A DNA stretch of 64,000 bases, taken from contig MKVQ01000010.1 of NCBI GenBank assembly GCA_001899635.1, positions 124,001 through 188,000 of the forward strand. The letters run 5' to 3'. This document shows positions 1-64,000 of the stretch, piece after piece (position 1 is the stretch's first letter; each line of letters opens with the position of its first letter). Both the position numbers and the translations under genes were made by a program. A model generated the notes under the pieces. That model made no database searches and was not told where the DNA came from. It saw only the letters and a program-made list of their open reading frames with translations. This stretch comes from Myxococcales bacterium 68-20 (GTDB lineage Bacteria > Myxococcota_A > Polyangia > Polyangiales > Polyangiaceae).

Positions 1-420
1 CGCGGAGGCGAGCTGATCGCCGAGCTGTGCGTCTGCGGCCGCGGACCCCTGCGGAGGAGCCGCGGCCTGGTTCTCGTTCGCGGCCTCGTGCACGAGGTCG
101 GCTGCCTGGACGGCGCGGAGCTTTCGATAGACCCGCTTCGGGAGGTTGCCGCTCTGTCGGACCGAGTCGATCATCGAGCCGCGGATGCGGAGGTTCGCCC
201 AGCGGCGGAAGGGGATCCCCCGATCGGGATCGAACGAGCGAGCCGCGGCGAGGAGCGCCTCGCGTCCATGGGATGCGAGATCGTCGACGTGCACGTGCGG
301 GCCGAACTGCCGGCGCATCTGCCGAGCGATGATGTCGACGAGCTCGAGCCCCTCGGTGACCCGCGCCAGCACCTCGGGCGGATCGTGCGTCCTCGATTCG
401 TTCCCCACGACGTTTCCCAC
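1..420 (-). CDS. Sigma-70 family RNA polymerase sigma factor, FliA/WhiG-like (partial)
   Basis: The 5' part of a sigma factor running off the left edge. Translation starts at a GTG (418-420) preceded by a GGGAGGG ribosome-binding stretch. About 140 residues are visible. Residues about 20-95 look like sigma region 2: the segment SFDPDRGIPFRRWANLRIRG followed by SMIDSVRQ resembles the core-binding and -10-recognition helices of sigma-28 type factors (FliA, WhiG, SigB-like). Regions 3 and 4 lie outside the window, so the subgroup cannot be fixed. It is transcribed divergently from the gene at 670. Sigma-factor assignment is firm; motility versus developmental role is unknown. Confidence 0.8.
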   Translation of the reverse strand, partial: MGNVVGNESRTHDPPEVLARVTEGLELVDIIARQMRRQFGPHVHVDDLASHGREALLAAARSFDPDRGIPFRRWANLRIRGSMIDSVRQSGNLPKRVYRKLRAVQAADLVHEAANENQAAAPPQGSAAADAQLGDQLASA

Positions 421-669
421 GATCCTTGTCCCTCCCGCTCAAGTCAAGACCTCACCTCGACGTTCCGGCGACCGAGGCGGCGGAAAGAGGCGGGTGACGA
501 GGTGCGCGCGGAGAGGGGGCGTGCTCGTTTCGTGGTCTCTTCCGGTCTGCTGCGTTGATGCTAGGGTGCGCGTTCCTCCGGGACATCCCGAGCTCGACGA
601 CCCGTTCCTCCACTCGAGGCCGAAGCGCCTCGGGCCGAAGGCTCCTCCGCGCTGCAGATCTCCTCCGCA

Positions 670-1359
670 ATGACCGATCGCCAGAAGCCGAGCGACAAGG
701 ATGTCTCCTCTGTCCGCCTTGCCGCGAGCGAGCGTGTCGGGTCCGTCGACCCCCGCGCGCATGCCGCGTGGCGGACGTGGCTCGCGGCTCTGGCAAAGGA
801 CCCCGACGCGGTGACCGCCGCGGCGCTTGCCTACGAGTCCCTCGGCCCCGAGGGGCGCGACGCCTGGCTCGACGCGCTCGACGAGGATGCTCCGGACGTG
901 GGCGTGCCCAAGATCGCGCTCTACGCGCCGCTGCTCGGTGTGGAAGAAGACGACGAGCGCCGCGCGCGCATCGTCCTCAACGTCGTCGGTGCTGCGCGCA
1001 AGAGCACGCCCCCGCGTGCGCTCGTGGGGACGCACGGTGAGGACCGCGTCTGTCTCATCGTCACGCCGCTCTACCTCGACTTCGTGGAGATCCTCTTCTG
1101 CCGGTACGACCCGGACGTCGGCATCCGCGAGGCCTCCCACAAGTGGCTCGCCCACACGAGCGATGTCGCGACGTGGGCGGCCGAGGTCGGCGTGGTCATG
1201 CGTGAAGGGCCCCTGCCGCAGGTCGTGGAAGAGCTTGCGCATGCGGTCGTGGCCGATCGTCGGGGCGGGCGGACAGCTCCGCCGTCGCTCGTGCGTTACA
1301 TCGATTTGTTTGCGCCGGACCTTGCGCATCCCGCAAGAGACGGCGAGCCTGACGAGTAG
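670..1359 (+). CDS. Conserved-looking hypothetical protein
   Basis: A 229-residue soluble acidic protein with no signal peptide or membrane segment and no motif I recognise. Codon bias (GC-rich third positions) matches its neighbours, supporting a real gene. It starts a tight operon: the next gene begins 8 bases after its stop, and two more follow with gaps of 2 and 9 bases. The central part (residues 70-160) alternates hydrophobic strands and charged helices, as in a small alpha/beta domain. Function unknown. Confidence 0.75.
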   Translation: MTDRQKPSDKDVSSVRLAASERVGSVDPRAHAAWRTWLAALAKDPDAVTAAALAYESLGPEGRDAWLDALDEDAPDVGVPKIALYAPLLGVEEDDERRARIVLNVVGAARKSTPPRALVGTHGEDRVCLIVTPLYLDFVEILFCRYDPDVGIREASHKWLAHTSDVATWAAEVGVVMREGPLPQVVEELAHAVVADRRGGRTAPPSLVRYIDLFAPDLAHPARDGEPDE

Positions 1360-1367
1360 GCGAAGCC

Positions 1368-2021
1368 ATGGACCGTCCCGACCTCGACAAGCGATGCGGT
1401 AGCTGCGCGCGCTTCGTCCGCATCATCGAGACGATCGACGAGAACGGCGAGGTCAAGCGCAAGGGGGAGTGCCTCCTCATGGTGTGGCCGCCGCCCCTCT
1501 ACGAGCACAACACGTGCTCTCAGTACGTGAAGCGAGGGACGTTCACCGGCAAGCCCGTGCCCAAGGCGCGGACCCCGCGTGGGCCCCGGACCTCTTCGCG
1601 CGCAGCCGCGACTCCCGGCGCGCCCCGTGTACCCTTCGAGTTCGAGCTGCCCGAGGAGCTTCTGGATATGAACGCTGACGAATTCCGCGAGGTCCTTCGT
1701 GAGGTCATCCGTGACGAGCTCGGCGTTGCCGAGGTCGAGCTCGGCGGACGCTGGCAAGGCGGCGAGGTGGTCCTCAAGCCCGGCAAGGAGGGCACGCAGG
1801 AGAAGCGGATCCCGATCGAGTCGCTCTTCGGCAAGATCGTGATGATCCGCGACCGGCTCCGCGTGCTCGAGCAGAAGATCAACGGCAACGGGAAGCTCTC
1901 GGCCGAGGAGAAGGTCCAGATGCAGCAGTACGTGACCGGCTGCTATGGATCGCTGACGACGTTCAACGTCCTGTTCGCCGACAAGGGGGATCACTTCGTG
2001 GGCCAGAAAGGCGACGACTGA
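1368..2021 (+). CDS. Hypothetical protein with N-terminal Cys cluster (putative zinc ribbon)
   Basis: A 217-residue cytoplasmic protein. Residues 9-55 hold a CxxC pair (KRCGSCARF) and two further cysteines (GECLL, NTCSQYV), spaced like a small zinc-binding ribbon. A low-complexity Pro/Arg linker follows (residues about 60-90). The C-terminal part is helical and charged (residues 95-217), ending in a likely amphipathic bundle. It lies 8 bases after the preceding unknown gene and 2 bases before the redoxin-like lipoprotein gene, so the three are likely cotranscribed. The zinc role is inferred from cysteine spacing only. Confidence 0.75.
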   Translation: MDRPDLDKRCGSCARFVRIIETIDENGEVKRKGECLLMVWPPPLYEHNTCSQYVKRGTFTGKPVPKARTPRGPRTSSRAAATPGAPRVPFEFELPEELLDMNADEFREVLREVIRDELGVAEVELGGRWQGGEVVLKPGKEGTQEKRIPIESLFGKIVMIRDRLRVLEQKINGNGKLSAEEKVQMQQYVTGCYGSLTTFNVLFADKGDHFVGQKGDD

Positions 2022-2023
2022 GC

Positions 2024-2650
2024 GTGGCGAGGGCAGCGACTCCCGCCTCGAGCTCCCTCGGCGTCGTGGCCGTCGCGAGCGCCGGGCAAGCCGGGGCGCG
2101 AGCACGGCGTTCGTCGATCGCGAGGAGCGCGTCGCTCGCCTGCGGCCTCGCCTTGCTCCTCGGGTGCGGTCCGAAGGCGGAAGGCGGGCCGCCGGTCGGC
2201 ATGTCGACGAAGGGCGATGTGCCGCTGCCTTCGACCGAGAAGGCGACCCACTACGCCTTCGACCCGCTCGACGAACGCCCGGTGTCCTCCGAAGCCCATC
2301 GCGGCAAGCCGACGATCATCGCGTTCGTCACGACTGGAGACATCATCGGGCAAGCGCAGGTCAGCTACCTCGTCCACATGGCGAAGAACGACGGCGATCG
2401 CATCAACTACGCCCTCGTCGCGCTGCATCCGCGCAAGGAGATCGTCCTCGTCGACACGTATCGCGCGACGCTCGGCGTCGAGTTCCCCGTGGCGCTCGGC
2501 GACCATTCGGCGACGAACGCGGCTGGACCGTTCGGGGAGATCCCGGCGGTCCCCACGATCGTCATCCTCGATCACGAGGGACGGATCGTGTGGAAGCACA
2601 CGGGCCTCGCCAAGAACGACGAGATTCGCGGCCACATGCACGGGCTCTGA
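2024..2650 (+). CDS. Thioredoxin-fold (TlpA/AhpC-like) lipoprotein lacking the CxxC motif
   Basis: A 208-residue probable lipoprotein starting at a GTG. Residues 32-48 form a hydrophobic signal ending in a lipobox (LLLGC). The mature part has a redoxin layout: FDPLDERPV, then GKPTIIAFVTTGD where a thiol oxidoreductase would carry WCxxC, and the cis-proline strand VPTIVILDHEGRIVWKHTG near residues 175-195. The missing cysteines suggest a non-catalytic thioredoxin fold or another function. The signal sequence begins unusually late, so the true start may be downstream. It is cotranscribed with the protease gene that follows after 9 bases. Confidence 0.75.
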   Translation: MARAATPASSSLGVVAVASAGQAGARARRSSIARSASLACGLALLLGCGPKAEGGPPVGMSTKGDVPLPSTEKATHYAFDPLDERPVSSEAHRGKPTIIAFVTTGDIIGQAQVSYLVHMAKNDGDRINYALVALHPRKEIVLVDTYRATLGVEFPVALGDHSATNAAGPFGEIPAVPTIVILDHEGRIVWKHTGLAKNDEIRGHMHGL

Positions 2651-2659
2651 CCGACGGCG

Positions 2660-4627
2660 ATGCGCCTTCGCACCTCGACCCTCGCTGCGGCGTGTATCGC
2701 GCTCTCGAGCTGCAAGGTGCCACCGAGCAAGGACCCGCGAGGAGGAGAGACGCCGCGGATGGCGACGACCTGCGCGTCGGTGACCGGGCATCTCGTGAGC
2801 TTCGGTGAGGCCCTCGAGATGGCGTCCGCCGACGCCAAGACGCGTGGCGTGACCTACGCCGGGCGGCTCGAGCTCTTGCTGTCGTTCGAAGCGGCGCTCG
2901 TCGAGCTCGATGGCGAGCTCGAAGCCATCCGCGGGAACCGGGAGCTCGAACCGCAGCTCGCTGCTGCGCGTGCCGCGCTCGACAAGTCCGTGACCTTCGC
3001 CCGCGACGAGCGCGCCACGATCGAGAAGCACGTGAAGGGCCTCGGTCCGCTCGCGAAGGAGACGCAGCAAGCGTGGACGGCGCTGCGGAACGCTTGTGAG
3101 GGCAAGCGCGTGCCTGCCGACTGCGCCGGCGTGCGTGAAGCCGTCGGGAAGTTCGACGCCGCGGATACGCCCGCCGAGCACGATCGCGCAGTGGCCGACC
3201 TCGCGTCGCGAAGGCTGCTCACGCCACGCGTCGCGCGCGCGCGCGATCGCGCCGTCGCCGCGAGCAAGGCGGTGCAGGCAGCGCTCTCGTCGCGTTCGGA
3301 GGCGGCGGCCCCGATGCCTGCGCGATGGGCTTCGATTCAGAAGGAGCTGTCCGGCGCGATGGATGGCCTCGTCGAGGCGTGCAAGGGCGAGAGCCCGGCC
3401 ACCGCGCAGCTCGTCGCTGCGTCGCGCCCCGACCCGCGCAAGCTCACCGTGCTCGTCCACGTGAAGCCGCCGGCCGGTGTCGAGCGAGCGCTCCTTTCAC
3501 TCGCCGCGGCGTCGACCGACGAAGACGAGCGGGCGTTCTACAAGGCCCGCGCCGAAGGAGCCTTCGGCAGCGGCTTCGTCCTCGTGAAGAAGGCGGAGAA
3601 GGGGGGCACGGAGGTGCTGGTCGTCACCAACCGGCACGTGATCGATCTCGGCGATCGCGCCGCGCTCGAGCTCGCGGACGGGACGTCGCTCGGCGTCGCC
3701 GATGTCGTGTACTCGAACCCGAACCACGACCTCGCCGTCCTGAGGCCGACGAAGACGCTTCCCATGGCGGAGGGCTTCGCGTTCGCGCGTTCGCCGGCGA
3801 AGGATCAGCAGATCGTGATCGCGACGGGGTTTCCTGGTCTCGTCGGTCGGCCCTCGTACCAGACGACGAGAGGCTACGTGTCGAACGAGAGCTTCAAGCT
3901 CGACGACGGCGACCGCCCGCTGACGTATCTCCAGCACACCGCGCCGATCGACTCCGGCTCGAGCGGAGGCCCGCTCACCGACGAGGCCGGCCTGGTGCTC
4001 GGCGTCAACACGCTCAAGGTGACGGGGCGGGACTCCGTCGGGCTCGCGGTGCCCTCCCGGTTCGTTCTCGACACGCTGCGCATCGCGGGGACGATCGAGT
4101 CGCGGCACGCCTCGGCGCCGGACCGCCACAAGTCGGCGCGCCTCGCTTGCCTCGCGTTCATCGGCGAGCTCGGCGTTGCGGAGCCGCGCATGCCAGTGCT
4201 CGAGCAGATGATCTCGAACCACCTCGTCGGCACCTCCGGCCTCGAGGCCGCCTCGGCGCTCGGAGGCGAGGAGGCGTTCGAGAACCTCTGGAACAGCGAC
4301 TCCGTACGCGCGATGCGCGTCGCGACGCTCGTGCAGGTGCGCTCGGCGTTCATGCTGGGTGGAGGTCCGAGCGTGCTCGAGACGTGCGACGATCTCGATG
4401 CCGCGAGCGCGCGGCCGGACGTGATGAGGTACCACGTGCGCCTCGGCAACTTCGAGATGCGCGACGTCGCGCTCCGCTGGGAGCACGGGCGCTGGAAGGT
4501 CGACGGCTTCGAGGCGACCCGCGCAGCTCCGCTGAAGCCGCGTTCGCCGAAGAAGCTCCCGCCTCCCGGTCCACCTTCGGGATCGCGGCCACCCGCGCGG
4601 AAGGTCACGCCTCCGCGGGCGAAGTAG
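2660..4627 (+). CDS. Trypsin-like (HtrA/S1-type) serine protease lipoprotein
   Basis: A 655-residue protein with a lipoprotein signal (lipobox ALSSC, Cys about residue 18), so likely anchored facing the periplasm. Residues 25-290 are helical and charged, probably a coiled-coil or TPR-like sensor region. Residues about 300-480 are a chymotrypsin-fold protease with a complete triad: His326 (TNRHVID), Asp357 (NHDLAVL) and Ser435 in GSSGGP. No PDZ domain follows. The C-terminal 170 residues are an unrecognised domain ending in a Pro/Lys-rich tail. It is last in the four-gene operon starting at 670. Protease activity is well supported; its substrate is unknown. Confidence 0.88.
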   Translation: MRLRTSTLAAACIALSSCKVPPSKDPRGGETPRMATTCASVTGHLVSFGEALEMASADAKTRGVTYAGRLELLLSFEAALVELDGELEAIRGNRELEPQLAAARAALDKSVTFARDERATIEKHVKGLGPLAKETQQAWTALRNACEGKRVPADCAGVREAVGKFDAADTPAEHDRAVADLASRRLLTPRVARARDRAVAASKAVQAALSSRSEAAAPMPARWASIQKELSGAMDGLVEACKGESPATAQLVAASRPDPRKLTVLVHVKPPAGVERALLSLAAASTDEDERAFYKARAEGAFGSGFVLVKKAEKGGTEVLVVTNRHVIDLGDRAALELADGTSLGVADVVYSNPNHDLAVLRPTKTLPMAEGFAFARSPAKDQQIVIATGFPGLVGRPSYQTTRGYVSNESFKLDDGDRPLTYLQHTAPIDSGSSGGPLTDEAGLVLGVNTLKVTGRDSVGLAVPSRFVLDTLRIAGTIESRHASAPDRHKSARLACLAFIGELGVAEPRMPVLEQMISNHLVGTSGLEAASALGGEEAFENLWNSDSVRAMRVATLVQVRSAFMLGGGPSVLETCDDLDAASARPDVMRYHVRLGNFEMRDVALRWEHGRWKVDGFEATRAAPLKPRSPKKLPPPGPPSGSRPPARKVTPPRAK

Positions 4628-4662
4628 CGTTCGCCGACGTCATCGCGGACGCATGCGCGTCG

Positions 4663-5559
4663 TCACTGCGGGTCGGCGACGAGCGGTGCGGAGGTCGAGG
4701 AGCCGGCGCCGTAAAAGCTCAGACCCGCGGGCTTCTGCGGGATCGGGATCGTCTTCGTGACGATCTTGTTCGAGCCGAACACGACCTCGAAGAGGTTGCC
4801 CTCCTTGTCGAAGCCGTAGACGTTGCCGCCCCAAAACGAGAGCCCGAACACGTCGTTGTGCTCGATCGAGTCCCAGTTCTTGAGCATCTGGCCGGTCTTC
4901 GGATCGACCTCGACGAGGCAATCGTTTTGATAGCAGGGATCGGTCTTCCCGGTGCCCTTCACCGTGAGGTACGTCTTGCCCCCCTTCACCGAGGTGATGT
5001 CCCCGCTCGAGATGAGCTTCCCGGCCTTGAGCGCGCCGACGACCGAGCGCGCGCCGGTCTTGAGATCGATGCGGACGTAGTTGCCGTCGTCGTAGCCGAC
5101 GAGCGCCTCCTCGTTCGCATCGAGGGTGCCCTTCGGGACGAACGAGAGCGAGTTGGGGTAGTCCCCGGTCTCGATGGTGTGGATCTGGGTACAGGTCGCC
5201 GTGTTCTTGTCGACCGTGTAGAGCGTCTTCCTGGAAACTGCGTAGAGCGTCGACGCCTCGTTGAGCGCGATGTCGTTGATCGGCTCGCAACCCTTGAACT
5301 CGCCGATGACCGTGACCGCCTTCGTCGCGGGCTCGAGCTTGTAGAGGGTCGTCGCGCTGTGGCCGTAGACCTCGTGGACCTCCGGCACCTCGGGCGGCGG
5401 CGGAGGAGGCTCGGTGCTGAAGTCGCCGGTCGAAGCCGGCGGCGGCGTGTCGTCGCCGGCGTCCGGATTCGCCTCGAAGCCTTGCCGATCCGCGCTTCCA
5501 GCGCAGCCAGCAAAAGAAACCGCCAGGCCGAAGACGAGCAGGGTGCGGAGCGCGAGCAT
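4663..5559 (-). CDS. Lipoprotein with beta-propeller-like repeats
   Basis: About 298 residues. I place the start at the ATG at 5559 because it gives a clean lipoprotein signal (MLALRTLLVFGLAVSFAGC); an in-frame upstream start at 5601 would add 14 residues before it. After an Asp/Pro-rich linker, repeating strands such as TTLYKLEPATKAVTVIGEF and TLYTVDKNTATC resemble the four-stranded blades of seven-bladed (PQQ/WD-like) propellers. No enzyme motif is seen. It lies 59 bases downstream of the acyl-CoA synthetase gene on the same strand and may be cotranscribed. It is convergent with the protease gene, with 35 bases between the stops. Confidence 0.75.
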   Translation of the reverse strand: MLALRTLLVFGLAVSFAGCAGSADRQGFEANPDAGDDTPPPASTGDFSTEPPPPPPEVPEVHEVYGHSATTLYKLEPATKAVTVIGEFKGCEPINDIALNEASTLYAVSRKTLYTVDKNTATCTQIHTIETGDYPNSLSFVPKGTLDANEEALVGYDDGNYVRIDLKTGARSVVGALKAGKLISSGDITSVKGGKTYLTVKGTGKTDPCYQNDCLVEVDPKTGQMLKNWDSIEHNDVFGLSFWGGNVYGFDKEGNLFEVVFGSNKIVTKTIPIPQKPAGLSFYGAGSSTSAPLVADPQ

Positions 5560-5618
5560 GAGCGCGCGGAACCTAGCGCAAGCCGGCGGACCCGCAACCA
5601 ATCACCGCGTCTCCGATT

Positions 5619-7157
5619 TCAGGATGTGGGTGAAGGTAGGACTGAAAGCTGCCGGACGAGCTCGGGCTTGACGACCTTTCCCAGGGCGTTCTTCGGCAGC
5701 TCGGCGAGAAAGAGGATGTCCTTCGGGACCTTGTACGGCGCGAGCCGCTCGCGTGCGAAGGCGCGGAGCTCGGCTGTTTCGCACCCGGCGCCGCTCCTCA
5801 GCACCACGCACGCGACGACGCGTTCACCCCAGGCCTCGTCCGAGACCCCGACCACCGCGACCTCGGCGACGGCGGCGTGCTCGCGGAGCACCTCCTCGAT
5901 TTCCAGGGCGCTCAGCTTGTAGCCGCCGCTCTTGAGGATATCGACGCTCGTGCGCCCGAGGATCTTGAAGGGCGAGCCTTCGAGCGACGGGTCGCGGGTC
6001 ACGGTGTCGCCCGTCCGGAACCAGGGCGCGCCGCCGTTCGGGTCGGGCGCGAACGCCTTCTTCGTCTCCTCGGTCTTTCCGTGATAGCCCGCGAACACGC
6101 TCGGCCCGCGGATCCACAGCTCGCCGATCTCGACCTCGGCGTGGTCGGGGCCTTCACCGGCGATGCGCGTCTCGACGGTCGGAAGCGGGAGCCCGACGTA
6201 GCCGGCGAAGCGCGCGCCGTGGAGAGCGTTCGAGATCCCGACGCCGATCTCGGTCATGCCGAAACGCTCGAGCGGGATCGTCCCGGTGATGGCGCGCCAA
6301 CGCTCGGCGAGGGTCACCGGGAGCGCCGCGCTTCCGCTCGTCGCGAGTCGGAGCTGCTTCGCGCTCGCCGACCAGCGTGCGCGTTCTTCGTCGGTGGCGG
6401 CGTCGAAGGCGAGGAAGAGGCGGTGGTACATCGCCGGAACGCCCATGAAGACCGTCGCGTTCGCCATCTCCTCCCAGACGGCGACCGCATCGAACGAACG
6501 CGTGCGCGCGGCAGCGCCGGCGCCGAGCGCGGTCAGGAGCGCGATCGCGAGGCCGTGCATGTGATGGAGCGGGAGCGTGTGGAGGAGCACGTCGCGTTCG
6601 GTGAAGCCCCACGCCTGTCCGACGAGCTCCTGTTGCACGCCGATGTTCGCGTGCGTGAGGACGGCGCCCTTCGGCTTTCCGGTGGTGCCGCTCGTGTAGA
6701 GCTGGAGGGCAGGGGCGCTCTCGGCGACGGCATCCGCGAGCGCTCGTGCGTCGGCGTTGCCGGCCGGTGTCTCGAGGAGCGTGGCGAGGTCTCTCAGCTC
6801 GCATACGCCTTCGAGCGCAGCGCCGTGCTCGCGCATCGGGGCCGACACGAGGACCGTACGTACCCCCGCGTCCTCGCAGAGGTAGCGGGTCTCGGGCGCG
6901 GGATGCAGCGGCGACAGGACGACGACACATCCACCGGCGAGCAGGACACCGAAGAACGCCGAGATGAAATCGGCGCCGGGATGAACGAGGAGCGCGATCC
7001 GGTCGCCGGGCTCGACGCGTCCCCCGGCGGACAGCGCCGTACCGACCGCGACCGCGCCGCGGACGATGCTCGCGTACGAATGCGTGCCGGTGTCGTCGAG
7101 GACGCCGGTGCGCGGGTCGTTCGACCGCGCGGCGAAGCGTGCGAGAAGCTGGCTCAT
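5619..7157 (-). CDS. AMP-dependent acyl-CoA synthetase, malonyl-CoA synthetase-like
   Basis: A 512-residue ANL-superfamily ligase that activates a carboxylate to an acyl-AMP and transfers it to CoA. The P-loop-like motif LYTSGTTGKPKGAVLTH is intact (about residues 155-170). The A5 region GMTEIG and the hinge segment ILGRTSVDILKSGGYKLSA are present. The RTSVDI-KSGGYK-SALEIE pattern and total length match MatB/ACSF3-type malonyl- or methylmalonyl-CoA synthetases better than long-chain fatty-acid ligases. The C-terminal catalytic lysine region (KNALGKVVKP) is present. Substrate assignment is inference from the motif pattern. Confidence 0.88.
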   Translation of the reverse strand: MSQLLARFAARSNDPRTGVLDDTGTHSYASIVRGAVAVGTALSAGGRVEPGDRIALLVHPGADFISAFFGVLLAGGCVVVLSPLHPAPETRYLCEDAGVRTVLVSAPMREHGAALEGVCELRDLATLLETPAGNADARALADAVAESAPALQLYTSGTTGKPKGAVLTHANIGVQQELVGQAWGFTERDVLLHTLPLHHMHGLAIALLTALGAGAAARTRSFDAVAVWEEMANATVFMGVPAMYHRLFLAFDAATDEERARWSASAKQLRLATSGSAALPVTLAERWRAITGTIPLERFGMTEIGVGISNALHGARFAGYVGLPLPTVETRIAGEGPDHAEVEIGELWIRGPSVFAGYHGKTEETKKAFAPDPNGGAPWFRTGDTVTRDPSLEGSPFKILGRTSVDILKSGGYKLSALEIEEVLREHAAVAEVAVVGVSDEAWGERVVACVVLRSGAGCETAELRAFARERLAPYKVPKDILFLAELPKNALGKVVKPELVRQLSVLPSPTS

Positions 7158-7536
7158 CGAGCGCTCCTTACTACGACGCGCCCCGAAGGCCCAACGCGGC
7201 CGCGCGGATCGCTCTCGCTCGATCGATCCGCGCCAGACGCATCGTCACGAGCTCGCTGTCGTCGTGCCGATCGTGAACGACCGATCTGTGAAGAACGATT
7301 CGCGACCGTAGATGCGGACCTCGTTTTGCGCGGGTTTTGGCCACGCTGAGACGGCATGGTCTCTGCACGGCACGAGAGCATCGGCTTCGCCCGGTCCGAG
7401 CCTCCTCCTCTATACCGGTAGGGTCGCACCTGCCGGATGCAGGGCGGCGACGCTAGGATCAGGGCTTGCTGCACTCATGACGAGGCCTCCGTTCCGGCGG
7501 GCACCGTCTCGTCAGACCCCAGCCATTCGAGAACCC
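7158..7536. other. Non-coding divergent intergenic region
   Basis: Lies between the acyl-CoA synthetase (leftward) and the small lipoprotein (rightward). I see no convincing ORF or RNA. It should hold both promoters. A TAGGAT -10-like hexamer near 7456-7461 would serve the rightward gene, but no good -35 matches it. Confidence 0.5.
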
Positions 7537-7854
7537 ATGAACACCGCAGTCCGACGCAGGATCGCCTCTCTGTTCGTCTTCGCCGTCGCGCTCGTCTCCG
7601 GATGCGCGATCGATCCCACCGAGGGCATCGCCGCTTCACGAGGCCCTGTTGGATCGCTCGGCGCCGAGTGCCACTGCAGCACCGGTCAAGCCGACTGCGA
7701 CGGCGATCAGGGGCAGTGCCAGGAAGGCCTGTCGTGCATGCGGACCGACTCGGGCAAGCAGGTGTGCACGCACGCGTGCCCGTGTCCGCTCAACTACGTC
7801 TGCAAGGCGGCCGGTCTTCCCGGCGCTCGCCGTGCGTGTTTCAAGCAGATCTGA
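7537..7854 (+). CDS. Small Cys-rich lipoprotein
   Basis: A 105-residue protein. The start at 7537 gives a signal peptide MNTAVRRRIASLFVFAVA ending in the lipobox LVSGC. The mature part holds about nine further cysteines (CHCSTGQADC, QCQEGLSC, CTHACPCPLNYVC) likely forming disulfides in a small EGF-like or knottin-like module. Longer in-frame starts exist but would bury the signal sequence. It is convergent with the PglZ-like gene, 12 bases away. Function unknown, probably cell surface. Confidence 0.72.
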   Translation: MNTAVRRRIASLFVFAVALVSGCAIDPTEGIAASRGPVGSLGAECHCSTGQADCDGDQGQCQEGLSCMRTDSGKQVCTHACPCPLNYVCKAAGLPGARRACFKQI

Positions 7855-7866
7855 TCACGGCCGCGA

Positions 7867-9765
7867 TCAGTGCAGCTCGCCGACGAGCCACGAGAACGCG
7901 GGCACCAGCACTTCTTCCGGTGACGCGCCGCCGGTGTGGCTCTCGCCGCGGCGATCCACGGTAAAGCCGTGGTCGCCGAGCACGAAGAGCAGCGTCCTCG
8001 CCGGTAGCGTCGAGACGTGCCGCGCGATCGCCTCTGCGGTCGCCGCGGCGATCGCGTCGAGCGATCCGACGACGTCCGGCGTGCCTGCGAGCAACGCGGG
8101 GACGAGATCGAGCTTGTAGAGCTCGCGCGAGCCGGCGCGCACGCGGCGAACGACCTCGGCCGCACGCCCGCGCAGCGACTCGGAGGGCTCCTCGCGCATG
8201 GGGGCGCGAAGGGCGTCGAGGCCGCGTGCGAACGTCTCGATCTGGCGAATCGTCGTCGTGGGGAGCGCGCTCCAGAGGAGCGTCTCGGAGGTCAGCGACG
8301 CCGCGCCGGTGGCCTCGCGAGCGAGCGCGTCGCGGACGAGGCACCCGAGATCGAAGCGCAGCGAGTTGACGAGCAGGACGTGCGCCGAGCGTGCGTTCGA
8401 CAGGCGGGCCTGCTTCGCGGCGATGTCGTACGCATCCATCACGAGCCGCGGACGGCGGTTCGTCGCTCCGAACGTCGCGAACGCATCGGTGTACGAGCGC
8501 TCGAACGAGCGGCGGAACTCGTCGTAAGCGCGCAGCGCGCGGGGATCGTCGAGCCCGCTCGCGATCGCGTTCGAGAGCGGGACGTAGCTCTCGGCGAAGA
8601 GGCGCTCGAAGGCCGCGAGCGGTTGCGGTCCGCGTGCCGCGGAGAGGGCGATCGCCCAGCTCCTCCAGTAGTCGTTCGGGCCGCTCACAGGGACGCCCGC
8701 GCTCACCCGACGCGACGCTCGGCGCTCGCGGGGCGACGGCTTGACCGGCTCCGGCGGCGGAGCTGCCTTGATGACCGGCTCCGGCTCCGGCTCCGGCTCG
8801 GACGCGACCGCATCGACGGGCTCCGCCACCGCGACGTCCGGCGTGGTCGGCTCGGGGGCGCTCTCCGTCGGCGTGGCCCGCACCGTCTCGGCCACGATCT
8901 CGGGGACGATCAGCGGCTGGCGGACGTTCACGGTCTCGGCCGCGACGTCGATCTCGCGAATCGTGACCGCGCCCTCGGCGTCGAGCTCGTCCGCACGCGA
9001 GCTCTCCGGCGGCGCCGCTGCCTGGACGATCGCCTCGCCGGCGTCGATTGAAGCCACGCGCGTGTCGTTCGTGGTCGCGTCGTCTCCCGTGAGAATGACA
9101 GGCTCGCTGTCGTCTTCGAGACGGTCCGCGATGGCCTCCGTGCTCGAGCGCTCGGAGATCGGCGCATGCGTTGCGACGACCGGCATGCTCGGAGAAGGCG
9201 TCATCTCCCAGAGCGGCTTTCGCGTCGCGAGGAGCGAGCCGAGCGGGAGCGGTGCGGCATAGCCGAGGAGCATCAGGTCCGAGTCGTCGATCAGGAGGAC
9301 CAGCGGCGCCTCCTCGGTCGTCTCGGCGAGCCACCGCAGCGTCGCGCTGTCGTCGGGGGCGAGCACAGGCGCGGCGATCGCGCTCAGCGATCCGAGGGCG
9401 ATGGCGAGGCCGGTCGCGCCGACGGTGCGCGCACGGAAGAGCTGATCGGCGAGCCGAGCCTGGGCATCCTCCGGCATCGCCGACCACGCGGCCAGGTAGG
9501 GGGAGGGGGCGCCCATCCGCGCAAGCTCCCGCTCGACGAGCTCCTCGAGGATCTCCCCGAGCCTTCCCCGGACGTCCTTGGTCGGAGGCGGGACGTTGAT
9601 GAGAATCGCTCCGTGGCCGAGCAGCTCCGTGCACCGCTGCGACTGTTCCTCCACACTCGCGAACGCCACCTCGCCGCGGAGCGCGTCCCTGCCCGCGGGA
9701 GCTCGGCCGTGAAGGACGTTCGTGCGTCCGGAACCGTCACCCCACTCGAGCTCCTCATGCTGCAT
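7867..9765 (-). CDS. PglZ-domain (alkaline phosphatase superfamily) protein
   Basis: A 632-residue cytoplasmic protein. Residues 1-195 contain an unrecognised alpha/beta domain (LVLLIDDSDLMLLGY). A long acidic Pro/Glu/Ala-rich linker follows (about 195-330). The C-terminal 300 residues carry the PglZ-like core: HVLLVNSLRFDLG, an AP-superfamily-like first metal/nucleophile motif, and VLGDHGFTVD followed by HTGGASPEEVLVPAF, the typical distal metal-binding signature of PglZ domains. PglZ proteins occur in BREX defence and in PorX-type signalling, but none of the BREX partner genes is nearby. A stand-alone regulatory or housekeeping role is equally possible. Confidence 0.72.
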   Translation of the reverse strand: MQHEELEWGDGSGRTNVLHGRAPAGRDALRGEVAFASVEEQSQRCTELLGHGAILINVPPPTKDVRGRLGEILEELVERELARMGAPSPYLAAWSAMPEDAQARLADQLFRARTVGATGLAIALGSLSAIAAPVLAPDDSATLRWLAETTEEAPLVLLIDDSDLMLLGYAAPLPLGSLLATRKPLWEMTPSPSMPVVATHAPISERSSTEAIADRLEDDSEPVILTGDDATTNDTRVASIDAGEAIVQAAAPPESSRADELDAEGAVTIREIDVAAETVNVRQPLIVPEIVAETVRATPTESAPEPTTPDVAVAEPVDAVASEPEPEPEPVIKAAPPPEPVKPSPRERRASRRVSAGVPVSGPNDYWRSWAIALSAARGPQPLAAFERLFAESYVPLSNAIASGLDDPRALRAYDEFRRSFERSYTDAFATFGATNRRPRLVMDAYDIAAKQARLSNARSAHVLLVNSLRFDLGCLVRDALAREATGAASLTSETLLWSALPTTTIRQIETFARGLDALRAPMREEPSESLRGRAAEVVRRVRAGSRELYKLDLVPALLAGTPDVVGSLDAIAAATAEAIARHVSTLPARTLLFVLGDHGFTVDRRGESHTGGASPEEVLVPAFSWLVGELH

Positions 9766-9907
9766 GCCCGAGATCTCGCCATTCGTGGCCGTTTGGCCCA
9801 GTTTCTTGCGACGCTTCGTGCGGCGAGACGAGACGAGGCGAGGCGAGGCCAGAGCGGATGCGCGGCGCGAGGAGAGAGCGAGAGAAGCGATCGAGCGTCG
9901 GTGCCCG

Positions 9908-9936
9908 TTGACCGAGTCGAAGGAGCTTCCTACGCT
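9908..9936 (+). promoter_or_regulatory. Sigma-70-type promoter of the 6S RNA gene
   Basis: A -35 TTGACC (9908-9913) and a -10 TACGCT (9931-9936) are separated by exactly 17 bases. The predicted start, seven bases after the -10, falls at 9943, the first base of the closing stem of the RNA described next. Confidence 0.75.
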
Positions 9937-9942
9937 ATGGCT

Positions 9943-10154
9943 CGTTCCCTCTGTCGGGTTCGTGCTTCGCGGTTTTCATGATCCCCTTATGTATGTGAAC
10001 CAGGGAGGCAAGCGACCGCTCGTTGCGCACGCCGGACCATCTCTCCGGAGCTCTGGATAATTCGGAAGCCTGAAGCGCGGTCTGAGCCGCCCACCTAGCC
10101 TCCGGGCTAGGGGTTCATGACAATCCGCACACGACTCAGCCACGGTAAGGAACG
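9943..10154 (+). ncRNA. ssrS: 6S RNA (SsrS) candidate
   Basis: About 212 nt with the 6S RNA architecture. The 5' CGTTCC (9943-9948) pairs with the 3' GGAACG (10149-10154). A second closing helix pairs GTG/GCGG near 9963-9974 with CCGC/CAC near 10126-10133. The 3' side has the conserved run GAAGCCTGAAG, then a CACCTAGCC...GGGCTAGGGG hairpin, closely matching the layout of the E. coli RNA (GAAGCC...CACCTTGAACC...GGTTCAAGGG). The centre is an open bubble flanked by GATCCCC. 6S RNA binds RNA polymerase holoenzyme as a promoter mimic, mainly in stationary phase. The consistent promoter and terminator support a real transcript. It could be confirmed with the Rfam 6S model. Confidence 0.78.
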
Positions 10155-10157
10155 TCT

Positions 10158-10195
10158 AACGGGCTCTCGCCACAAGCGAGGGCCCGTTGCCTTTT
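10158..10195. terminator. Intrinsic terminator after 6S RNA
   Basis: A 13-bp stem (AACGGGCTCTCGC, 10158-10170, pairing with 10176-10188, one G-T pair) with a CACAA loop is followed by a short T-rich run (CCTTTT) on the + strand. It sits between the 6S gene and the convergent metQ-like gene and may serve both. Confidence 0.75.
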
Positions 10196-10231
10196 GGTGG
10201 GGCCGACGCGGTGCTGCTCGGCTCTGTCGCT

Positions 10232-11032
10232 TCAGAACGCCGGGACGAGGGAGCCGCGGAAGCGGTCCTCGATGAACCGACGGGTCGACTCGCGGGTCAG
10301 CTCCTTGACGAGAGCTTCGATCCGCTCGTCGTTCGCTCGATCGGCGCGCGCGACGAGGACGTTCGCGTAGCGCGATGACGCGTCTTCGCGGACGATGGCG
10401 TCGCGCGAGGGGACGAGCCCGGCCTCCAAGGCATAGTTGCCGTTGATCACGGCCGCGTCGACGTCGGCGAGCACGCGCGGCAGCTGCGCGCCCTCGAGCT
10501 CGCGGAGCTTCGGCGTCTTCGGTCCGGCGATGACGTCTCGGACGGTGGGCTCCTTCGCGGGGCCGAGGCGGAGGACGCCGGCGGCCTGCAGGAGCTCGAG
10601 CGCACGCGCCGTGTTGGTCGGATCGTTCGGGATGGCCACGATCGCGTCGGGGCCGAGATCGCCGAGGGCACGGACCTTCTTCGAGTACACCCCGAGCGGC
10701 TCGACGTGCACCCGCGCGACGGCGACGAGCTCTGCGCCACGGTCGCGGTTGAACGCCTCGAGGTAGGGCTGGTGCTGGAAGAAGTTTCCGTCGAGCGTCC
10801 GGTCCACCAGGGCGAGGTTCGGTTGCACGTAGTCGGTCATCTCGACGACCTCGAGCGTGATCCCGTCACGCGCCAGGGCGGACTTGATGTGCTCGAGGAT
10901 GGCGGCGTGCGGGACGGGGCTCGCCCCGATGCGCAACGGATCCGCTCGGCCGTGTGGGCGCTCGGTCCGGCGGCAGCCGGCCTGCACCACGCCGAAGACG
11001 AGGACAAGGACGAGAGAAGCGAACATCTTCAT
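10232..11032 (-). CDS. metQ: MetQ-type substrate-binding lipoprotein
   Basis: A 266-residue NlpA/MetQ-family lipoprotein (lipobox VQAGC, about residue 19) that delivers methionine or a related ligand to the membrane ABC transporter. Family features are clear: LRIGASPVPHAAIL at the mature start, GNFFQHQPYLEAFN, AIPNDPTNTARAL, and AAVINGNYALEAGL. Its start codon overlaps the stop of the permease gene by four bases (11029-11032), so it is translationally coupled as the last gene of a leftward operon (UPF0126-like gene, ATPase, permease, binding protein). Methionine is the usual ligand; some family members bind oligopeptides or other amino acids. Confidence 0.9.
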   Translation of the reverse strand: MKMFASLVLVLVFGVVQAGCRRTERPHGRADPLRIGASPVPHAAILEHIKSALARDGITLEVVEMTDYVQPNLALVDRTLDGNFFQHQPYLEAFNRDRGAELVAVARVHVEPLGVYSKKVRALGDLGPDAIVAIPNDPTNTARALELLQAAGVLRLGPAKEPTVRDVIAGPKTPKLRELEGAQLPRVLADVDAAVINGNYALEAGLVPSRDAIVREDASSRYANVLVARADRANDERIEALVKELTRESTRRFIEDRFRGSLVPAF

Positions 11033-11697
11033 CGGTGATCGAGCCTCCGCGCGAGGCGCTCTCCGGTCGCCTGGAGAGCTTGGACGAGTACGACGAGCAC
11101 GACGACGGTGGCGACCATCACGTCGGTGCGGAAGCGCTGGTAGCCGTAGCGGACGGCGAGGTCGCCGAGCCCACCGCCGCCGATCGCACCGGCCATCGCG
11201 GAGTAGCCGACGAGGCTGATCGCGGTGAGCGTGAGCCCGCGAGCGAGCGCGGGGCGCGCCTCGCGCAGGTACGCCTCGCGCACCACCTGGAGCGGCGTCG
11301 CGCCCATCGCCACGATCGCGTCGACGAGCCCGCGGGGCACCTCCTCGAGCGCGGCATGCGCGACGCGGGCGACGTAAGGGATCGCCGCGACGACGAGGGG
11401 AACGATCGCTGCGCGGGTGCCGATCGACGTGCCGGTCACGAAGCGAGTGAAGGGGATGATCGCGACCATCAAGATGACGAAGGGCACGCTGCGTCCGACG
11501 TTGACGAGGGCGCCGACGACGCGGTGTACGAGCGGCCTCGGAACGACGCCATCACGATGGGTGAGGACGAGCACGATCCCGAGGGCGACGCCGATGACGC
11601 TTGCCATCGCCGTGGATGCGACGACCATCACGATCGTCTCGAGGGTCGCCTCGAGGAGCAGAGAGGCGAGGGGCATCAGTGTCGCGAGACCATCCAT
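11029..11697 (-). CDS. metI: MetI-type ABC transporter permease
   Basis: A 222-residue inner-membrane permease with five to six predicted helices. The cytoplasmic EAA loop that docks with the ATPase is present (EEVPRGLVDAIVAMGATPLQ, about residues 120-145). Length and helix layout match MetI. The gene overlaps the upstream ATPase by 22 bases and the downstream binding protein by four. Confidence 0.9.
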   Translation of the reverse strand: MDGLATLMPLASLLLEATLETIVMVVASTAMASVIGVALGIVLVLTHRDGVVPRPLVHRVVGALVNVGRSVPFVILMVAIIPFTRFVTGTSIGTRAAIVPLVVAAIPYVARVAHAALEEVPRGLVDAIVAMGATPLQVVREAYLREARPALARGLTLTAISLVGYSAMAGAIGGGGLGDLAVRYGYQRFRTDVMVATVVVLVVLVQALQATGERLARRLDHR

Positions 11698-12545
11698 GAT
11701 GGAACCTCCAGAGCGTCGTCTTGCCCGTGTGGCTGCACGTCCTCTCGACGAGGCCGGAGGTCTCCGGACGCGCGGCTCGGCTCGCCGCCGCGGGAGCGCG
11801 TCGCGAGCACTTCGTCCGCCGGACCGTCGTCGACGACTCGGCCGGCTTCCAACGCCACGACGCGGTCGCAGATCGAGCGGGCGACCGTCATCTCGTGGGT
11901 GATGATCATCACGGCGACGCCGAGCTCGTTGCGCACGCGGAGGAGCAGGTCGGTGACCGCGCGGGTGGTCGCCGGATCGAGGGCCGAGCTCGGCTCGTCG
12001 CAGAGCAGCAGATCGGGCGACGCGGCGAGCGCCCGGGCGATCGCGATGCGCTGGCGCTGGCCGCCGGAGAGGTTCTTCGGGTAGCTGCCCGCGCGATCGA
12101 GGAGCCCGACCCAGCCGAGCAGCTCTCGCGTGCGGCTCGCGACGAAGTCGCGCGATGCGCCTGCGAGCTCGAGCGGGAGCGCGATGTTCTCCTGCGCGGT
12201 CCGCGACGGCGCGAGGTGGAGCTGCTGGAAGACGAGCCCGACCCGCTTGCGCAGCTCGCGGAGCGCTGGGCCGCTCACGGCGCCGAGGTCGCAGCCCGCG
12301 AGCCGGATCGCGCCCGCGTCGGGGCGTTCGAGCGCCGCGGCGCAGCGGAAGACGGTGCTCTTCCCCGCGCCGCTCGCGCCGATCACCCCGACGATCGCCG
12401 CGCGCGGGACCGTGAAGGACACGTCGTCGAGCGCCGTCGTCGACGCTGCGCCCGCGGCGGAGTAGCGCTTGCTCACTCCGTCGAACGCGAGCGCGGGAGT
12501 GACCGTCGGCGCGGTGGCCGTCGTCGTCGTCGAGGCGTGCTTCAC
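11676..12545 (-). CDS. metN: MetN-type ABC transporter ATPase lacking the NIL domain
   Basis: A 289-residue ATPase energising the MetI permease. I start it at the GTG at 12545, which overlaps the upstream stop (GTGA) and has GGGAGG just before it. Walker A is GASGAGKST, the signature is LSGGQRQRIAIARAL, Walker B is LLLCDEPSSALD, and the switch His is in IITHE. Typical MetN is about 340 residues, with a C-terminal NIL/ACT-like domain that binds methionine and inhibits uptake. Here the protein ends in a short Arg/Pro-rich tail, so that feedback is probably absent. Confidence 0.9.
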   Translation of the reverse strand: MKHASTTTTATAPTVTPALAFDGVSKRYSAAGAASTTALDDVSFTVPRAAIVGVIGASGAGKSTVFRCAAALERPDAGAIRLAGCDLGAVSGPALRELRKRVGLVFQQLHLAPSRTAQENIALPLELAGASRDFVASRTRELLGWVGLLDRAGSYPKNLSGGQRQRIAIARALAASPDLLLCDEPSSALDPATTRAVTDLLLRVRNELGVAVMIITHEMTVARSICDRVVALEAGRVVDDGPADEVLATRSRGGEPSRASGDLRPRREDVQPHGQDDALEVPSWMVSRH

Positions 12546-13168
12546 GACGCCTCCCGGCTTTCGGAGGGCCGCCTCGGCTCGGGGCTCCGCCAGCCGAAGC
12601 GCAGGCTCGCGAGGCGGATGCCGGAGCCGACGACGATCGCGATCCCTGCGCTGGCGACCTCGGAGAGCGCCGCCGCGCGACAGGTCACGAGCGTCAGCGC
12701 GCCAGCGAGCGCGGCGAGCGCGTAGAGCTCGCCCCGGCGAAAGGCGGCGGGCACCTGGTTCGAGAGGATGTCGCGAAGGATGCCGCCGCCGACCGCTCCC
12801 ACGACGCCGAGCAGCACGGAGGACGCTGCGCTCAGGCCGGCACTGGTGCAGCGGAGCGTCCCCGCGACCGCGAACCATCCGAGACCGAGCGCGTCGAGGA
12901 GCACGATGCTCCGCGCAGTGTGCTCTCCGAGGTGATGCCCCCAGAACCAAGCCACGACGAGCGCCGTCGCGACGGTGGCGAGATACGAGCCGCGCGTGAG
13001 CGCGAGCGGCGTTCCTTGCTGGAGAAGGACGTCGCGTGTGAGGCTGCCGCCGAGGCCGGCCGCGAACGCGAGCGCGGCCATCCCGACGATGTCATACTCA
13101 CGCCGGCTCCGTGCGAGGAGCGCACCGGAGAGCGCGCCGCTGAAGATCGCGACGACCTCGACGGTCAT
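12542..13168 (-). CDS. TRIC/UPF0126 (YicG-like) membrane protein
   Basis: About 208 residues with seven hydrophobic segments and the two internal repeats of the TRIC-like/UPF0126 family, each with the Gly-rich kink motif: GGSLTRDVLL and GGGILRDIL. Family members act as glycine transporters or monovalent-cation channels. I chose the ATG at 13168, which has CCAGG eight bases upstream and the family's short N-terminus; an ATG at 13195 is an alternative. The TGA stop overlaps the GTG of metN, so it is coupled to the importer operon, which is an unusual partnership. A seven-bp hairpin lies just upstream (13204-13222). Confidence 0.82.
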   Translation of the reverse strand: MTVEVVAIFSGALSGALLARSRREYDIVGMAALAFAAGLGGSLTRDVLLQQGTPLALTRGSYLATVATALVVAWFWGHHLGEHTARSIVLLDALGLGWFAVAGTLRCTSAGLSAASSVLLGVVGAVGGGILRDILSNQVPAAFRRGELYALAALAGALTLVTCRAAALSEVASAGIAIVVGSGIRLASLRFGWRSPEPRRPSESREAS

Positions 13169-13203
13169 GATCAAGCCTGGACGTAGTCGGAACATCTTCC
13201 GTT

Positions 13204-13222
13204 CGGCTCCTCGACGGAGCCG
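13204..13222 (-). promoter_or_regulatory. Hairpin in the leader of the TRIC-metNIQ operon
   Basis: A perfect seven-bp stem (CGGCTCC/GGAGCCG) with a five-base loop (TCGAC). It lies 36 bases upstream of the chosen start and only nine upstream of the alternative start at 13195, so it could affect initiation. It does not match a SAM riboswitch that I recognise. Confidence 0.35.
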
Positions 13223-13446
13223 TCTCCTGACCCCCAACTGACGATGGCATCGACAGGTGCGGCCGCGACTCGCCCTCCAGTTCCGAGGCGATGCCGACGC
13301 GCACCGATCACCGCGACACGCGCGCGTAGTGTCTCGATGCGTGGGCTGCCGGCGCGGATGGCGCGAGGAGACTCTTCCTCAGCGCATCGACGCCGGCCGC
13401 CGACAGGCGCACGCGCACCTGCGCAGGGCGCATCGACGATGAGAGA

Positions 13447-13522
13447 TGGGGGCGCGCTCTCCAGCCATCCGCGGAGGCGCCCCGACCGCCTGCAGAGTTG
13501 GGCCTTCGGCCCGCGTTGAGTT
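13447..13522. repeat. REP-like structured intergenic repeat, copy 1
   Basis: Two hairpins: GGGGCGC (13449-13455) with GCGCCCC (13477-13483), and GGGCC-TTC-GGCCC (13500-13512). The core from 13491 to 13522 matches the element at 20818-20849 at about 27 of 32 positions; copy 2 likewise has a GGGGC/GCCCC hairpin beside the core. Confidence 0.65.
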
Positions 13523-13541
13523 CACCCGAGGCACGCCGCGG

Positions 13542-13569
13542 ACTGTACTGCTCGCGGCGGGGCAGTCAA
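13542..13569 (-). promoter_or_regulatory. Sigma-70-like promoter driving the TRIC-metNIQ leader
   Basis: On the - strand, -35 TTGACT (13564-13569) and -10 TACAGT (13542-13547) have a 16-base spacer. The nearest downstream gene in that direction is the TRIC/UPF0126 gene starting at 13168, giving a long leader that runs through the REP-like repeat. Confidence 0.5.
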
Positions 13570-13785
13570 TGCCGATTTCGTTAAAATGAAGTGACGTCTC
13601 TTATGGTGGATTTTGGCGTCGGCCGGCTACCGGTGCGCGCCGGGCTCCTTCAGCCACCACTTCGACCGAGGCACGCGGGCGATCCTCCGCAGGGCGTGCG
13701 GAGGCTCCCGAGCGGAGACGCTTGCGTCGATCCGCGCGGCCTTCGCCCGAGCGCGTGATCGCGAGGAGCGACCTCGACCGAATCC

Positions 13786-14985
13786 TCACTGGCACGGGAG
13801 GAGCGTCGCGATCCAGTCATCGAGGAGCTTCACGCCCTCCTGGTCGACGGCACGGCTCACGATCGGCGGCATCTGGGCGCCGGCCGTCGGCAGATCGCCG
13901 GCGGGTACGCGGCTGCCGGCGAGGACCGACATCAAGCTCCGCTCCGGGGAGCCTCCGCGGATGTACTTGTAAGCTCCGCCGTCCGGATCGGCGCGGAAGG
14001 TGTCGACGCAATAGCTTTGCGTCCAGACGTCGAGCTCCTCGAGCGTTGCGGGGGCACCGCCATCGGCCGGCGCGAGGTCGGTCGCGCGCACGAGGAAGTG
14101 GCTCTTGAACCCGGCGCTCGCGTTGGTGTTGGCGTTGTGGCACGCGCCGCAGTTCGTGTGGACCCAGCCGACGGCCGCGCTCGCGACGGGGGAGCCGGGG
14201 AACGCGAGCGTCGTCGCGGGAGGCGCCTTCGAGAGGGCGCCCTCGGCTGCGAGCTTCTCGAGCGTCTGTCCGGTCGCCGTCGCGAGCCCGAGGCTCACTG
14301 CGTCGAACCCGAGCACCTGATCCTTGCGACCCATGTGGCACTGGTCGCATTGACCCGTGCTCGGGATCTCGTACGGACCGCCGTCGAGCCCGATGCCGTC
14401 GATGGTCTCGCCGCCGTCCTTGCGTACCGCGTCGGTCTCGTCCGCGTTCCAGCGATACGCGGTGTGCGCCCAGCTGTTGTCGGGGAGCTTCGTGAAGAAG
14501 CGCGTCTCGATGCGCTTGCCCCCGATCTTGAACTCCTTCCAGAGCTTGGTCCCCGGCGGGTAGACCCACTCGTTCCAGTCGGCGATGTCGATCTTCGAGC
14601 CGGCGGGCAGATGCACCCATCGCTGCTTCTCGGCTCCGTCGCTCCAGAACTCGAGGCCCGGCTTGTACGGCTTCACGTCCGTCGCGACCGTCTTGTCTGC
14701 GAAGGACGAGTAGAGGCCCGTGCACTCGAGGTGCTTGTGGATGCCGTCCGCGTCGAGGTCGGCGGTACAGTCGCGCTTCGACGCGTCCGAGCCCGCGTCG
14801 TTCGGAGGCGAGCTCGAGTCGACCGCCTCCGCGTCACCGCCATCGACGTCGTCCTGCGTCACCGGGCTCGCCTCGTCCGCGCAGCCCGCGCCCCACGCCA
14901 TCGCGCACGTCGGAACGGCGAAGAGGATCGCCCGCCAGAGTCCCGCGCCCGATCGTCCAAAGCTCAGCTGCTTCCCCGAGTGCAT
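13786..14985 (-). CDS. Diheme c-type cytochrome-like lipoprotein
   Basis: A 399-residue exported protein with an N-terminal signal and a GAGC lipobox, then a Val/Asp/Ser-rich linker. Two CxxCH heme-c sites are visible: CDQCH (about residue 210) and CGACH (about residue 278). Conserved-looking segments [11 protein letters not shown] and FEIPSTGQC-like context fit a family of exported diheme proteins of unknown role in myxobacteria and other proteobacteria. It probably acts in periplasmic or surface electron transfer. No redox partner gene is adjacent. Confidence 0.8.
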
Positions 14986-15050
14986 CGACGAAGAATATCC
15001 GAACAGCCTGCGGCCGCGACGCGCTCCTGCGTGGTATCTTCGCGCGCCAC

Positions 15051-15638
15051 ATGAGCCCCAAGGTTGGCATCATCATGGGTTCGGTGTCGGACTGGGAGAC
15101 GATGAGCCACGCAGCGGCGACGCTGGAGAGTCTCGGCGTCTCGTTCGAGACGCGCGTCGTCTCGGCCCATCGGACACCGGACCTCCTCTTCGACTATGCC
15201 TCCAAGGCCGAGAGCCGTGGCCTCGAGGTGATCATCGCGGGCGCCGGCGGCGCGGCTCACCTTCCGGGGATGGCCGCCGCGAAGACGCTGCTCCCCGTGC
15301 TCGGCGTTCCGGTCGAGTCCAAGGTCCTCCGCGGGGTCGACTCCCTCCTCTCGATCGTCCAGATGCCCGCGGGCGTGCCCGTGGCGACGTTCGCGATCGG
15401 CAAGGCCGGAGCGATCAATGCCGCGCTCTTCGCGGCGCAGATCCTCGCGCGTCGCGACGGCGCCACCCGCGCCGCGCTCGCTCGGCATCGTGATGCGCAG
15501 ACGCAGAGCGTCCTCGATCGGCCGGATCCGCGCGTCCCGCCCGAGGCGCAGGAGTCGGCGCCTGGCTCACTCTCGACGCCGGACTCCGATCGCCGGAGCG
15601 CCGTGCGGCTCGATGACCCTGATTCCGAGAAAGGCTGA
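15051..15638 (+). CDS. purE: N5-carboxyaminoimidazole ribonucleotide mutase (PurE class I)
   Basis: 195 residues. Converts N5-CAIR to CAIR in de novo purine synthesis. Motifs are [10 protein letters not shown] (residues 9-18), the catalytic-His loop SAHRTPD (about 43-49), and [10 protein letters not shown]. The core of about 160 residues is followed by a 35-residue Arg/Pro/Asp-rich tail not found in typical PurE. It is followed after three bases by purK, its obligate partner for class I enzymes. Confidence 0.95.
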
Positions 15639-15641
15639 GAC

Positions 15642-16772
15642 GTGACGGTTGGTGTCCTCGGGGGTGGGCAGCTCGGAAGGATGATCGCGCTCGCGGGCTA
15701 CACGCTCGGGCAGCGCTTTGTCTTCCTCGATCCCGGTGCCGAGTCCTCAGCGGGGCACGTCGGCAATCTGCGCGTCGGCACGTACGACGACGAGGAGCGT
15801 CTCTCCGAGCTCGCGCGCAAGAGCGACGTCGTCACGTACGAGTTCGAGAACGTCCCGGTCGGCTCCGCCCGCTTCCTGAACGAGCTCGTGCCGGTCTACC
15901 CGCCTCCGGCTGCGCTCGAGGTCAGCCAGGACCGGCTCGACGAGAAGCAGTTCTTCGTGCGCCTCGGGATCCCGACGCCGCCGTTCGCGGCGGTCTCCTC
16001 GCGCGAGGAGCTCGACCAGGCCGTCCAGCGCATCGGGCTGCCGTTGGTGATCAAGACGCGGCGCTTCGGCTACGACGGCAAGGGTCAGATGGTGCTCCGC
16101 ACCGAGGCCGACGTGGACCATGCGTGGGAAGCGCTCGGCGCAGCGCTGCTCATCGTGGAGGGGCTCGTCCCGTTCGAGCGCGAGCTCTCCATCCTCTCCG
16201 TGCGGGGCAAGGACGGCGAGACGCGCTTCTGGCCGCTCGTGGAGAACGAGCACCGCGACGGAGTCCTCCGCATCTCCGTCCCGAAGAGTGACGCGTGGAC
16301 GCCGGAGCTCCAAGCGCGCGCCGAGGCGTACGCCGCGCGGGTGCTCGACACGCTCGGCTACGTGGGTGTCCTCGCGATCGAGCTGTTCCTGAAGGACGGC
16401 GAGCTCGTCGTGAACGAGATGGCGCCGCGCGTCCACAACTCGGGGCACTGGACGATCGAGGGCGCGGAGACGAGCCAGTTCGAGAACCACGTGCGCGCCA
16501 TCCTCGGCCTGCCGCTCGGCTCGACGCGGATGGTCGGTCCGTCGGCGATGCTCAACGTGATCGGCAAGCTCCCGCCGAAAGAGCGCGTGCTCGCGGTCGA
16601 AGGCGCGCACCTCCATGCCTACGGCAAGGACGCGTCGCCGGGCCGCAAGCTCGGGCACGTGACCATCCGCGCTCAGAGCCGCGAGGAGCTCTGCGCGCGG
16701 ATCGAGGAGCTGCTCCCGATCGTCGATCCGGACGCGTCCGGTCCGCCGAAGTCGCTCTGGCCTCCGGCCTGA
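15642..16772 (+). CDS. purK: N5-carboxyaminoimidazole ribonucleotide synthetase (PurK)
   Basis: 376 residues with a GTG start. An ATP-grasp enzyme that carboxylates AIR to N5-CAIR using ATP and bicarbonate. N-terminal LGGGQLGRM, the central KTRRFGYDGKGQ loop (about residues 145-157), the FERELSIL strand, and NEMAPRVHNSGHWTIE (metal and substrate binding, about residues 255-270) are all intact. Forms an operon with purE. Confidence 0.95.
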   Translation: MTVGVLGGGQLGRMIALAGYTLGQRFVFLDPGAESSAGHVGNLRVGTYDDEERLSELARKSDVVTYEFENVPVGSARFLNELVPVYPPPAALEVSQDRLDEKQFFVRLGIPTPPFAAVSSREELDQAVQRIGLPLVIKTRRFGYDGKGQMVLRTEADVDHAWEALGAALLIVEGLVPFERELSILSVRGKDGETRFWPLVENEHRDGVLRISVPKSDAWTPELQARAEAYAARVLDTLGYVGVLAIELFLKDGELVVNEMAPRVHNSGHWTIEGAETSQFENHVRAILGLPLGSTRMVGPSAMLNVIGKLPPKERVLAVEGAHLHAYGKDASPGRKLGHVTIRAQSREELCARIEELLPIVDPDASGPPKSLWPPA

Positions 16773-16828
16773 CGGTGCTTTAGCCGCAAGGCCGTTCGTT
16801 TCGGCGAATCGAGCGAGATTCAACAGGA

Positions 16829-16874
16829 AGGCGGGGAGACGGGAAGGGATTCGATCCATGAAATCCTTCCCGCC
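16829..16874. terminator. Bidirectional hairpin between convergent genes
   Basis: Arms CGGGAAGGGATT (16840-16851) and AATCCTTCCCG (16862-16872) pair with one bulge around a short loop. The element lies between purK and the convergent ATPase gene. Confidence 0.55.
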
Positions 16875-16936
16875 TTCGCGTCTTTCTGTCTCTGGCGGCC
16901 ACGGCCCAACCCAACGAGTATTGGACCTAGGCCGGG

Positions 16937-18100
<1,164 letters not shown>

Positions 18101-18280
18101 CGTCGGGAGACTAACCGGATCACGTCGACGTGGGAGACGAGACTGCCGCTGTCTCACATGCCTGCGCAATGCATGATCCACCCGGCTCGATTGCGTCCCG
18201 GTTCGTGCTCGAGGGTCGACAGGGGCACGAGCACCGTGTCACCGTATGGCTGGGCTCGTTCTCGCACTGCGGAGGTAGCT

Positions 18281-19945
18281 TTGCTGAAGGCTCGCGGTCT
18301 CCTCTTCCTCGCGCTCGTCACCGTGGTTGCCGGCCACGCGGCATGCTCCGGGAGCGATCCCGAAGCCGGCGGCGACGTCTGCAAGAACGGCGTCCGCGAC
18401 GAGGGTGAGGTCGGCGTCGACTGCGGCGGCACCTGCGGGAAGTGCGCGGGTGAGGGCTGCACCGTGGGCTCCGAGTGCGGGAGCGGCACCTGCGAGAACG
18501 GCGTCTGCCAGGAGCCGCCTTCCGGGCCGGGCACCACGCCGCCGGGCCCGACCGACGGCAAGAAGAACAACGGCGAGACCGATGTCGACTGCGGTGGCCC
18601 GAACGCGCCGCCGTGTGCGGACGGCAAGGCCTGCGCGGCCGACACCGACTGCGTCGACAAGTGGTGCAAGCCCGAGACGAAGACGTGCGTAGCTCCGCGG
18701 AGCGACGACGGCGTGAAGAACGGCACCGAGACCGACGTCGACTGCGGGGGGCAGAGCGGGAACAAGTGCGCCGAGGGGCTCACGTGCGTCGTGGACGCGG
18801 ACTGCAACGGCGCGTGCAACTACGACAGCAAGTGCGTCGACGTGAAGAGCTGCAAGCCTCACTTCGGCGGAGACACCTGCGGGGGCAAGCCGCTTCATCC
18901 GGGCGAGAAGGGCGATCCCGACGCCAATGCGAAGCACGAGAGCTGCTGTCGGGCGCTTCCGGTCTCCGGTTATTCGGATCCGAAGCACCCGGGCAAGACG
19001 GTCTACGTCGACAAGTACGAGGTCACCGCCGGACGCGTGCGCGCGTTCGTCGAGGCGATCGCCGCCGCCAACAACGGTCAGCCGGACATCAAGGGGTGGA
19101 TCGCGGCGAACAAGCCGCCGATCTGGGACGACGCGTGGAGCCTCTTCCTCCCGAGCGGGACCAACGCGGCGGACATCACCGTGCCGCGCCAGCCGAGCAA
19201 TCCGGCGCAGGCGCAGCCGTGGAATCGGAACGTCGGGACGGACTCGGTCTTCGGCGGGCCGCTCTACATCTACGTTCACGGTCACAACTGCGGGAACTAT
19301 CCGAACCGCTCTTACGGCTTCCCGACATTCTGGTATCCGGACGCCGTCCTCACCGGGCGCGGCGAGCTCCCTCGTGCCGTCGGCTTCGACGGCAATGGAG
19401 GGATGATCCCGGCGAAGGACCTCCTCGACGTGAAGTCGATGACCTGCATCCCGAGCGCCCTCCTCGCCGCCTTCTGCCACTGGGACGGCGGGCAGCTCGC
19501 GACCGACGAGGTGCTCGACTTCATCACGAACGCCCCGGCCAATCTCGGGAACGCGGCCGGCTGTGGCTCGCGTTGCGCTCCGCTGAACGCCGTCCAGCAG
19601 TCGGGCGACTCGGGCACCGACACCGGCATCGTGTACCGCTTCCCGTTCTATCCCGACGAGGTGACCCACGAAGGCGCCTTCCGCATCGCGACGCCGGGGC
19701 GCGTCCACACGGACGTCGTCCGGATCAACGCTGGCGACGAGCCGTGGATGGACCTCCACGGCAACGTGCACGAGATCGTCCTCGACATGAACGGCGCCAA
19801 TTTCACCGGCAACTTCGGCCTCAAGTATCGCGGCATCGGCTACAGCAGCGCGCGTGCCGGCGGCAACAACGGGCCGCCGGCCAAGTTCACGTTCCCCGAG
19901 TACAAGGCGGCCTACTCCGGCGGCCGCTGCATGCGCTGGAAGTGA
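18281..19945 (+). CDS. Lipoprotein with Cys-rich repeats and FGE-sulfatase-like domain
   Basis: 554 residues. I choose the TTG at 18281 because GGAGG precedes it and it opens a lipoprotein signal ending HAAC; upstream in-frame ATGs lie within the divergent gene's leader. Residues 25-190 hold three repeats of the type NGVRDEGEVGVDCGG / NNGETDVDCGG / NGTETDVDCGG with disulfide-rich spacers. Residues 240-554 resemble the formylglycine-generating-enzyme fold: YVDKYEVTAGRVRAF, CIPSALLAAFCHWDGGQLATDEV, DLHGNVHEIV, and a terminal GGRCMRWK. The paired active-site cysteines of true FGE are not evident, so a binding or structural role is likelier than catalysis. Confidence 0.78.
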   Translation: MLKARGLLFLALVTVVAGHAACSGSDPEAGGDVCKNGVRDEGEVGVDCGGTCGKCAGEGCTVGSECGSGTCENGVCQEPPSGPGTTPPGPTDGKKNNGETDVDCGGPNAPPCADGKACAADTDCVDKWCKPETKTCVAPRSDDGVKNGTETDVDCGGQSGNKCAEGLTCVVDADCNGACNYDSKCVDVKSCKPHFGGDTCGGKPLHPGEKGDPDANAKHESCCRALPVSGYSDPKHPGKTVYVDKYEVTAGRVRAFVEAIAAANNGQPDIKGWIAANKPPIWDDAWSLFLPSGTNAADITVPRQPSNPAQAQPWNRNVGTDSVFGGPLYIYVHGHNCGNYPNRSYGFPTFWYPDAVLTGRGELPRAVGFDGNGGMIPAKDLLDVKSMTCIPSALLAAFCHWDGGQLATDEVLDFITNAPANLGNAAGCGSRCAPLNAVQQSGDSGTDTGIVYRFPFYPDEVTHEGAFRIATPGRVHTDVVRINAGDEPWMDLHGNVHEIVLDMNGANFTGNFGLKYRGIGYSSARAGGNNGPPAKFTFPEYKAAYSGGRCMRWK

Positions 19946-19949
19946 GCTG

Positions 19950-19979
19950 CTGACGCGAAGCGAGTCGAGCGCGCGTCAG
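19950..19979. terminator. Hairpin between convergent genes
   Basis: CTGACGCG (19950-19957) pairs with CGCGTCAG (19972-19979). It overlaps the stop codon of the leftward trmO-like gene. Confidence 0.45.
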
Positions 19980-20779
19980 GGCGCAGCGCTGCTGCCGAAG
20001 CGCTCGACGAAGGCGCGATGGACCGCGTGGGCGGGCTCGCGGCCCTCGGCGATCTCGCGCGGGCGATAGCCGGACGAGATGCGCTCGACCACGAGGCGTC
20101 GCGCGTCCTCCTCCACACGGAACCGAGCGCGCCACGCCTTCACCGCGAGGACACGGCCGCCGTCGCTCGTCTCCTTGATGCGGCGGTAGGCGTGTGGCTG
20201 CGGGCCGAGCGAAAGCGCCGCCTCGACGCGGGCGCGGAGATCGAGCCCGGTCTCCGTCGCGATCCACGCGAGCTCTTCGATGGCGAGCGGCTCGAAGGTG
20301 ACCGACCACGCTGCGCGTGGATCGCGTGCCTCGAGCCAGCCGGTGGCGGCGTCGGGGAACGCGTCCGCGTAGGGGATGTATGGCTTGATGTCGAACACGG
20401 GCGTCCCGTCGACCAGATCGAGATCGCGGACGTGGAGGACGAGGCCGTCGACACGCTCGAGGCGTACGGCGGTCATGCCGATCGGGTTCGGTCGGTGAGG
20501 GGAGCGCGTCGCGAAGACGCCACGCTTCTCGTCGCTCCGCGGGGGAAGCACCTTCGGACGCCAGCCCTCGGCGCGATCGAACCAGAAGATGAGCCAGATG
20601 CGATCGAACCCGTCGAGGTCCGCGAGCGCGTCGTGGTAGGCGGGGAGGACCTCCACCGTACCGGCAGCGCCACCGGCGACCGTTCCTTGCCGCGGCGCCT
20701 CGACCTTCTCCCGGAACGGAGACCGGACGAAGGCGACGGGACGGACGACGAGCTCCTTCACGCCTGTCGGATAGCACAT
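19976..20779 (-). CDS. trmO: tRNA (N6-threonylcarbamoyladenosine37-N6)-methyltransferase TrmO
   Basis: 267 residues of the TsaA/YaeB family, which uses SAM to methylate t6A37 of certain tRNAs. Signature segments are FVRSPFREKVEAPRQG at the N-terminus, DGFDRIWLIFWFDRAEGW, the SAM-site strand GVFATRSPHRPNPIGMTAV (about residues 85-105), and DIKPYIPYADA. The C-terminal half has the extension seen in enterobacterial YaeB. Start at 20779 is chosen by homology-like layout; a GTG at 20761 is possible. A REP-like repeat lies in its leader. Confidence 0.9.
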   Translation of the reverse strand: MCYPTGVKELVVRPVAFVRSPFREKVEAPRQGTVAGGAAGTVEVLPAYHDALADLDGFDRIWLIFWFDRAEGWRPKVLPPRSDEKRGVFATRSPHRPNPIGMTAVRLERVDGLVLHVRDLDLVDGTPVFDIKPYIPYADAFPDAATGWLEARDPRAAWSVTFEPLAIEELAWIATETGLDLRARVEAALSLGPQPHAYRRIKETSDGGRVLAVKAWRARFRVEEDARRLVVERISSGYRPREIAEGREPAHAVHRAFVERFGSSAAP

Positions 20780-20795
20780 GCGGCGCGGCGTGAGC

Positions 20796-20849
20796 TTGGG
20801 GCTGCGCCCCAACCACCCGCAGAGGTGGGCCTTCGGCCCTCATTGAATT
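20796..20849. repeat. REP-like structured intergenic repeat, copy 2
   Basis: Two adjacent hairpins: TTGGGGC-TGC-GCCCCAA (20796-20812) and GGGCC-TTC-GGCCC (20827-20839). The segment 20818-20849 matches copy 1 (13491-13522) in the same relative order. It lies between divergent trmO and the NlpC/P60 gene. Confidence 0.65.
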
Positions 20850-20894
20850 GCCGGAGACTTGGCCCTGCGCTGCGTGGATTGGAACGATCGCGGG

Positions 20895-21398
20895 ATGCTT
20901 CGTCGAGTGACTGTCTTTCTGGTCCTCGCGGTCGCAGCGCTTGGCTGTTCGTCCTCGACCACCAGCACCGCGCCGAGCGCGCCGAACGCGTGGGCTCCCG
21001 CCTGGCCAGTGATGAGCCCAGAGATGAGCCCGATGATGCGCCCAGAGGTGACCTCGTGGCCGCAGACCTCGGCCGTGCTCGGCTTCGCGCAAGCGCAGGT
21101 CGGCAAGCGCTACTGCTGGGGTGGCACGGGGCCGGACTGCTTCGACTGTTCGGGCCTCGTGCAGGCCGCATGGCGATCGGGTGGCGTGAAGCTCCCGCGC
21201 ACCAGTGATGCACAGGGCCGTGCGCTCGTCGACGTGCCCTTCGAGCAGATGCGTCCCGGCGACATCCTCTGGTGGCGCAACCACGTCGGCCTCTACATCG
21301 GCAACGGCGAGATGATCGACGCCTACCACTCACGCGCAGGCGTAGTCCGGCGTCGTGTCGCCGTCCCCCAGCGCGTCCTCCGCGTCCTCCCGCACTAG
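20895..21398 (+). CDS. NlpC/P60 cell-wall peptidase lipoprotein
   Basis: 167 residues. Start at 20895 gives the signal MLRRVTVFLVLAVAALGC with lipobox. A Met/Pro/Ser-rich linker of about 40 residues follows. The C-terminal 110 residues form an NlpC/P60 domain that cleaves peptidoglycan peptides (typically D-Glu-meso-Dap bonds). The catalytic Cys is in DCFDCSGLVQAAW, and the His is in NHVGLYIGNGEMI with a third polar residue (His) in DAYHS. Likely acts at the inner face of the outer membrane. Confidence 0.88.
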   Translation: MLRRVTVFLVLAVAALGCSSSTTSTAPSAPNAWAPAWPVMSPEMSPMMRPEVTSWPQTSAVLGFAQAQVGKRYCWGGTGPDCFDCSGLVQAAWRSGGVKLPRTSDAQGRALVDVPFEQMRPGDILWWRNHVGLYIGNGEMIDAYHSRAGVVRRRVAVPQRVLRVLPH

Positions 21399-21486
21399 GC
21401 GCTGACTCGTCGAGCCTGCTAGCCGATAGAGATAGAAATATAGCGAGAGGACGGCTGGAGTCGCCGTTCGAGTGACAGCCTTGCCG

Positions 21487-21515
21487 TTGACGCACGCGAT
21501 CACGACCGCCATGCT
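21487..21515 (+). promoter_or_regulatory. Possible promoter giving a leaderless transcript
   Basis: TTGACG (21487-21492) and CATGCT (21510-21515), 17-base spacer. The predicted start would coincide with the ATG at 21522. The -10 is a weak match. Confidence 0.35.
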
Positions 21516-21521
21516 GGCACG

Positions 21522-22901
21522 ATGCGTCACTTCGGCTTCATCGCACTTCTCGCTCCGTTTGCTCTCCTTGCTTTCGGGTGCGAAGAAGATCCCTCGTCGT
21601 CTCCGGGCGGGTTCCAGCTTCCGGAGGGCGGGTCGGGCTTCGAGATCCCCGACAGCAGCACGCCGACCCCGGACAGCTCGACGCCCGACGCGCCGGCTCC
21701 GAGCGGCGTGACGGTCACGGTGGTACGGCAGGGCGCCCCGCAGACGGACGTGCGCGTGATCTTCCACGACGCGACCGGCGCGGTCACGGGCGACTTCAAG
21801 ACCGACGCGACCGGCGTGGTCACGCAGCCGGTGGCGCCGAGCATGGTGACGGTCCTCGCGCCGTACTTCGGCGACGAGCTTTCGCCGCTGACCTATCTCG
21901 CTGTCGCCGAGGGCGACACGCTCACGGTCGAGCTCGGTCGTGCAGCCGGGACCGAGTCGCCGCCTATCGGCGAGTACTCGGTGACGTTCGGCCAGGGCTT
22001 CGACACCGCGCAGGACTACCGGGTCCAGGCAGGCCCCAATTGCAACTCCTTCGGTCCCGCCGACGGCACGTTCGTCGTCACGGTCTACCCCGAGTGCGTC
22101 GGTGCGCAGGGCGTCGTGCTCGCGAGTGCCTCCGGGAGAGATGAAATGCCGCTCGCGTTCAGCTTCGCGAAGAACCTCGCGAAGCCGATGGGCGGCGCGA
22201 CCATCACCGTCCCGGCACTCCCCGCTTTCGTCGCCGCCGGGAGCCTGACGGTCTCGGCGGCGAACATGCCACTGGGCGAGCACGCGTGGCCGTCGACCGT
22301 TGCCATCGTCGATGGGCGTGCCTTCGAACTCGGCTTCGGAGCCAACGATCTCGCCGAGTCGCCCGCGACGTTCCGTGTCCCCGTCGGCTTCGCCGATGCT
22401 CATCAGGTGGACGTAGGCACGTACTCGAACGACTCGAGCCGCGCGATCATCAAGCGAGAGCCAGCGACGGTCGGGAATATCACCCTCGACTTCGCGACGC
22501 TTCTCCCGACGCTCGGCGACACGAACATCGTCGCAGACGACCTGAAGCGGCCGAAGGTGACCTGGTCGCCTTCGGCATCGCTGAACGGCACCGATGGTGG
22601 CATCGTGAGCCTCCGTTGGTACGGGAGCTCAGGCTTCCAGTGGCGCTTCGTCGTTCCGCCGGGCACGACCGAGGTCACCGCGCCGGCCTTGCCCGGCGAC
22701 CTCTCGATCCCGCCGTCGACGGAGGCGGACGTTGCTCTCGACGACCTCGCGTTCGTCGAGGCGACGTTCCTTGCGGACTACAAGGGCTTCAAGTCACTCC
22801 CCATGCCGACCAACGCGAACCTCTCGCTGCTGTCGACGGACGCGCCGCTGCCGGTGAACGGCACCGTCCGCACCGTCCGCACCGTGATCCGCCCCGACTA
22901 A
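21522..22901 (+). CDS. Lipoprotein with carboxypeptidase-regulatory-like domain
   Basis: 459 residues. Signal peptide with lipobox AFGC (Cys about residue 20), then a Ser/Pro/Asp-rich linker to about residue 62. Residues about 65-130 resemble a carboxypeptidase regulatory-like or transthyretin-like beta-sandwich (VTVVRQGAPQTDVRVIFHDA followed by FKTDATGVVTQPV). The remaining 320 residues are beta-rich with no catalytic motif recognised. Probably an outer-membrane or surface protein of unknown function. Confidence 0.75.
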   Translation: MRHFGFIALLAPFALLAFGCEEDPSSSPGGFQLPEGGSGFEIPDSSTPTPDSSTPDAPAPSGVTVTVVRQGAPQTDVRVIFHDATGAVTGDFKTDATGVVTQPVAPSMVTVLAPYFGDELSPLTYLAVAEGDTLTVELGRAAGTESPPIGEYSVTFGQGFDTAQDYRVQAGPNCNSFGPADGTFVVTVYPECVGAQGVVLASASGRDEMPLAFSFAKNLAKPMGGATITVPALPAFVAAGSLTVSAANMPLGEHAWPSTVAIVDGRAFELGFGANDLAESPATFRVPVGFADAHQVDVGTYSNDSSRAIIKREPATVGNITLDFATLLPTLGDTNIVADDLKRPKVTWSPSASLNGTDGGIVSLRWYGSSGFQWRFVVPPGTTEVTAPALPGDLSIPPSTEADVALDDLAFVEATFLADYKGFKSLPMPTNANLSLLSTDAPLPVNGTVRTVRTVIRPD

Positions 22902-22957
22902 GCCGGCAGGCCTGGCTCGCGGGGGAGGAATCGAGATCGATACCCGTCCCACACCGA

Positions 22958-22991
22958 CAGGGCCGGCGCGCTGAAACGCGCGCCGGCCCTG
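22958..22991. terminator. Strong bidirectional terminator hairpin
   Basis: A perfect 14-bp stem (CAGGGCCGGCGCGC pairing with GCGCGCCGGCCCTG) with a six-base loop TGAAAC. It sits between the convergent genes ending at 22901 and 23018. Confidence 0.75.
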
Positions 22992-23017
22992 AGCGCGGAG
23001 TCGCCGCCACGCGAGCG

Positions 23018-23311
23018 TCAGACGTACGAGCGACGGTGGAAGAGGCGCCCGGTGACGAGACCGATCAGGGCGACGAACAGGGCCGAGCCGAGGATCGACC
23101 AGATGATCGGGAACGGCGTTCCACCGACGTTCACCGAGAAGAGCTCCGGCAGGCCGACGGCCCTCGCGATCCAAGTTCCGAGCAACGCCCCGACGAATCC
23201 GACGCCGATCGAGGCGAGGAAGCCGCCGGGGAAGTAACCCGCGATCGCTTTTCCGGACGCGCCGCAGACGCCGGCGATGATGAGGAGAAGCAGAAGCTCG
23301 AGCACGGTCAT
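23018..23311 (-). CDS. GlsB/YeaQ/YmgE family stress-response membrane protein
   Basis: 97 residues with three hydrophobic segments and the Gly-rich family pattern (GKAIAGYFPGGFLASIGVGF, GALLGTWIARAVG). Small inner-membrane proteins of this type (also called transglycosylase-associated) are often induced by stress. A longer loop than E. coli YeaQ (ELFSVNVGGTPFPII) separates helices two and three. The start has a clear AAAGGA ribosome-binding site. Confidence 0.85.
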   Translation of the reverse strand: MTVLELLLLLIIAGVCGASGKAIAGYFPGGFLASIGVGFVGALLGTWIARAVGLPELFSVNVGGTPFPIIWSILGSALFVALIGLVTGRLFHRRSYV

Positions 23312-23637
23312 GATCGTTTCCTTTCTGCCTGCGTCTCAGCAACCGCTGTACCGGCCGCCGCGCGGCCCTGGTGTTACCGCGGAGATCCGGGCTCTTCGGC
23401 GTCCTCTGGCCTCATCGAAAGGGGCGTCGAGCGGGGCGGTCGAGCGCGCTTCGTGTGGCCGATCGCCCCGGCGCGGTTCTGCGTCTCGGTCGTCGAAGGG
23501 ATCGTCGACGGGGCGCTCCACGTGGCTCCCTCACCGGAGCTTCACCCGCCGCAGCGAGGGCCGCGAGCGCGCGTGCTGAGCTGCGAGCGGAGCGGCGCGA
23601 CCTCGGCCGTGTCGAGAGCCCGACCGAGCCGAGAGGA
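23312..23637. other. Non-coding intergenic region
   Basis: Upstream of the GlsB-type gene and downstream of the DoxX-like gene, both leftward. ORFs here have poor coding character. No repeat, RNA or clear promoter noted. Confidence 0.4.
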
Positions 23638-24297
23638 TCACGACCTCTTGCGCGAGCGCGATCGGTCGAGCACGAACGTGGCGATCACGAGAAGGAGCAT
23701 CGCCGGGAAGACGTAGAAGGCCGGCGTGTCCCACGCGGCGCCCCTCGGCCGGTAGACGCCTCCCGTCGCTGCGCAGACGGCGAGATAGAGGCACAGGACC
23801 GCCCATCCGCACGCTTGCCAGAGTCGGCGATCGATCGGCGCCTCGGGGAGGCCGGCGCGAGCCTCGTGCGCCGCCTCACGGTCGAAGATGGCGCGCCACT
23901 TCGGCCAGTCCCAGGCCACGAGCGCCAGCGTGCCGAGCCACATCAGGGTCACGACCGTCGCGGTCGGATAGACCTTGGTGCTCCAGCAGAAGAACAGGAT
24001 CGTGGTGAGAATGGGCGTCGCGAAGAGGGCCCCCACGGTCGCGAATCGCTGCGTGATGAGCAGGGTCGCCGTCAGGAGCTGCATCACGCCGACGAACTGG
24101 TAGAACCAGCCCGTCGCGTGGAAGGCATGGAGGAAGTCGTGAAACGGGCCGTGGAGGTGCGGGTCCGTGAACGGCTCGGCGAGCACCTTCTTCAGTCCCG
24201 CCGGGACGAACGCGAAGCCCACGAAGATGCGCAGGTTCGTGACCGCGAGCTGCGTCCACCTCTTCCGTCGAGCACGAAGTAGCACGTCGTCGAGCAC
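23638..24297 (-). CDS. DoxX-like integral membrane protein
   Basis: 219 residues with four to five hydrophobic helices. The first holds LRIFVGFAFVPAGLKKVL, the typical DoxX opening with its conserved Gly and Lys, and later helices carry FYQFVGVMQLLTATLLI and FATPILTTILFFCW. The family is poorly defined functionally (redox or small-molecule handling). A 21-base palindrome lies 18 bases upstream of the start codon, suggesting operator control. Confidence 0.75.
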   Translation of the reverse strand: MLDDVLLRARRKRWTQLAVTNLRIFVGFAFVPAGLKKVLAEPFTDPHLHGPFHDFLHAFHATGWFYQFVGVMQLLTATLLITQRFATVGALFATPILTTILFFCWSTKVYPTATVVTLMWLGTLALVAWDWPKWRAIFDREAAHEARAGLPEAPIDRRLWQACGWAVLCLYLAVCAATGGVYRPRGAAWDTPAFYVFPAMLLLVIATFVLDRSRSRKRS

Positions 24298-24654
24298 GGC
24301 GATGTCCCGCCCTACAGCGCAACTCAGTTGCGCTGATTGTGAAAAGTAAGAAGCGAGTGCTCAGATCGGTTGCTTTGGACCGAGCTCGACGCCCGCTCGC
24401 CCGTTCGGGCGGGCGGCGAGCTGGGGCCATGCAAGCGAGCACCGCCATAGTGTGCCGATCCCGAGGTGGCTCGGGGCCGGCTACGTTGATGTGAGGAGCG
24501 AGCGTGTCGAATCACGGTCCGACATCGCCGCGCCGGCGACGCCTCATGGATGGAGCACCCTAGTCGACTCCGCCGAATCCCGCGACTCGCGCGGTCGTCG
24601 CAAGCAGTTCAGCCGCTTCGACGGATTGCGCTATCTGTTGGACCCTGGTGATCG
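24298..24654. other. Non-coding divergent intergenic region
   Basis: Between the DoxX-like (left) and HupE-like (right) genes. Contains the palindrome at 24315-24335 and GC-rich inverted motifs near 24400. No gene seen. Confidence 0.45.
24315..24335. promoter_or_regulatory. Perfect palindrome, likely repressor operator
   Basis: CAGCGCAACT-C-AGTTGCGCTG: ten-bp arms around one base. Its symmetry and position 18 bases upstream of the leftward DoxX-like start codon suit a dimeric HTH regulator (MarR, TetR or HxlR type). No regulator gene is adjacent. Confidence 0.5.
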
Positions 24655-25833
24655 GTGAGTGCCCAAGTCGGAAAGCTGCCGAGCTCGGTCGCGCGTAGCG
24701 TGCTCGCCGCGAAGCGGACGGCGGGGCTGGCGATCGTCGCCATGGCGATGTTCGTCGTCGGCTTCCTCTGGGCCTCGCACGCGGAGGCGCACACGATCGG
24801 GCTCTCGACCGGCGAGTACACCGCCAGGGGAGCGAGCGTGGTGGGGACCCTCGCGTTCGCGCGTGCGGAGGTCGGCTCGCTGGTGCCCAGCATCGACGCC
24901 AATCGCGACGGTCATCTGACGCCTGCCGAAGTCGCTTCCGCGCGTTCGGTGCTGAAGGACAAGGTGCTCGGTCGCATCGCCGTCAGCGCCGGAGGCGAGC
25001 GGTGTGCTCCCGTCATCACCGACGTCGGGCTCATGGAGGAGGACGGTCTCCTCCTTTCGGGGCGATGGGACTGCGCTCGCACCGGTGAGCCGTTCGAGGT
25101 CGAGGTCGGCGTCCTCGACGATCTCGCGCGTGGGCACCGCCACATCGCGCGCGCCGTCACGCGCGGAGCGACACACGACGAGGTCCTGCACGGCGGGGAG
25201 CGACGATTCACGATCGCCCCCGACGAAGACGCCCGGTCGCCCGGCGCAGCGCCCGAGGCGAAGCGCGAGGCGAGCGAGCGCGGGACTTCGGCGTGGGCGT
25301 TCTTCAAGATGGGCCTCGAGCACATCCTCACGGGCTACGACCATCTCGTCTTCATCCTCGGCCTCGTCCTCGTGCGGGCGCACCTTCGCTCGCTCCTCGT
25401 CATCGTCACCGCGTTCACCATCGCGCACTCGATCACGCTCGCGCTTGCCGTTCTCGACGTGTGGGCACCGAGCCCGCAGATCATCGAGCCGGCCATCGCT
25501 CTGTCGATCGCCTACGTCGGCATCGAGAACTTCTTCGTGAAAGATGCGAGCAAGCGGTGGCGGATCACGTTCCCGTTCGGTCTCGTCCACGGCTTCGGCT
25601 TTGCCGGCGCGCTGCAGGAGGTCGCCCTTCCGCGGAGCGCGGTTCCGACGGCGCTCGTCTCGTTCAACCTCGGCGTCGAAGGCGGACAGCTCGCCGTCCT
25701 CGCGCTGCTCTTGCCGCTCGTCCTCTTCCTTCGCGGGACGACCTGGTTCGAGCCGCGCGGTGCCCGTGTCGTCAGCGGTGCAGTGGCGGTCGCGGGCGGC
25801 GTCTGGTTCGTGGCTCGGGTCGTGAACGGCTGA
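24655..25833 (+). CDS. HupE/UreJ-like membrane protein with EF-hand-like segment
   Basis: 392 residues starting at a GTG. An N-terminal signal or signal-anchor (residues 22-45) ends near SHAEAH. The exported domain (45-210) includes DANRDGHLTPAE, an EF-hand calcium loop. Residues about 215-392 hold seven helices of the HupE/UreJ_2 type, with GLEHILTGYDHLVFILGL, AHSITLALAV and FGLVHGFGFAGAL; the His residues in these motifs suggest divalent-metal handling. No hydrogenase or urease genes are nearby, so a generic metal-uptake role is inferred. Convergent with the endonuclease gene, three bases apart. Confidence 0.82.
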   Translation: MSAQVGKLPSSVARSVLAAKRTAGLAIVAMAMFVVGFLWASHAEAHTIGLSTGEYTARGASVVGTLAFARAEVGSLVPSIDANRDGHLTPAEVASARSVLKDKVLGRIAVSAGGERCAPVITDVGLMEEDGLLLSGRWDCARTGEPFEVEVGVLDDLARGHRHIARAVTRGATHDEVLHGGERRFTIAPDEDARSPGAAPEAKREASERGTSAWAFFKMGLEHILTGYDHLVFILGLVLVRAHLRSLLVIVTAFTIAHSITLALAVLDVWAPSPQIIEPAIALSIAYVGIENFFVKDASKRWRITFPFGLVHGFGFAGALQEVALPRSAVPTALVSFNLGVEGGQLAVLALLLPLVLFLRGTTWFEPRGARVVSGAVAVAGGVWFVARVVNG

Positions 25834-25836
25834 CGC

Positions 25837-26757
25837 TCAGGGAGCGCCGCGAACGGCCTCGGGTGCGATGAAGGGGTTGGCATTGCCCTGACGCTCGGCG
25901 ATCGCGCGATTGCGTTCGCGCTCCCAGGCGTCGGGCGGGTCGTCGACGCTCCAGCGCTCGAAGAGGGCGCGGTGGGCCTCGTCGAGGATGTGTCGCGTCG
26001 GGTACGCGCGGTCCATGTAGAGCGAAGCGCGGGCGATGTCGCCACGCACCTCGGGACGAGGGAAGAACACTCCGCGCTCGATCGTGCTCTTGCACGCGCC
26101 GAACGCGAAGACCTCGCTCGTCGCCTTGCGATGCGGAGGGGTGCGTTCGGGAGGATCGAGGACCCCGATCGGCAGGTCGCCGCGGAGACCGTTCACCTCC
26201 CCGACGACGGGGAAGAGGTTGTGGAGGTCACCTTCCATCCGCGCGAACTCGGGCGACTTGGCGGCGCACTTCCTCCCCTTGAAGCGCTTGCCCTTGCCGT
26301 CGACGCAGCGGTCGTCGCCCGAGGTCCATTCGCTGAAGGTTCGACCGAACGTCGAGGCGGCGACCGCGTGCTCCCACTCGATCCGGCCGGCGCGCGTGGC
26401 GTCGCGCGCGACGACGTAGCCGCACGCGTCGAGATCGACGCGGAGGCCGCGCCCGGCCTCGGAGAGGAACGAGCAGCCGCAATAGAGATCGACGCGATGC
26501 CCGTCGTAGATCTGGAGCAGCGCGCGTTTGGCCTCGCTGAAGGAGCGGATGCGTTGGTTGCCGCCGGGCTCGATCGAGCTCGGACCTTGGTGCGGCGGTC
26601 CGGGCTCCCGAGATGGCCCGTCGTCGGAGTCGTCGATGTCGTCGCGTCCTGCAACGTGGTCGTAGCCGGGCGTTGACGGAGGCCGCGGCTCGGGCCGGCA
26701 ACCGACGGCAATCAGCGAGATCGTGATCGCCACGAGGGCAAAGCGCGCTCCTTGCAT
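25837..26757 (-). CDS. Endonuclease I (EndA/NucM family) lipoprotein
   Basis: 306 residues. The ATG at 26757 gives the signal MQGARFALVAITISLIAVGC with lipobox. After an Asp/Pro-rich linker, the nuclease domain has the beta-beta-alpha-metal core: RIEWEHAVAAS (catalytic His), GDLHNLFPVVGEVNGLRG (metal Asn region) and CGCSF/CGYV cysteines likely in disulfides. The family cleaves DNA or RNA non-specifically outside the cytoplasm. Probable roles are nutrient scavenging or prey/biofilm DNA degradation. Confidence 0.87.
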   Translation of the reverse strand: MQGARFALVAITISLIAVGCRPEPRPPSTPGYDHVAGRDDIDDSDDGPSREPGPPHQGPSSIEPGGNQRIRSFSEAKRALLQIYDGHRVDLYCGCSFLSEAGRGLRVDLDACGYVVARDATRAGRIEWEHAVAASTFGRTFSEWTSGDDRCVDGKGKRFKGRKCAAKSPEFARMEGDLHNLFPVVGEVNGLRGDLPIGVLDPPERTPPHRKATSEVFAFGACKSTIERGVFFPRPEVRGDIARASLYMDRAYPTRHILDEAHRALFERWSVDDPPDAWERERNRAIAERQGNANPFIAPEAVRGAP

Positions 26758-26898
26758 CGGGCCGGTCTCGTCCTCTGGTCGTTGGGCCACTACTGCGGGG
26801 AGTCGGGGCGCCGGCCCCGATCTCCTCGCGGCTCAGCATACCGGGAACACGGCTCGTGTGGTCCGTGTCACCGCTCGCGAGATCGAGATCGGGCCGCA

Positions 26899-26927
26899 TT
26901 GACTCCCCTCCGTCCGAGGCGTCGACT
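26899..26927 (+). promoter_or_regulatory. Possible promoter giving a near-leaderless transcript
   Basis: TTGACT (26899-26904) and TCGACT (26922-26927), 17-base spacer. The -10 is weak. The predicted start lies within two bases of the ATG at 26936. Confidence 0.35.
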
Positions 26928-26935
26928 TTTCTCCG

Positions 26936-27946
26936 ATGAAGCACCTCACCCGTTTCGCGCCGCTTCGTTACTGCGTGTTCGCCCTGCCGCCGATCGCGCT
27001 CGGATGTGCCGAGCACGTGGAGACGGGGCCGCCTGCGCGAACGGTCGCGGCGATCGAACGCGGGCTGGAGGAAGAATCCATTGGCGTGTCGACGAGGCCG
27101 CCCGTGCGTCGTGCTCCGCCGCAGTTCGACGACGCGGACTCCGATGCGGTTCGGCTCTTCTACGACGTGCTCGCTCCGTACGGCACGTGGCGCGACGATG
27201 CTCGTCTCGGCCTCGTGTGGATACCGTCGCCTGATGCCGTCGGTGTGTCGTTCGTCCCCTACGGCACGCATGGCCGCTGGACGCATCGCGCGCTCACTGC
27301 CGTGAACGAGTCCGGGCACGGTCCGGTCCATGAAATCGACGAATGGATCTGGGTGAGCGATCTGCCGTGGGGCTGGGTGACGTTCCACTACGGGCGGTGG
27401 GCCTACACGGGCGATCGTGGTGGCTGGGCTTGGATCGCCGGGCGCCGCTACGCGGGCTCTTGGGTCGACTGGCGGGCGCCCCAGTCCTCGGAGGACGGAG
27501 TCATCGGATGGGGCCCCACGCCACCGGCGCACGTCTGGCGCATCTCGCCGGGACCGCGTCCCACGCGAGCACGCTCGTACGGGCCGCTCGATCCGCGAGA
27601 CGCGCGCCTCGTCCCCGTCCCGTATGCGGCGTTCGCCACACCGTACACCTACGCGCGTGCGCGCGATCTGTTCGCGCCCAATCTCGGCGCGAAGCTGCTC
27701 GCGGCGGAGGCGGCCCTCGCGGTCGCGTACACGACCGGTCCGACAGGGGCTCCGAGCCCCGAGCGTCTCGGATTCTCCCCGCACGACGTACCGGCTCCGC
27801 CCGTGATGGACCGCGGTCTCCAGCAGGCCTGGATGCTCGCCACCCCCGCGACCGCGTCGGCGATCGGAGCGGGGCCGGAGCTCGGCCCGCCTCCGCGTCT
27901 CCGCACGTGGGTCGCGGGCGGGATGCGCCATGCCGTGATGCGCTGA
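26936..27946 (+). CDS. DUF6600-like lipoprotein
   Basis: 336 residues. Signal with lipobox IALGC (Cys about residue 24). Residues 65-190 are Trp/Tyr-rich: FYDVLAPYGTWRDDARLGLVW, then WVSDLPWGWVTFHYGRWAY and GGWAWIAGRRYAGSWVDW. This aromatic repeat pattern matches DUF6600-type (YXWGXW-like) exported proteins of unknown function. The C-terminal 130 residues are Pro/Ala-rich. No enzyme motif. Confidence 0.75.
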   Translation: MKHLTRFAPLRYCVFALPPIALGCAEHVETGPPARTVAAIERGLEEESIGVSTRPPVRRAPPQFDDADSDAVRLFYDVLAPYGTWRDDARLGLVWIPSPDAVGVSFVPYGTHGRWTHRALTAVNESGHGPVHEIDEWIWVSDLPWGWVTFHYGRWAYTGDRGGWAWIAGRRYAGSWVDWRAPQSSEDGVIGWGPTPPAHVWRISPGPRPTRARSYGPLDPRDARLVPVPYAAFATPYTYARARDLFAPNLGAKLLAAEAALAVAYTTGPTGAPSPERLGFSPHDVPAPPVMDRGLQQAWMLATPATASAIGAGPELGPPPRLRTWVAGGMRHAVMR

Positions 27947-28345
27947 GGCGCGGCGCCGATCTCGATCGAAGAGGCCGTGATCGGATCGGGCCCCTTTGGC
28001 CGGAGATTCACGCCGCCGCGCGTCGGTCGAAGAATGACGGGCAGCATCAGGTGTCTGGATCGTGACACCCCGCCGAAGATCGAACATGCCGGGGCGAAGG
28101 TGCTCGAGCGCTGCTCCCGCCGCGTGTGTGACGTTGACATCCTGACGCGTGCTCCGTGGGCCGGGTTCCACGGTGTTGACACCCTGACACCGCCGGAATG
28201 AACGAACCCGCTGATTTGTCGGAGGTCCGAGCGACCGGAGCATCTGGCACGGAGCTCGCAAGACGAGATGGAAGGCAGCGAACCGAGCTTTGGAAGCGGC
28301 GGATCGACTGTCAGCCCTCAACGTTCTCGACGTTAGAGATGATCG
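27947..28345. other. Non-coding region with direct repeats
   Basis: Upstream of the mini-GspC gene. Contains a pair of phased TTGACA-containing repeats (28133-28190) and a related TGACACC stretch near 28062. No gene recognised. Confidence 0.45.
28133..28190 (+). repeat. Two phased direct repeats, possible regulatory sites
   Basis: GTTGACATCCTGACGC (28133-28148) and GTTGACACCCTGACAC (28175-28190) match at 13 of 16 positions. Their starts are 42 bases apart, four helical turns. Within each copy TTGACA/C and CTGAC repeat the half-motif TGAC at a 9-base interval. Confidence 0.5.
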
Positions 28346-28594
28346 ATGGACCGCTTGATCTGGACAGCATGGCGAGCGTTCTGGGTGGGCCTCGGCGCCT
28401 CCGCCGTGCTCATCGCCCAGAGCCTGCTCGAGCCCCCGCAGGCGGCGTCCGTGCCTCCGAGCCCGGGCATCGAGGATCCGCCATCGGTGGAGACCGCTCC
28501 GGTCCGAGCGAAGAGCGCCGATCCGATCCTCTCTCGCAACCCGTTCGACTCGACGCGCGGCAAGGTCATCGCGCGCGTCCGCAACGCGTCCTGA
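28346..28594 (+). CDS. Small membrane protein resembling the N-terminus of GspC
   Basis: 82 residues: one membrane helix (about residues 9-26), a Pro/Ser/Glu-rich stretch, and the segment ADPILSRNPFDSTRG near the C-terminus. The last part closely resembles AEAILNRNPFDHVTG at residues 67-80 of the GspC encoded at 44768, with the same order of helix, Pro-rich linker and RNPFD motif. The HR and PDZ-like domains of GspC are absent. Codon use fits the genome, so it may be a real small protein rather than debris. Possible roles are secretin contact or competition with GspC. Confidence 0.6.
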   Translation: MDRLIWTAWRAFWVGLGASAVLIAQSLLEPPQAASVPPSPGIEDPPSVETAPVRAKSADPILSRNPFDSTRGKVIARVRNAS

Positions 28595-28607
28595 GTGACG
28601 CGACGGC

Positions 28608-29738
28608 TCAGCCGTCGAGCCACATCCACACGAACAGAGCTGCGGCGCCGAGCGCGAGCCGCGCACCTTCGACGTAGGCGGCCCATCGGCGCCCTTCGAG
28701 CAAGCCCCCGAAGGCGAGGAGCCCTCCGAGGACGGCCGCTCCTCCGAGGACGAGCGCCCCGGTGGCGATCGCTCCGTGCCACATCATCAGGCAGAACGTG
28801 ACCGCGATGACGATGACGTACTGGAACGCCACGTAGCCCACGACGCGGCGTGACGCGGGAGGATCGTACTTCACGCGTCGGGCGAGCGCGAGAGGCGGGG
28901 GCGGCGCGGGGAGCGCATGGCCATCGGGCTTCCACGCGGGCGACGCGATCCAGACCTTCAGCTTGTCGAGCGGACGACGTGCGGCACGCGCCATCGCGGC
29001 GAGCTCGAACCAGTAGTGGATCTGCGCCCACATCGGGTTGAAGCTGCCGAGCGCGTTGGTGATGCCGTAGACGGGCTTCTCGATCTCCTCGGCGTACGTT
29101 CCGAAGAGCCGATCCCAGACGATCAGCGTCGCTCCGTAGTTCTTGTCGAGGTAGCGCGGATTGATCGCGTGGTGGACCCGATGGTGGCTCGGCAGGTTGA
29201 GGATCCGGTCGATCGGTCCGCGCATGCGGGCGACGAGCTCGGTGTGGATCCAGAACTGGTAGAGCGTCGAGAGCGCGTGGACGGCCGCGAAGACGAGCGT
29301 CGGCACACCGAGGAGCGCGAGCGGGAGATAGAAGGGAAGGGCCGTCCAGCTCGTGATCACCGACTGCCGCAGCGCGACGGCCAGGTTGTAGTCCTCGCTC
29401 TGATGATGGACGACGTGCGCGGCCCAGAGGACGTTCACCTCGTGGCTGAGGCGATGCCACCAGTAGTAGAGGAAGTCGACGCCCACGAAGGCAACGGCCC
29501 ACGCGAGCCACGGCGGCCCGATCGTCACGAGGCGCGCGTGCGTGTAGACCCACGTGTAGATGGCGAGCTGCGTCGCTGCCCAGAGCAAGAGCACGATCTG
29601 CGAGGTGATCCCGCAGCTCAGATCCGTGAGCGCGTCGTTGAAGCGGTAAACGCGCACGCCGCGCTTCTTCGCCCACGCGAGCTCGATCGCGATGAGGACG
29701 AAGAATACGGGCACCGCCAGGGCGATCGGATCGTGCAT
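28608..29738 (-). CDS. Sterol desaturase/fatty acid hydroxylase superfamily protein
   Basis: 376 residues, a di-iron membrane oxygenase. The His-box set is complete: WWHRLSHE, HVVHHQSEDYN and HHRVHHAINPRYLDKNYG, placed between about residues 95 and 215 among four hydrophobic helices. The spacing and the HHQSEDYNLAVALRQS context resemble alkylglycerol monooxygenase-like members that act on ether lipids or sterol-like substrates. An extra C-terminal hydrophobic region of three to four helices follows. Ether lipids occur in myxobacteria, so a lipid-modifying role is plausible. Confidence 0.85.
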   Translation of the reverse strand: MHDPIALAVPVFFVLIAIELAWAKKRGVRVYRFNDALTDLSCGITSQIVLLLWAATQLAIYTWVYTHARLVTIGPPWLAWAVAFVGVDFLYYWWHRLSHEVNVLWAAHVVHHQSEDYNLAVALRQSVITSWTALPFYLPLALLGVPTLVFAAVHALSTLYQFWIHTELVARMRGPIDRILNLPSHHRVHHAINPRYLDKNYGATLIVWDRLFGTYAEEIEKPVYGITNALGSFNPMWAQIHYWFELAAMARAARRPLDKLKVWIASPAWKPDGHALPAPPPPLALARRVKYDPPASRRVVGYVAFQYVIVIAVTFCLMMWHGAIATGALVLGGAAVLGGLLAFGGLLEGRRWAAYVEGARLALGAAALFVWMWLDG

Positions 29739-29752
29739 CGCTTCATCCCGAT

Positions 29753-29798
29753 CCTAAATGACCGAGCGTGATTTGGAATCACGCTCGGCCCATTTAGG
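29753..29798. terminator. Long hairpin between same-strand genes
   Basis: CCTAAATG (29753-29760) pairs with CATTTAGG (29791-29798), and inside it CCGAGCGTGATT pairs with AATCACGCTCGG around a TGG loop: 20 pairs with a small internal loop. It lies 15 bases upstream of the sterol-desaturase-like start. It could terminate readthrough from the acyltransferase gene or act in the leader. Confidence 0.55.
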
Positions 29799-29830
29799 CG
29801 CTTCTCATCACGGGGCGGCACGCGCCGCCC

Positions 29831-29860
29831 GGCCCCGAAAGAGCGCGGTCTTTCGGGGCC
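29831..29860. repeat. Perfect 12-bp inverted repeat
   Basis: GGCCCCGAAAGA (29831-29842) and TCTTTCGGGGCC (29849-29860) with six-base loop GCGCGG. A related 20-base string occurs at 43142-43161. It may act with the preceding hairpin as a terminator of the acyltransferase gene. Confidence 0.6.
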
Positions 29861-29997
29861 CCTCCCCACGCGGGCTCGCTTCGCTCGCGACCTCGAGGGT
29901 CGCGCGCGACCGCTGATTTAGATGACCGTCGATTGTGAAGCACGCTCGGCACGCTGCGCGGGCCCTGGCAAGCACGGCCTCCCCCGCCGCAATTGGG

Positions 29998-31323
29998 TTA
30001 CGCGGCCTCGGCGCGCTCGCGCAGCGTGTCCAGATCGCGCATGAGCGTCGTCCGCTCGGCGGCGAGAGCGACGAGACGCTCGCGACGCTCCTCCGATGGG
30101 GCAAGGAGGTTCGACGAGCGCGCAGCGAGCCGGTCCCACCGATCGAGCCACGCGAGCGCGGAGAAGGGGGACGCGAGGAGGACGGCAGTCGCGAGCAGCG
30201 CGAGCTCATTCGACGGAAGCACGAGGAACGCCAGCGCGATCGCCGTCGCCGCCCACAGTGGGAAGACGACGAGGCCCACGCCGAGCTTGTAGGTCGACGC
30301 GACGTCCGGATCGCCCTTCAGCTTGCGGGTGACGAAGCGCGGGAGCTGATAGGGCAGCCAGTAGACGACGGTCGCGATCAGGGCGAGCGGGAGGGTGATG
30401 ACCGCCGTCGCCACGCGGGCGATGCGCTCGTGCTCGAGCGCCGGCGAGAGCGTGCCTCGAGCTACGCGTGCGACGACATCGTCGGAGGTCTCCTCCCGCT
30501 CGACGCGCGCGAGGTAGTCGCGGATGCGCGCCTCGATCGCGTGGACCTCCGCCGATGACGACCCGGCGAGCGCGTGCCGTGCTTGCGTGATGCGCCGTCC
30601 GAGCTGGTTCACGTGCTCGAGCGAGGTGTCGCCGGCGTCCTTCGCGAACATCTCGGCCACGCGAACGACGAGGATGCGCTCCTCCCATGACGCGCCCTCG
30701 ACGAGCAGCTCGGACAGATCTGTGCGGATAGCGTCGGTGATCTCCTGCGCGAGGTCCTCGCCGTGCATGTCGGCGACGCGACGAACGGGGCCGAACAGGA
30801 CGAGGGAGCGCGAGCGGAAGACGTCGCGCTCGTCGAACTCGAGCGCGACCGCCTGGAACGTCAGCTCCGCGCCGGCCTCCTCCGCGACCGAGCGGCTCAA
30901 CATCTGTCCCGCGCCCGAGCGGAGGGCGAGGAGATGCGGCTCGTTGTGGCTCGTCCCCTCGGGGAAGATGAGGATGTTGCCGCCGGTCACGAGGTGTTTG
31001 GCGACGCGAGCGAACACGGCTTCGTTGTCGCCCTCGCTCTTGCCGGGCACGTCACGTCGACGAACGATCGGGACCGCCTCGGCAGTCTCGAGGAGCCACT
31101 GCAGGCCGGGGATCTTCCAGAGCGTGCTCTTCGCCACCGGCGAGATCCGGCAGGGCGTCTGCGTCAGGACGAGGATGGGATCGACGAGCCCGTTGACGTG
31201 GTTGGCTGCGAAGAGTCGGCCGCCGGTGCCCGGATGGGGCACCTCGCCGGCGACCTCGATCTCGCGGAAGTAGATCCGCGCGAGGCGACGAAAGAGGACG
31301 AGAAGGGCTGATCGGACACCCAT
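29998..31323 (-). CDS. 1-acyl-glycerol-3-phosphate acyltransferase (PlsC-like) with C-terminal membrane domain
   Basis: 441 residues from the ATG at 31323; upstream in-frame sequence has poor coding quality. The PlsC domain (about residues 20-220) transfers an acyl chain from acyl-CoA/ACP to lysophosphatidate or a related acceptor: NHVNGLVDP is the HX4D catalytic motif and IFPEGTSH the acceptor-binding block. The C-terminal 220 residues include two pairs of hydrophobic helices (near 335-395) and a final charged coiled coil. This extended form resembles GPAT/AGPAT proteins of some Deltaproteobacteria. It sits near a lipid oxygenase gene. Confidence 0.87.
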   Translation of the reverse strand: MGVRSALLVLFRRLARIYFREIEVAGEVPHPGTGGRLFAANHVNGLVDPILVLTQTPCRISPVAKSTLWKIPGLQWLLETAEAVPIVRRRDVPGKSEGDNEAVFARVAKHLVTGGNILIFPEGTSHNEPHLLALRSGAGQMLSRSVAEEAGAELTFQAVALEFDERDVFRSRSLVLFGPVRRVADMHGEDLAQEITDAIRTDLSELLVEGASWEERILVVRVAEMFAKDAGDTSLEHVNQLGRRITQARHALAGSSSAEVHAIEARIRDYLARVEREETSDDVVARVARGTLSPALEHERIARVATAVITLPLALIATVVYWLPYQLPRFVTRKLKGDPDVASTYKLGVGLVVFPLWAATAIALAFLVLPSNELALLATAVLLASPFSALAWLDRWDRLAARSSNLLAPSEERRERLVALAAERTTLMRDLDTLRERAEAA

Positions 31324-31400
31324 GCGCCCTCGCATCGTGGTCGGGGTGAAGCCGCCGCGCAACTTCACAGATTGGCCGACGGGTGCTGCCCTCACGTCGA

Positions 31401-32693
31401 TCAGGGCATCGATGGCAGGCGTGCGCGATGGGCGTCGCCATCGAGCTTCGCGTCGCTCCGAGGGCCGAAGCGACGGCGGAGGCCGACGAGCGAAGCGAGG
31501 AGCGCGACGAGCCCGGCCGCATGTTCGACGGAGCCCTTCCGGGGCTCGGTCGAGAGGCTGCAACCGGCGCCGGCCTCAGGGGCGCCGTGCGCTTCGGGGC
31601 CCGAGACCACGGCTTCGGTCGCCGGCGGCGCGCTCGGCTCGGGCTCGTCCGCGGGCACCGCCTGCGGTTTCGGCGCGCGCGGATCCGGTTGACCCTCGAG
31701 CCAGATCGGCTCGCCGGACTCAGCGAAGGCTCGTGTGACGAGGTCCTGCAGCGATGCGAGATGTGTGTAGACCGCATGAGCGGTCTCGCCGATGCACGTG
31801 CTCGCGAAGTTGTTCGGGTCGCGTGGCTTGCCGTTGCCCGCGCGCGCGGCGACCCCGACGACCGCGCCGCTCTTCGCGAACGCGGGGCTGCCGCTGTCGC
31901 CGGCGCAGGCCGACTCGCCGATCATGAACTCGCGGTCGCCGTAGCCGTATGTCGCGTGGTCCGGGTACATCGCCGGGCCGACGCCGATGAGCGAGATGTC
32001 GGCGCGGACCTCGCGCGACTTCGGGAGCGTGCCCGTCTCGTCGATCCCCCAGCCGACCGCGGAGACCTTTTCGTTCATCGTCGGCGGGCCGAGGCGGATC
32101 GGCGCGACGGGCGCCGCGAGCTTCCTATCGAGCACGACGAAGGCCACGTCGTGGTTGCAGACGTTCGTCGTGGCATCGACGATGATCTTCGTGCCTCGTG
32201 CGCTGCCGTTGTCCTCCACCTCGGTGTCGGGGGCGATGCCGCCCTTGCCGACGAAGACGACGAGGGCGTTGGGGTCGCGGTCGGCCATCACCGTTCCGCC
32301 GGTGATGGGCGTGCCTTCCTTCGAGCACGCGGTCGACGAGTCGGTATCCGAGACGCAATGACGCGCGGTGATGAGCAGGTTGGGCGCGACGAGCGTGCCC
32401 GTGCAGAGGTTACGGCGGGCGCCGTCGCGGAAGGTCGTCAGGACCACGACCGAGTCATGCTCCGTACCAGAGCTGATCCCACGGATGATGGGCTGGATCG
32501 CCTGGCCCAGGTCCTCTTGCGGCCTGTCCGACTCGGTTCCATCCGAGCAGCCCATGAGCCCCGTCGAGAGACCGGCCAGAAGCGTTGCCGCGAACGCCTT
32601 CCTTGAACCGATCCGCGCCTGCTGGAACGTGGAGGAAATCACGTTCGAGAGGGCAGCAACCGTCGTTCCACGCGAGCGGAGCGGAACGATCAT
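31401..32693 (-). CDS. Trypsin-like serine protease with MYXO-CTERM-type tail
   Basis: 430 residues. The ATG at 32693 precedes a lipoprotein-like signal (LLAGLSTGLMGC). The chymotrypsin-fold domain (about residues 60-310) has TARHC (His), NHDVAFVVLD (Asp) and GDSGSPAF (Ser). A Pro/Glu/Ala linker leads to GAGCSLS, a hydrophobic helix and RRR, the layout of MYXO-CTERM sorting tails that anchor proteins to the myxobacterial surface after C-terminal processing. Having both a lipobox and this tail is unusual. Likely surface protease. Confidence 0.85.
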   Translation of the reverse strand: MIVPLRSRGTTVAALSNVISSTFQQARIGSRKAFAATLLAGLSTGLMGCSDGTESDRPQEDLGQAIQPIIRGISSGTEHDSVVVLTTFRDGARRNLCTGTLVAPNLLITARHCVSDTDSSTACSKEGTPITGGTVMADRDPNALVVFVGKGGIAPDTEVEDNGSARGTKIIVDATTNVCNHDVAFVVLDRKLAAPVAPIRLGPPTMNEKVSAVGWGIDETGTLPKSREVRADISLIGVGPAMYPDHATYGYGDREFMIGESACAGDSGSPAFAKSGAVVGVAARAGNGKPRDPNNFASTCIGETAHAVYTHLASLQDLVTRAFAESGEPIWLEGQPDPRAPKPQAVPADEPEPSAPPATEAVVSGPEAHGAPEAGAGCSLSTEPRKGSVEHAAGLVALLASLVGLRRRFGPRSDAKLDGDAHRARLPSMP

Positions 32694-32796
32694 GGATCGT
32701 TCGAGCCTCGGCGTGGATGTCGGCAACGGGAGCGGAGATGCGCTCCGCGCGTGATCGACGAACGCCGCCGTCACGAGCTCGAGCGCGCGATACGCA

Positions 32797-33060
32797 TCAC
32801 AGACCGTCGGCGATGAGCGTCTCGCGTAGCCCCGGGGCGGCTTCGTCGTCGATGGTGTCGGAGAGGTCGAGCTCCAGACGGACCGAGCTGCCGTCTCTTC
32901 GGAAGACCTCGATGCCGACGGTGAAGGAGCCGTAGCAGACCAGCGGATGTTGCGTCAGGCGGACCTCGTCGCCCGTGCGCGTCGATGCGAGCGGTCGCAC
33001 CTCGCGGGGCGCCACGTCGAGAACGAACCCGAAGCCCCGTCTCGAGCGTACGCTGCTCAC
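32797..33060 (-). CDS. Small hypothetical protein (tentative)
   Basis: An 87-residue ORF if the GTG at 33060 is used. Composition is protein-like (alternating hydrophobic strands, such as VCYGSFTVGIEVFRRDG, and an acidic C-terminal part), suggesting a small beta-rich domain, but there is no ribosome-binding site and a longer open frame continues upstream through the + strand SnoaL gene. It may be spurious. Confidence 0.35.
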   Translation of the reverse strand: MSSVRSRRGFGFVLDVAPREVRPLASTRTGDEVRLTQHPLVCYGSFTVGIEVFRRDGSSVRLELDLSDTIDDEAAPGLRETLIADGL

Positions 33061-33120
33061 CAGCCAAGGCAGCCCGCGACGTTTGGGAGTCGGACCATCC
33101 GCAACGGAGGAAGGTGATCG

Positions 33121-33588
33121 ATGAGCATCGAGATCGTGACGAAGTTCTACGAGGCATTCTCGCGACGCGACGCCGAAGGGATGGTCGCGTGCTACGCCGA
33201 CGACGTTCACTTCTCGGATCCGGTGTTCCCCGAGCTCCGCGGCGAACGAGCGAAGAACATGTGGCGGATGCTCTGCGAGCGAGGCGAAGACCTCGAGATC
33301 GAGTTCAGCGACGTGAAGTCGGATGGGACGATCGGGTCGGCTCACTGGGAGGCGCGGTACACGTTCAGCTTCACGGGCCAGCGCGTACACAACGTGATCG
33401 ATGCGCGATTCGAGCTCTCGAACGGGAAGATCACGAGGCACGTCGACAGCTTCGATCTGTGGCGCTGGTCCGGCATGGCGCTCGGAGTGAAGGGCAAGCT
33501 TCTCGGCTGGGCGCCGTTCGTCCAGAACGCCATTCGAAAGAAGGGCGCGATCGGTCTGGACGCCTGGGCGGCAAAGCGAGGGGCCTGA
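33121..33588 (+). CDS. SnoaL/NTF2-like protein
   Basis: 155 residues. A cone-fold domain of about 120 residues: an N-terminal helix (VTKFYEAFSRRDAEGMVACY), ADDVHFSDPVFPELRGE, and beta strands including HWEARYTFSF and ARFELSNGKI. The DPVF and SFDLWRWSGMALG positions match SnoaL-like polyketide-cyclase/isomerase family members, used widely as small-molecule-binding domains. An extra 30-residue C-terminal tail is present. Substrate unknown. Confidence 0.83.
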   Translation: MSIEIVTKFYEAFSRRDAEGMVACYADDVHFSDPVFPELRGERAKNMWRMLCERGEDLEIEFSDVKSDGTIGSAHWEARYTFSFTGQRVHNVIDARFELSNGKITRHVDSFDLWRWSGMALGVKGKLLGWAPFVQNAIRKKGAIGLDAWAAKRGA

Positions 33589-33871
33589 AGCCGGAGCCTG
33601 CCTGACGGGGGCTGACGGCGTGGCGATGCGTGTCGAAGCCGCGTAGCCGACTGAGCGGCGCCGAAAGCTCTCGACCGGAGGCCGCGCGCGCTTTGAACGT
33701 GCCCGGCGATTGACAGCTCCGGTCTAGCTACGAGCTGGCACTCCGAGCGCCATGACACGTTGGCGCCGGGGGCTTGGCTTTCCACCATGCTCTCGCTTTT
33801 CCATCTCGCTGCTGCGGCGATCTGATAAAATTGAGCCGGCCGATGCGCCGTGGCTGGCTGGGGCTGCCTGT

Positions 33872-34927
33872 GTGAGGTGGAGGACGCAAGGAGCTGTCTG
33901 GGCGGCTCTCCTCTGCATTGCGTGGTTGTTCGTCGCGAGTCCCGCGCACGCCGAGGCGGGCGTCGCGCTCTCTTGGCGGAGCGAGGGGGCGTCGCGGGCC
34001 TGCGGGAGCGAGTCGGCGATCCGCGAAGCCGTGGAGCGAAGGCTCGGCCGGCGACCCTTCACCGATCCGGATCACGCCAAGATCTGGATCACGGGCGAGG
34101 AGGTCGCGGTCGGGCGCGATCAGTTTCGTGCGCGCGTCACGCAGCGAGACCGCGACGGAGTGGCCAGCGGCTCGCGCGAGCTCGAACCTCAACCTTGCGC
34201 CAGCCTCGTGCGCGGCGCGGTGCTCATCATCTCCCTCTTCATCGATCGCGCCGAGCAACACGAGCCCGACGAGGCGGCGAAGAGCGAGCCGGTATCGCCG
34301 ATGGAGCCTGCGACGCGCACGGAGCCCGAAACACGTGCGCCGGTCATTCCGCCTCCACCCGCCGTCGTCTCCCCTCGAACGTCGACGAGGATCCGTGAAG
34401 CCCATCCTCCTGAGCTCTGGCTCGGCGCGGGGGCCGGCACTTCGATCGGTGTCCTCCCCTCCCTCGACGGCGCCTTCTTCGTTGCGGCTCGGCTGAACCC
34501 GTCGCGTTCGCGTTGGAGCTTCGAGTGGCGCGGCACGTACCACCTGCCGCAACGCATCGATGATCACCCCGTGGCCGGCGTCGTCTCCGCGGTCGATCAA
34601 CGGCTCAGTGTATGTCTGTCGCCGTTCAGCATCCCGATAGCGAAGCTCGATTTCTGCGGCGGCCTCACGTGGACGGCGGTGATTCCGCAGACCAAGGGGA
34701 CTTCGCAAGGCAATGAGCGCGCGCGCGCCGTCATTGGTCCAATGCTCGGTGTTGCGCTTCAGCTAGGCCAGCGGCCCCTGGTCGGTAGGCTCGAGCTCGG
34801 TGTGGCGCTGCCACATCGCCAGTATACATTTGTCTACACGGACCCGTACGGCGTCAAGAAGTCGTTCTATTCGACCGGGGAAGTGCTCTTCTTCGTATCA
34901 ATCGCCGGTCTCCGTACGATTTTGTAA
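33872..34927 (+). CDS. Exported protein, possible outer-membrane beta-barrel, first gene of sigma operon
   Basis: 351 residues. I start at the GTG at 33872, which gives a clean Sec signal (MRWRTQGAVWAALLCIAWLF ending near AHA). Residues 30-130 form an alpha/beta domain (REAVERRLGRRPF, KIWITGEEV); a Pro/Glu/Thr linker is at 145-185. Residues 185-351 are alternating amphipathic strands ending in a hydrophobic residue, as in an outer-membrane barrel. It lies 60 bases upstream of the ECF sigma gene and could be a surface sensor feeding the sigma/anti-sigma pair; this is inference from position. Confidence 0.72.
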   Translation: MRWRTQGAVWAALLCIAWLFVASPAHAEAGVALSWRSEGASRACGSESAIREAVERRLGRRPFTDPDHAKIWITGEEVAVGRDQFRARVTQRDRDGVASGSRELEPQPCASLVRGAVLIISLFIDRAEQHEPDEAAKSEPVSPMEPATRTEPETRAPVIPPPPAVVSPRTSTRIREAHPPELWLGAGAGTSIGVLPSLDGAFFVAARLNPSRSRWSFEWRGTYHLPQRIDDHPVAGVVSAVDQRLSVCLSPFSIPIAKLDFCGGLTWTAVIPQTKGTSQGNERARAVIGPMLGVALQLGQRPLVGRLELGVALPHRQYTFVYTDPYGVKKSFYSTGEVLFFVSIAGLRTIL

Positions 34928-34987
34928 GATTTCCGGCGCCGGTAGATCACAGCCCCTTTCGTGCTGCGCTGGTCCGGATCTTCCGTG

Positions 34988-35539
34988 GGTGCGGTAGACG
35001 AGCCTGCCGCCCTTCTTCCGTTGAATGACACGCTCGACCTAGCGACTCTCTTTCGAGAGTACAGGACCTTCGTCTACCGGATCATGCGCCGGCTGGGCGT
35101 GCGTCCTCCGGACGTCGACGACGCGTGCCAAGAGGTGTTCGTCGTCATCCACCAGAAGCTCGACCAGTTCGAGCACCGCTCATCGCTGCGCGCTTGGGTC
35201 TACGGAATCTGCGTGCGCGTCGCCGCGCGGCAGCGCCGGCGTCGTCATGTCACCCACGAGATCGTCTCTGACGACGCGCCCGAGCCCGTCGATCCGACGA
35301 CGCCGGCCGAGAAATTCAGCGTCATGGAAGCGTGCGAGATGCTCGAGTCGATCCTCTCGACTCTCGATGACGAGAAGAGAGCCGTGTTCGTGCTCTACGA
35401 GCTCGAAGAGCTGACCGTTCAAGAGGTCGCTCAGGCACTCGACTGTCCACTGCAGACCGCGTACTCGCGTCTGCGTGCTGCTCGTGAATTGGTCGAAGCG
35501 GCCGTTCGCCGCCACCTGCAGAAGGGGAGATTCCAATGA
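34988..35539 (+). CDS. ECF RNA polymerase sigma factor
   Basis: 183 residues. Sigma region 2 is clear (LATLFREYRTFVYRIMRRLG, then PPDVDDACQEVFVVIHQKL) and region 4 carries the HTH (LTVQEVAQALDCPLQTAYSRL). Group IV length, with no region 1 or 3. GTG at 34988 chosen; an in-frame GTG at 34961 would add nine residues. The TGA overlaps the next start (ATGA, 35536-35539), a common sign of a sigma/anti-sigma pair. It likely controls its own operon. Confidence 0.92.
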   Translation, partial: GAVDEPAALLPLNDTLDLATLFREYRTFVYRIMRRLGVRPPDVDDACQEVFVVIHQKLDQFEHRSSLRAWVYGICVRVAARQRRRRHVTHEIVSDDAPEPVDPTTPAEKFSVMEACEMLESILSTLDDEKRAVFVLYELEELTVQEVAQALDCPLQTAYSRLRAARELVEAAVRRHLQKGRFQ

Positions 35540-36273
35540 GTCGCGAGCCCCGTCGCTACACCGAGTCCGGGGAAGGCGCGTCGCCGGAGGCGGCCTTCAT
35601 GCATGCGCTCATCCGGACCGAGCGGACGGCTCTGCCCTCCGAGGAGCAATTGGCAAAGATCGAAGATCGACTCGGGCCGATCCTCACGCGCAGCCAAGCC
35701 AACGGGCGCGCCTCGTCCGGCATGCCGCTGCGGATGGCGCCCTTGGTGGCGGTGGCGGCCGTGGTGGCCCTCACGGCCGGCACCTTCGCGGTTCGGTCGC
35801 GTCCGGAACACGGTCCCCAATCGCAGGTCTCTGCGGTCGGCTCCTCGAACGGCACGGCGGAAGACCCGCGGCCAACGAAGCCACTGGAGCAGCCGACCTT
35901 CGAACCGAGCCGGCCGGTGACGACGACGCGTACGGTCGAGTCACTGCCGCCAGCGAGCGCAACGCCGCGGCCCAGTGCCGTCGCCAGTGCCGTCCGTCCG
36001 ACCTGCACGGACGAAGTGACGTTGCTCGAGCGCGCCGACGCCGCGCTCCGTTCGGGTGACGGTGCGGGCGCCCTGACGTTGACGAACGAGCACGCCGTGC
36101 GCTGCGCGACGGGCGCCTTCGTTCAAGAGCGTGAACGAATCGCGATTGAAGCGCTCGGCACCCTCGGTCGGTTCGAGGAGATGCGAGGTCGTGCGCGCGG
36201 ATTCGAAGATCGCTATCCGGCGTCGCCGCATATCCGGCATATCCGAAGAATCGTCGACGATTACTCGAAGTGA
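35536..36273 (+). CDS. Putative membrane anti-sigma factor
   Basis: 245 residues. A cytoplasmic N-terminal part of about 65 residues is followed by one membrane helix (LVAVAAVVALTAGTFAV, about residues 70-87), a Pro/Thr/Ser-rich periplasmic linker, and a C-terminal Cys-bearing helical domain (TLLERADAALRSGDGAGAL) like a small TPR module. It lacks the His-Cys-Cys zinc motif of ZAS anti-sigmas. Its role as partner of the ECF factor is inferred from the four-base overlap and single-pass topology. Confidence 0.75.
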   Translation: MSREPRRYTESGEGASPEAAFMHALIRTERTALPSEEQLAKIEDRLGPILTRSQANGRASSGMPLRMAPLVAVAAVVALTAGTFAVRSRPEHGPQSQVSAVGSSNGTAEDPRPTKPLEQPTFEPSRPVTTTRTVESLPPASATPRPSAVASAVRPTCTDEVTLLERADAALRSGDGAGALTLTNEHAVRCATGAFVQERERIAIEALGTLGRFEEMRGRARGFEDRYPASPHIRHIRRIVDDYSK

Positions 36274-36289
36274 GCAGAGGACGCTCCGA

Positions 36290-37498
36290 ATGAGAACATC
36301 CATTACCATCGCTCTTGCCACGCTCGCGCTCTTCATCGGCTGCGCCGCGCAGGAGGAGGTCTACCTCGGCGTGGCTCCACCGGCCGATCCGCCGTCGTTC
36401 ACCGGTGACGACGCCGCGACGCTCTCGCCGGAGGCTGGTCTCATGTCGTACTGCCCATCGAGCACCTGTCCTCCCGGATTCACGACCTGCCCGAACTCAC
36501 GGTTCCCGTGCGACATCAATCTGAGGACGGACCTGAGCAATTGTGGTGCATGTGGTGCTGCTTGCCCGACGCGCGACCTGGGGGCCGACTTCGCCTGTGT
36601 CGAAGGCAGCTGCGTGATGACGTGCACCACGGATGGCATTCCGAAACTGGACTGCGACGGCATCATCGACAACGGCTGCGAGGTCACGCTTGGAACCAAC
36701 GACAACTGTACGGGTTGCGGCGAGAAGTGCGAGGACCCGGAGAAGCCTTGCACGCGGCGCCGAGATGGGAAGCCGGGCTGCGGTTGCGGTGGTTCAGACG
36801 TCTATTGCCCCCTGAGCGGCGCCTGTGTGGATCTAAGGGACAACGATCAGAACTGCGGAGCCTGTGGCAATCAATGTGACCCGAGAAACGGAGGCGAGAG
36901 CACGCCTCCAAATGCATACTACGGCTGCATCAATGGCGAATGCGGACGTCTGAAGTGTTTCCCGACGTGGGCCGACTGTGATGGTGACCCGTCCAACGGA
37001 TGTGAGACGGATCTCTTCGATCCCAACAACTGTGCCGGCTGCGGCACTGTCTGCGACTCGACGGAAGGTTGTCAGGCCGACGAGTTCTATCAGCCTAGAT
37101 GCGTCATGTGTCCGGAAGGCGAAACGTACTGCCCTACGTCGTGCGGAATAGTCGTCAAGCCGGGGAGGAGCGTCTGTACCGGGGAATGTCGGAATCTGGC
37201 GACCGACCCTCAGAGCTGCGGCGCGTGCGGCTTTTCGTGCGGGCTCAAGCCTGACGGAGTGAGGCCTGTGGATTACGCATCACCGGTCTGTTCGTTTGGT
37301 TCGTGCGATTTTGCGTGCGACCAAGGTCGCGCTGATTGCAACGGCAATCAGAGTGATGGCTGTGAAGTGGATACGAACAGCGATCCGCGAAATTGCGGAG
37401 GATGCCGAATCGAATGCAACGCTGTCGCCGGCCAAGCGTGCGTCGGCGGGCGATGTGTCGTCGAACCGTGCGAGACCGACGGAGGCATCACGCGATGA
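36290..37498 (+). CDS. Cys-rich repeat lipoprotein
   Basis: 402 residues. Start at 36290 has AGAGGACG upstream and opens a lipoprotein signal (lipobox LFIGC). The mature part has about 50 cysteines in repeats of the type DLSNCGACGAACP, DNDQNCGACGNQCD and DPQSCGACGFSCG, alternating with GCEVT/GCETD segments. This disulfide-rich pattern recurs in myxobacterial surface proteins. No enzyme motif. Translationally coupled to the next gene (ATGA). Confidence 0.82.
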   Translation: MRTSITIALATLALFIGCAAQEEVYLGVAPPADPPSFTGDDAATLSPEAGLMSYCPSSTCPPGFTTCPNSRFPCDINLRTDLSNCGACGAACPTRDLGADFACVEGSCVMTCTTDGIPKLDCDGIIDNGCEVTLGTNDNCTGCGEKCEDPEKPCTRRRDGKPGCGCGGSDVYCPLSGACVDLRDNDQNCGACGNQCDPRNGGESTPPNAYYGCINGECGRLKCFPTWADCDGDPSNGCETDLFDPNNCAGCGTVCDSTEGCQADEFYQPRCVMCPEGETYCPTSCGIVVKPGRSVCTGECRNLATDPQSCGACGFSCGLKPDGVRPVDYASPVCSFGSCDFACDQGRADCNGNQSDGCEVDTNSDPRNCGGCRIECNAVAGQACVGGRCVVEPCETDGGITR

Positions 37499-38688
37499 AA
37501 CTCGAATCGGTCATCGTCATCCTTGCACCCGTTGCGTGTGTGTGCGCAGCTCTCGGCGGATGCGCGTCGGACGCGAGCACCAGCCTGACGGACGACCCCG
37601 ACGCGACGACGGTCGCGCCTCCTGCACCGGACGCAGGCGCCGATGTCGATGCCGCGGACGCAGGGCCGTGTGTCGACTGCGAGTACTTTCCCACGACATG
37701 CTCGTCGGACACGCTTTGCCCGAATGGGCCCTTCGAACCGAACACAGCGGGGGGCGCGTTCGACCTGCGGACGCGCATCAACGCGATCGTCGGCCGTTCG
37801 GCAAACGATGTCTGGGCCATCGGCGCGCTCGGAGCGGTCGCGCACTTCGACGGGGCTTCGTGGTCGCGAGTAGATACGAGCTCGGTCGACACGATGCGCG
37901 CGCTCTGGCTGCGCGACTCATCGGAGGTCCTCGTGGCCACTCCTGTCAGAGCGTACGCCCGCGGCATCGGGCACGAAGACTGGAGGCGCTACGAAGCCGA
38001 TACGGACTACCCGCCTCGTGGCTATGACCCGGAGGGGATGAAGTTCACGTCCGGCTGGGCCGCGCCGGGCGGAGACTCTCTCTGGTGCGCTACGATGGCC
38101 TGGACTCCCGGTGTGGCGAGTGGCTTGTGGCGCCTTCGCCTCGCAGCGTCCGGAGATCGATTCGAGCTCATCGATGGCGTTCCTGCCGGTACGTGCGAGC
38201 GTGTTCCGTGCAGCCAGATCTCCGCCATCCACGGGACCTCGCCGAACGACATCTGGGCGGTGGGCGTTGCGGGATCGATGGTTCATCTCACGAACGCGGA
38301 GAGTGACTCACCGAACGTGACGCGGATCAGCACGCGAACATGGCAATCGTTCTACGGCGTCTGGGCGGCCTCCGAAACCGAGGCGTGGGCCGTCGGCAAC
38401 GCCGGCGTGATTCGTCACTATACGGGCGATCCGCTCGCCGAAGACTTCATCTCGGACGTCTCCGAGACCATCAATCTCAATGCAGTTGCGGGCACGTCGA
38501 GCTCCGATGTATGGGCGGTCGGCGACGCTGGCGTCGTCTTGCACTACGACGGCAAGAGCTGGTCGCGCATGAGCGTGGCCGGGCTCGGCGGTCGTCGCCC
38601 TGACCTCACGGCCGTGTGGATGTCCGGCCCGGGGAAACCCTGGATCGGCGGGCAGGGCGTCGTTCTCTCCCTCGGAGGAAGGCAATGA
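37495..38688 (+). CDS. VWAVG-repeat (propeller-like) lipoprotein A
   Basis: 397 residues. Start at 37495 overlaps the previous stop; signal ends in lipobox LGGC. After an Asp/Ala-rich linker with two Cys pairs, residues 100-397 contain at least five blades of the form NDVWAIGALGAVAHFDGASW / NDIWAVGVAGSMVHL / SDVWAVGDAGVVLHYDG, as in exported photosystem-assembly-like or BNR-type propellers. Probably a ligand- or surface-binding protein. Coupled by ATGA overlap to the next gene. Confidence 0.82.
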   Translation: MKLESVIVILAPVACVCAALGGCASDASTSLTDDPDATTVAPPAPDAGADVDAADAGPCVDCEYFPTTCSSDTLCPNGPFEPNTAGGAFDLRTRINAIVGRSANDVWAIGALGAVAHFDGASWSRVDTSSVDTMRALWLRDSSEVLVATPVRAYARGIGHEDWRRYEADTDYPPRGYDPEGMKFTSGWAAPGGDSLWCATMAWTPGVASGLWRLRLAASGDRFELIDGVPAGTCERVPCSQISAIHGTSPNDIWAVGVAGSMVHLTNAESDSPNVTRISTRTWQSFYGVWAASETEAWAVGNAGVIRHYTGDPLAEDFISDVSETINLNAVAGTSSSDVWAVGDAGVVLHYDGKSWSRMSVAGLGGRRPDLTAVWMSGPGKPWIGGQGVVLSLGGRQ

Positions 38689-39968
38689 GGCGCAGTCTTC
38701 GAATCGCATCTGTGGTCACTACGCTTGCCGCCGCCGCGTGTGCAGCGGTCGGTGAAGAGGGAAGCTCCCCGGATCCGGGGCCGTCGACCGTCGACGCCTC
38801 GACCATCGACGCCTCGACCATCGACGCCTCGACGGTCGACGATGGTGGGCTCACGAGCGACGACACGTGTAGCAAGGATGGTTGGTGCAAGACCACGTTG
38901 CCGGATGTCGATCTCTCGATACAAGACATCTGGCCCTTGAAAGGGCGCGCGTTCGCGATCGCGGCGAGCGCCGTCAATGGAATCAAGGTTCTCGAATGGG
39001 ACGACTCTGTCGCGGAGTGGGTGTATATCGATGATGGGTCTCAGAATGAGGCGGGCGTCGGCGACTCCATAGCCAAGATCTGGGCGCCGAACGACAGCGA
39101 GGTCTATTATGCCGTCGCACCAAGCTCGTCTCGGAACTCGCCGCGAGCATCGTACATCTACCATGGAACGCGGAGCTCGAAGTCTCCTGCGTCGTGGACG
39201 TGGACGCGCTCCCTGTTCTCCCCTCCAGTGGGAAGTCCGGCCATCCGGTACAACCCTGCCACGGTGTTCGGTGTTTGGGGCGTCGGGGGTGATGTTTACG
39301 CATGGTACGTAAATACGGTCTTCCGACTGAGGGGAAGTCCTGGTGCGCCGGAGTGGGTGCCCGAGTACACACTCGACGGGGGGGAGGACACGATGTTCCT
39401 CTTCGGTGTGAACGGTACGAGTCGCGACGATCTCTGGTTGGTGGGAGCGCGAAAGCGCGATTGGGAGCAATGTGACGTCATCGTTCACAAGACGGCTGCC
39501 GGATATCGTACCGTCACCGATGGCACGCTCGCGGATCCAGACGGCAACACCGTCCCGTGTGAGGTCGGATCGGGACTAATCGAAATAGGCGGATACGGCG
39601 ACTTGTCGTCCGTCCAGTCGCCATCGGTAGGCGAGATCTTCTCCATCAAGGGAGCCGACATCGCGCGGATCGCGCGGGGGAAGGATGGTGATTACTCGGT
39701 TCATTGGTCGAGCCCATCTGTTGCAGTCGCGTCAGCCTCTTGGCTATCGGTCTGGGCGCCGTCGACCACCGAGACGTGGCTCAGCGGATACGGCATTATC
39801 GTTCGCGGGAGCAATTTTGGCGTAGACGGGGGCACGTACGAGGTCTCGTCGATCGCGTTGAACGGTGCGCCGCTCCGTCGGCAGTTCTATCAAGTGCGAG
39901 GAACATCCAGTGCCAACCTTTGGGCGGTCGGAGAGGGCTATGCGCTTCACAAGTCGTCTTCTAAGTAG
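38685..39968 (+). CDS. VWAVG-repeat (propeller-like) lipoprotein B
   Basis: 427 residues. Start at 38685 overlaps the previous stop. Signal MRRSLRIASVVTTLAAAAC with lipobox. The linker is made of (I/V)DAST pentapeptide repeats encoded by a 15-base tandem repeat. Residues 60-427 hold weaker blades of the same family (NDSEVYYAV, TVFGVWGVGGDVYAWY, ANLWAVGEGYALHKS). A divergent relative of the preceding protein, likely by duplication. Overlaps the next gene by 29 bases. Confidence 0.8.
   Translation: MRRSLRIASVVTTLAAAACAAVGEEGSSPDPGPSTVDASTIDASTIDASTVDDGGLTSDDTCSKDGWCKTTLPDVDLSIQDIWPLKGRAFAIAASAVNGIKVLEWDDSVAEWVYIDDGSQNEAGVGDSIAKIWAPNDSEVYYAVAPSSSRNSPRASYIYHGTRSSKSPASWTWTRSLFSPPVGSPAIRYNPATVFGVWGVGGDVYAWYVNTVFRLRGSPGAPEWVPEYTLDGGEDTMFLFGVNGTSRDDLWLVGARKRDWEQCDVIVHKTAAGYRTVTDGTLADPDGNTVPCEVGSGLIEIGGYGDLSSVQSPSVGEIFSIKGADIARIARGKDGDYSVHWSSPSVAVASASWLSVWAPSTTETWLSGYGIIVRGSNFGVDGGTYEVSSIALNGAPLRRQFYQVRGTSSANLWAVGEGYALHKSSSK
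38791..38835 (+). repeat. 15-base tandem repeat in coding sequence
   Basis: Three copies of TCGACGCCTCGACCA (last ends GG), encoding the pentapeptide DAST(I/V). In-frame unit length means copy changes alter linker length without a frameshift. Confidence 0.85.
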
Positions 39969-41313
39969 AGGACTCCTGCCTGCGCCCTTCGTTGCGTTCG
40001 GGCTCGTCTTCAGCTGCTCGAGTGGAGACGACGAACGCACGAGCTTCGTGTCGCCCGACGCGGATGTGGACGCTGCTCAGGAGTCGGATTCATCGAACGA
40101 CGCTGGGGCGGCGAACGATGCAGGACCGCCCCGACGTGACGCGGAACCGTTCGATGCGGCGCCGTTGCCAGTCGTCTGCGCGTCGCCGGCGTGCGCGACG
40201 TCGTTGACGACGACCTCGGTCAACGGAAGCACGCAGGACGGGTTCTGCGCGCTCCTCCGTGACGGCACCGTAGCGTGCTGGGGTGGAAACCGCTCTGGTG
40301 AGCTCGGGCGGGGAGCGGCTGCTGGCGTCGATCCGAGCGGCACCCCCGAGCGGGTCGTTGGTCTCACCGATATCGTCGCGATCGACCACACATGTGCTCT
40401 CGACAAGGATGGTGCGATGTGGTGCTGGGGCTACGGTCCGTTCCTCAATAGAGAATCCCCGCGGTACGAGCGGCGCGCCAATTCGACCGAGGTCACGCCG
40501 CTGAAGCTGCCGATCCCGCCAGCGACGAAGATGGCGCTGGGGCCGTTCGCTGCGTGCGCGGTGGTCGCGGAGGGCGTTCTGTGTTGGGGAGCGAATTACT
40601 ATGGGCAGCTCTCGGCTACCGCCCCTGTGTATTCCGAGGCCCCGCTCGAGCCAAGTCTAGTCGCACTACCTCCCGGCGCCCCAATCCGGGACCTCTTCAT
40701 CGGCAACGCGTCGTTCGTGGTGCGCGAGGACGGTACGACCGTGAGCTGGGGTGATAACCCTCCGCTCGGGCGGGTTTCGCCGGTCACCCCGGACCATGTT
40801 CCCGAGCCCATGGATCTCTCGAATATATCATATATCGACGTGGCTGGCGCCAACGCGTGCGCCGTCGCCGGAGGCATTCCCTACTGCTGGGGAGTCGTCA
40901 CCGGAAAGCGTCCCGGTATGTCGCAGCCGGCCAATAAGTCGCTCGATCGTGCTTTGCCCGAACCGGTCGTCGTCCCGGAGCCTGTCCTTCGGATCGCGAC
41001 GACGGCGGCCGTCGAGAACCATGTTACCGTCTCGGCACCACGGTGGTGTGCATGTGGTGCCTCGGGTGCGGTCTATTGCTGGGGAAATAACGTCTACGGT
41101 CAGGTCGGTGACGGAACGAAGGACTATGCGTTCGAAGCCGTGAAGGTGCCATTGCCGGGGCCCGCCGCGCAGGTGAAGACGACCGTCGATACGACGTGCG
41201 CTCTCCTGACGAGCGGTGATGTCTACTGTTGGGGCGCAGACACTTACGGCCAGCTCGGCGCCGGAACGCTCAAGCAAGGACGTCGTACCCCACAGAAGGT
41301 GCTATTGCCATGA
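39940..41313 (+). CDS. RCC1-like repeat lipoprotein
   Basis: 457 residues. ATG at 39940 lies inside the end of the previous gene; signal ends in lipobox LVFSC. After an Asp/Ala-rich linker, the body has seven-bladed RCC1-type repeats: GTVACWGGNRSGELGRG, GAMWCWGYG, GVLCWGANYYGQLS, VYCWGNNVYGQVGDGT and VYCWGADTYGQLGAGT. Each blade carries a conserved Cys-Trp-Gly, a form common in secreted bacterial RCC1 proteins. Overlaps the next gene by four bases. Confidence 0.87.
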   Translation: MRFTSRLLSRGLLPAPFVAFGLVFSCSSGDDERTSFVSPDADVDAAQESDSSNDAGAANDAGPPRRDAEPFDAAPLPVVCASPACATSLTTTSVNGSTQDGFCALLRDGTVACWGGNRSGELGRGAAAGVDPSGTPERVVGLTDIVAIDHTCALDKDGAMWCWGYGPFLNRESPRYERRANSTEVTPLKLPIPPATKMALGPFAACAVVAEGVLCWGANYYGQLSATAPVYSEAPLEPSLVALPPGAPIRDLFIGNASFVVREDGTTVSWGDNPPLGRVSPVTPDHVPEPMDLSNISYIDVAGANACAVAGGIPYCWGVVTGKRPGMSQPANKSLDRALPEPVVVPEPVLRIATTAAVENHVTVSAPRWCACGASGAVYCWGNNVYGQVGDGTKDYAFEAVKVPLPGPAAQVKTTVDTTCALLTSGDVYCWGADTYGQLGAGTLKQGRRTPQKVLLP

Positions 41314-43127
41314 GTCTTCGACGGATGTTGGGTGGTCATGGCGCGGGCGTCGTGGCTCTCCTGGTTACCTTCCTCTGCGCCGGTGCGTGCGGAGAACAAC
41401 GAGACGGTTTTACCAATAGGGGAGGCGTCTTCAGTCCCGACTCCTCTGCGCCGGCCGAACCCGAGTGCGGATTGCGGTGCTCGCTGGATGGCCGGTCGGT
41501 CATCGAGGCGTGCACCGGCAGCGTGGTGGAGACCTGTCCGCCGGAGCTCGCCTGCGGCGGTGCTTCTTGCCAGGAGCCGTGCGCGGCTGCCGCTGCGGAT
41601 CGACGGTCGAGCGGTTGTGAATTCTATCTGCAACCCCCGCGCTTCTCGAAGGCGTTCACCCAGTCTTGTTATGCGGCGTACATCGTCAACGTGTCGAGTC
41701 AGGAGGTCGACCTCGCGCTCGAGCTCGAAGGAAGCTCGCTCGACTTGTCGCGGGCGCTGTTCAAGTCCTCGTCGGATGGCGGCCAGTTGGTTCCGCTGAG
41801 CGGGCCGATTCTCCCCGGAGAGCACGCGATCCTGTTCGTCTCCGATCGCGATCCGAGCGTTCCGTTGTCGTTCGGGCCGTTCTCGAATCAGTACGCACCC
41901 TGCCCGCTCGGCGTCGTCCCGGCATCGTACGTCGACGTCGTCCCCGACGGCACCGGTGTCGGCTCCTCGTTCCGGTTGTCCGCGAAGACGCCGGTGGCGG
42001 TCTCGACGATGTACCCATTCGGTGGTGCGCCGAGCGTCGTTCCTACTGCCACGCTGCTCTTGCCTGTCACTACGTGGGCGAAGGAGCATGTCGTCATCAA
42101 TGCTTGGGAAGGCTATTTCGATCCCTACTACCGAGCGTGGCCCGCTTCGCAAATCATGGCGGCCGAGGACGATACCGAGATCACGATCTTTCCGACACGT
42201 GACATTCAAAACGGGCCCGGTGTGGTGGGCACGGCGGCGCGCGTGCCCGTTACGTACCGCCTGAACAAGGGCCAGCACCTGCAGCTCGTGCAGTATGACG
42301 AGCTCTCCGGAAGCCAGGTCGCATCCAACAAGCCGACGGCCATGATCGGTGGCCACACGTGTTCGCAGATGCCGACGGGACGCGGACCCTGCGACATCAT
42401 GGCGCAACAGATCCCGCCGTTCGAGCAATGGGGATCCGAATACGTCGGGGTTGGCTACCGTCCACGCATGGGCGGTGAGAACGAGGTGATGCCCTACCGC
42501 ATCGTAGCTGCGCGGGACGGCACTCAGCTCGATTACGACCCTGCCATACCCGCCGGCGCCCCGACCATCATGTCGGCTGGTGAAGTCGTCACGTTCGTCT
42601 CCCGGGATCCGTTCGTCGTCCGCACCCAGGACGTGGAGCATCCGGTCTACCTCGCCGCGTACATGTCTGGTTCGATCGCGAGGTCTGGCGACGACATGTT
42701 GGGCGACATCGACTTCGGCGGCCGCGGCGACCCCGAGTTCGTGAACGTCGTTCCGACCGGCCAGTATCTGAACGCGTACAGCTTCTACGCCGATCCGAGC
42801 TACGGGGATAGCTCGCTCGTGATCGTGAGAGGCAAGATTCAGGGTGAGTTCAAGGACGTCTGGGTCGAATGCGCCGGTAGCCTGCCCGAGTTCAAACCTG
42901 TCGGAACGCGCGGCGACTACGAGTACGCCCGCGTCGATCTCTCCGTCCGCGGACGCCCGGGCGACACGTTCGGCGCGAGCACCTGTCGGCCCGGCGTCCA
43001 GCGAATGCACAGCGAGGGCCCCTTCGGTGCGACCATCTGGGGCTGGGATACCTATGCAAGCTATGCGTATCCCGGTGGTATGGCGCTGCGAAAGCTCGTG
43101 ACGCAGCCGCTGGTGCCGCTCCGCTAG
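41310..43127 (+). CDS. IgGFc-binding-like lipoprotein
   Basis: 605 residues. Start at 41310 overlaps the previous stop (ATGA). Signal ends in GAC lipobox. Residues 40-100 are Cys-rich (CGLRCSLDGRSV, CGGASCQEPC). Residues 110-600 resemble the IgGFc-binding N-terminal domain of FCGBP-like proteins: TWAKEHVVINAWEG, ASQIMAAEDDTEITIFPTRD, KPTAMIGGHTC, VTFVSRDPFVV and HPVYLAAYMSG. In bacteria these are surface proteins, possibly adhesins. It is last in the unit that begins at 33872; a 14-bp hairpin follows. Confidence 0.83.
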   Translation: MSLRRMLGGHGAGVVALLVTFLCAGACGEQRDGFTNRGGVFSPDSSAPAEPECGLRCSLDGRSVIEACTGSVVETCPPELACGGASCQEPCAAAAADRRSSGCEFYLQPPRFSKAFTQSCYAAYIVNVSSQEVDLALELEGSSLDLSRALFKSSSDGGQLVPLSGPILPGEHAILFVSDRDPSVPLSFGPFSNQYAPCPLGVVPASYVDVVPDGTGVGSSFRLSAKTPVAVSTMYPFGGAPSVVPTATLLLPVTTWAKEHVVINAWEGYFDPYYRAWPASQIMAAEDDTEITIFPTRDIQNGPGVVGTAARVPVTYRLNKGQHLQLVQYDELSGSQVASNKPTAMIGGHTCSQMPTGRGPCDIMAQQIPPFEQWGSEYVGVGYRPRMGGENEVMPYRIVAARDGTQLDYDPAIPAGAPTIMSAGEVVTFVSRDPFVVRTQDVEHPVYLAAYMSGSIARSGDDMLGDIDFGGRGDPEFVNVVPTGQYLNAYSFYADPSYGDSSLVIVRGKIQGEFKDVWVECAGSLPEFKPVGTRGDYEYARVDLSVRGRPGDTFGASTCRPGVQRMHSEGPFGATIWGWDTYASYAYPGGMALRKLVTQPLVPLR

Positions 43128-43276
43128 CGCGCGGACGAGCCGGCCCCCAAAGAGCGAGGTCGCGGCTCGGTCGCACGTGCTGGTGGATGAGGGCGAGGGT
43201 CGTTGATGGCGACCCGCGCTTGCCCTGACGGAATGCGCAGACTGGCGCAGTCCGCGCGAGCTGCTCCTCCTCCTAC

Positions 43277-43317
43277 GGCTTGGAGAGGCGCTCGGCCCAG
43301 TCCCGCCTCTCCAAGCC
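43277..43317. terminator. Terminator-like hairpin after the sigma operon
   Basis: Perfect 14-bp stem (GGCTTGGAGAGGCG, 43277-43290, pairing with CGCCTCTCCAAGCC, 43304-43317) with a 13-base loop. No T-run follows. It lies 150 bases after the IgGFc-binding-like gene. Confidence 0.6.
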
Positions 43318-43460
43318 AGCTTCGTGACGCCCTCGACGCGGCTCGCGCTCGTCGTCCCGCCCTTCAGCAGTCGTCCCATTCGCCAGGAAGGCTCGCGACG
43401 AAAGTGCACCTCGGTGCGCCGTCGGTACCCGACGGAGCTGCCGCCTCGGCCCGACGTGCG

Positions 43461-43466
43461 TATAGT
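43461..43466 (+). promoter_or_regulatory. -10-like element of the fibro-slime gene
   Basis: TATAGT lies eight bases upstream of the ATG at 43474, predicting a leaderless or near-leaderless transcript. The -35 region (CTGCCG, 17 bases upstream) is weak. Confidence 0.4.
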
Positions 43467-43473
43467 CTGCGGC

Positions 43474-44484
43474 ATGAGTTTCAATCGCTCGAGCCTGCTG
43501 GCTGGCGTCGCCGGTGTGCTCTCCATGGTGGCCGCGTACGCGTGTGGCGATTCGGCGAAGGGCTCCAAGTTCGACGACGGCAGCGCAGATGGGGGGAGAA
43601 GCGGCAGCTCGAGCGGCGATCTCGGACCGGGCAACTCCGTCGACGGCGGCGGCGGCGACGAGACCGGCGGCGGTCCGCCGGTCGGCACGCTCGAGGCGAT
43701 CATCCGTGACTTCAAGCGGTACGACGTCAACGACGCCAAGACGAACCCGGACTTCGAGAACGTGCCGAGCGACGCCGAGCGGCCGGACGGCGGAGCGCTT
43801 CCGTACTACGGGCCGTGGACCGAGGCGACGGAGGCCTACTACCCGGGCGCGGACTACGCGATCGACATCGTCCTCCCCACGCTCGGTGCCGACGGCAAGC
43901 CGCAGTACAACACGGCCGCTTCGTTCAACGGCATCCCCGGCAGGACCGCGACGACGCACGGCAGGACGTTCTTCGATCAGTGGTATCGCGATACGCCGGG
44001 CGTCAACGTCGTCCGCAAGGTGCTCATCACGCTCACGAAGGACGCGAACGGCGTCTACTCGTACGACAGCGCCGTCTCCGGCGTCCCGCTCTCGGCCGCG
44101 AATCCGTCGAAGAACTTCTTCCCGATCGACGACGGAACGCCGGCATCGACGGCCGCCGACGGTTTCGGCAACCAGGGCGAGGCGCACAACTATCACTTCA
44201 CGGTCGAGCTCCACACGAAGTTCCGCTACCGGGGCGTCGAGACGTTCAAGTTCAGCGGAGACGACGACGTCTTCGTCTTCATCAACAAGCAGCTGGTGAT
44301 CAACATCGGTGGCATCCACTCCGCGCTCACGCGCGAGGTGAACCTGCCGGCGTTGGCTTCGGCGCTCGGCCTCGTGGTGGGGGAGGAGTACCCGCTCGAC
44401 TTCTTCCAGGCGGAGCGTCACGTCGAGGAATCGAACCTCCGGATCGAGACGACGATCGAGCTCAGGCCCGACGTCGTGAAGTGA
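43474..44484 (+). CDS. Fibro-slime-domain lipoprotein
   Basis: 336 residues. Start at 43474 gives a signal with lipobox AYAC. A Ser/Gly/Asp-rich linker runs to about residue 70. Residues 70-336 form a fibro-slime-type domain: GTLEAIIRDFKRYD, FDQWYRDTPGVN, FTVELHTKFRYRG, FSGDDDVFVFINKQLVINIGG and YPLDFFQAERHVEESNLRI. The DDDVFVFIN pattern is the hallmark shared with Dictyostelium prespore and Fibrobacter slime proteins; it likely binds carbohydrate or Ca2+. Exported or surface. Confidence 0.88.
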   Translation: MSFNRSSLLAGVAGVLSMVAAYACGDSAKGSKFDDGSADGGRSGSSSGDLGPGNSVDGGGGDETGGGPPVGTLEAIIRDFKRYDVNDAKTNPDFENVPSDAERPDGGALPYYGPWTEATEAYYPGADYAIDIVLPTLGADGKPQYNTAASFNGIPGRTATTHGRTFFDQWYRDTPGVNVVRKVLITLTKDANGVYSYDSAVSGVPLSAANPSKNFFPIDDGTPASTAADGFGNQGEAHNYHFTVELHTKFRYRGVETFKFSGDDDVFVFINKQLVINIGGIHSALTREVNLPALASALGLVVGEEYPLDFFQAERHVEESNLRIETTIELRPDVVK

Positions 44485-44518
44485 CGGTTCGCGCTGGGCC
44501 TCGACGGTGCGTTGAGCG

Positions 44519-44545
44519 CCGCCGCTCGCATCCTCCGAGCGGCGG
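44519..44545. terminator. Hairpin after the fibro-slime gene
   Basis: Ten-bp perfect stem CCGCCGCTCG/CGAGCGGCGG with a seven-base loop, 35 bases after the stop. No T-tract. Confidence 0.55.
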
Positions 44546-44684
44546 AGGGGCTGGCGCGAAGTCCGATTGTCAGTTTGTCATTCCCAGCGGCCCGGTGCCC
44601 GGCGTCGCGCCAACCTGGCGAGCCACGGATCGTGTGCCGCCCCGATTTGCCGAGAATCCCCTTGATCTTCGAGGTCTAAAGCTG

Positions 44685-44700
44685 TGGCATGCCGCTCGCA
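44685..44700 (+). promoter_or_regulatory. Sigma-54-like promoter upstream of gspC
   Basis: TGGCATG-CCGC-TCGCA (44685-44700) matches the -24/-12 consensus TGGCACG-N4-TTGCA with two mismatches, and the invariant GG and GC are separated by the required ten bases. Predicted transcript start is near 44712, about 55 bases before gspC. Confidence 0.45.
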
Positions 44701-44767
44701 ATGAGGTGGCGGACGCGAAGGTCCATGCCTTCGCTGACGGCTCCGTTCACCGGCTCAGCTCACCCCG

Positions 44768-45739
44768 ATGGTCCAAGTCGATCAGCTGCTGAAGAAGAAC
44801 TTCTGGATCGTGATCCTTCCTCTGATCGCGATCGCTGCGCTGCTCAACGCGCAGGCGGTGACGCAGCTGATCGGGATCGGTCTCGGTCCGGACGAGAAGG
44901 CGCTCTCCGCGCCGCCGCCCGTCGCCAAGGTCGCGCCCGCATCCAGGACGTCGGCGCGCAATCCGAGCGCGGAGGCGATCCTCAATCGCAACCCGTTCGA
45001 TCACGTCACGGGATCGCTGAAGCCGCCGCCCGTATCCGACGAGGACGGCACCACCTCCTCGCCGTCTGGGCCGCTCGACACGAGCGATCCGGCGAGCGCA
45101 CCGAAGTGCGACGGCGTGAAGGTGCTCATCATCGCGGCATCGAGCGATCCGGAGTGGTCGTTCGCGGCCTTCGGCGGCGCGGACGGCAAGAGCCTCATGC
45201 GCCGTCGCGGCGGTGACGTGAGCGGCAAGCGGGTCGAGTACGTCGGCTGGGATCGAGTGTGGCTCGACAACGGTGGCTCGCTCTGCCAGGCGACGCTGTT
45301 CGACAAGGCCGAGGTGAAGGCTCCCGCTGCCGCGCCGGCGCCGGTGGCGTCCACACCAAGCGCCGCTGGCAGCAAGACCCTCGATCCCGCGATCGCCAAA
45401 GGCATCCAGAAGGTGAGCGCGAACGAGTACAACGTCGACCGCGGCGTCGTGGACAAGATCCTCGAGAACCAGGCCGATCTGATGCGCCAGGCGCGGATCG
45501 TCCCCGAGCAGGAGAACGGACGCGTCGTCGGCATCCGCCTGTTCGGCGTTCGCAACGACACGCTGCTCGGCGTGCTCGGCATGGAGAACGGCGACCGCCT
45601 CCAGACGATCAACGGCTTCGACATGGCGAGCCCGGAGAAGGCGCTCGAGGCCTACGCGCGGCTCCGCACCGCGGACAAGCTGACGATCAGCCTGAACCGC
45701 AAGGGCCAGAACATGAACATCGACTACAACATCAAGTGA
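44768..45739 (+). CDS. gspC: Type II secretion inner-membrane protein GspC
   Basis: 323 residues. Cytoplasmic N-terminus, one membrane helix (about 11-33), Pro/Ala linker, an RNPFD motif at about residues 73-77 that opens the homology region contacting the secretin N0 domain, and a C-terminal PDZ-like domain (about 225-322: VVGIRLFGVRNDTLLGVLG, GDRLQTINGFDM). GspC links the inner-membrane platform to GspD and helps recruit substrate. First gene of the cluster. Confidence 0.92.
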   Translation: MVQVDQLLKKNFWIVILPLIAIAALLNAQAVTQLIGIGLGPDEKALSAPPPVAKVAPASRTSARNPSAEAILNRNPFDHVTGSLKPPPVSDEDGTTSSPSGPLDTSDPASAPKCDGVKVLIIAASSDPEWSFAAFGGADGKSLMRRRGGDVSGKRVEYVGWDRVWLDNGGSLCQATLFDKAEVKAPAAAPAPVASTPSAAGSKTLDPAIAKGIQKVSANEYNVDRGVVDKILENQADLMRQARIVPEQENGRVVGIRLFGVRNDTLLGVLGMENGDRLQTINGFDMASPEKALEAYARLRTADKLTISLNRKGQNMNIDYNIK

Positions 45740-45747
45740 GCGCGCCG

Positions 45748-45990
45748 ATGAATGAGAAGAGCACTGCGATCCGCGTGGGCGAAAGCGGGCCGCGCGATCT
45801 GTTCGGCCGAACGCTCCGCACCGTCGCGATCCTCGTCGGCGCGTGCGTATTGTTCGTCGGCACGCTCTCCGTGGCTGCGGTGGTGATCACGAACAAGGCG
45901 GTGGGGGAGCGCAAGGCGGCCGGGGTCTCCGACACCGAGTCTGTCGCACCCAACCAGCCCGCCTTGTCTCATCGTCCCCAATCGATCTGA
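45748..45990 (+). CDS. Small membrane protein between gspC and gspD
   Basis: 80 residues: a charged cytoplasmic N-terminus, one membrane helix (TVAILVGACVLFVGTLSVAAVVI, about residues 28-50) and a short polar C-terminal tail. It begins eight bases after gspC and ends 20 bases before gspD, so it is almost surely cotranslated with the secretion genes. It resembles neither GspM nor pilotin GspS (no signal peptidase II lipobox). Unknown; possibly an assembly factor. Confidence 0.72.
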   Translation: MNEKSTAIRVGESGPRDLFGRTLRTVAILVGACVLFVGTLSVAAVVITNKAVGERKAAGVSDTESVAPNQPALSHRPQSI

Positions 45991-46010
45991 GCTGAAATCC
46001 GAACACGTCG

Positions 46011-48578
46011 ATGAAGAAGCGTAACGTCGCCCTCCTCGCGCTCGTCGCATGCGCTGTACCTCTCGTCGTCGGGCCGTTGCATGCCCAGCCACGACTTCGC
46101 GATCGCGCCGTGCAACCGGGGCCGGGGGGCCTGACGGGGCAGACGCCGGCTCTGGCGCCGACGCCTTCCGGAGACGCCACCACGCCCGTCGCGCCGACCG
46201 GCGCCAGCGGCAAGTCGCAGGCGGACACGAGCGGCCTGTCCCAGTTCGAGAGCGCGATCGAGTACGAGCCCCGGAGCCCGAACTACAAGGTCGCCTTCTC
46301 GCTCGAAGACGCCGATCTCGGCGAGCTCGTTCGCGTCATCTCGCAGCTCACGGGCAAGCGCTTCATCTTCGGAGGCAAGGTCAAGAACATCAAGGCGAGC
46401 GTGTACTCGCCGCAGAAGGTCACCGTCGCAGAGGCGTACCAGGCCTTCCTCTCGATCCTCGAGGCGAACAAGCTCACCGTCGTCCCGCACGGCCGCTTCC
46501 TCAAGATCGTCGACACGGACGCGATCTCCACGACCGACACGCCGATCTACGGAACTCACCAGGCCGCGCCGAACGAGGACCGCTACGTCACGCGCATGCA
46601 CCGCCTCGGGCACATCAGTGCCGACGACGCGGCGGGCGTGCTCGGCAAGTTCAAGTCGAAGGAAGCCGATATCACGGTCTACGGACCGGGGAACATGATC
46701 ATCATCACCGACACCGGGACGAACATCCGGCGGATGATGAGCATCCTCGAGGAGATCGACGTCGGCTCCTCCGGCGACCAGATCTTCATCGAGCCCATCC
46801 ACTACTCATCGGCGCAAGAGGTCGAGAAGAAGATCAACGAGCTGTTCGACGTGAAGGCCACGGGCGCGGCGCCGGCCGCGCAGGGGAGGCCGGGCGGCGC
46901 AGGCGCGCCGAGCGTCGCACCTTCGGTCGGTGATCTCCACGTCGCGAAGGTCGTCGCGGACGACCGCTCGAACTCGCTCATCATCGTCGCGACCGAGCGC
47001 GCGTACCTGCGGATGCTCGAGCTGATCAAGCGCATCGACGTTCCGCAGACGGGCGAGGGAGAGATCCACGTCCTCCCGCTCCAGCACGCCGACGCCACCG
47101 AGCTCACGAAGACGCTCAACGACATCATCACGGGCGCCGGCGGCGGCGCTCCCGGCGCTCCCGGCGGGCCCGGCGGTCGAGGCGCCCAGCAGCAGCAGGC
47201 CGCCCCGGGCGCGCAGGCGGGCATCTTCGAGGGCGGCGTGAGGGTCTCGGCCGACAAGGCGACCAACTCGATCGTGATCACCTCGTCGCTGCGCGACTAT
47301 GTCTCGCTCCGCGCCGTCATCGATCGTCTCGACCAGCCGCGCCGGCAGGTGTTCATCGAGGCGGTCATCATGGACCTCCAGCTGAAGCGGTCCGATACGA
47401 TGGGCATCAGCTTCCACGGCGGCGCGCCATTCAGCTCGGGCATCCAGGGCGACAACGACTCGGTCCTCTTCGGCGGCAACAAGATCACGAACACGATCCC
47501 GCCGGTCCCGACCGACCCCGAGGCGCTCCAGGGCTTCGCCCTCGGCGTCCGCGGACCCGGTATTGCGGGCTCGCAGAACTTCCTCGGCACGGGCATCTCG
47601 ATCCCTGCCTTCGGTACGTTCATCCAGGCGATCGCGCGCACGGGCGACACCGACCTGCTCTCGACGCCGCACATCCTCGCGCTCGACAACGAGGATGCGG
47701 AGATCAACGTCGGTGACAACGTCCCGCTCCAGACGAACCAGGGCCTCGGCTCTCTCGCGGGTCTCGCGGGCGCGGCCGGCGCGGGCGGTGCAGCCGGTCT
47801 CGGTGGCCTCGGCGCGCTCGGCGGTCTCGGCGCCTTCGGCGGCGTGCAGCGCCAGGACGTCGGCACCAAGATCAAGGTCAGGCCGCACCTCAACGACTCG
47901 AACGAGGTCCGCCTCGACATCGCCGAAGAGATCAGCGAGGTCGGCGCGAACGTCGGCGGTACGTCGGGCGCGTTTCAGATCGGCAAGCGCACCGCGAGCA
48001 CGAAGCTCGTCGTTCAGGATCAGCAGACGGTCGTGATCGGCGGTCTCATCCGCAACGTCGTCGGCCGGACGGAGGAGAAGGTCCCGGTCCTCGGCGACAT
48101 CCCCGTGCTCGGCGCGCTCTTCCGCAAGCGCACCAACCAGAACGAGAAGCGAAACCTCATCCTCATCCTCACGCCGTACATCATCCGGAGCCAGGATGAC
48201 CTCCGCACGGTGTTCGAGCGCAAGATGCAGGAGCGTCAGGAATATCTGGATCGCTACTTCGTCTTCAACGAGTCGTCGGAGTACAAGCCGCCGAAGGACT
48301 GGTCGCGTACGAACGGCCTCGTCGAGGACATCCGCCAGTCCTACCTCAAGCTCGAAGAGCGCAAGCGGCTCGACGAGATCGCCCGGCCGAAGACCCCGAA
48401 GACCCACGAGCCGCAGCCGCCGCTCGAGATGCCCCAGAACATGCGGCCGTCGACGGGTGGCGCCAGCCCGCCCTCCGCGAGCCCGACGGCCCCGCCGGGC
48501 GGCGCCCAGGGCCCCGGCGTCGCGCCGCCGGTCAACGTGAACCCCGCCGTGAGGAACATCGAGAGAATCGAGAGATAA
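46011..48578 (+). CDS. gspD: Type II secretion outer-membrane secretin GspD
   Basis: 855 residues. Cleavable signal (about 1-25). N0 domain and N1-N3 repeats (residues 80-430) include KVAFSLEDADLGELVRVISQ and repeated LTVVPHGRFLKIVDT-type folds. The secretin domain (about 430-735) has VFIEAVIMDLQL and the closing VPVLGDIPVLGALFRK. Two Gly/Ala-rich insertions occur (about 375-405 and 575-615), the second inside the secretin barrel region. The C-terminal 100 residues are Pro-rich and could bind a pilotin. Forms the outer-membrane exit channel. Confidence 0.96.
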   Translation: MKKRNVALLALVACAVPLVVGPLHAQPRLRDRAVQPGPGGLTGQTPALAPTPSGDATTPVAPTGASGKSQADTSGLSQFESAIEYEPRSPNYKVAFSLEDADLGELVRVISQLTGKRFIFGGKVKNIKASVYSPQKVTVAEAYQAFLSILEANKLTVVPHGRFLKIVDTDAISTTDTPIYGTHQAAPNEDRYVTRMHRLGHISADDAAGVLGKFKSKEADITVYGPGNMIIITDTGTNIRRMMSILEEIDVGSSGDQIFIEPIHYSSAQEVEKKINELFDVKATGAAPAAQGRPGGAGAPSVAPSVGDLHVAKVVADDRSNSLIIVATERAYLRMLELIKRIDVPQTGEGEIHVLPLQHADATELTKTLNDIITGAGGGAPGAPGGPGGRGAQQQQAAPGAQAGIFEGGVRVSADKATNSIVITSSLRDYVSLRAVIDRLDQPRRQVFIEAVIMDLQLKRSDTMGISFHGGAPFSSGIQGDNDSVLFGGNKITNTIPPVPTDPEALQGFALGVRGPGIAGSQNFLGTGISIPAFGTFIQAIARTGDTDLLSTPHILALDNEDAEINVGDNVPLQTNQGLGSLAGLAGAAGAGGAAGLGGLGALGGLGAFGGVQRQDVGTKIKVRPHLNDSNEVRLDIAEEISEVGANVGGTSGAFQIGKRTASTKLVVQDQQTVVIGGLIRNVVGRTEEKVPVLGDIPVLGALFRKRTNQNEKRNLILILTPYIIRSQDDLRTVFERKMQERQEYLDRYFVFNESSEYKPPKDWSRTNGLVEDIRQSYLKLEERKRLDEIARPKTPKTHEPQPPLEMPQNMRPSTGGASPPSASPTAPPGGAQGPGVAPPVNVNPAVRNIERIER

Positions 48579-48580
48579 CC

Positions 48581-50389
48581 ATGGAGCAGCGGTTCCTCGG
48601 CGAGATCTTGCACCGTCGCGCAGGCGTTCCGGCCGAGCGCCTCGAGGCGCTGTACGCCGTCCAGCGTGAGAAGGGGATCGACCTCGTCGATCTGCTCGTC
48701 AATGGCAACATCATGGACGAGGCGACGATCGCCAAGGCGCTCGCGGACGAGTCCGAGCTGCCGTACGTCGACAGGCCCGAGCCGGAGCGCATCTCGACCG
48801 CCCTGGCGACGCGCCTCCCGATCAGCTTCGCGAAGTCGCACAAGATCCTCGTCACGAACGAGGACGACTTCTCCGTCTTCTGCCTCATCGGTGACCCGTT
48901 CGACACGATCGCCCTCGACGAGCTGCGTGTCCTCTTCGGCAAGGCCGTCGAGGCGAGCGTCGCTCCGAGCGAGAAGATCGAGGACGCGATCAACCGCGTC
49001 TACGAGCGCGAGGCCGGCGGCGGCGAGCTCGAGAGTGACGAGGAGCAGGTCGACGAGGGCGGGGTTGGCGACATCCTCGACTCCGATGACGAGGCGCCGG
49101 TCATCCGGTGGGTCAACTCGCTCTTCCTCCAGGCGATGAAGGAGCGCGCCAGCGATATCCACATCGAGCCGGAGGAGAAAGAGGTCATCGTCCGCTACCG
49201 CATCGACGGTGAGCTCTACGTCGCCCGCCGCGCTCCGCGTGCGTTCATGAGCAGCATCGTGAGCCGCATCAAGATCGAGAGCTCGCTCAACATCGCCGAG
49301 AAGCGCCTCCCGCAGGACGGCCGCATCACGAAGAAGATCGCCGGCAAGAGCTTCGACATCCGCGTCAGCACCATCCCGACGAGCCGCGGCTACGAGCGGA
49401 TCGTCATGCGTCTCCTCAACAAGTCGAGCGTCATGCTCGACTTGCCCGACCTCGGCTTCTCCTCGCGCGACTACGCGCTGATGGACACCCTCATCCACCG
49501 GCCCGACGGGATCATCCTCGTCACCGGTCCGACCGGCTCCGGAAAGACGACGACGCTCTACGCGTGCCTCAACCGGATCAACCAGCCGAACATCAACATC
49601 CTCACCGCCGAGGACCCGGTCGAGTACGAGCTGCCGCAGATCCACCAGGTCCACGTCAACGCGAAGATCGGGCTCACGTTCGCGAGCGCGCTGCGCGCCT
49701 TCCTCCGTCAGGATCCCGACGTCGTCATGGTCGGCGAGATCCGCGACAAGGAGACGGTCGAGATCGCGATCAACGCGTCGCTCACCGGCCACCTCGTGCT
49801 CTCCACGATCCACACGAACGACGCCGCCGGCGCGTTCACCCGTATGGTCGACATGGGCGTCGAGCCGTTCTTGCTCCGCTCCTCCGTCATCGGGATCCTC
49901 GCGCAGCGCCTCGTCCGCGTGCTCTGCCCGCACTGCAAGGAGCCGTACGAGGCCAAGCGGAGCGATCTCGAAGAGCTCGGCATCACGAGCGAGCGAGCCG
50001 CCGCGCGCAGGAAGCGCCAGACGATCGCCACGTCGCGCTACTACCCGCGCAACGTTCAGTCCGCCGATCCGCTCGAGGACGAGCCGGCGCCCTACTTCAC
50101 GTTCTTCAAGCCGAAGGGCTGCGACCGCTGCGCGCAGACCGGCTTCAGCGGTCGGCGCGGCATCTACGAGCTCCTGATGATGGACGACGTCGTCGGCCCG
50201 CTCGTGCTGAGGGGCGCCGACGCTCAGACGATCAAGCGTGCCGCGATCGAGCAGGGCATGGACAGCCTGCGCGACGACGGCGCGCGCAAGGTCCTCGCCG
50301 GCCTCACCAGCGTGGAGGAGATCCTCGTCGCCACGCAGGACGACGTGGAGGCGGAGGCTCCCGCGAGCGTCCGGAATGTGAGGGTCTGA
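48581..50389 (+). CDS. gspE: Type II secretion ATPase GspE
   Basis: 602 residues. N-terminal MshEN/N1 domain (about 1-150) that contacts GspL, then the N2 and RecA-like ATPase domain. Walker A GPTGSGKTTTLYACL, Asp box TAEDPVEYE, Walker B DPDVVMVGEIRD and His box TGHLVLSTIHT are intact. The tetracysteine metal motif (CPHC near 449 and CDRC near 513) is present, with a longer spacer than usual (about 60 residues). Hexameric motor that drives pseudopilus growth. Three bases before gspF. Confidence 0.96.
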   Translation: MEQRFLGEILHRRAGVPAERLEALYAVQREKGIDLVDLLVNGNIMDEATIAKALADESELPYVDRPEPERISTALATRLPISFAKSHKILVTNEDDFSVFCLIGDPFDTIALDELRVLFGKAVEASVAPSEKIEDAINRVYEREAGGGELESDEEQVDEGGVGDILDSDDEAPVIRWVNSLFLQAMKERASDIHIEPEEKEVIVRYRIDGELYVARRAPRAFMSSIVSRIKIESSLNIAEKRLPQDGRITKKIAGKSFDIRVSTIPTSRGYERIVMRLLNKSSVMLDLPDLGFSSRDYALMDTLIHRPDGIILVTGPTGSGKTTTLYACLNRINQPNINILTAEDPVEYELPQIHQVHVNAKIGLTFASALRAFLRQDPDVVMVGEIRDKETVEIAINASLTGHLVLSTIHTNDAAGAFTRMVDMGVEPFLLRSSVIGILAQRLVRVLCPHCKEPYEAKRSDLEELGITSERAAARRKRQTIATSRYYPRNVQSADPLEDEPAPYFTFFKPKGCDRCAQTGFSGRRGIYELLMMDDVVGPLVLRGADAQTIKRAAIEQGMDSLRDDGARKVLAGLTSVEEILVATQDDVEAEAPASVRNVRV

Positions 50390-50392
50390 GCC

Positions 50393-51778
50393 ATGGCCGT
50401 CTGGGTCTACAGCGGCCTCACGGTCGCGAACGGCAAGAAGGTCACCGGCGTCCGCGACGCCGACAACCAGAAGGCCCTGCGCGCCGCGCTCAAGCGCGAG
50501 GGCATCCTCCTCACCGAGGCCTCGGAGGAGAAGCGCGGCAAGAAGCGGGGCCGGTCGATCGACTTCGGCGCCTTCTTCCGCCGCGTCTCGGTCGACGACG
50601 TCGCGATGCTGACGCGCCAGCTCGCCACCCTCGTCGGCGCGGGCATCCCGCTCGTCGAGGCGGTCTCCGCGCTCATCGAGCAGGTGGAGAAAGAAGAGCT
50701 CCAGAAGACGCTGGCGCTCATCCGCGATCGGCTCAACGAGGGTTCCAGCCTCGCAAAGGCGCTCGAGCCGCACGCGCACATCTTCCCGCCGATCTACACG
50801 AACATGGTGGCGGCCGGAGAGGTCTCCGGAACGCTGGAGACCGTGCTCGAGCGCCTCGCGGACTTCATGGAGAAGCAGGCGCACCTCCGGAGCAAGGTCG
50901 GCGGCGCGCTGGCCTATCCGATCCTGATGCTCCTCCTCGGCACCGGCCTCATGACGGTCATGATGATCGTCGTCGTGCCGAAGGTGACCAACATCTACGC
51001 GACGCTGGACCGGGCGCTGCCCTGGTACACCGCGCTCCTCATCTTCGTGTCGAGCGCCTTGTCGTCGAACCAGGCGCTCGGGTTCGTCACCTCGCTCGCG
51101 AGCCTCGTCTTCACTCGGAAGGCGCTCGCACCCGGGGCGAAGAAGACGGCCTGGACGGCGGCGGCGATCATCGCGGGCTTGACGTTCGTGCTGCTCTTCT
51201 TCGCCGTCGCGTCGAAGGCCGCTTACCTCATCGGCATCGCCTTTGGCGTCGTGGTCGGGCTCGCGCTCTCCCGCTTGCTCCTCTACATAGGGACACCGGC
51301 TGGGCAGATCTGGAAGGACGGAATCCTCCTCCGGCTCCCGCTGTTCGGTCCGGTGTTCCGGATGCTCGCCGTCTCTCGCTTCTCACGCACGCTCGCGACG
51401 CTCTTGAAGAGCGGTGTTCCGCTCCTCAAGGCGATGGATATCGTGCGTCACGTCCTCGACAACGCGATGCTGGCGAAGATCGTCGAGGACGCCACCGGCT
51501 CGATCCGTGAAGGTGAGTCGATCTCGGTGCCGCTCAAGCGCAGCAAGCAGTTCCCGCCGATCGTGGTCCACATGATCGCCGTCGGCGAACGGTCCGGGCA
51601 GCTCGAGACGATGCTCGAGAACGTCTCGCGTGCCTACGACGCCCAGGTCGAGACGCGCGTGCAGGCGATGACGAGCCTCCTCGAGCCGCTCATCATCGTC
51701 TTCATGGGAGGAGGCGTCGGGTTCATCGCGTTCTCCATCCTGATGCCCCTCATCCAGATGAACGACTTCGTCCAGTGA
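50393..51778 (+). CDS. gspF: Type II secretion platform protein GspF
   Basis: 461 residues, longer than the usual 400. Two T2SSF repeats, each followed by membrane helices: first about 65-190 (LTRQLATLVGAGIPLVEAVSAL), second about 330-455 (FSRTLATLLKSGVPLLKAMDI). The extra length comes from additional hydrophobic stretches between the repeats (about 215-300), giving more helices than the usual three. Inner-membrane platform that transmits GspE motion to the pseudopilus. Confidence 0.95.
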   Translation: MAVWVYSGLTVANGKKVTGVRDADNQKALRAALKREGILLTEASEEKRGKKRGRSIDFGAFFRRVSVDDVAMLTRQLATLVGAGIPLVEAVSALIEQVEKEELQKTLALIRDRLNEGSSLAKALEPHAHIFPPIYTNMVAAGEVSGTLETVLERLADFMEKQAHLRSKVGGALAYPILMLLLGTGLMTVMMIVVVPKVTNIYATLDRALPWYTALLIFVSSALSSNQALGFVTSLASLVFTRKALAPGAKKTAWTAAAIIAGLTFVLLFFAVASKAAYLIGIAFGVVVGLALSRLLLYIGTPAGQIWKDGILLRLPLFGPVFRMLAVSRFSRTLATLLKSGVPLLKAMDIVRHVLDNAMLAKIVEDATGSIREGESISVPLKRSKQFPPIVVHMIAVGERSGQLETMLENVSRAYDAQVETRVQAMTSLLEPLIIVFMGGGVGFIAFSILMPLIQMNDFVQ

Positions 51779-51811
51779 CGCTCTCAGGAGATTTGGCAGG
51801 AGACATCGGCA

Positions 51812-52219
51812 GTGAAGCGGCGACGTGCCTCGAAGGTGTTTTTCCCGTGGGAGCGGCGGCGTGGCGTCTTTGGCGTCATCGGCCGCGCTCGGGGCAACAT
51901 CGCGCTTGGCATCGTCGTCGCAGTCGCCGTCATCCTGTGGATCCGTTCACGGGAAGAGCGTTCGGCATCGCTCCGCGCGACCCGCGCGTCGATAACCACG
52001 ATGTACAGGGCGGTAGCGAGCTACCGGGCCGATCATGCGGGGGCATGCCCGAAGGAGCTCAGCGAGCTCGTCGTGGGCGGCTACTCGCGGGATGTTCCGC
52101 TCGACGCCTGGGGCCGCCCGCTGCGGCTCACATGCCCGGGGCGGCGCGATCCGCTCGGGTTCGAGATCTCCAGCGACGGCCCGGACGGGATCCCAGGAGG
52201 GCTCGACCGAGTCGAGTAG
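51812..52219 (+). CDS. GspG-like pseudopilin relative lacking Glu5
   Basis: 135 residues starting at a GTG. The C-terminal part (residues 90-135: VPLDAWGRPLRLTCPG, then FEISSDGPDGIPGG) matches the calcium-site region of GspG (DPWGNPY...SxGxDGxxGG). The N-terminus has a basic stretch then RARGNIALGIVVAVAVILW: a possible Gly cleavage site and hydrophobic helix, but the conserved Glu5 and Phe/Met1 of pseudopilins are missing. It lies between gspF and the true gspG. It may be an unusual minor pseudopilin or a capping/assembly factor. Confidence 0.7.
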   Translation: MKRRRASKVFFPWERRRGVFGVIGRARGNIALGIVVAVAVILWIRSREERSASLRATRASITTMYRAVASYRADHAGACPKELSELVVGGYSRDVPLDAWGRPLRLTCPGRRDPLGFEISSDGPDGIPGGLDRVE

Positions 52220-52300
52220 GTCCCGTGATCGGGTATCACACCGCGGGCACATCTTCCCGAAGGTCGGACTAGGATGCGTGGCACAAAAGGAGACATGGAG

Positions 52301-52759
52301 ATGAAGACGACGACCATCCTCAACCGCGTGAAGCGCGCTGCCTGCGCGACCTTCGGGAGCGCGTGCCGTGTGCGTCGCGCGGCCTCCCGCGGCGTCACGC
52401 TCATCGAAATCCTCATCGTGCTCGCGATCGTCGGGCTCATCGCCGGCGGCGTCGCGGTCGTCGCCATCCCGAAGTACGCCGAGGCACAGAAGAAGCAGGC
52501 GAAGAACGACGTCATCGCGATCCACCCGGTCGCGGAGAAGTGGCGCGTCGACCACCCCGGTCAGCAGTGCGTCACGGTCGAGCAGCTCCGCGCGGAGAAA
52601 GAGCTCGCGGCCTCGTCGAAGCTCACCGATCCGTGGGACACCCCGTACGCGATCCGCTGCGCGGACGACGAGACCTACGTCCTCTCCTTCGGCCCCGACA
52701 AGAAGGAAGGCACCGCGGACGACATCAGGATCCCGGACGACGGTCACCTCGGGAAGTGA
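52301..52759 (+). CDS. gspG: Type II secretion major pseudopilin GspG
   Basis: 152 residues. The ATG at 52301 is preferred because AGGAGA sits eight bases upstream; in-frame ATGs at 52274 and 52295 are less well placed. A 31-residue leader, longer than usual, ends at the prepilin peptidase site RG-VTLIEILIVLA (Glu5 present). The mature C-terminus has LTDPWDTPYAIRC and FGPDKKEGTADD, the Ca2+-binding loop that stabilises the pseudopilus. Main pseudopilus subunit. Confidence 0.92.
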   Translation: MKTTTILNRVKRAACATFGSACRVRRAASRGVTLIEILIVLAIVGLIAGGVAVVAIPKYAEAQKKQAKNDVIAIHPVAEKWRVDHPGQQCVTVEQLRAEKELAASSKLTDPWDTPYAIRCADDETYVLSFGPDKKEGTADDIRIPDDGHLGK

Positions 52760-52856
52760 CGGCGTCGTAGTTCTCGATCCCTGATCCCAGGTCCTCGATC
52801 CTCAGCAGGAGAGGCGAGCGCAGAGCGAAACCCGAACAGAAGAAGAGGCAGTCGTG

Positions 52857-53657
52857 ATGAGTCTCGTGTCCTCCATCAGCAGCGTTCGAAGAGAAGAGGA
52901 GAGGCTCCGCCTTTGCCTCTTCTCTCGAGCTGCGAAGCGAGGACGCTTCCGTCGTGTGCCGAGTCGCGCGATGACGCTCATCGAGGTGCTCATCGTGATG
53001 GCCCTGATCGCGCTCATCCTGAGCGCGGTCGTGATCGGGTCGGGGCAGATGTCCTCGTCGCGGCTCCGGCACTCGTCGACGATGATCACGGGGGCGATCC
53101 GCGTCGGGTTCTCGCGGGCGACGGCATCGTCGAAGACGGTGCGGCTCGTGATGGACTTCCAGGACAACGCCATCTGGCTCGAGGAAGGCGATCAGCCTCA
53201 CCTCGTCCAGACGAAGGACAAGTCCGGCACCGGCGGCGCTGCCGCCGCCACTGTGATGGAGCAGGAGTCGCTGGAGGAGTCGGGCCGCATCCTGAAGGGC
53301 CCGACGGCACCGCGCACGAGCTTCCGGGAGATCGACGCGATGGGGCTCGTCGCGTCGGATCCCGGCAAGGGACACAAGCCGCTCGAGCGCGGGATCAAGT
53401 TCCGTCAGGTGCAGACTGCACACGACTACGAGCCGCGCACGGAGGGGCGCGCCTACCTCTACTTCTGGCCTGGCGGGCAGACGGAGCGCGCGGCGATCCA
53501 GCTCAAGATCGGTGACAGCGGCGACGAGAACCGTACCGTCACGCTGATCGTGGCGCCGCTCACCGGCAAGGTGACGATCAAGGACGGCGCCGTGGAGATG
53601 CCGCAGCCGCAGGATGACAGCGAGGCTTCCGACCGCGAAGACCCGGGGGCGTTCTGA
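52857..53657 (+). CDS. gspH: Type II secretion minor pseudopilin GspH
   Basis: 266 residues from the ATG at 52857 (a GTG directly upstream is also possible). Long basic leader of about 38 residues, then RA-MTLIEVLIVMALIALIL with Glu5. The globular part holds strands typical of GspH (VRLVMDFQDNAIWLEEG). Its length exceeds typical GspH (about 170), with an inserted Glu/Pro-rich segment near 120-170. Its stop overlaps gspI by one base (TGATG). Confidence 0.88.
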   Translation: MSLVSSISSVRREEERLRLCLFSRAAKRGRFRRVPSRAMTLIEVLIVMALIALILSAVVIGSGQMSSSRLRHSSTMITGAIRVGFSRATASSKTVRLVMDFQDNAIWLEEGDQPHLVQTKDKSGTGGAAAATVMEQESLEESGRILKGPTAPRTSFREIDAMGLVASDPGKGHKPLERGIKFRQVQTAHDYEPRTEGRAYLYFWPGGQTERAAIQLKIGDSGDENRTVTLIVAPLTGKVTIKDGAVEMPQPQDDSEASDREDPGAF

Positions 53658-54502
53658 TGCGGACCGGCACCGCGAAGTCCCAAGTTGCTCGCTGCAGGGG
53701 GCATGGCGCGCGCCGCTCTCGCGGGGGCTTCTCCCTCCTCGAGGTCATGGTCGCGATCGCGATCCTCGGGCTCACGCTCACGGTGATCCTCTCTGCGCAG
53801 GGCGGGCTCTCCGCGTCGAACCGCAGTGCTGCGAACATGGGGCAGGCGGTGCAGCTCGGGCGCTGCAAGATGACCGAGATCGAGGAGCAGCTCCTCAAGC
53901 TAGGCTACCCGGAGATCGATCAGATCGAGACCAGCGTCCCGTGCTGCCTCGAGGCGACCCCCGAGGCTTTCACCTGCGACTACAAGATCGAGAAGGTCGA
54001 GCTGCCGAACATGAGCCCGGGCAGCACGGGTGGCGACGGCGGCCTGGCGTTCGGTGCGGCCGCCCCGATGCTCCAGCAGAACGCGGCAGGCGGGCCGGGG
54101 CTCGACCTCAATTTCGACGGCGGCCTCCAGTCCCTCGGCACCACGCTGATGGGGCAGATGCCGGGCGCCGGTCCCGGCGGTGCGGGGGCCGAGGGGCTCC
54201 TCGGCATGGTCATGAGCTTCCTCTACCCGTCGATCAAGCCGATGTACGAGGCGAGCATTCGCCGCGTCACCGTCACGGTGCGATGGAAGGAAGGACCGAA
54301 CGAGCGTGAGCTCCCGCTCACGCAGTTCGTGACGAACCCGCAGCGAGGCGGCTTCGCCGGGAGCGCGCTCTTGCCCGACGGCGGCGCGATGGACTTCGGC
54401 ACGGGCGTGCCGGGGATGCAGGGGACGCCGGGCATGGGGCCCGGCACGGGCATGGGGCCCGGCACCGGCACCGGTGCGCCTGCCGGCGGAGGGTTCCGAT
54501 GA
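53657..54502 (+). CDS. gspI: Type II secretion minor pseudopilin GspI
   Basis: 281 residues; typical GspI is about 125. Prepilin site SRGG-FSLLEVMVAIAILG (Glu5 present) after a basic 23-residue leader. The pseudopilin domain is interrupted by a Gly/Met/Pro-rich stretch (about 115-180), then VTVRWKEGPNERELPL, the usual GspI end. A second low-complexity Gly/Met/Thr tail follows. It helps form the pseudopilus tip with J and K. Overlaps gspJ by four bases. Confidence 0.9.
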   Translation: MRTGTAKSQVARCRGHGARRSRGGFSLLEVMVAIAILGLTLTVILSAQGGLSASNRSAANMGQAVQLGRCKMTEIEEQLLKLGYPEIDQIETSVPCCLEATPEAFTCDYKIEKVELPNMSPGSTGGDGGLAFGAAAPMLQQNAAGGPGLDLNFDGGLQSLGTTLMGQMPGAGPGGAGAEGLLGMVMSFLYPSIKPMYEASIRRVTVTVRWKEGPNERELPLTQFVTNPQRGGFAGSALLPDGGAMDFGTGVPGMQGTPGMGPGTGMGPGTGTGAPAGGGFR

Positions 54503-55215
54503 TCGGCGCCCGCGTTCGCCTCACCCGACGGCGCGCACGCTCGCGCGGCATGACGCTGCTCGAGATCCTCGTCTCGCTCGGTGTCATGGCGATGATCTCG
54601 CTCCTCATCTACGGCGCGTTCGACTCGATGTCGCGTGGCCGACGGGGCGAGGCGCTGCGCGCCGACCGCGCGCGCCAGGGGCGCGATGCCGTCCAGCGCA
54701 TCGCGCGCGAGCTCCAGAGCGCATACCTCTCGCTCCACACGCCGACGAACCAGGCGCTCATCACCCGTCTCACCGCCTTCTACGGGCAGAACAGCACCCA
54801 GTACGATCGCCTCGACTTCAGCTCTTTTGCGCACCGGCGCGTGGTGAAGGAGGCGCGTGAGTCGGACCAGGCGGAGATCGGCTACTTCGTCGTGAAGGAT
54901 CCCGAGGTCGACGGCAAGATGGACCTCGTGCGCCGCGAACAGGCGCCGATCGACTTCGACTACAAGCGCGGCGGCGTGGTGAACGTGCTCGCCGAGGACG
55001 TCGAGCGCTTCGATCTCCGCTACCTCGATCCGCTGACGGGGCAGTGGGTCGACACGTGGGACTCGACCCAGCTGATGGGCCAGCTCAATCGCCTCCCGCT
55101 CCAGGTTCGGATCGAGCTCGAGCTCAAGCCCGTCAGGAACACGCCGCCGTTTCGGTACGTCACGAAGGTGATGTTGCCGATTCAGCAGCCCTTGAAGTTC
55201 GGGATCCCGCAATGA
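54499..55215 (+). CDS. gspJ: Type II secretion minor pseudopilin GspJ
   Basis: 238 residues. Leader SRG-MTLLEILVSLGVMAMISL with Glu5 at about residue 21. The globular domain includes ARELQSAYLSLH, LDFSSFAHRRV and GYFVVKDPEVDG, matching GspJ strands, and ends PLKFGIPQ. Overlaps both gspI and gspK by four bases, indicating translational coupling. Confidence 0.91.
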   Translation: MIGARVRLTRRRARSRGMTLLEILVSLGVMAMISLLIYGAFDSMSRGRRGEALRADRARQGRDAVQRIARELQSAYLSLHTPTNQALITRLTAFYGQNSTQYDRLDFSSFAHRRVVKEARESDQAEIGYFVVKDPEVDGKMDLVRREQAPIDFDYKRGGVVNVLAEDVERFDLRYLDPLTGQWVDTWDSTQLMGQLNRLPLQVRIELELKPVRNTPPFRYVTKVMLPIQQPLKFGIPQ

Positions 55216-56717
55216 GGACGCGGACCCTTCGCTCGCTGCTGGCTCGCCGGAGGCGGCTCGACGCTGCCGGTGTCGACGCGGCGACCCCCGCCGCGCCGGG
55301 GCGGCGCAAGCGCGCGAAGCGGCGCGCTCGCGAGCGCGGGATCGCGCTCGTGATGGTGATGGGCGCAGTCGCGATCCTCACCGTCATGCTCGCGGAGTTC
55401 CAGGACGAGACCAGTGCCGAGCTCGCCTCCGCGACCGCGCAGCGCGACGGCATCCAGGCCGAATACATGGCTCGCAGCGCGCTCAACCTGTCCAGGTTGC
55501 TGATCGCGAGCGAGCCCACGATGCGCAAGGCGATCTCGCCGCTCTTCATGCTGATGAAGCGCTCGCCGCCGCAGCTCCCGCTCTGGGAGTTCTCCGACCG
55601 GCTCCTCGGAGCGTTCAACGACCAGGAGTCGAGCGGCGAGTTCTCGAGGACCGCCGGCGTCGACATCTCCCAGGGCAAGAACCTCGGGATGCCGAACGGC
55701 CGCTGGGAGCTCTCGATCGTCGACGAGGACTCGAAGATCAACATGAACCTCGGCGCGGCGAACGAGATCGCCCACATTCGCCTCGCCAAGGAGATCATGG
55801 GCCTGATCTCCCCGATGCAATACGACGCGCTCTTCCAGCAGTCGGACAGCACCGGGCAGTTCGCGGACCGTGTCCAGACCTGCCAGGCGCTCATCGACTG
55901 GGCGGACGTCGACGAGCAGGCGTTCAACTGCGACCTCCGTCAGCTCACCGCGGCCTCGAGCGCGGGCATCGAGGACAACGTCTACTCGTTGATGCCGCGG
56001 CCCTACCGGCGGAAGAACGCGCCCTACGACTCTCTCGAAGAGCTCCACATGGTGCGCGGCGTGAACGAGGACTTCTGGGCCACGTTCGTCGACCCGGAAC
56101 CTACGAACCCGAAGAAGCGCGTCGTCACGGTCTGGGGCCAGGGCGCGATCAACGTGAACACGGCGAACGCGCAGACGCTCCATGCGGTGGTCTGCTCTGG
56201 CGCGCTCCCGACGACGCCGATCTGCATCGATCCCAATCAGGCCGCGCTCTTCCTCACCGGTGTGACGATGGCTCGCGGCATCACGATGGGCGCTCCGCTG
56301 TTCGGCTCGCCGAAGGACTTCGTCGCGGCGCTCTCGGGTCAGGGGCAGCTCGGTCCGCTCCTCGCGGGAATGGGGATGCAGCCGGTCCAGTTCCAGTCGC
56401 CTGCGGAGTTCCAGAAGCAGATCACCACCGAGAGCAAGGTGTTCTCGATCTACGCTGTCGGGATCAAGAAGGGGTACCGCCGCGAGACTCGCGTGAAGCT
56501 CCATGCCGTCGTCGACTTCCGGAACGCGCCGGAGCTCGGCCAGGCCATGAATATGGCGGGCATGCCAGGCATGCAGGGGGCGGGTATGACCGGCGCAATG
56601 AACCCGCTCGGCGGGGCCACGGGGGCCACGACGGTGCCCGGCGCCGCTTCTGGGGCGATCGCCGCGGCGAACATGCCGAGCACGGGCGGTCAGATGCTCT
56701 ACTTCAGGATCGAGTGA
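55212..56717 (+). CDS. gspK: Type II secretion minor pseudopilin GspK
   Basis: 501 residues. Long basic leader (about 43 residues), then ERG-IALVMVMGAVAILTVML; the absence of Glu5 is normal for GspK. The large alpha-helical domain includes LINWADV-like LIDWADVDEQ, SLEELHMVRGV and INVNTANAQTLHA, conserved family sites. The C-terminus adds a Gly/Met/Ala-rich low-complexity segment (about 445-490). GspK caps the pseudopilus tip. Confidence 0.92.
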   Translation: MRTRTLRSLLARRRRLDAAGVDAATPAAPGRRKRAKRRARERGIALVMVMGAVAILTVMLAEFQDETSAELASATAQRDGIQAEYMARSALNLSRLLIASEPTMRKAISPLFMLMKRSPPQLPLWEFSDRLLGAFNDQESSGEFSRTAGVDISQGKNLGMPNGRWELSIVDEDSKINMNLGAANEIAHIRLAKEIMGLISPMQYDALFQQSDSTGQFADRVQTCQALIDWADVDEQAFNCDLRQLTAASSAGIEDNVYSLMPRPYRRKNAPYDSLEELHMVRGVNEDFWATFVDPEPTNPKKRVVTVWGQGAINVNTANAQTLHAVVCSGALPTTPICIDPNQAALFLTGVTMARGITMGAPLFGSPKDFVAALSGQGQLGPLLAGMGMQPVQFQSPAEFQKQITTESKVFSIYAVGIKKGYRRETRVKLHAVVDFRNAPELGQAMNMAGMPGMQGAGMTGAMNPLGGATGATTVPGAASGAIAAANMPSTGGQMLYFRIE

Positions 56718-56780
56718 CCGGCGGATGAGGCACGAGAGCGAACGTAGCGGTCAGAGCGAGCAGAGAATGCAGAGGTCCGA

Positions 56781-58304
56781 ATGAGTACGTGGTTGGGCAT
56801 CGACATCGGAACGACAGCGGTGAAAGTGGCCGCCGTCCGCTCTGCGTACCGCAAGACCCAGCTGATGGGGATCGCGAGCGTCGAGGTCGTACAGGCCGGC
56901 GGCGTCGCCGAGGCGATCTCGATGGCCGCCCGCGCCGTCATGGGCGAAAAGCAGGGGCTCGGAGATTCGATTGCCATCTCGATGGAGGGGTCGCGCGCGA
57001 CGGTCAAGGTCGTCGGTCTGCCTGCGAGCGCGGCGAAACAGCTCGGAGAGGTGCTGCCGTTCGAGCTCGAGGCTTCGCTCCCGTTCGATCTCGATGAGGC
57101 CGTCTTCGACTACCGCCTGCTCCCGGGGACACGCGAGAAGAAGGGCGAGGAGCTCGCCGTCCTCGTCGGCGTCGCGAAGACCGCCGAGGTGAAGGATCGG
57201 ATCGATCTCGTAAAGGGCGCCCTCGGCGCGGAGCCGGAGCGTGTGGGGCTCGGGGCCTTCCCGATCGCCAACCTCGTCGGTCTCGTGCCCGCCCTCTCGG
57301 AAGGGGTCGTCGCGGTCGTGGACCTCGGCACCGTCTCGAGCGACGTCGTCATCCTCGCGAACGGCGAGCCGCTCTTCGGTCGCACCATCGGCCTCGGGAC
57401 GAAGGGGCTTCCCGGCACCGCCCCGAAGCTCGCGCGCGAGCTCCGCACCACGATCGCGGCGCACCGGGCGCAGGGCGGCGAAGCACCGACCCGCGTGCTC
57501 CTCTGCGGAGGCGGTGCCTACGTGTCCGGCGCGGAGGCGTTCCTCTCGAGTGCGCTCGAGCTCCCTGTCGAGAAGCTCCCGCCGCCGACCATCGATGCCC
57601 CCACGATCGCGCCGGAGCAGGGGGCGACCCTCGCGCGCTTCGCCAAGGCGATCGGCCTCGCCATCGGTCTTGGTCCGCGTTCCGGCGGATTCAACCTGCG
57701 TCGCGGCCCGCTCGCGTTCGAGCGCGGCATGGCCTGGATCAGGGAGCGAGTGCCGCTCCTCGCCGGCCTCGCCGCCGTCATCCTCGTGAGCTTCTTCTTC
57801 TCCGCTTGGGCGCAGCTCTATGCGAAGTCGAAGGAGAAGGCCGTCCTCGAGGCCGCCCTTGGCGCGGTCACCCAGGAGGTGCTCGGCGAGGAGACGACGA
57901 GCGCAGAGCGCGCGCGTGAGCTCCTCGGCAAGCAGACGGCCATCAACGATGAGGACCCGCTCCCGCACGCCGACGCCTTCGACGTGATGGTGAAGCTCTC
58001 GGAGCAGATCCCGGAGTCGATCACCCACGACATCGAGGAGCTCGACGTCCAGAAGAACCACGTGGTGGTCCACGGCGTCGTCTCCACCGTCGCCGACACG
58101 GAGACGATCCGCAACAACCTGAAGAACGAGCGCTGCTTCTCGGAGCCGAAGATCACTCGCACGAGCCAGATGGTCGGAGAGAACCGGCAGAAGTACGTGC
58201 TCGAGTTCGACCTGAAGTGCCCCGAGGATCAGAAGGGCGGCGAGAAGAAGTCCGCCGGCGCTACGGCGTCCGCCAGCGCCGCCCCGTCGGCAGGAGGGAA
58301 GTGA
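56781..58304 (+). CDS. gspL: Type II secretion protein GspL, PilM/PilN-like fusion form
   Basis: 507 residues. The cytoplasmic N-terminal part (1-320) is a PilM-type actin-like domain: GIDIGTTAVKVAAV (phosphate-1 loop), VVDLGTVSSDVVI and LLCGGGAYVSG. One membrane helix (LAGLAAVILVSFFFSAW, about 330-348) and a periplasmic ferredoxin-like domain (about 385-475) follow. GspL anchors GspE to the membrane and pairs with GspM. The PilM-like N-terminus is typical of delta-type systems. 63 bases separate it from gspK. Confidence 0.88.
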   Translation: MSTWLGIDIGTTAVKVAAVRSAYRKTQLMGIASVEVVQAGGVAEAISMAARAVMGEKQGLGDSIAISMEGSRATVKVVGLPASAAKQLGEVLPFELEASLPFDLDEAVFDYRLLPGTREKKGEELAVLVGVAKTAEVKDRIDLVKGALGAEPERVGLGAFPIANLVGLVPALSEGVVAVVDLGTVSSDVVILANGEPLFGRTIGLGTKGLPGTAPKLARELRTTIAAHRAQGGEAPTRVLLCGGGAYVSGAEAFLSSALELPVEKLPPPTIDAPTIAPEQGATLARFAKAIGLAIGLGPRSGGFNLRRGPLAFERGMAWIRERVPLLAGLAAVILVSFFFSAWAQLYAKSKEKAVLEAALGAVTQEVLGEETTSAERARELLGKQTAINDEDPLPHADAFDVMVKLSEQIPESITHDIEELDVQKNHVVVHGVVSTVADTETIRNNLKNERCFSEPKITRTSQMVGENRQKYVLEFDLKCPEDQKGGEKKSAGATASASAAPSAGGK

Positions 58305-58305
58305 G

Positions 58306-58902
58306 ATGGTGATCCCGATCTTCGAACGCTGGGGCCTCAACCCGCGGGAGCAGCGCGTGGCGTCCATCGCCGTGTACGTGCTCGGCTTCATCGTCTTCCT
58401 CGCCATCCCCGTCGGCCTCTCGTCACTCGTGTCGAGCCGCGGGACGGAGAACGAGGAGCTCAAGGAGGCGCTCGCGGCGGTCAACGGCGCCCGCGCCAAG
58501 ATCCACGACCGTCAGGACAGGAAGAACTCGATCGCGACTCGCTACCAGAAGAAGACGCCGCAGCTCGGCGGCTTCCTCGAGCAGCACGCGAGCTCCGCGG
58601 GCGTCCAGATCGCGGACTCGGTCGATCGCCCGGACGTGAACCACGGCAAGCAGTACGTGGAGCGGCACACGGTGATCCACCTCAAGAATGGGGGCATGGG
58701 TCCGATCGCGAGGTTCCTCGAGTCGATCGAGAAGAGCGAATACCCGGTCTCCGTGACGCGGCTCAACATCCGCAAGCGCGCCGGCGAGGCCGACTCGTAC
58801 GGGCCGGTCGAGATCGGCGTCTCCGCGTTCGACCGGAACGTGCCGTCGACCTCGACGCCGTCGCCGGAGGGCGCTGCGAGCGCCGGGAACGGTACGAAGT
58901 GA
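58306..58902 (+). CDS. gspM: Type II secretion protein GspM
   Basis: 198 residues: short cytoplasmic stretch (FERWGLNPREQRVA), one membrane helix (about 24-44), a coiled coil (NEELKEALAAVNGARAKIHD) and a periplasmic ferredoxin-like domain (FLEQHASSAGVQIADSVDR, FLESIEKSEYPVSVTRLNI). Begins one base after gspL's stop and overlaps gspN by one base. Fits GspM/PilO-like partners of GspL. Confidence 0.87.
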   Translation: MVIPIFERWGLNPREQRVASIAVYVLGFIVFLAIPVGLSSLVSSRGTENEELKEALAAVNGARAKIHDRQDRKNSIATRYQKKTPQLGGFLEQHASSAGVQIADSVDRPDVNHGKQYVERHTVIHLKNGGMGPIARFLESIEKSEYPVSVTRLNIRKRAGEADSYGPVEIGVSAFDRNVPSTSTPSPEGAASAGNGTK

Positions 58903-59933
58903 TGGAGAAGCTCAAGGCGTTGCTGAAGCGGATCGGGCCGAAGCTCGGCTATCCGGCGTTCTACTTGTTCTGCCTCGTCATCTTCCTGGCGTGGACGTTC
59001 CCGTACGAGAAGGTGAAGGATCGCGTCGTCGCCCAGTTCAACGCCCAGCAGCGAAACAGCGCTCACCCGCAGGAGCTGCAGATCGACGATCTCGACTCGT
59101 CGTTCCTGACCGGCGTGAAGATGAAGGGCATCCGCCTGATCTCTCCGGCGTCCGAGCCGGGCAAGCCGCCGAGCGTGCTCTCGATCGACGAGGCCCGCGC
59201 GCGGATCTCGGTCCTCGGGCTGCTCGCCGGAAACAAGGAGGTGAGCTTCCGTGTCGATGCGTTCGACGGGACCATCGACGGGACCTTCGAGGACAGCGGC
59301 AAGGCGCGCGACATCGACATCACCTTCGACGGCGTCGACATCGGCCGCATCGACATGATCGCGGCGAACATCGGGTTCCCGCTCGAAGGCAAGCTCTTCG
59401 GCACGATCACGCTGAACCTCCCCGAAGGGAAGGCGTCGAAGGGCAACGGCAACATCGCGCTCGAGATCCGCGAGATGAACGCCGGCAATCGGAAAGAGCT
59501 CACCATCAAGACGCCGATGGGGCCCTTCACGCTCCCGAGGCTCAAGGTCGGTACCTTCAACGTCAACGGCGAGGCGAAGGACGGCGTCCTCAAGCTGTCG
59601 AAGGTCATGGCCTCGGGCGGTGACGTCGACGTGAACGGCGACGGCAGGATCCAGATGCGCGAGGTCGCCACCGACGCGCACCTCGACGCGAACCTCAAGT
59701 TCAAGATCAACGACAGCTATCGCAACAAGGACGACAAGACGAAGCTGCTCTTCGGCGCGCCGGGCTCGAAGGAGAAGCCGATGCTCGAGATGGATCCCAA
59801 GATGAGCCGCGCGAAGACGGCGGACGGCTTCTACGCGCTCCGGGTCGGCGGCACGCTCGGGAAGCCGGACGTCCAGCCGGGGAGCGGCGGCGGGGCCGCG
59901 GGCGCGGGGACCGGCGGCTTCAACTTCAAGTGA
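58902..59933 (+). CDS. gspN: Type II secretion protein GspN
   Basis: 343 residues. One N-terminal membrane helix (GYPAFYLFCLVIFLAWTFPY, about 16-35) and a long beta-rich periplasmic domain. ELQIDDLDSSFLTGVKMKGIR and the following alternation of short strands resemble the GspN/AsmA-like repeats. Ends with a Gly/Ala-rich tail and FNFK. GspN is an accessory, non-universal secretion component. ATG at 58902 overlaps gspM's stop; a GTG three bases upstream is possible. Confidence 0.85.
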   Translation: MEKLKALLKRIGPKLGYPAFYLFCLVIFLAWTFPYEKVKDRVVAQFNAQQRNSAHPQELQIDDLDSSFLTGVKMKGIRLISPASEPGKPPSVLSIDEARARISVLGLLAGNKEVSFRVDAFDGTIDGTFEDSGKARDIDITFDGVDIGRIDMIAANIGFPLEGKLFGTITLNLPEGKASKGNGNIALEIREMNAGNRKELTIKTPMGPFTLPRLKVGTFNVNGEAKDGVLKLSKVMASGGDVDVNGDGRIQMREVATDAHLDANLKFKINDSYRNKDDKTKLLFGAPGSKEKPMLEMDPKMSRAKTADGFYALRVGGTLGKPDVQPGSGGGAAGAGTGGFNFK

Positions 59934-60736
59934 AGGATCCTGCTGCCATGCTCGTCGGTGTCATCCATCTACCCGCGCTGCCCGGGAGCCCCCGGTCTTC
60001 GCTCTCCGCGAGCGAGTGTGCACGCTCGGCGGCGACCTGCGCTCGCGTGCTCGCGAGCGCGGGGTACGACGCGATCATTGTCGAGAACTTCGGCGACGTG
60101 CCCTTCTTCGCCGGACGTGTGCCCGCCGTGACGGTCGCCGCGATGACCGCGTGTGCGCTCGCCGTGCGCGAGGCGGCCCCGGACGCGGCGCTCGGGATCA
60201 ACGTGCTCCGCAACGACGCCGAGTCGGCGCTCTCGATCGCTGCGTGCACGGATGCGCGCTTCGTGCGGGTCAACGTGCTCACCGGGGCGCGGGTGACGGA
60301 CCAGGGCGTGATCCAGGGAGACGCCGCACAGGCGCTCCGCCTTCGCCGTGCGCTCGGTGCCGACTCGATCGATCTCTGGGCGGACGTCGACGTGAAGCAC
60401 TCGGCGCCGCTCGGTCCGCCGCGTCCGATCGCGCAGGAGGTCGAGGACACGACGAAGCGCGCCATGGCCTCGGCGGTGCTCGTAACGGGCGAGGGGACGG
60501 GCAAAGGCGTCGACGTCGAGAAGCTCGCGGCGGTCCGACGTGCTGCGGGCACGACGCCCGTGCTCGTCGCGAGCGGCGCGACGATCGAATCGCTGCCCTT
60601 GCTCGCGAGACACGCGTCGGGCGTCATCGTAGGAAGCGCGCTCCGCGTGGGCGGCATCCCGGGCGGGCCCATCGACGCGACGCTCGCGCGGTCGTTCGCG
60701 GACGCCTTCCGCGCGGCGTTCGGCAGCGGCGCCTGA
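59930..60736 (+). CDS. BtpA/SgcQ family TIM-barrel protein
   Basis: 268 residues. GVIHLPALPGSPRSS (about residues 9-23) is the BtpA family signature. Barrel segments DAIIVENFGDVPF, LGINVLRNDAESAL, FVRVNVLTGARVTDQGVIQG and LVASGATIESLP follow. The family includes BtpA, needed for photosystem I stability in cyanobacteria, and SgcQ; its chemistry is unclear. The GTG at 59930 overlaps gspN's stop (GTGA); an ATG at 59948 is an alternative. Its coupling to the secretion operon is unexplained. Confidence 0.86.
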   Translation: MKDPAAMLVGVIHLPALPGSPRSSLSASECARSAATCARVLASAGYDAIIVENFGDVPFFAGRVPAVTVAAMTACALAVREAAPDAALGINVLRNDAESALSIAACTDARFVRVNVLTGARVTDQGVIQGDAAQALRLRRALGADSIDLWADVDVKHSAPLGPPRPIAQEVEDTTKRAMASAVLVTGEGTGKGVDVEKLAAVRRAAGTTPVLVASGATIESLPLLARHASGVIVGSALRVGGIPGGPIDATLARSFADAFRAAFGSGA

Positions 60737-60753
60737 GTCGGGCGCTGGCGCGG

Positions 60754-61812
60754 TCAGAACGCGCCGGCGACGCCGACGTACGAGGGGCCGAGCACCGCCC
60801 GGACGTGCTCCGGTGCAAAGGTGGAGATCGGATGCTTCGCGGGCGCTGCCGAGGTCTCCTTCTTGTCGTTCCCGGACATGAGTAGGCCCACGACGCCGAC
60901 GGCCGCCCCGACGCCGCCGGCGATGAACGCGACGTTGGAGATGTTGCCGAGGGTCCTCGTCGAGTCGAGCTCGTCCTGCTTGCTCGCGGGACACTGGTTG
61001 TTCGGGCACGCGTCCTTCAGCTCGCTCGTCTTCGACCAGCTCATCAGGCCGGTGACGGCGCCGATGCCCACGCCCACCACGGCAAGCCCGAAGCCGCCGA
61101 ACATCAGGACCTTCGGAGTCGAGCTACCCTCGCTCTTCGGCACGGGAGCCGTGATGGGCGGCGGCGTGGAGGGAGCCTCCTCGACGTGGAGATCGATCGT
61201 GACCGTCTTCGTCTCGTGCTCGGCGATGGTGACGTCTTGCGTCCTCTCGACCGCGCTGGTCTTCACCACGACGACATGCGCGCCGGGATTCACCTTCCGC
61301 GGGGCGCTGGCCGCTGCGGGCGGGATCGGCTCGCCGTCGATCGTGATCTGCGGCGTCTGGTTCGGGGGCGCGTTTGCGAGCGCGACCTGGATCGAGGGGA
61401 TGCGCGCCGTCAGATCGTTGTTCAGCGTGTCGGCGGCCTTGCGGGCAGCCGAGAACGGCGCCGGCTCGTTCGGCTTCGCCGGGGTTCGGATCACGCGTCC
61501 GAGGGTCTCGCGAGCCTCGAGGAGCATCCCGAGGGCGACCTGCGTGCGGGCGACCTCGAGGCCGGTCGTCGGGACCTTCATGATCGCGTCGGCGGCCTCG
61601 TAGCTCTTGAGGGCGCCCTTCACGTCGCCCGCATCTCGCTTCTTGTCGCCCTCATCCATCAGGCTGCGCGCTGTCTCGCGATCCGCGAGGCTCTGCCCGA
61701 ATGCGTGGCCCGAAGCGGTGAGGAAGAACGCTGCAGCGAGGACGGCGCAGGCCTGCTTCACCACGCTCCGACCCGCGCCGATGTGCTGTTTGGTCTCGTT
61801 CGTCACGCGCAT
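60754..61812 (-). CDS. Exported PEGA-like protein with membrane helices
   Basis: 352 residues. Signal peptide (about 20-40, ending HAFGQ). An N-terminal TPR-like helical region (ARSLMDEGDKKRDAGDVKGA) is followed by a PEGA-type beta domain (PQITIDGEPIP, NPGAHVVVVKTS, TKTVTIDLHVEE). Two hydrophobic helices (about 230-255 and 290-315) flank a Cys-containing loop (CPNNQC). Starts two bases after the kinase stop, so it is cotranslated and may be the kinase's sensor or target. The pairing is common in myxobacteria. Confidence 0.8.
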   Translation of the reverse strand: MRVTNETKQHIGAGRSVVKQACAVLAAAFFLTASGHAFGQSLADRETARSLMDEGDKKRDAGDVKGALKSYEAADAIMKVPTTGLEVARTQVALGMLLEARETLGRVIRTPAKPNEPAPFSAARKAADTLNNDLTARIPSIQVALANAPPNQTPQITIDGEPIPPAAASAPRKVNPGAHVVVVKTSAVERTQDVTIAEHETKTVTIDLHVEEAPSTPPPITAPVPKSEGSSTPKVLMFGGFGLAVVGVGIGAVTGLMSWSKTSELKDACPNNQCPASKQDELDSTRTLGNISNVAFIAGGVGAAVGVVGLLMSGNDKKETSAAPAKHPISTFAPEHVRAVLGPSYVGVAGAF

Positions 61813-61814
61813 CG

Positions 61815-63476
61815 TCAGAAGCCTCGATCGACCTTCGTGCTCGTCGGCGCAGTCGGCGCCACGGGTTTGAGTTTCGGCGCGGGCGCCGGCGGTGGCTTGT
61901 GCGAAGTGGTCGCCGTGTTCGTCACCGGTCGCGACGTCGTCCCGTCAGCACGGGCGGTCGACGTCGATGCGGTCGGCGGAGGTGTCGTCGTAGCGCTCGA
62001 CCCCGGGAGGTCGATCGCAGGGGGCTCGTTCGTCGCGGTCGGTTCGACCGGCGCCGGCGCTTCCACATTCGTCGCGGTCGCCGTTGCCGTCGCGGTCGCC
62101 GTTGCCGTCGCGGTCGCCTCGACGCGGCGAGCGTTCGTCGCGCTCGTCGACTTGCCTTCCTTCGTCACCGCCGTGACGATGAGGATCGCGCCGATCACGC
62201 CGGCGGCGACCGAGACACCCAGGGCCGCTGCCGCGAGGTAGCGGCGCCGGCGCGGGCCGTCGTCGGCGCCGGGCACCTGGGACAGGTACTCCATGTTCGC
62301 CGAGCCGAGTGTCGCCGAGCTCGGGACCTCGCCCGTGCCCATCGAGCCGCTGACTCTGCTCGGCGCGGACGGTGTCTCGCCCTGGGCGATCGGCACGAGG
62401 TTGCGCGCGCTCGACGTCATCGCGGGGTGTTGCCCCGCCATCGTCTGGACGTAGGGCGTCAGCGACGAGGCGGGCTGACCGCTGTCGCGCTTGCGAGCGT
62501 TCTCCAGCGCAGCGTCGACGGCGCGCTTGCGCGCGGCCTTGCGGTCCGCGAGGAGCTGCGCGGTGTACTGGGCGACGATCGCGGGGGTCGTGGGCTCGTT
62601 GATCTCCACCATCGCGCCTTCGAGCGCGAGGTTCAGCTCGAGCGCGGTCGCGAAGCGAGCGTGCGGCTCGTACGCGAGAGCGCGCTCGACGACGGCACGG
62701 AGCACCTCCGGGAGCGTGTACGGGAGCGCCGGCGGGCGCTGGCCGCTGGTGAGCTTGTGGAGGGTCGCGACCTCGTTCGGCCCGTCATACGGCGGGTTGC
62801 CGGTGAACATCTCGTACAGCATCGCGCCGAGCGCCCAGACGTCGGCGCGATGATCGAGGGCGCGTCCGAGCGCCTGCTCCGGCGCCATGTAGCGGATCTT
62901 GCCCTTGAGCTGCCCGGCGCTCGTCTCCTGCGAGACGCGATCGCGAGCCTTCGCCACGCCGAAGTCGATGATCATCGTGGCGCCGCTGTTGGCGACGAGG
63001 ATGTTCTGGGGAGAGACGTCGCGATGGACGACTCCGAGGTGTTTGCCGTCGCGGTCCGTGAGCTCGTGCGCGGAGTGAAGGCCGGCCGCGGCGTCGGCGA
63101 TGATGCGCATCGCGATGCCGGGAGGGACGCGCTGCTTGCGCTGCTCCGCTGCGCGAAGGACCTTCGAGAGCGAGTCGCCGTCGACCCACTCCATGACGAT
63201 GAAGTAGTTGTCCTGATGCTCGCCGACGTCGAGGATGCGCGCGACGTTCGAGTGCTCGATCTTGGATGCGATGCGCGCCTCGTCGAGGAACATCTCCTGG
63301 AAGCGCGGATCCTGCGAGTACTGGGGCAGGATCATCTTGATGACCACCATGCGCTCGAAGCCGAGGCGGCCGCCGAACCGGGCGAGCCACACCGAGGCCA
63401 TGCCGCCGTATGCGAGCGGGCACAGCAGCTCGTACCGGTCGAGCCGGTAGCCGGGCTGGAGTTGCGTGGGATCCAT
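61815..63476 (-). CDS. Membrane Ser/Thr protein kinase (PknB-type)
   Basis: 553 residues from the ATG at 63476. The kinase domain (about 15-280) has YGGMASVWLAR (Gly loop), Lys47 (VVIKMIL), HRDVSPQN (catalytic Asp), IIDFGVAK and YMAPEQALG. The C-terminal region includes a basic stretch, one membrane helix (about 412-435) and an exported Thr/Ala/Pro-rich segment encoded by a short tandem repeat. Likely phosphorylates cytoplasmic targets in response to an external cue. Operon with the PEGA-like gene. Confidence 0.94.
   Translation of the reverse strand: MDPTQLQPGYRLDRYELLCPLAYGGMASVWLARFGGRLGFERMVVIKMILPQYSQDPRFQEMFLDEARIASKIEHSNVARILDVGEHQDNYFIVMEWVDGDSLSKVLRAAEQRKQRVPPGIAMRIIADAAAGLHSAHELTDRDGKHLGVVHRDVSPQNILVANSGATMIIDFGVAKARDRVSQETSAGQLKGKIRYMAPEQALGRALDHRADVWALGAMLYEMFTGNPPYDGPNEVATLHKLTSGQRPPALPYTLPEVLRAVVERALAYEPHARFATALELNLALEGAMVEINEPTTPAIVAQYTAQLLADRKAARKRAVDAALENARKRDSGQPASSLTPYVQTMAGQHPAMTSSARNLVPIAQGETPSAPSRVSGSMGTGEVPSSATLGSANMEYLSQVPGADDGPRRRRYLAAAALGVSVAAGVIGAILIVTAVTKEGKSTSATNARRVEATATATATATATATATNVEAPAPVEPTATNEPPAIDLPGSSATTTPPPTASTSTARADGTTSRPVTNTATTSHKPPPAPAPKLKPVAPTAPTSTKVDRGF
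62071..62118 (-). repeat. 18-base tandem repeat in the kinase gene
   Basis: Two full copies and a 12-base partial copy of GTCGCGGTCGCCGTTGCC on the + strand encode the alternating Ala-Thr run (ATATATAT) outside the membrane. In-frame unit allows length change without frameshift. Confidence 0.8.
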
Positions 63477-63631
63477 CTCCCCCGGCAAGTATCGCCTGTC
63501 TCCTGCGGGCAAGCGAGAAGTTCGAGCGCACACGTGGAGGTGGGAAAGACGGGGCGATCAGGCGCTATCCCGCTCCGATGGACGTTCGCGGGCCGGCCGG
63601 GCGACAGGGAGAGATCGCAGACACGCGAGGA

Positions 63632-63652
63632 GCCCGGTGAAGATCACCGGGC
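63632..63652 (-). terminator. Hairpin after the right-edge gene
   Basis: Perfect nine-bp stem GCCCGGTGA/TCACCGGGC with a three-base loop, 20 bases after the stop of the leftward gene and upstream of the kinase gene. No T-run. Confidence 0.55.
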
Positions 63653-63671
63653 GCTCGGACCGCCTCGGCCC

Positions 63672-64000
63672 CTACGACGAGCGCTCGCCTCGGTGGCCCC
63701 AGACGGCAGCCTTCTGCTCATCGGTGAGGCTTGCCGCGCGCTGTCGCAGTCGCGAGAGGAGCGCCTCACGGTCGTTGGGAGCGGGCACGCTGCGCGCGGT
63801 CCCTTCCAGCGAGCCGGGCAGGCTGGTGATCGGCTGCGGGCGCTCGCTCGGCGTCGCGGTCACCGGGGCCGGGGCCGACGCCGCCGGTGGCAGGCTGCTC
63901 GCCGCGGCGGGCGCGATCGTTGCCATCGCGCTCGAGGCCTCATGGGCTTCGTTCGCGGCCGAGGCGAGGACCTCTGCGGACGGCGCGACCGTGTCGTGCG
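63672..64000 (-). CDS. Hypothetical Ala/Pro-rich protein (partial, C-terminal end)
   Basis: The reading frame is open to the right edge, so the gene starts outside. About 109 residues are visible: an Ala/Pro/Ser-rich region (residues before SLPGSLEG) and a short helical C-terminus (REALLSRLRQRAASLTDEQK) ending in basic residues. No domain recognised. An internal ATG (63926) could also be the start. Confidence 0.5.
   Translation of the reverse strand, partial: HDTVAPSAEVLASAANEAHEASSAMATIAPAAASSLPPAASAPAPVTATPSERPQPITSLPGSLEGTARSVPAPNDREALLSRLRQRAASLTDEQKAAVWGHRGERSS

Follow-up and report, generated by a model that had tools for sequence, protein, structure and literature searches.

The window, the whole 64,000-nucleotide stretch of DNA that was analysed, belongs to the genome of Myxococcales bacterium 68-20 (GCA_001899635.1), which comprises 11.9 Mb in 52 contigs with a contamination estimate of 4.2%. 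It contains eight genes, all on the + strand and all where a first-pass annotation had placed a run of eight genes in one direction. They form a three-gene regulator cassette, also called the switch below, and a five-gene cargo cassette:

33872..34927, + strand: BAR, regulator cassette; signal peptide, N-domain, Pro-rich linker and C-terminal beta-rich region
34961..35539, + strand: SIG, regulator cassette; GTG start, 192 aa, ECF sigma factor
35536..36273, + strand: ASF, regulator cassette; putative anti-sigma factor with a short N-part, one transmembrane segment (TM), a Pro-rich linker and a C-terminal TPR/BamD-like domain
36290..37498, + strand: CYS, cargo cassette; Cys-rich lipoprotein
36290..36460, + strand: 5' end of CYS, the zone in which regulator history switches to cargo history; coordinates approximate, measured on paralogous copies
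37495..38688, + strand: PRO1, cargo cassette; lipoprotein with a Ycf48-like beta-propeller
38685..39968, + strand: PRO2, cargo cassette; lipoprotein with a propeller related to that of PRO1
39940..41313, + strand: RCC1, cargo cassette; RCC1-repeat propeller lipoprotein
41310..43127, + strand: IGG, cargo cassette; IgGFc-binding-domain lipoprotein

The switch zone of CYS encodes the signal peptide and the first part of the mature protein. SIG and ASF overlap by ATGA, and the lipoprotein junctions overlap by 4, 4, 29 and 4 bases, both as first described. A fibro-slime lipoprotein gene (43474-44484) follows on the same strand 346 bp past IGG, outside the repeated unit; no terminator-like site between the two was found in 43100-43500.

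The unit is present many times in its own genome. At least 114 clusters, out of 142 with the window copy included, contain SIG-ASF-CYS-PRO-PRO-RCC1-IGG in order on one strand, and in 99 of the 114 BAR also stands in order. An operon far beyond chance is indicated, because the same order recurs in 114 (seven-gene) and 99 (eight-gene) clusters. The 114 clusters span 1.06 Mb, or 8.9% of the genome, while clusters with at least CYS to IGG number 122, on 35 contigs and on both strands. The profile searches scored the best 150 of 311 ASF, 165 BAR, 170 IGG and 162 CYS candidates, so that more copies may exist. Genes in the other copies were called by a simple codon-score caller that favours signal-peptide or lipobox starts, and their starts are approximate. 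The copies are diverged and old, with a median pairwise identity of 20-40% by gene. The synteny in relatives that the first-pass annotation would lead one to expect is seen in four same-genus genomes: of 15 regions taken from them, 9 contain the full eight-gene order.

Exact -4 overlaps are frequent at CYS/PRO1 (90/112), PRO1/PRO2 (89/112), RCC1/IGG (65/111) and SIG/ASF (44 of the 89 copies with both genes called), and the junctions are looser at PRO2/RCC1 (25/110) and ASF/CYS (20/92). The gap between BAR and SIG has a median of 93.5 bp (76 pairs), and therefore BAR may not always share a transcript with SIG. In some clusters (L200, L212 and C44_191m/C44_198p) the switch lies on the strand opposite to the cargo, so that the two cannot form one transcript there.

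SIG matches Sigma70_r2 (PF04542, 1.9e-12) and Sigma70_r4_2 (PF08281, 9.4e-11), both over cut-off, as well as TIGR02937 (2.1e-23); its assignment as an ECF sigma factor is borne out by the presence of sigma regions 2 and 4.

Searched by itself, the ASF of the window matches no Pfam family. A single TM is predicted from hydropathy only, as a 19-residue stretch of mean hydropathy ≥1.6, in 102 of the 114 copies, with a median start at residue 49 of the matched region, and this topology fits the single-pass putative anti-sigma factor with which the sigma factor had been paired. The motif HxxxCxxC occurs in 0 of 114 copies, so ASF is not a zinc anti-sigma factor; that candidate was dropped, and the lack of the usual zinc motif noted for the window extends to the family. 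Sequence similarity to BamD is weak (E.003; the next match, at.01, is an unrelated protein). From its position and topology, ASF is putatively an anti-sigma factor.

The BAR N-domain contains two invariant Cys residues in an alignment of 24 copies. Its AF2 model (residues about 30-130, block pLDDT 63-82) has a TolB-N-like fold, with Z 10.1 for the TolB N-domain and Z 7-9 also for CsgG, PelC and ribosome hibernation factors. The two-sequence model of BAR covers the N-domain only and leaves the C-part unmodelled, while the C-part modelled alone gave 10 strands and no helix at a mean pLDDT of only 36.8. The last 165 residues show beta periodicity (z 19.7 vs shuffles, 99 related copies). The C-terminal region is a probable small outer-membrane barrel, the fold being unconfirmed. 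The BAR profile gave weak matches only to PDB sequences, the best one in the Pro-rich linker, and when 24 copies were searched for known families, a single copy matched, to a family without relation to BAR.

CYS matches NF041328 (1.1e-16, 61 bits) under the model cut-off of 100, and by that cut-off it is related to, and not a member of, the MXAN_6577-like Cys-rich proteins. Each CYS protein carries 49-57 Cys residues in the 114 copies, and 51 alignment columns are at least 95% Cys. Most alignment columns of the cargo proteins vary, while the scaffolds are constant. PRO1 and PRO2 of the window, taken alone, have no Pfam match above cut-off; a PRO1 profile of 16 copies finds the Ycf48-like propellers 5ojr_A (4.2e-9) and 2xbg_A (4.6e-9) in the PDB, and PSII_BNR matches occur in 5 of the 16. 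An HMM of PRO1 finds 255 proteins and so does one of PRO2, roughly double the size of a single family. The RCC1 and IgGFc-binding-like lipoproteins of the first-pass annotation are confirmed by matches over cut-off to RCC1_2 (PF13540; 4.9e-28, 96.6 bits vs 22) and IgGFc_binding (PF17517; 6.8e-101, 337.9 bits vs 25.6). Lipoboxes were counted in 79/108 CYS, 94/113 PRO1, 99/106 PRO2, 83/94 RCC1 and 102/111 IGG copies, numbers that are inflated because the gene caller prefers such starts. The cargo lipoproteins are presumably displayed on the cell surface.

The switch is spread family-wide, with other genes downstream of it, and is present in 39 of the 41 genomes of the family (own genome included); BAR, SIG and ASF were all called in order in 13 of 18 fetched regions. 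CYS, taken as the cargo marker, was found in 7 of the 12 genomes of the genus (E≤1e-30, best 10 candidates per genome) and in 0 of 171 other genomes of the order (E≤1e-30).

The histories of the two cassettes, analysed over 99 complete operons, are largely decoupled. Rho is.31-.42 within the regulator,.72-.84 within the cargo and -.06 to.06 for regulator vs cargo. The regulator and cargo trees have 1 of 57 supported splits in common and contradict each other at 56 of 57; SIG and BAR+ASF agree in 23 of 42 splits and conflict in 5, and PRO1+RCC1 and PRO2+IGG agree in 44 of 60 and conflict in 10. Tandem neighbours (32 pairs) have a cargo identity of.483 vs.380 (0 of 2000 permutations) and a regulator identity of.285 vs.277 (p 0.18).

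The re-pairing is visible in the closest copies. None of the 27 pairs with cargo identity ≥.70 has a related regulator (≥.40). Among the 24 pairs with IGG above 78%, which share members, 14 were examined, and all 14 combine close cargo (dS about 0.2-0.6) with unrelated switches (regulator dN 0.60-1.06). Regulator and cargo are joined within the 5' part of CYS: in four tandem pairs the DNA becomes similar 144-171 bp into the CYS match and stops being so 0-23 bp past the IGG match, with no same-register similarity over BAR-SIG-ASF. Cargo sits behind switches of several lineages, with 10 changes of at most 13. Switch and cargo genes seem to have been combined anew many times, in the manner of exchangeable cassettes; the half that moves may be the cargo or the switch.

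The decoupling is not absolute. A Mantel test gives r.049 at p.029, tabulating regulator clusters against cargo clusters gives p.031, and 40 pairs with SIG at ≥65% have a cargo identity of.47 vs.38. A cargo identity of ≥.60 is combined with a regulator identity of ≥.45 in six pairs vs 2.4 expected, and for operon L201 the same own-genome copy is the match for all eight genes between species.

Upstream of BAR no ECF promoter common to the copies was found, nor do all copies have a dyad in common before BAR or before SIG. Ahead of CYS, the strongest dyads include words that resemble ribosome sites, and the dyads in the BAR-SIG interval may belong to the ends of coding sequences. In the 90 bp before BAR, TANNNT is in excess (19, 23 and 28 per 30-bp bin vs 4-11 further up), and a TA[GA][AC]N[TC] site, without a -35 partner, lies at 15-90 bp in only 31 of 98 regions. 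The excess hints at a housekeeping promoter, autoregulation being unproven.

On balance, the eight genes probably represent a single copy of a surface operon that is built of two cassettes and has been strongly amplified, giving a repertoire of independently switchable lipoprotein complexes. BAR-SIG-ASF would act as a transenvelope switch with signalling similar to that of FecA-FecR-FecI. BAR would sit in the outer membrane with its N-domain in the periplasm, and ASF would cross the inner membrane, place the TPR-like domain on the periplasmic side and retain SIG. BAR, presumably the sensor, would detect a ligand or a contact outside the cell and relay the signal to ASF; SIG would be freed and would transcribe the operon, so that mature CYS, PRO1, PRO2, RCC1 and IGG are made together. 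The five cargo lipoproteins would then probably assemble on the surface into a single complex, its scaffold constant and its faces variable. Such complexes may serve the binding of prey or substrate, or the recognition of other cells. Over evolution, cargo cassettes would have come to lie behind different switches, so that the closest cargo copies have unrelated ones, and the genome would possess more than a hundred surface complexes, each of which can be addressed separately. Some co-evolution of BAR with the cargo might be expected if BAR sensed its own cargo, and next to none was seen.

The closest regulatory parallel is the Fec system, described in the review PMC9249621 as an outer-membrane protein with a periplasmic N-terminal domain, a single-span anti-sigma factor with a periplasmic C-domain and an ECF sigma factor, with fecIR transcribed under sigma70. 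The same three-part layout may apply to BAR, ASF and SIG, and sigma70 control may be compared with the TANNNT excess at BAR. However, 24 copies of BAR (about 350 aa) gave no match to TonB receptor, plug or STN families, and the 13 families that came up for 24 ASF copies (E≤0.05) do not include FecR. The BAR N-domain is instead TolB-N-like and the ASF C-domain TPR/BamD-like, and the presumed targets are five lipoproteins and not a transporter.

A substrate-capture repertoire, in which each operon serves one polymer sensed by its BAR, is the better of the alternatives and still unlikely. Its model is Bacteroides, for which PMC3878776 counts 26 sigma/anti-sigma systems linked with the utilization of sugars, besides 101 SusC/D pairs and 88 loci; the anti-sigma factor is said to make contact there with a specific SusC-like porin. 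The logic is the same, many paralogous surface loci per genome, some beside their own ECF/anti-sigma pair, and one switch of another genus (L229) has a gene for a GH8 glycosidase downstream of it. However, the eight window proteins include no transporter, SusD or glycosidase family, and assignment as a polysaccharide utilization locus was dropped, with SusC/SusD in none of them. In further contrast to Bacteroides, the unit lacks enzymes and has over 100 copies in fixed order with largely unlinked regulator and cargo histories; such a separation of sensor and binder runs directly counter to the requirements of a ligand-matched pair.

Somewhat less probable is that the cargo is a selfish or conversion-prone unit spread by ectopic recombination, with the switches as bystanders and most copies unexpressed or unneeded. 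The sharp limits of similarity inside CYS and just past IGG, the like cargo of tandem neighbours, the switches of several lineages in front of it and the existence of IGG fragments (C38:44359, C23:209643, and C48:255582-255997 with one stop inside) are all in keeping with it. Yet IGG reading frames are free of internal stops in 141 of 142 matches, and the cargo dN/dS medians are 0.35-0.52 in the 14 close pairs; together with the order kept in 114 clusters and the 51 Cys columns, this indicates that selection acts on the product. Transposon-borne cargo was dropped, since the 5' limit, unlike a transposon end, falls within coding sequence.

Comparably improbable is a repertoire for cell-cell or kin recognition, in which lipoprotein sets label lineages. 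CYS numbers differ strongly within the genus (E≤1e-10), from at least 150 in the own genome (best 150 of 162 candidates) to 42, 13, 4, 3, 3, 3, 1, 0, 0, 0 and 0 in the others, and the variable columns on constant scaffolds would suit labels. However, over a hundred sets per genome exceed the need of a label, and the unit is without a known recognition protein such as TraA and the like.

The first-pass view of one regulated surface module is upheld as to gene order, but a single conserved envelope-remodelling operon without repertoire logic, the look of the window copy alone, is very improbable and refuted as a complete description by more than a hundred paralogous operons, 114 of them seven-gene clusters, with largely separate regulator and cargo histories. 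Least credible, in spite of the contig number and contamination estimate, is a count inflated by strains or contaminants, an artefact that was dropped because no near-identical pair exists among the 114 (highest pairwise identity 61-90% by gene), several copies share a contig, tandem sets included, and two same-genus genomes have 42 and 13 CYS matches.

The preferred reading, the amplified and re-paired operon, has partial counterparts. The PE/PPE proteins of mycobacteria and the variant surface antigens of parasites are large surface families of single genes or pairs; they likewise take a sizeable genome share and combine a constant scaffold with variable faces, whereas here an eight-gene operon has its own switch per copy. 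Polyangiaceae are rich in sigma factors and paralogs, with 109 sigma factors in S. cellulosum So0157-2 (PMC3696898) and 44% paralogs in M. rosea (PMC8436480), but the available parts of both papers mention no repeated operon of the present kind. In the open-access literature no scheme of an amplified operon with re-paired cassettes was found, consistent with the earlier remark that no named system has this composition. The three-gene family-wide switch defined here, a TolB-N-like probable barrel protein, an ECF sigma factor and a putative TPR anti-sigma factor, was likewise found without a description there.

A bolder version, put forward tentatively, would be a combinatorial system of surface identities expressed one or a few at a time: more than 100 orthogonal, possibly self-sustaining ECF switches, each driving one five-protein complex, the cassettes being reassorted at the fixed CYS signal-peptide joint because new cargo survives only behind a switch that does not cross-talk with that of its parent. 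If true, bacteria would have their own form of the choice of a single receptor or antigen, achieved via sigma factors and not by DNA inversion or silencing. That about nine percent of the genome is spent on one order-conserved, deeply diverged operon implies strong and ongoing selection for a surface repertoire with many members. Since switch and cargo have separate histories, the more than 100 diverged ECF/anti-sigma pairs in one cell amount to a natural experiment, in which the insulation of paralogous sigma factors is directly testable.

The first-pass annotation had described eight consecutive genes as a single surface-protein operon led by an ECF sigma factor, and their positions, common forward strand and overlaps were all borne out. 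A regulator or switch cassette (BAR, a barrel-like protein; SIG, the sigma factor; ASF, a putative anti-sigma factor) is followed by a cargo cassette of five lipoproteins (CYS, PRO1, PRO2, RCC1 and IGG). Domain scans likewise agreed that SIG is an ECF sigma factor, that RCC1 carries RCC1 repeats and that IGG carries an IgGFc-binding domain, while those of the window BAR and ASF proteins returned no family. The operon and its downstream neighbours are:

33872-43127, + strand: the eight-gene operon
43474-44484, + strand: fibro-slime-domain lipoprotein gene (TIGR02148), 346 bp 3' of IGG
44768: gspC (NF041515) of a type II secretion cluster, next after the fibro-slime gene, with further secretion genes from 46011 onward

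Both the fibro-slime gene and gspC lie outside the repeated unit. Codon-usage scores of the operon genes are far below those of their neighbours, as expected for fast-evolving or lineage-specific genes, and G+C is slightly lower in places; the fibro-slime gene scores above the operon genes.

The window operon is one among more than a hundred copies in its own genome (11,892,454 bases in 52 contigs, 98.4% complete). Searches there gave at least 116 matches for ASF and at least 29 for BAR at E<=1, and at least 142 for IGG at E<=1e-5. The 140 stretches fetched around matches were merged with the window into 120 segments (1.96 Mb) and scanned in six frames with profiles of the eight families built from the copies. 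All eight genes stand in order on a single strand in 99 of 142 clusters, SIG-ASF-CYS-PRO-PRO-RCC1-IGG in 114 and at least CYS to IGG in 122; PRO1 and PRO2 were assigned by position, since they are related proteins whose profiles pick up overlapping sets. The 114 seven-gene clusters sum to 1,058,117 bp, or 8.9% of the genome, and the 122 to 1,115,337 bp, spread over 35 contigs and both strands (64 +, 58 -). Short IGG remnants (C38:44359-44562, C23:209643-209900 and C48:255582-255997), one with an internal stop, show that copies decay and hence that the repertoire turns over. BAR-SIG-ASF clusters without same-strand cargo occur at C3:234678, C10:107031, C17:7605 and C44:198776, and the first three may have other genes as targets.

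Across 99 complete operons, identity matrices correlate at.31-.42 within BAR, SIG and ASF and at.72-.84 within CYS to IGG, as against -.06 to.06 between the two groups. Operons in which two genes agree on the nearest neighbour make up 47-54% within the regulator group, 46-62% within the cargo group and 2-10% across groups, with 1% expected by chance. The trees of SIG and BAR+ASF have 23 of 42 supported splits in common and those of PRO1+RCC1 and PRO2+IGG 44 of 60, whereas regulator and cargo trees have 1 of 57, the other 56 being contradicted; shuffled labels gave a mean of 0.06 common splits and a maximum of 2. Matrices and trees thus both separate the operon into two cassettes. Chromosomal neighbours (32 operon pairs within 25 kb) have similar cargo (identity.483 vs.380; 0/2000 permutations) and unrelated regulators (.285 vs.277, p 0.18).

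The decoupling is not absolute. Regulator identity reaches.40 in none of the 27 pairs with cargo identity of at least.70; the Mantel test gives an overall correlation of.049 (p.029), the regulator-by-cargo cluster table gives p.031, cargo identity is.47 vs.38 for pairs with SIG at 65% or above, and high identity in both cassettes is seen in 6 pairs against 2.4 expected. C40_479m and C48_535m, two copies joined in the regulator and cargo trees alike and similar in DNA almost throughout the operon, are the best candidate for whole-operon duplication.

The joint between the cassettes lies near the start of CYS in four pairs drawn from two tandem triplets. Their DNA similarity, at 74-84%, starts 144-171 bp into the CYS match and continues until 0-23 bp beyond the IGG match (split in two in one pair), and BAR-SIG-ASF show no similarity in that register. 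The copies C33_28m and C43_678m are the reverse, with 77% from BAR to ~430 bp into CYS and weaker cargo similarity after it. CYS columns 1-40 track the regulator weakly (.16 vs.01). From columns 20-60 (.56) onward, every window tracks the cargo (.29-.67 in the later ones).

The operon copies are old, with a median pairwise identity of 20% for BAR, 33% for SIG, 26% for ASF, 40% for CYS, 30% for PRO1, 24% for PRO2, 32% for RCC1 and 40% for IGG, and a median nearest-neighbour identity of 45-69% depending on the gene. Scaffold positions are kept: among columns at least 95% constant, Cys fills 51 of 69 in CYS, Trp or Gly 16 of 26 in PRO1, and Gly, Cys or Trp 27 of 29 in RCC1; PRO2 has just 7 such columns. 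IGG identity exceeds 78% in 24 cargo pairs. For 14 of them, which share members and are not independent, median dN/dS by gene is 0.35-0.52: selection on the cargo is purifying, though not tight. The regulators of the same pairs are near saturation (dN 0.60-1.06).

Synteny in relatives, proposed as a check in the first-pass annotation, was found within the genus. All eight genes are in order in 9 of 15 regions from four same-genus genomes; three regions are partial (two truncated at a contig end, one in which just the five cargo genes were called), two are rearranged and one has IGG alone. In five regions from other genera IGG is present and the operon absent, and the IgGFc domain is wider than the operon, being present in 32 of 38 relatives and in none of 14 control genomes. 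Among 12 same-genus genomes, CYS matches at E<=1e-10 number at least 150 in the own genome and 42, 13, 4, 3, 3, 3 and 1 in others, with four at 0; order-wide, at E<=1e-30 and with up to 10 candidates scored in each genome, CYS was found in 7 of 183 genomes, all of the same genus. The region L201 finds the best match of all eight genes in a single own-genome copy, C19_123m. In L204 and L210 the regulator is nearest C40_495p and the cargo nearest C27_4p, as in L213 except for RCC1, and the other between-species regions have mixed best matches. The two cassettes also adjoin divergently, on opposite strands, as in L200 from a Labilithrix MAG:

L200:2661-11743, opposite strands: BAR-SIG-ASF divergent from CYS to IGG
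L212:628-9904, opposite strands: the same arrangement
C44:191793-201317 (own genome), opposite strands: the same arrangement

Multi-copy ECF-led surface loci are known from Bacteroides, for which PMC3878776 gives 26 sigma/anti-sigma systems, and that logic is common to both. No account of its composition, its scale or, most notably, its unlinking of switch from cargo turned up for the present operon in an open-access literature search.

In ASF a short N-terminus leads into a single hydrophobic helix and then a Pro-rich linker, and the C-terminal domain is TPR-like; the ASF profile weakly matches BamD (E.003), and among 24 copies TPR_14 is found in 9 and YfiO in 8. BAR has a signal peptide, an N-domain with two invariant Cys, a Pro-rich linker and a C-part. 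As modelled, the N-domain is similar to that of TolB (Z 10.1, rmsd 3.1 over 103 residues); the C-part shows strong beta periodicity (z 19.7 vs shuffles, across copies that are related to one another), and its direct structure model gave no usable fold. The predicted topology is that of FecA-FecR-FecI signalling, as outlined in PMC9249621, built from other domains, and the signal would probably pass from BAR to ASF to SIG and on to transcription of the operon. The recognition-helix segments of SIG differ in all 114 copies, as insulation would require; general divergence might by itself account for this. A search for an ECF promoter found none, just an excess of -10-like TANNNT. Exact 4-base overlaps join CYS/PRO1, PRO1/PRO2 and RCC1/IGG in 59-80% of called pairs and PRO2/RCC1 in 25 of 110. 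Lipoboxes are present in 73-93% of called cargo genes, a figure inflated by the gene caller, with Ala, Ser, Gly or Thr usually following the Cys.

The switch extends across the family, with matches to an ASF profile from 24 copies in 39 of 41 genomes, own included. In 18 chosen regions fetched from 12 genomes, BAR-SIG-ASF were called in order in 13, and BAR and SIG at the least in 16; a Cys-rich lipoprotein gene comes next in 5 of the 13, and 3 of 10 scanned downstream proteins have a Pfam family. In a SIG+ASF tree of 139 tips, operon-family and other-genus switches are intermingled, with 10 changes out of a maximum of 13, which carries little weight because the branches are deep. At L229:8782-10050, in another genus of the family, the gene next after a switch encodes a family 8 glycosyl hydrolase with a signal-peptide-like start, a possible lead to what some switches sense. 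Three genomes from other genera of the family (G114, G121 and G165) have 28-36 ASF-profile matches each and are outside the 7 CYS-bearing genomes; large switch repertoires are therefore not unique to the genus.
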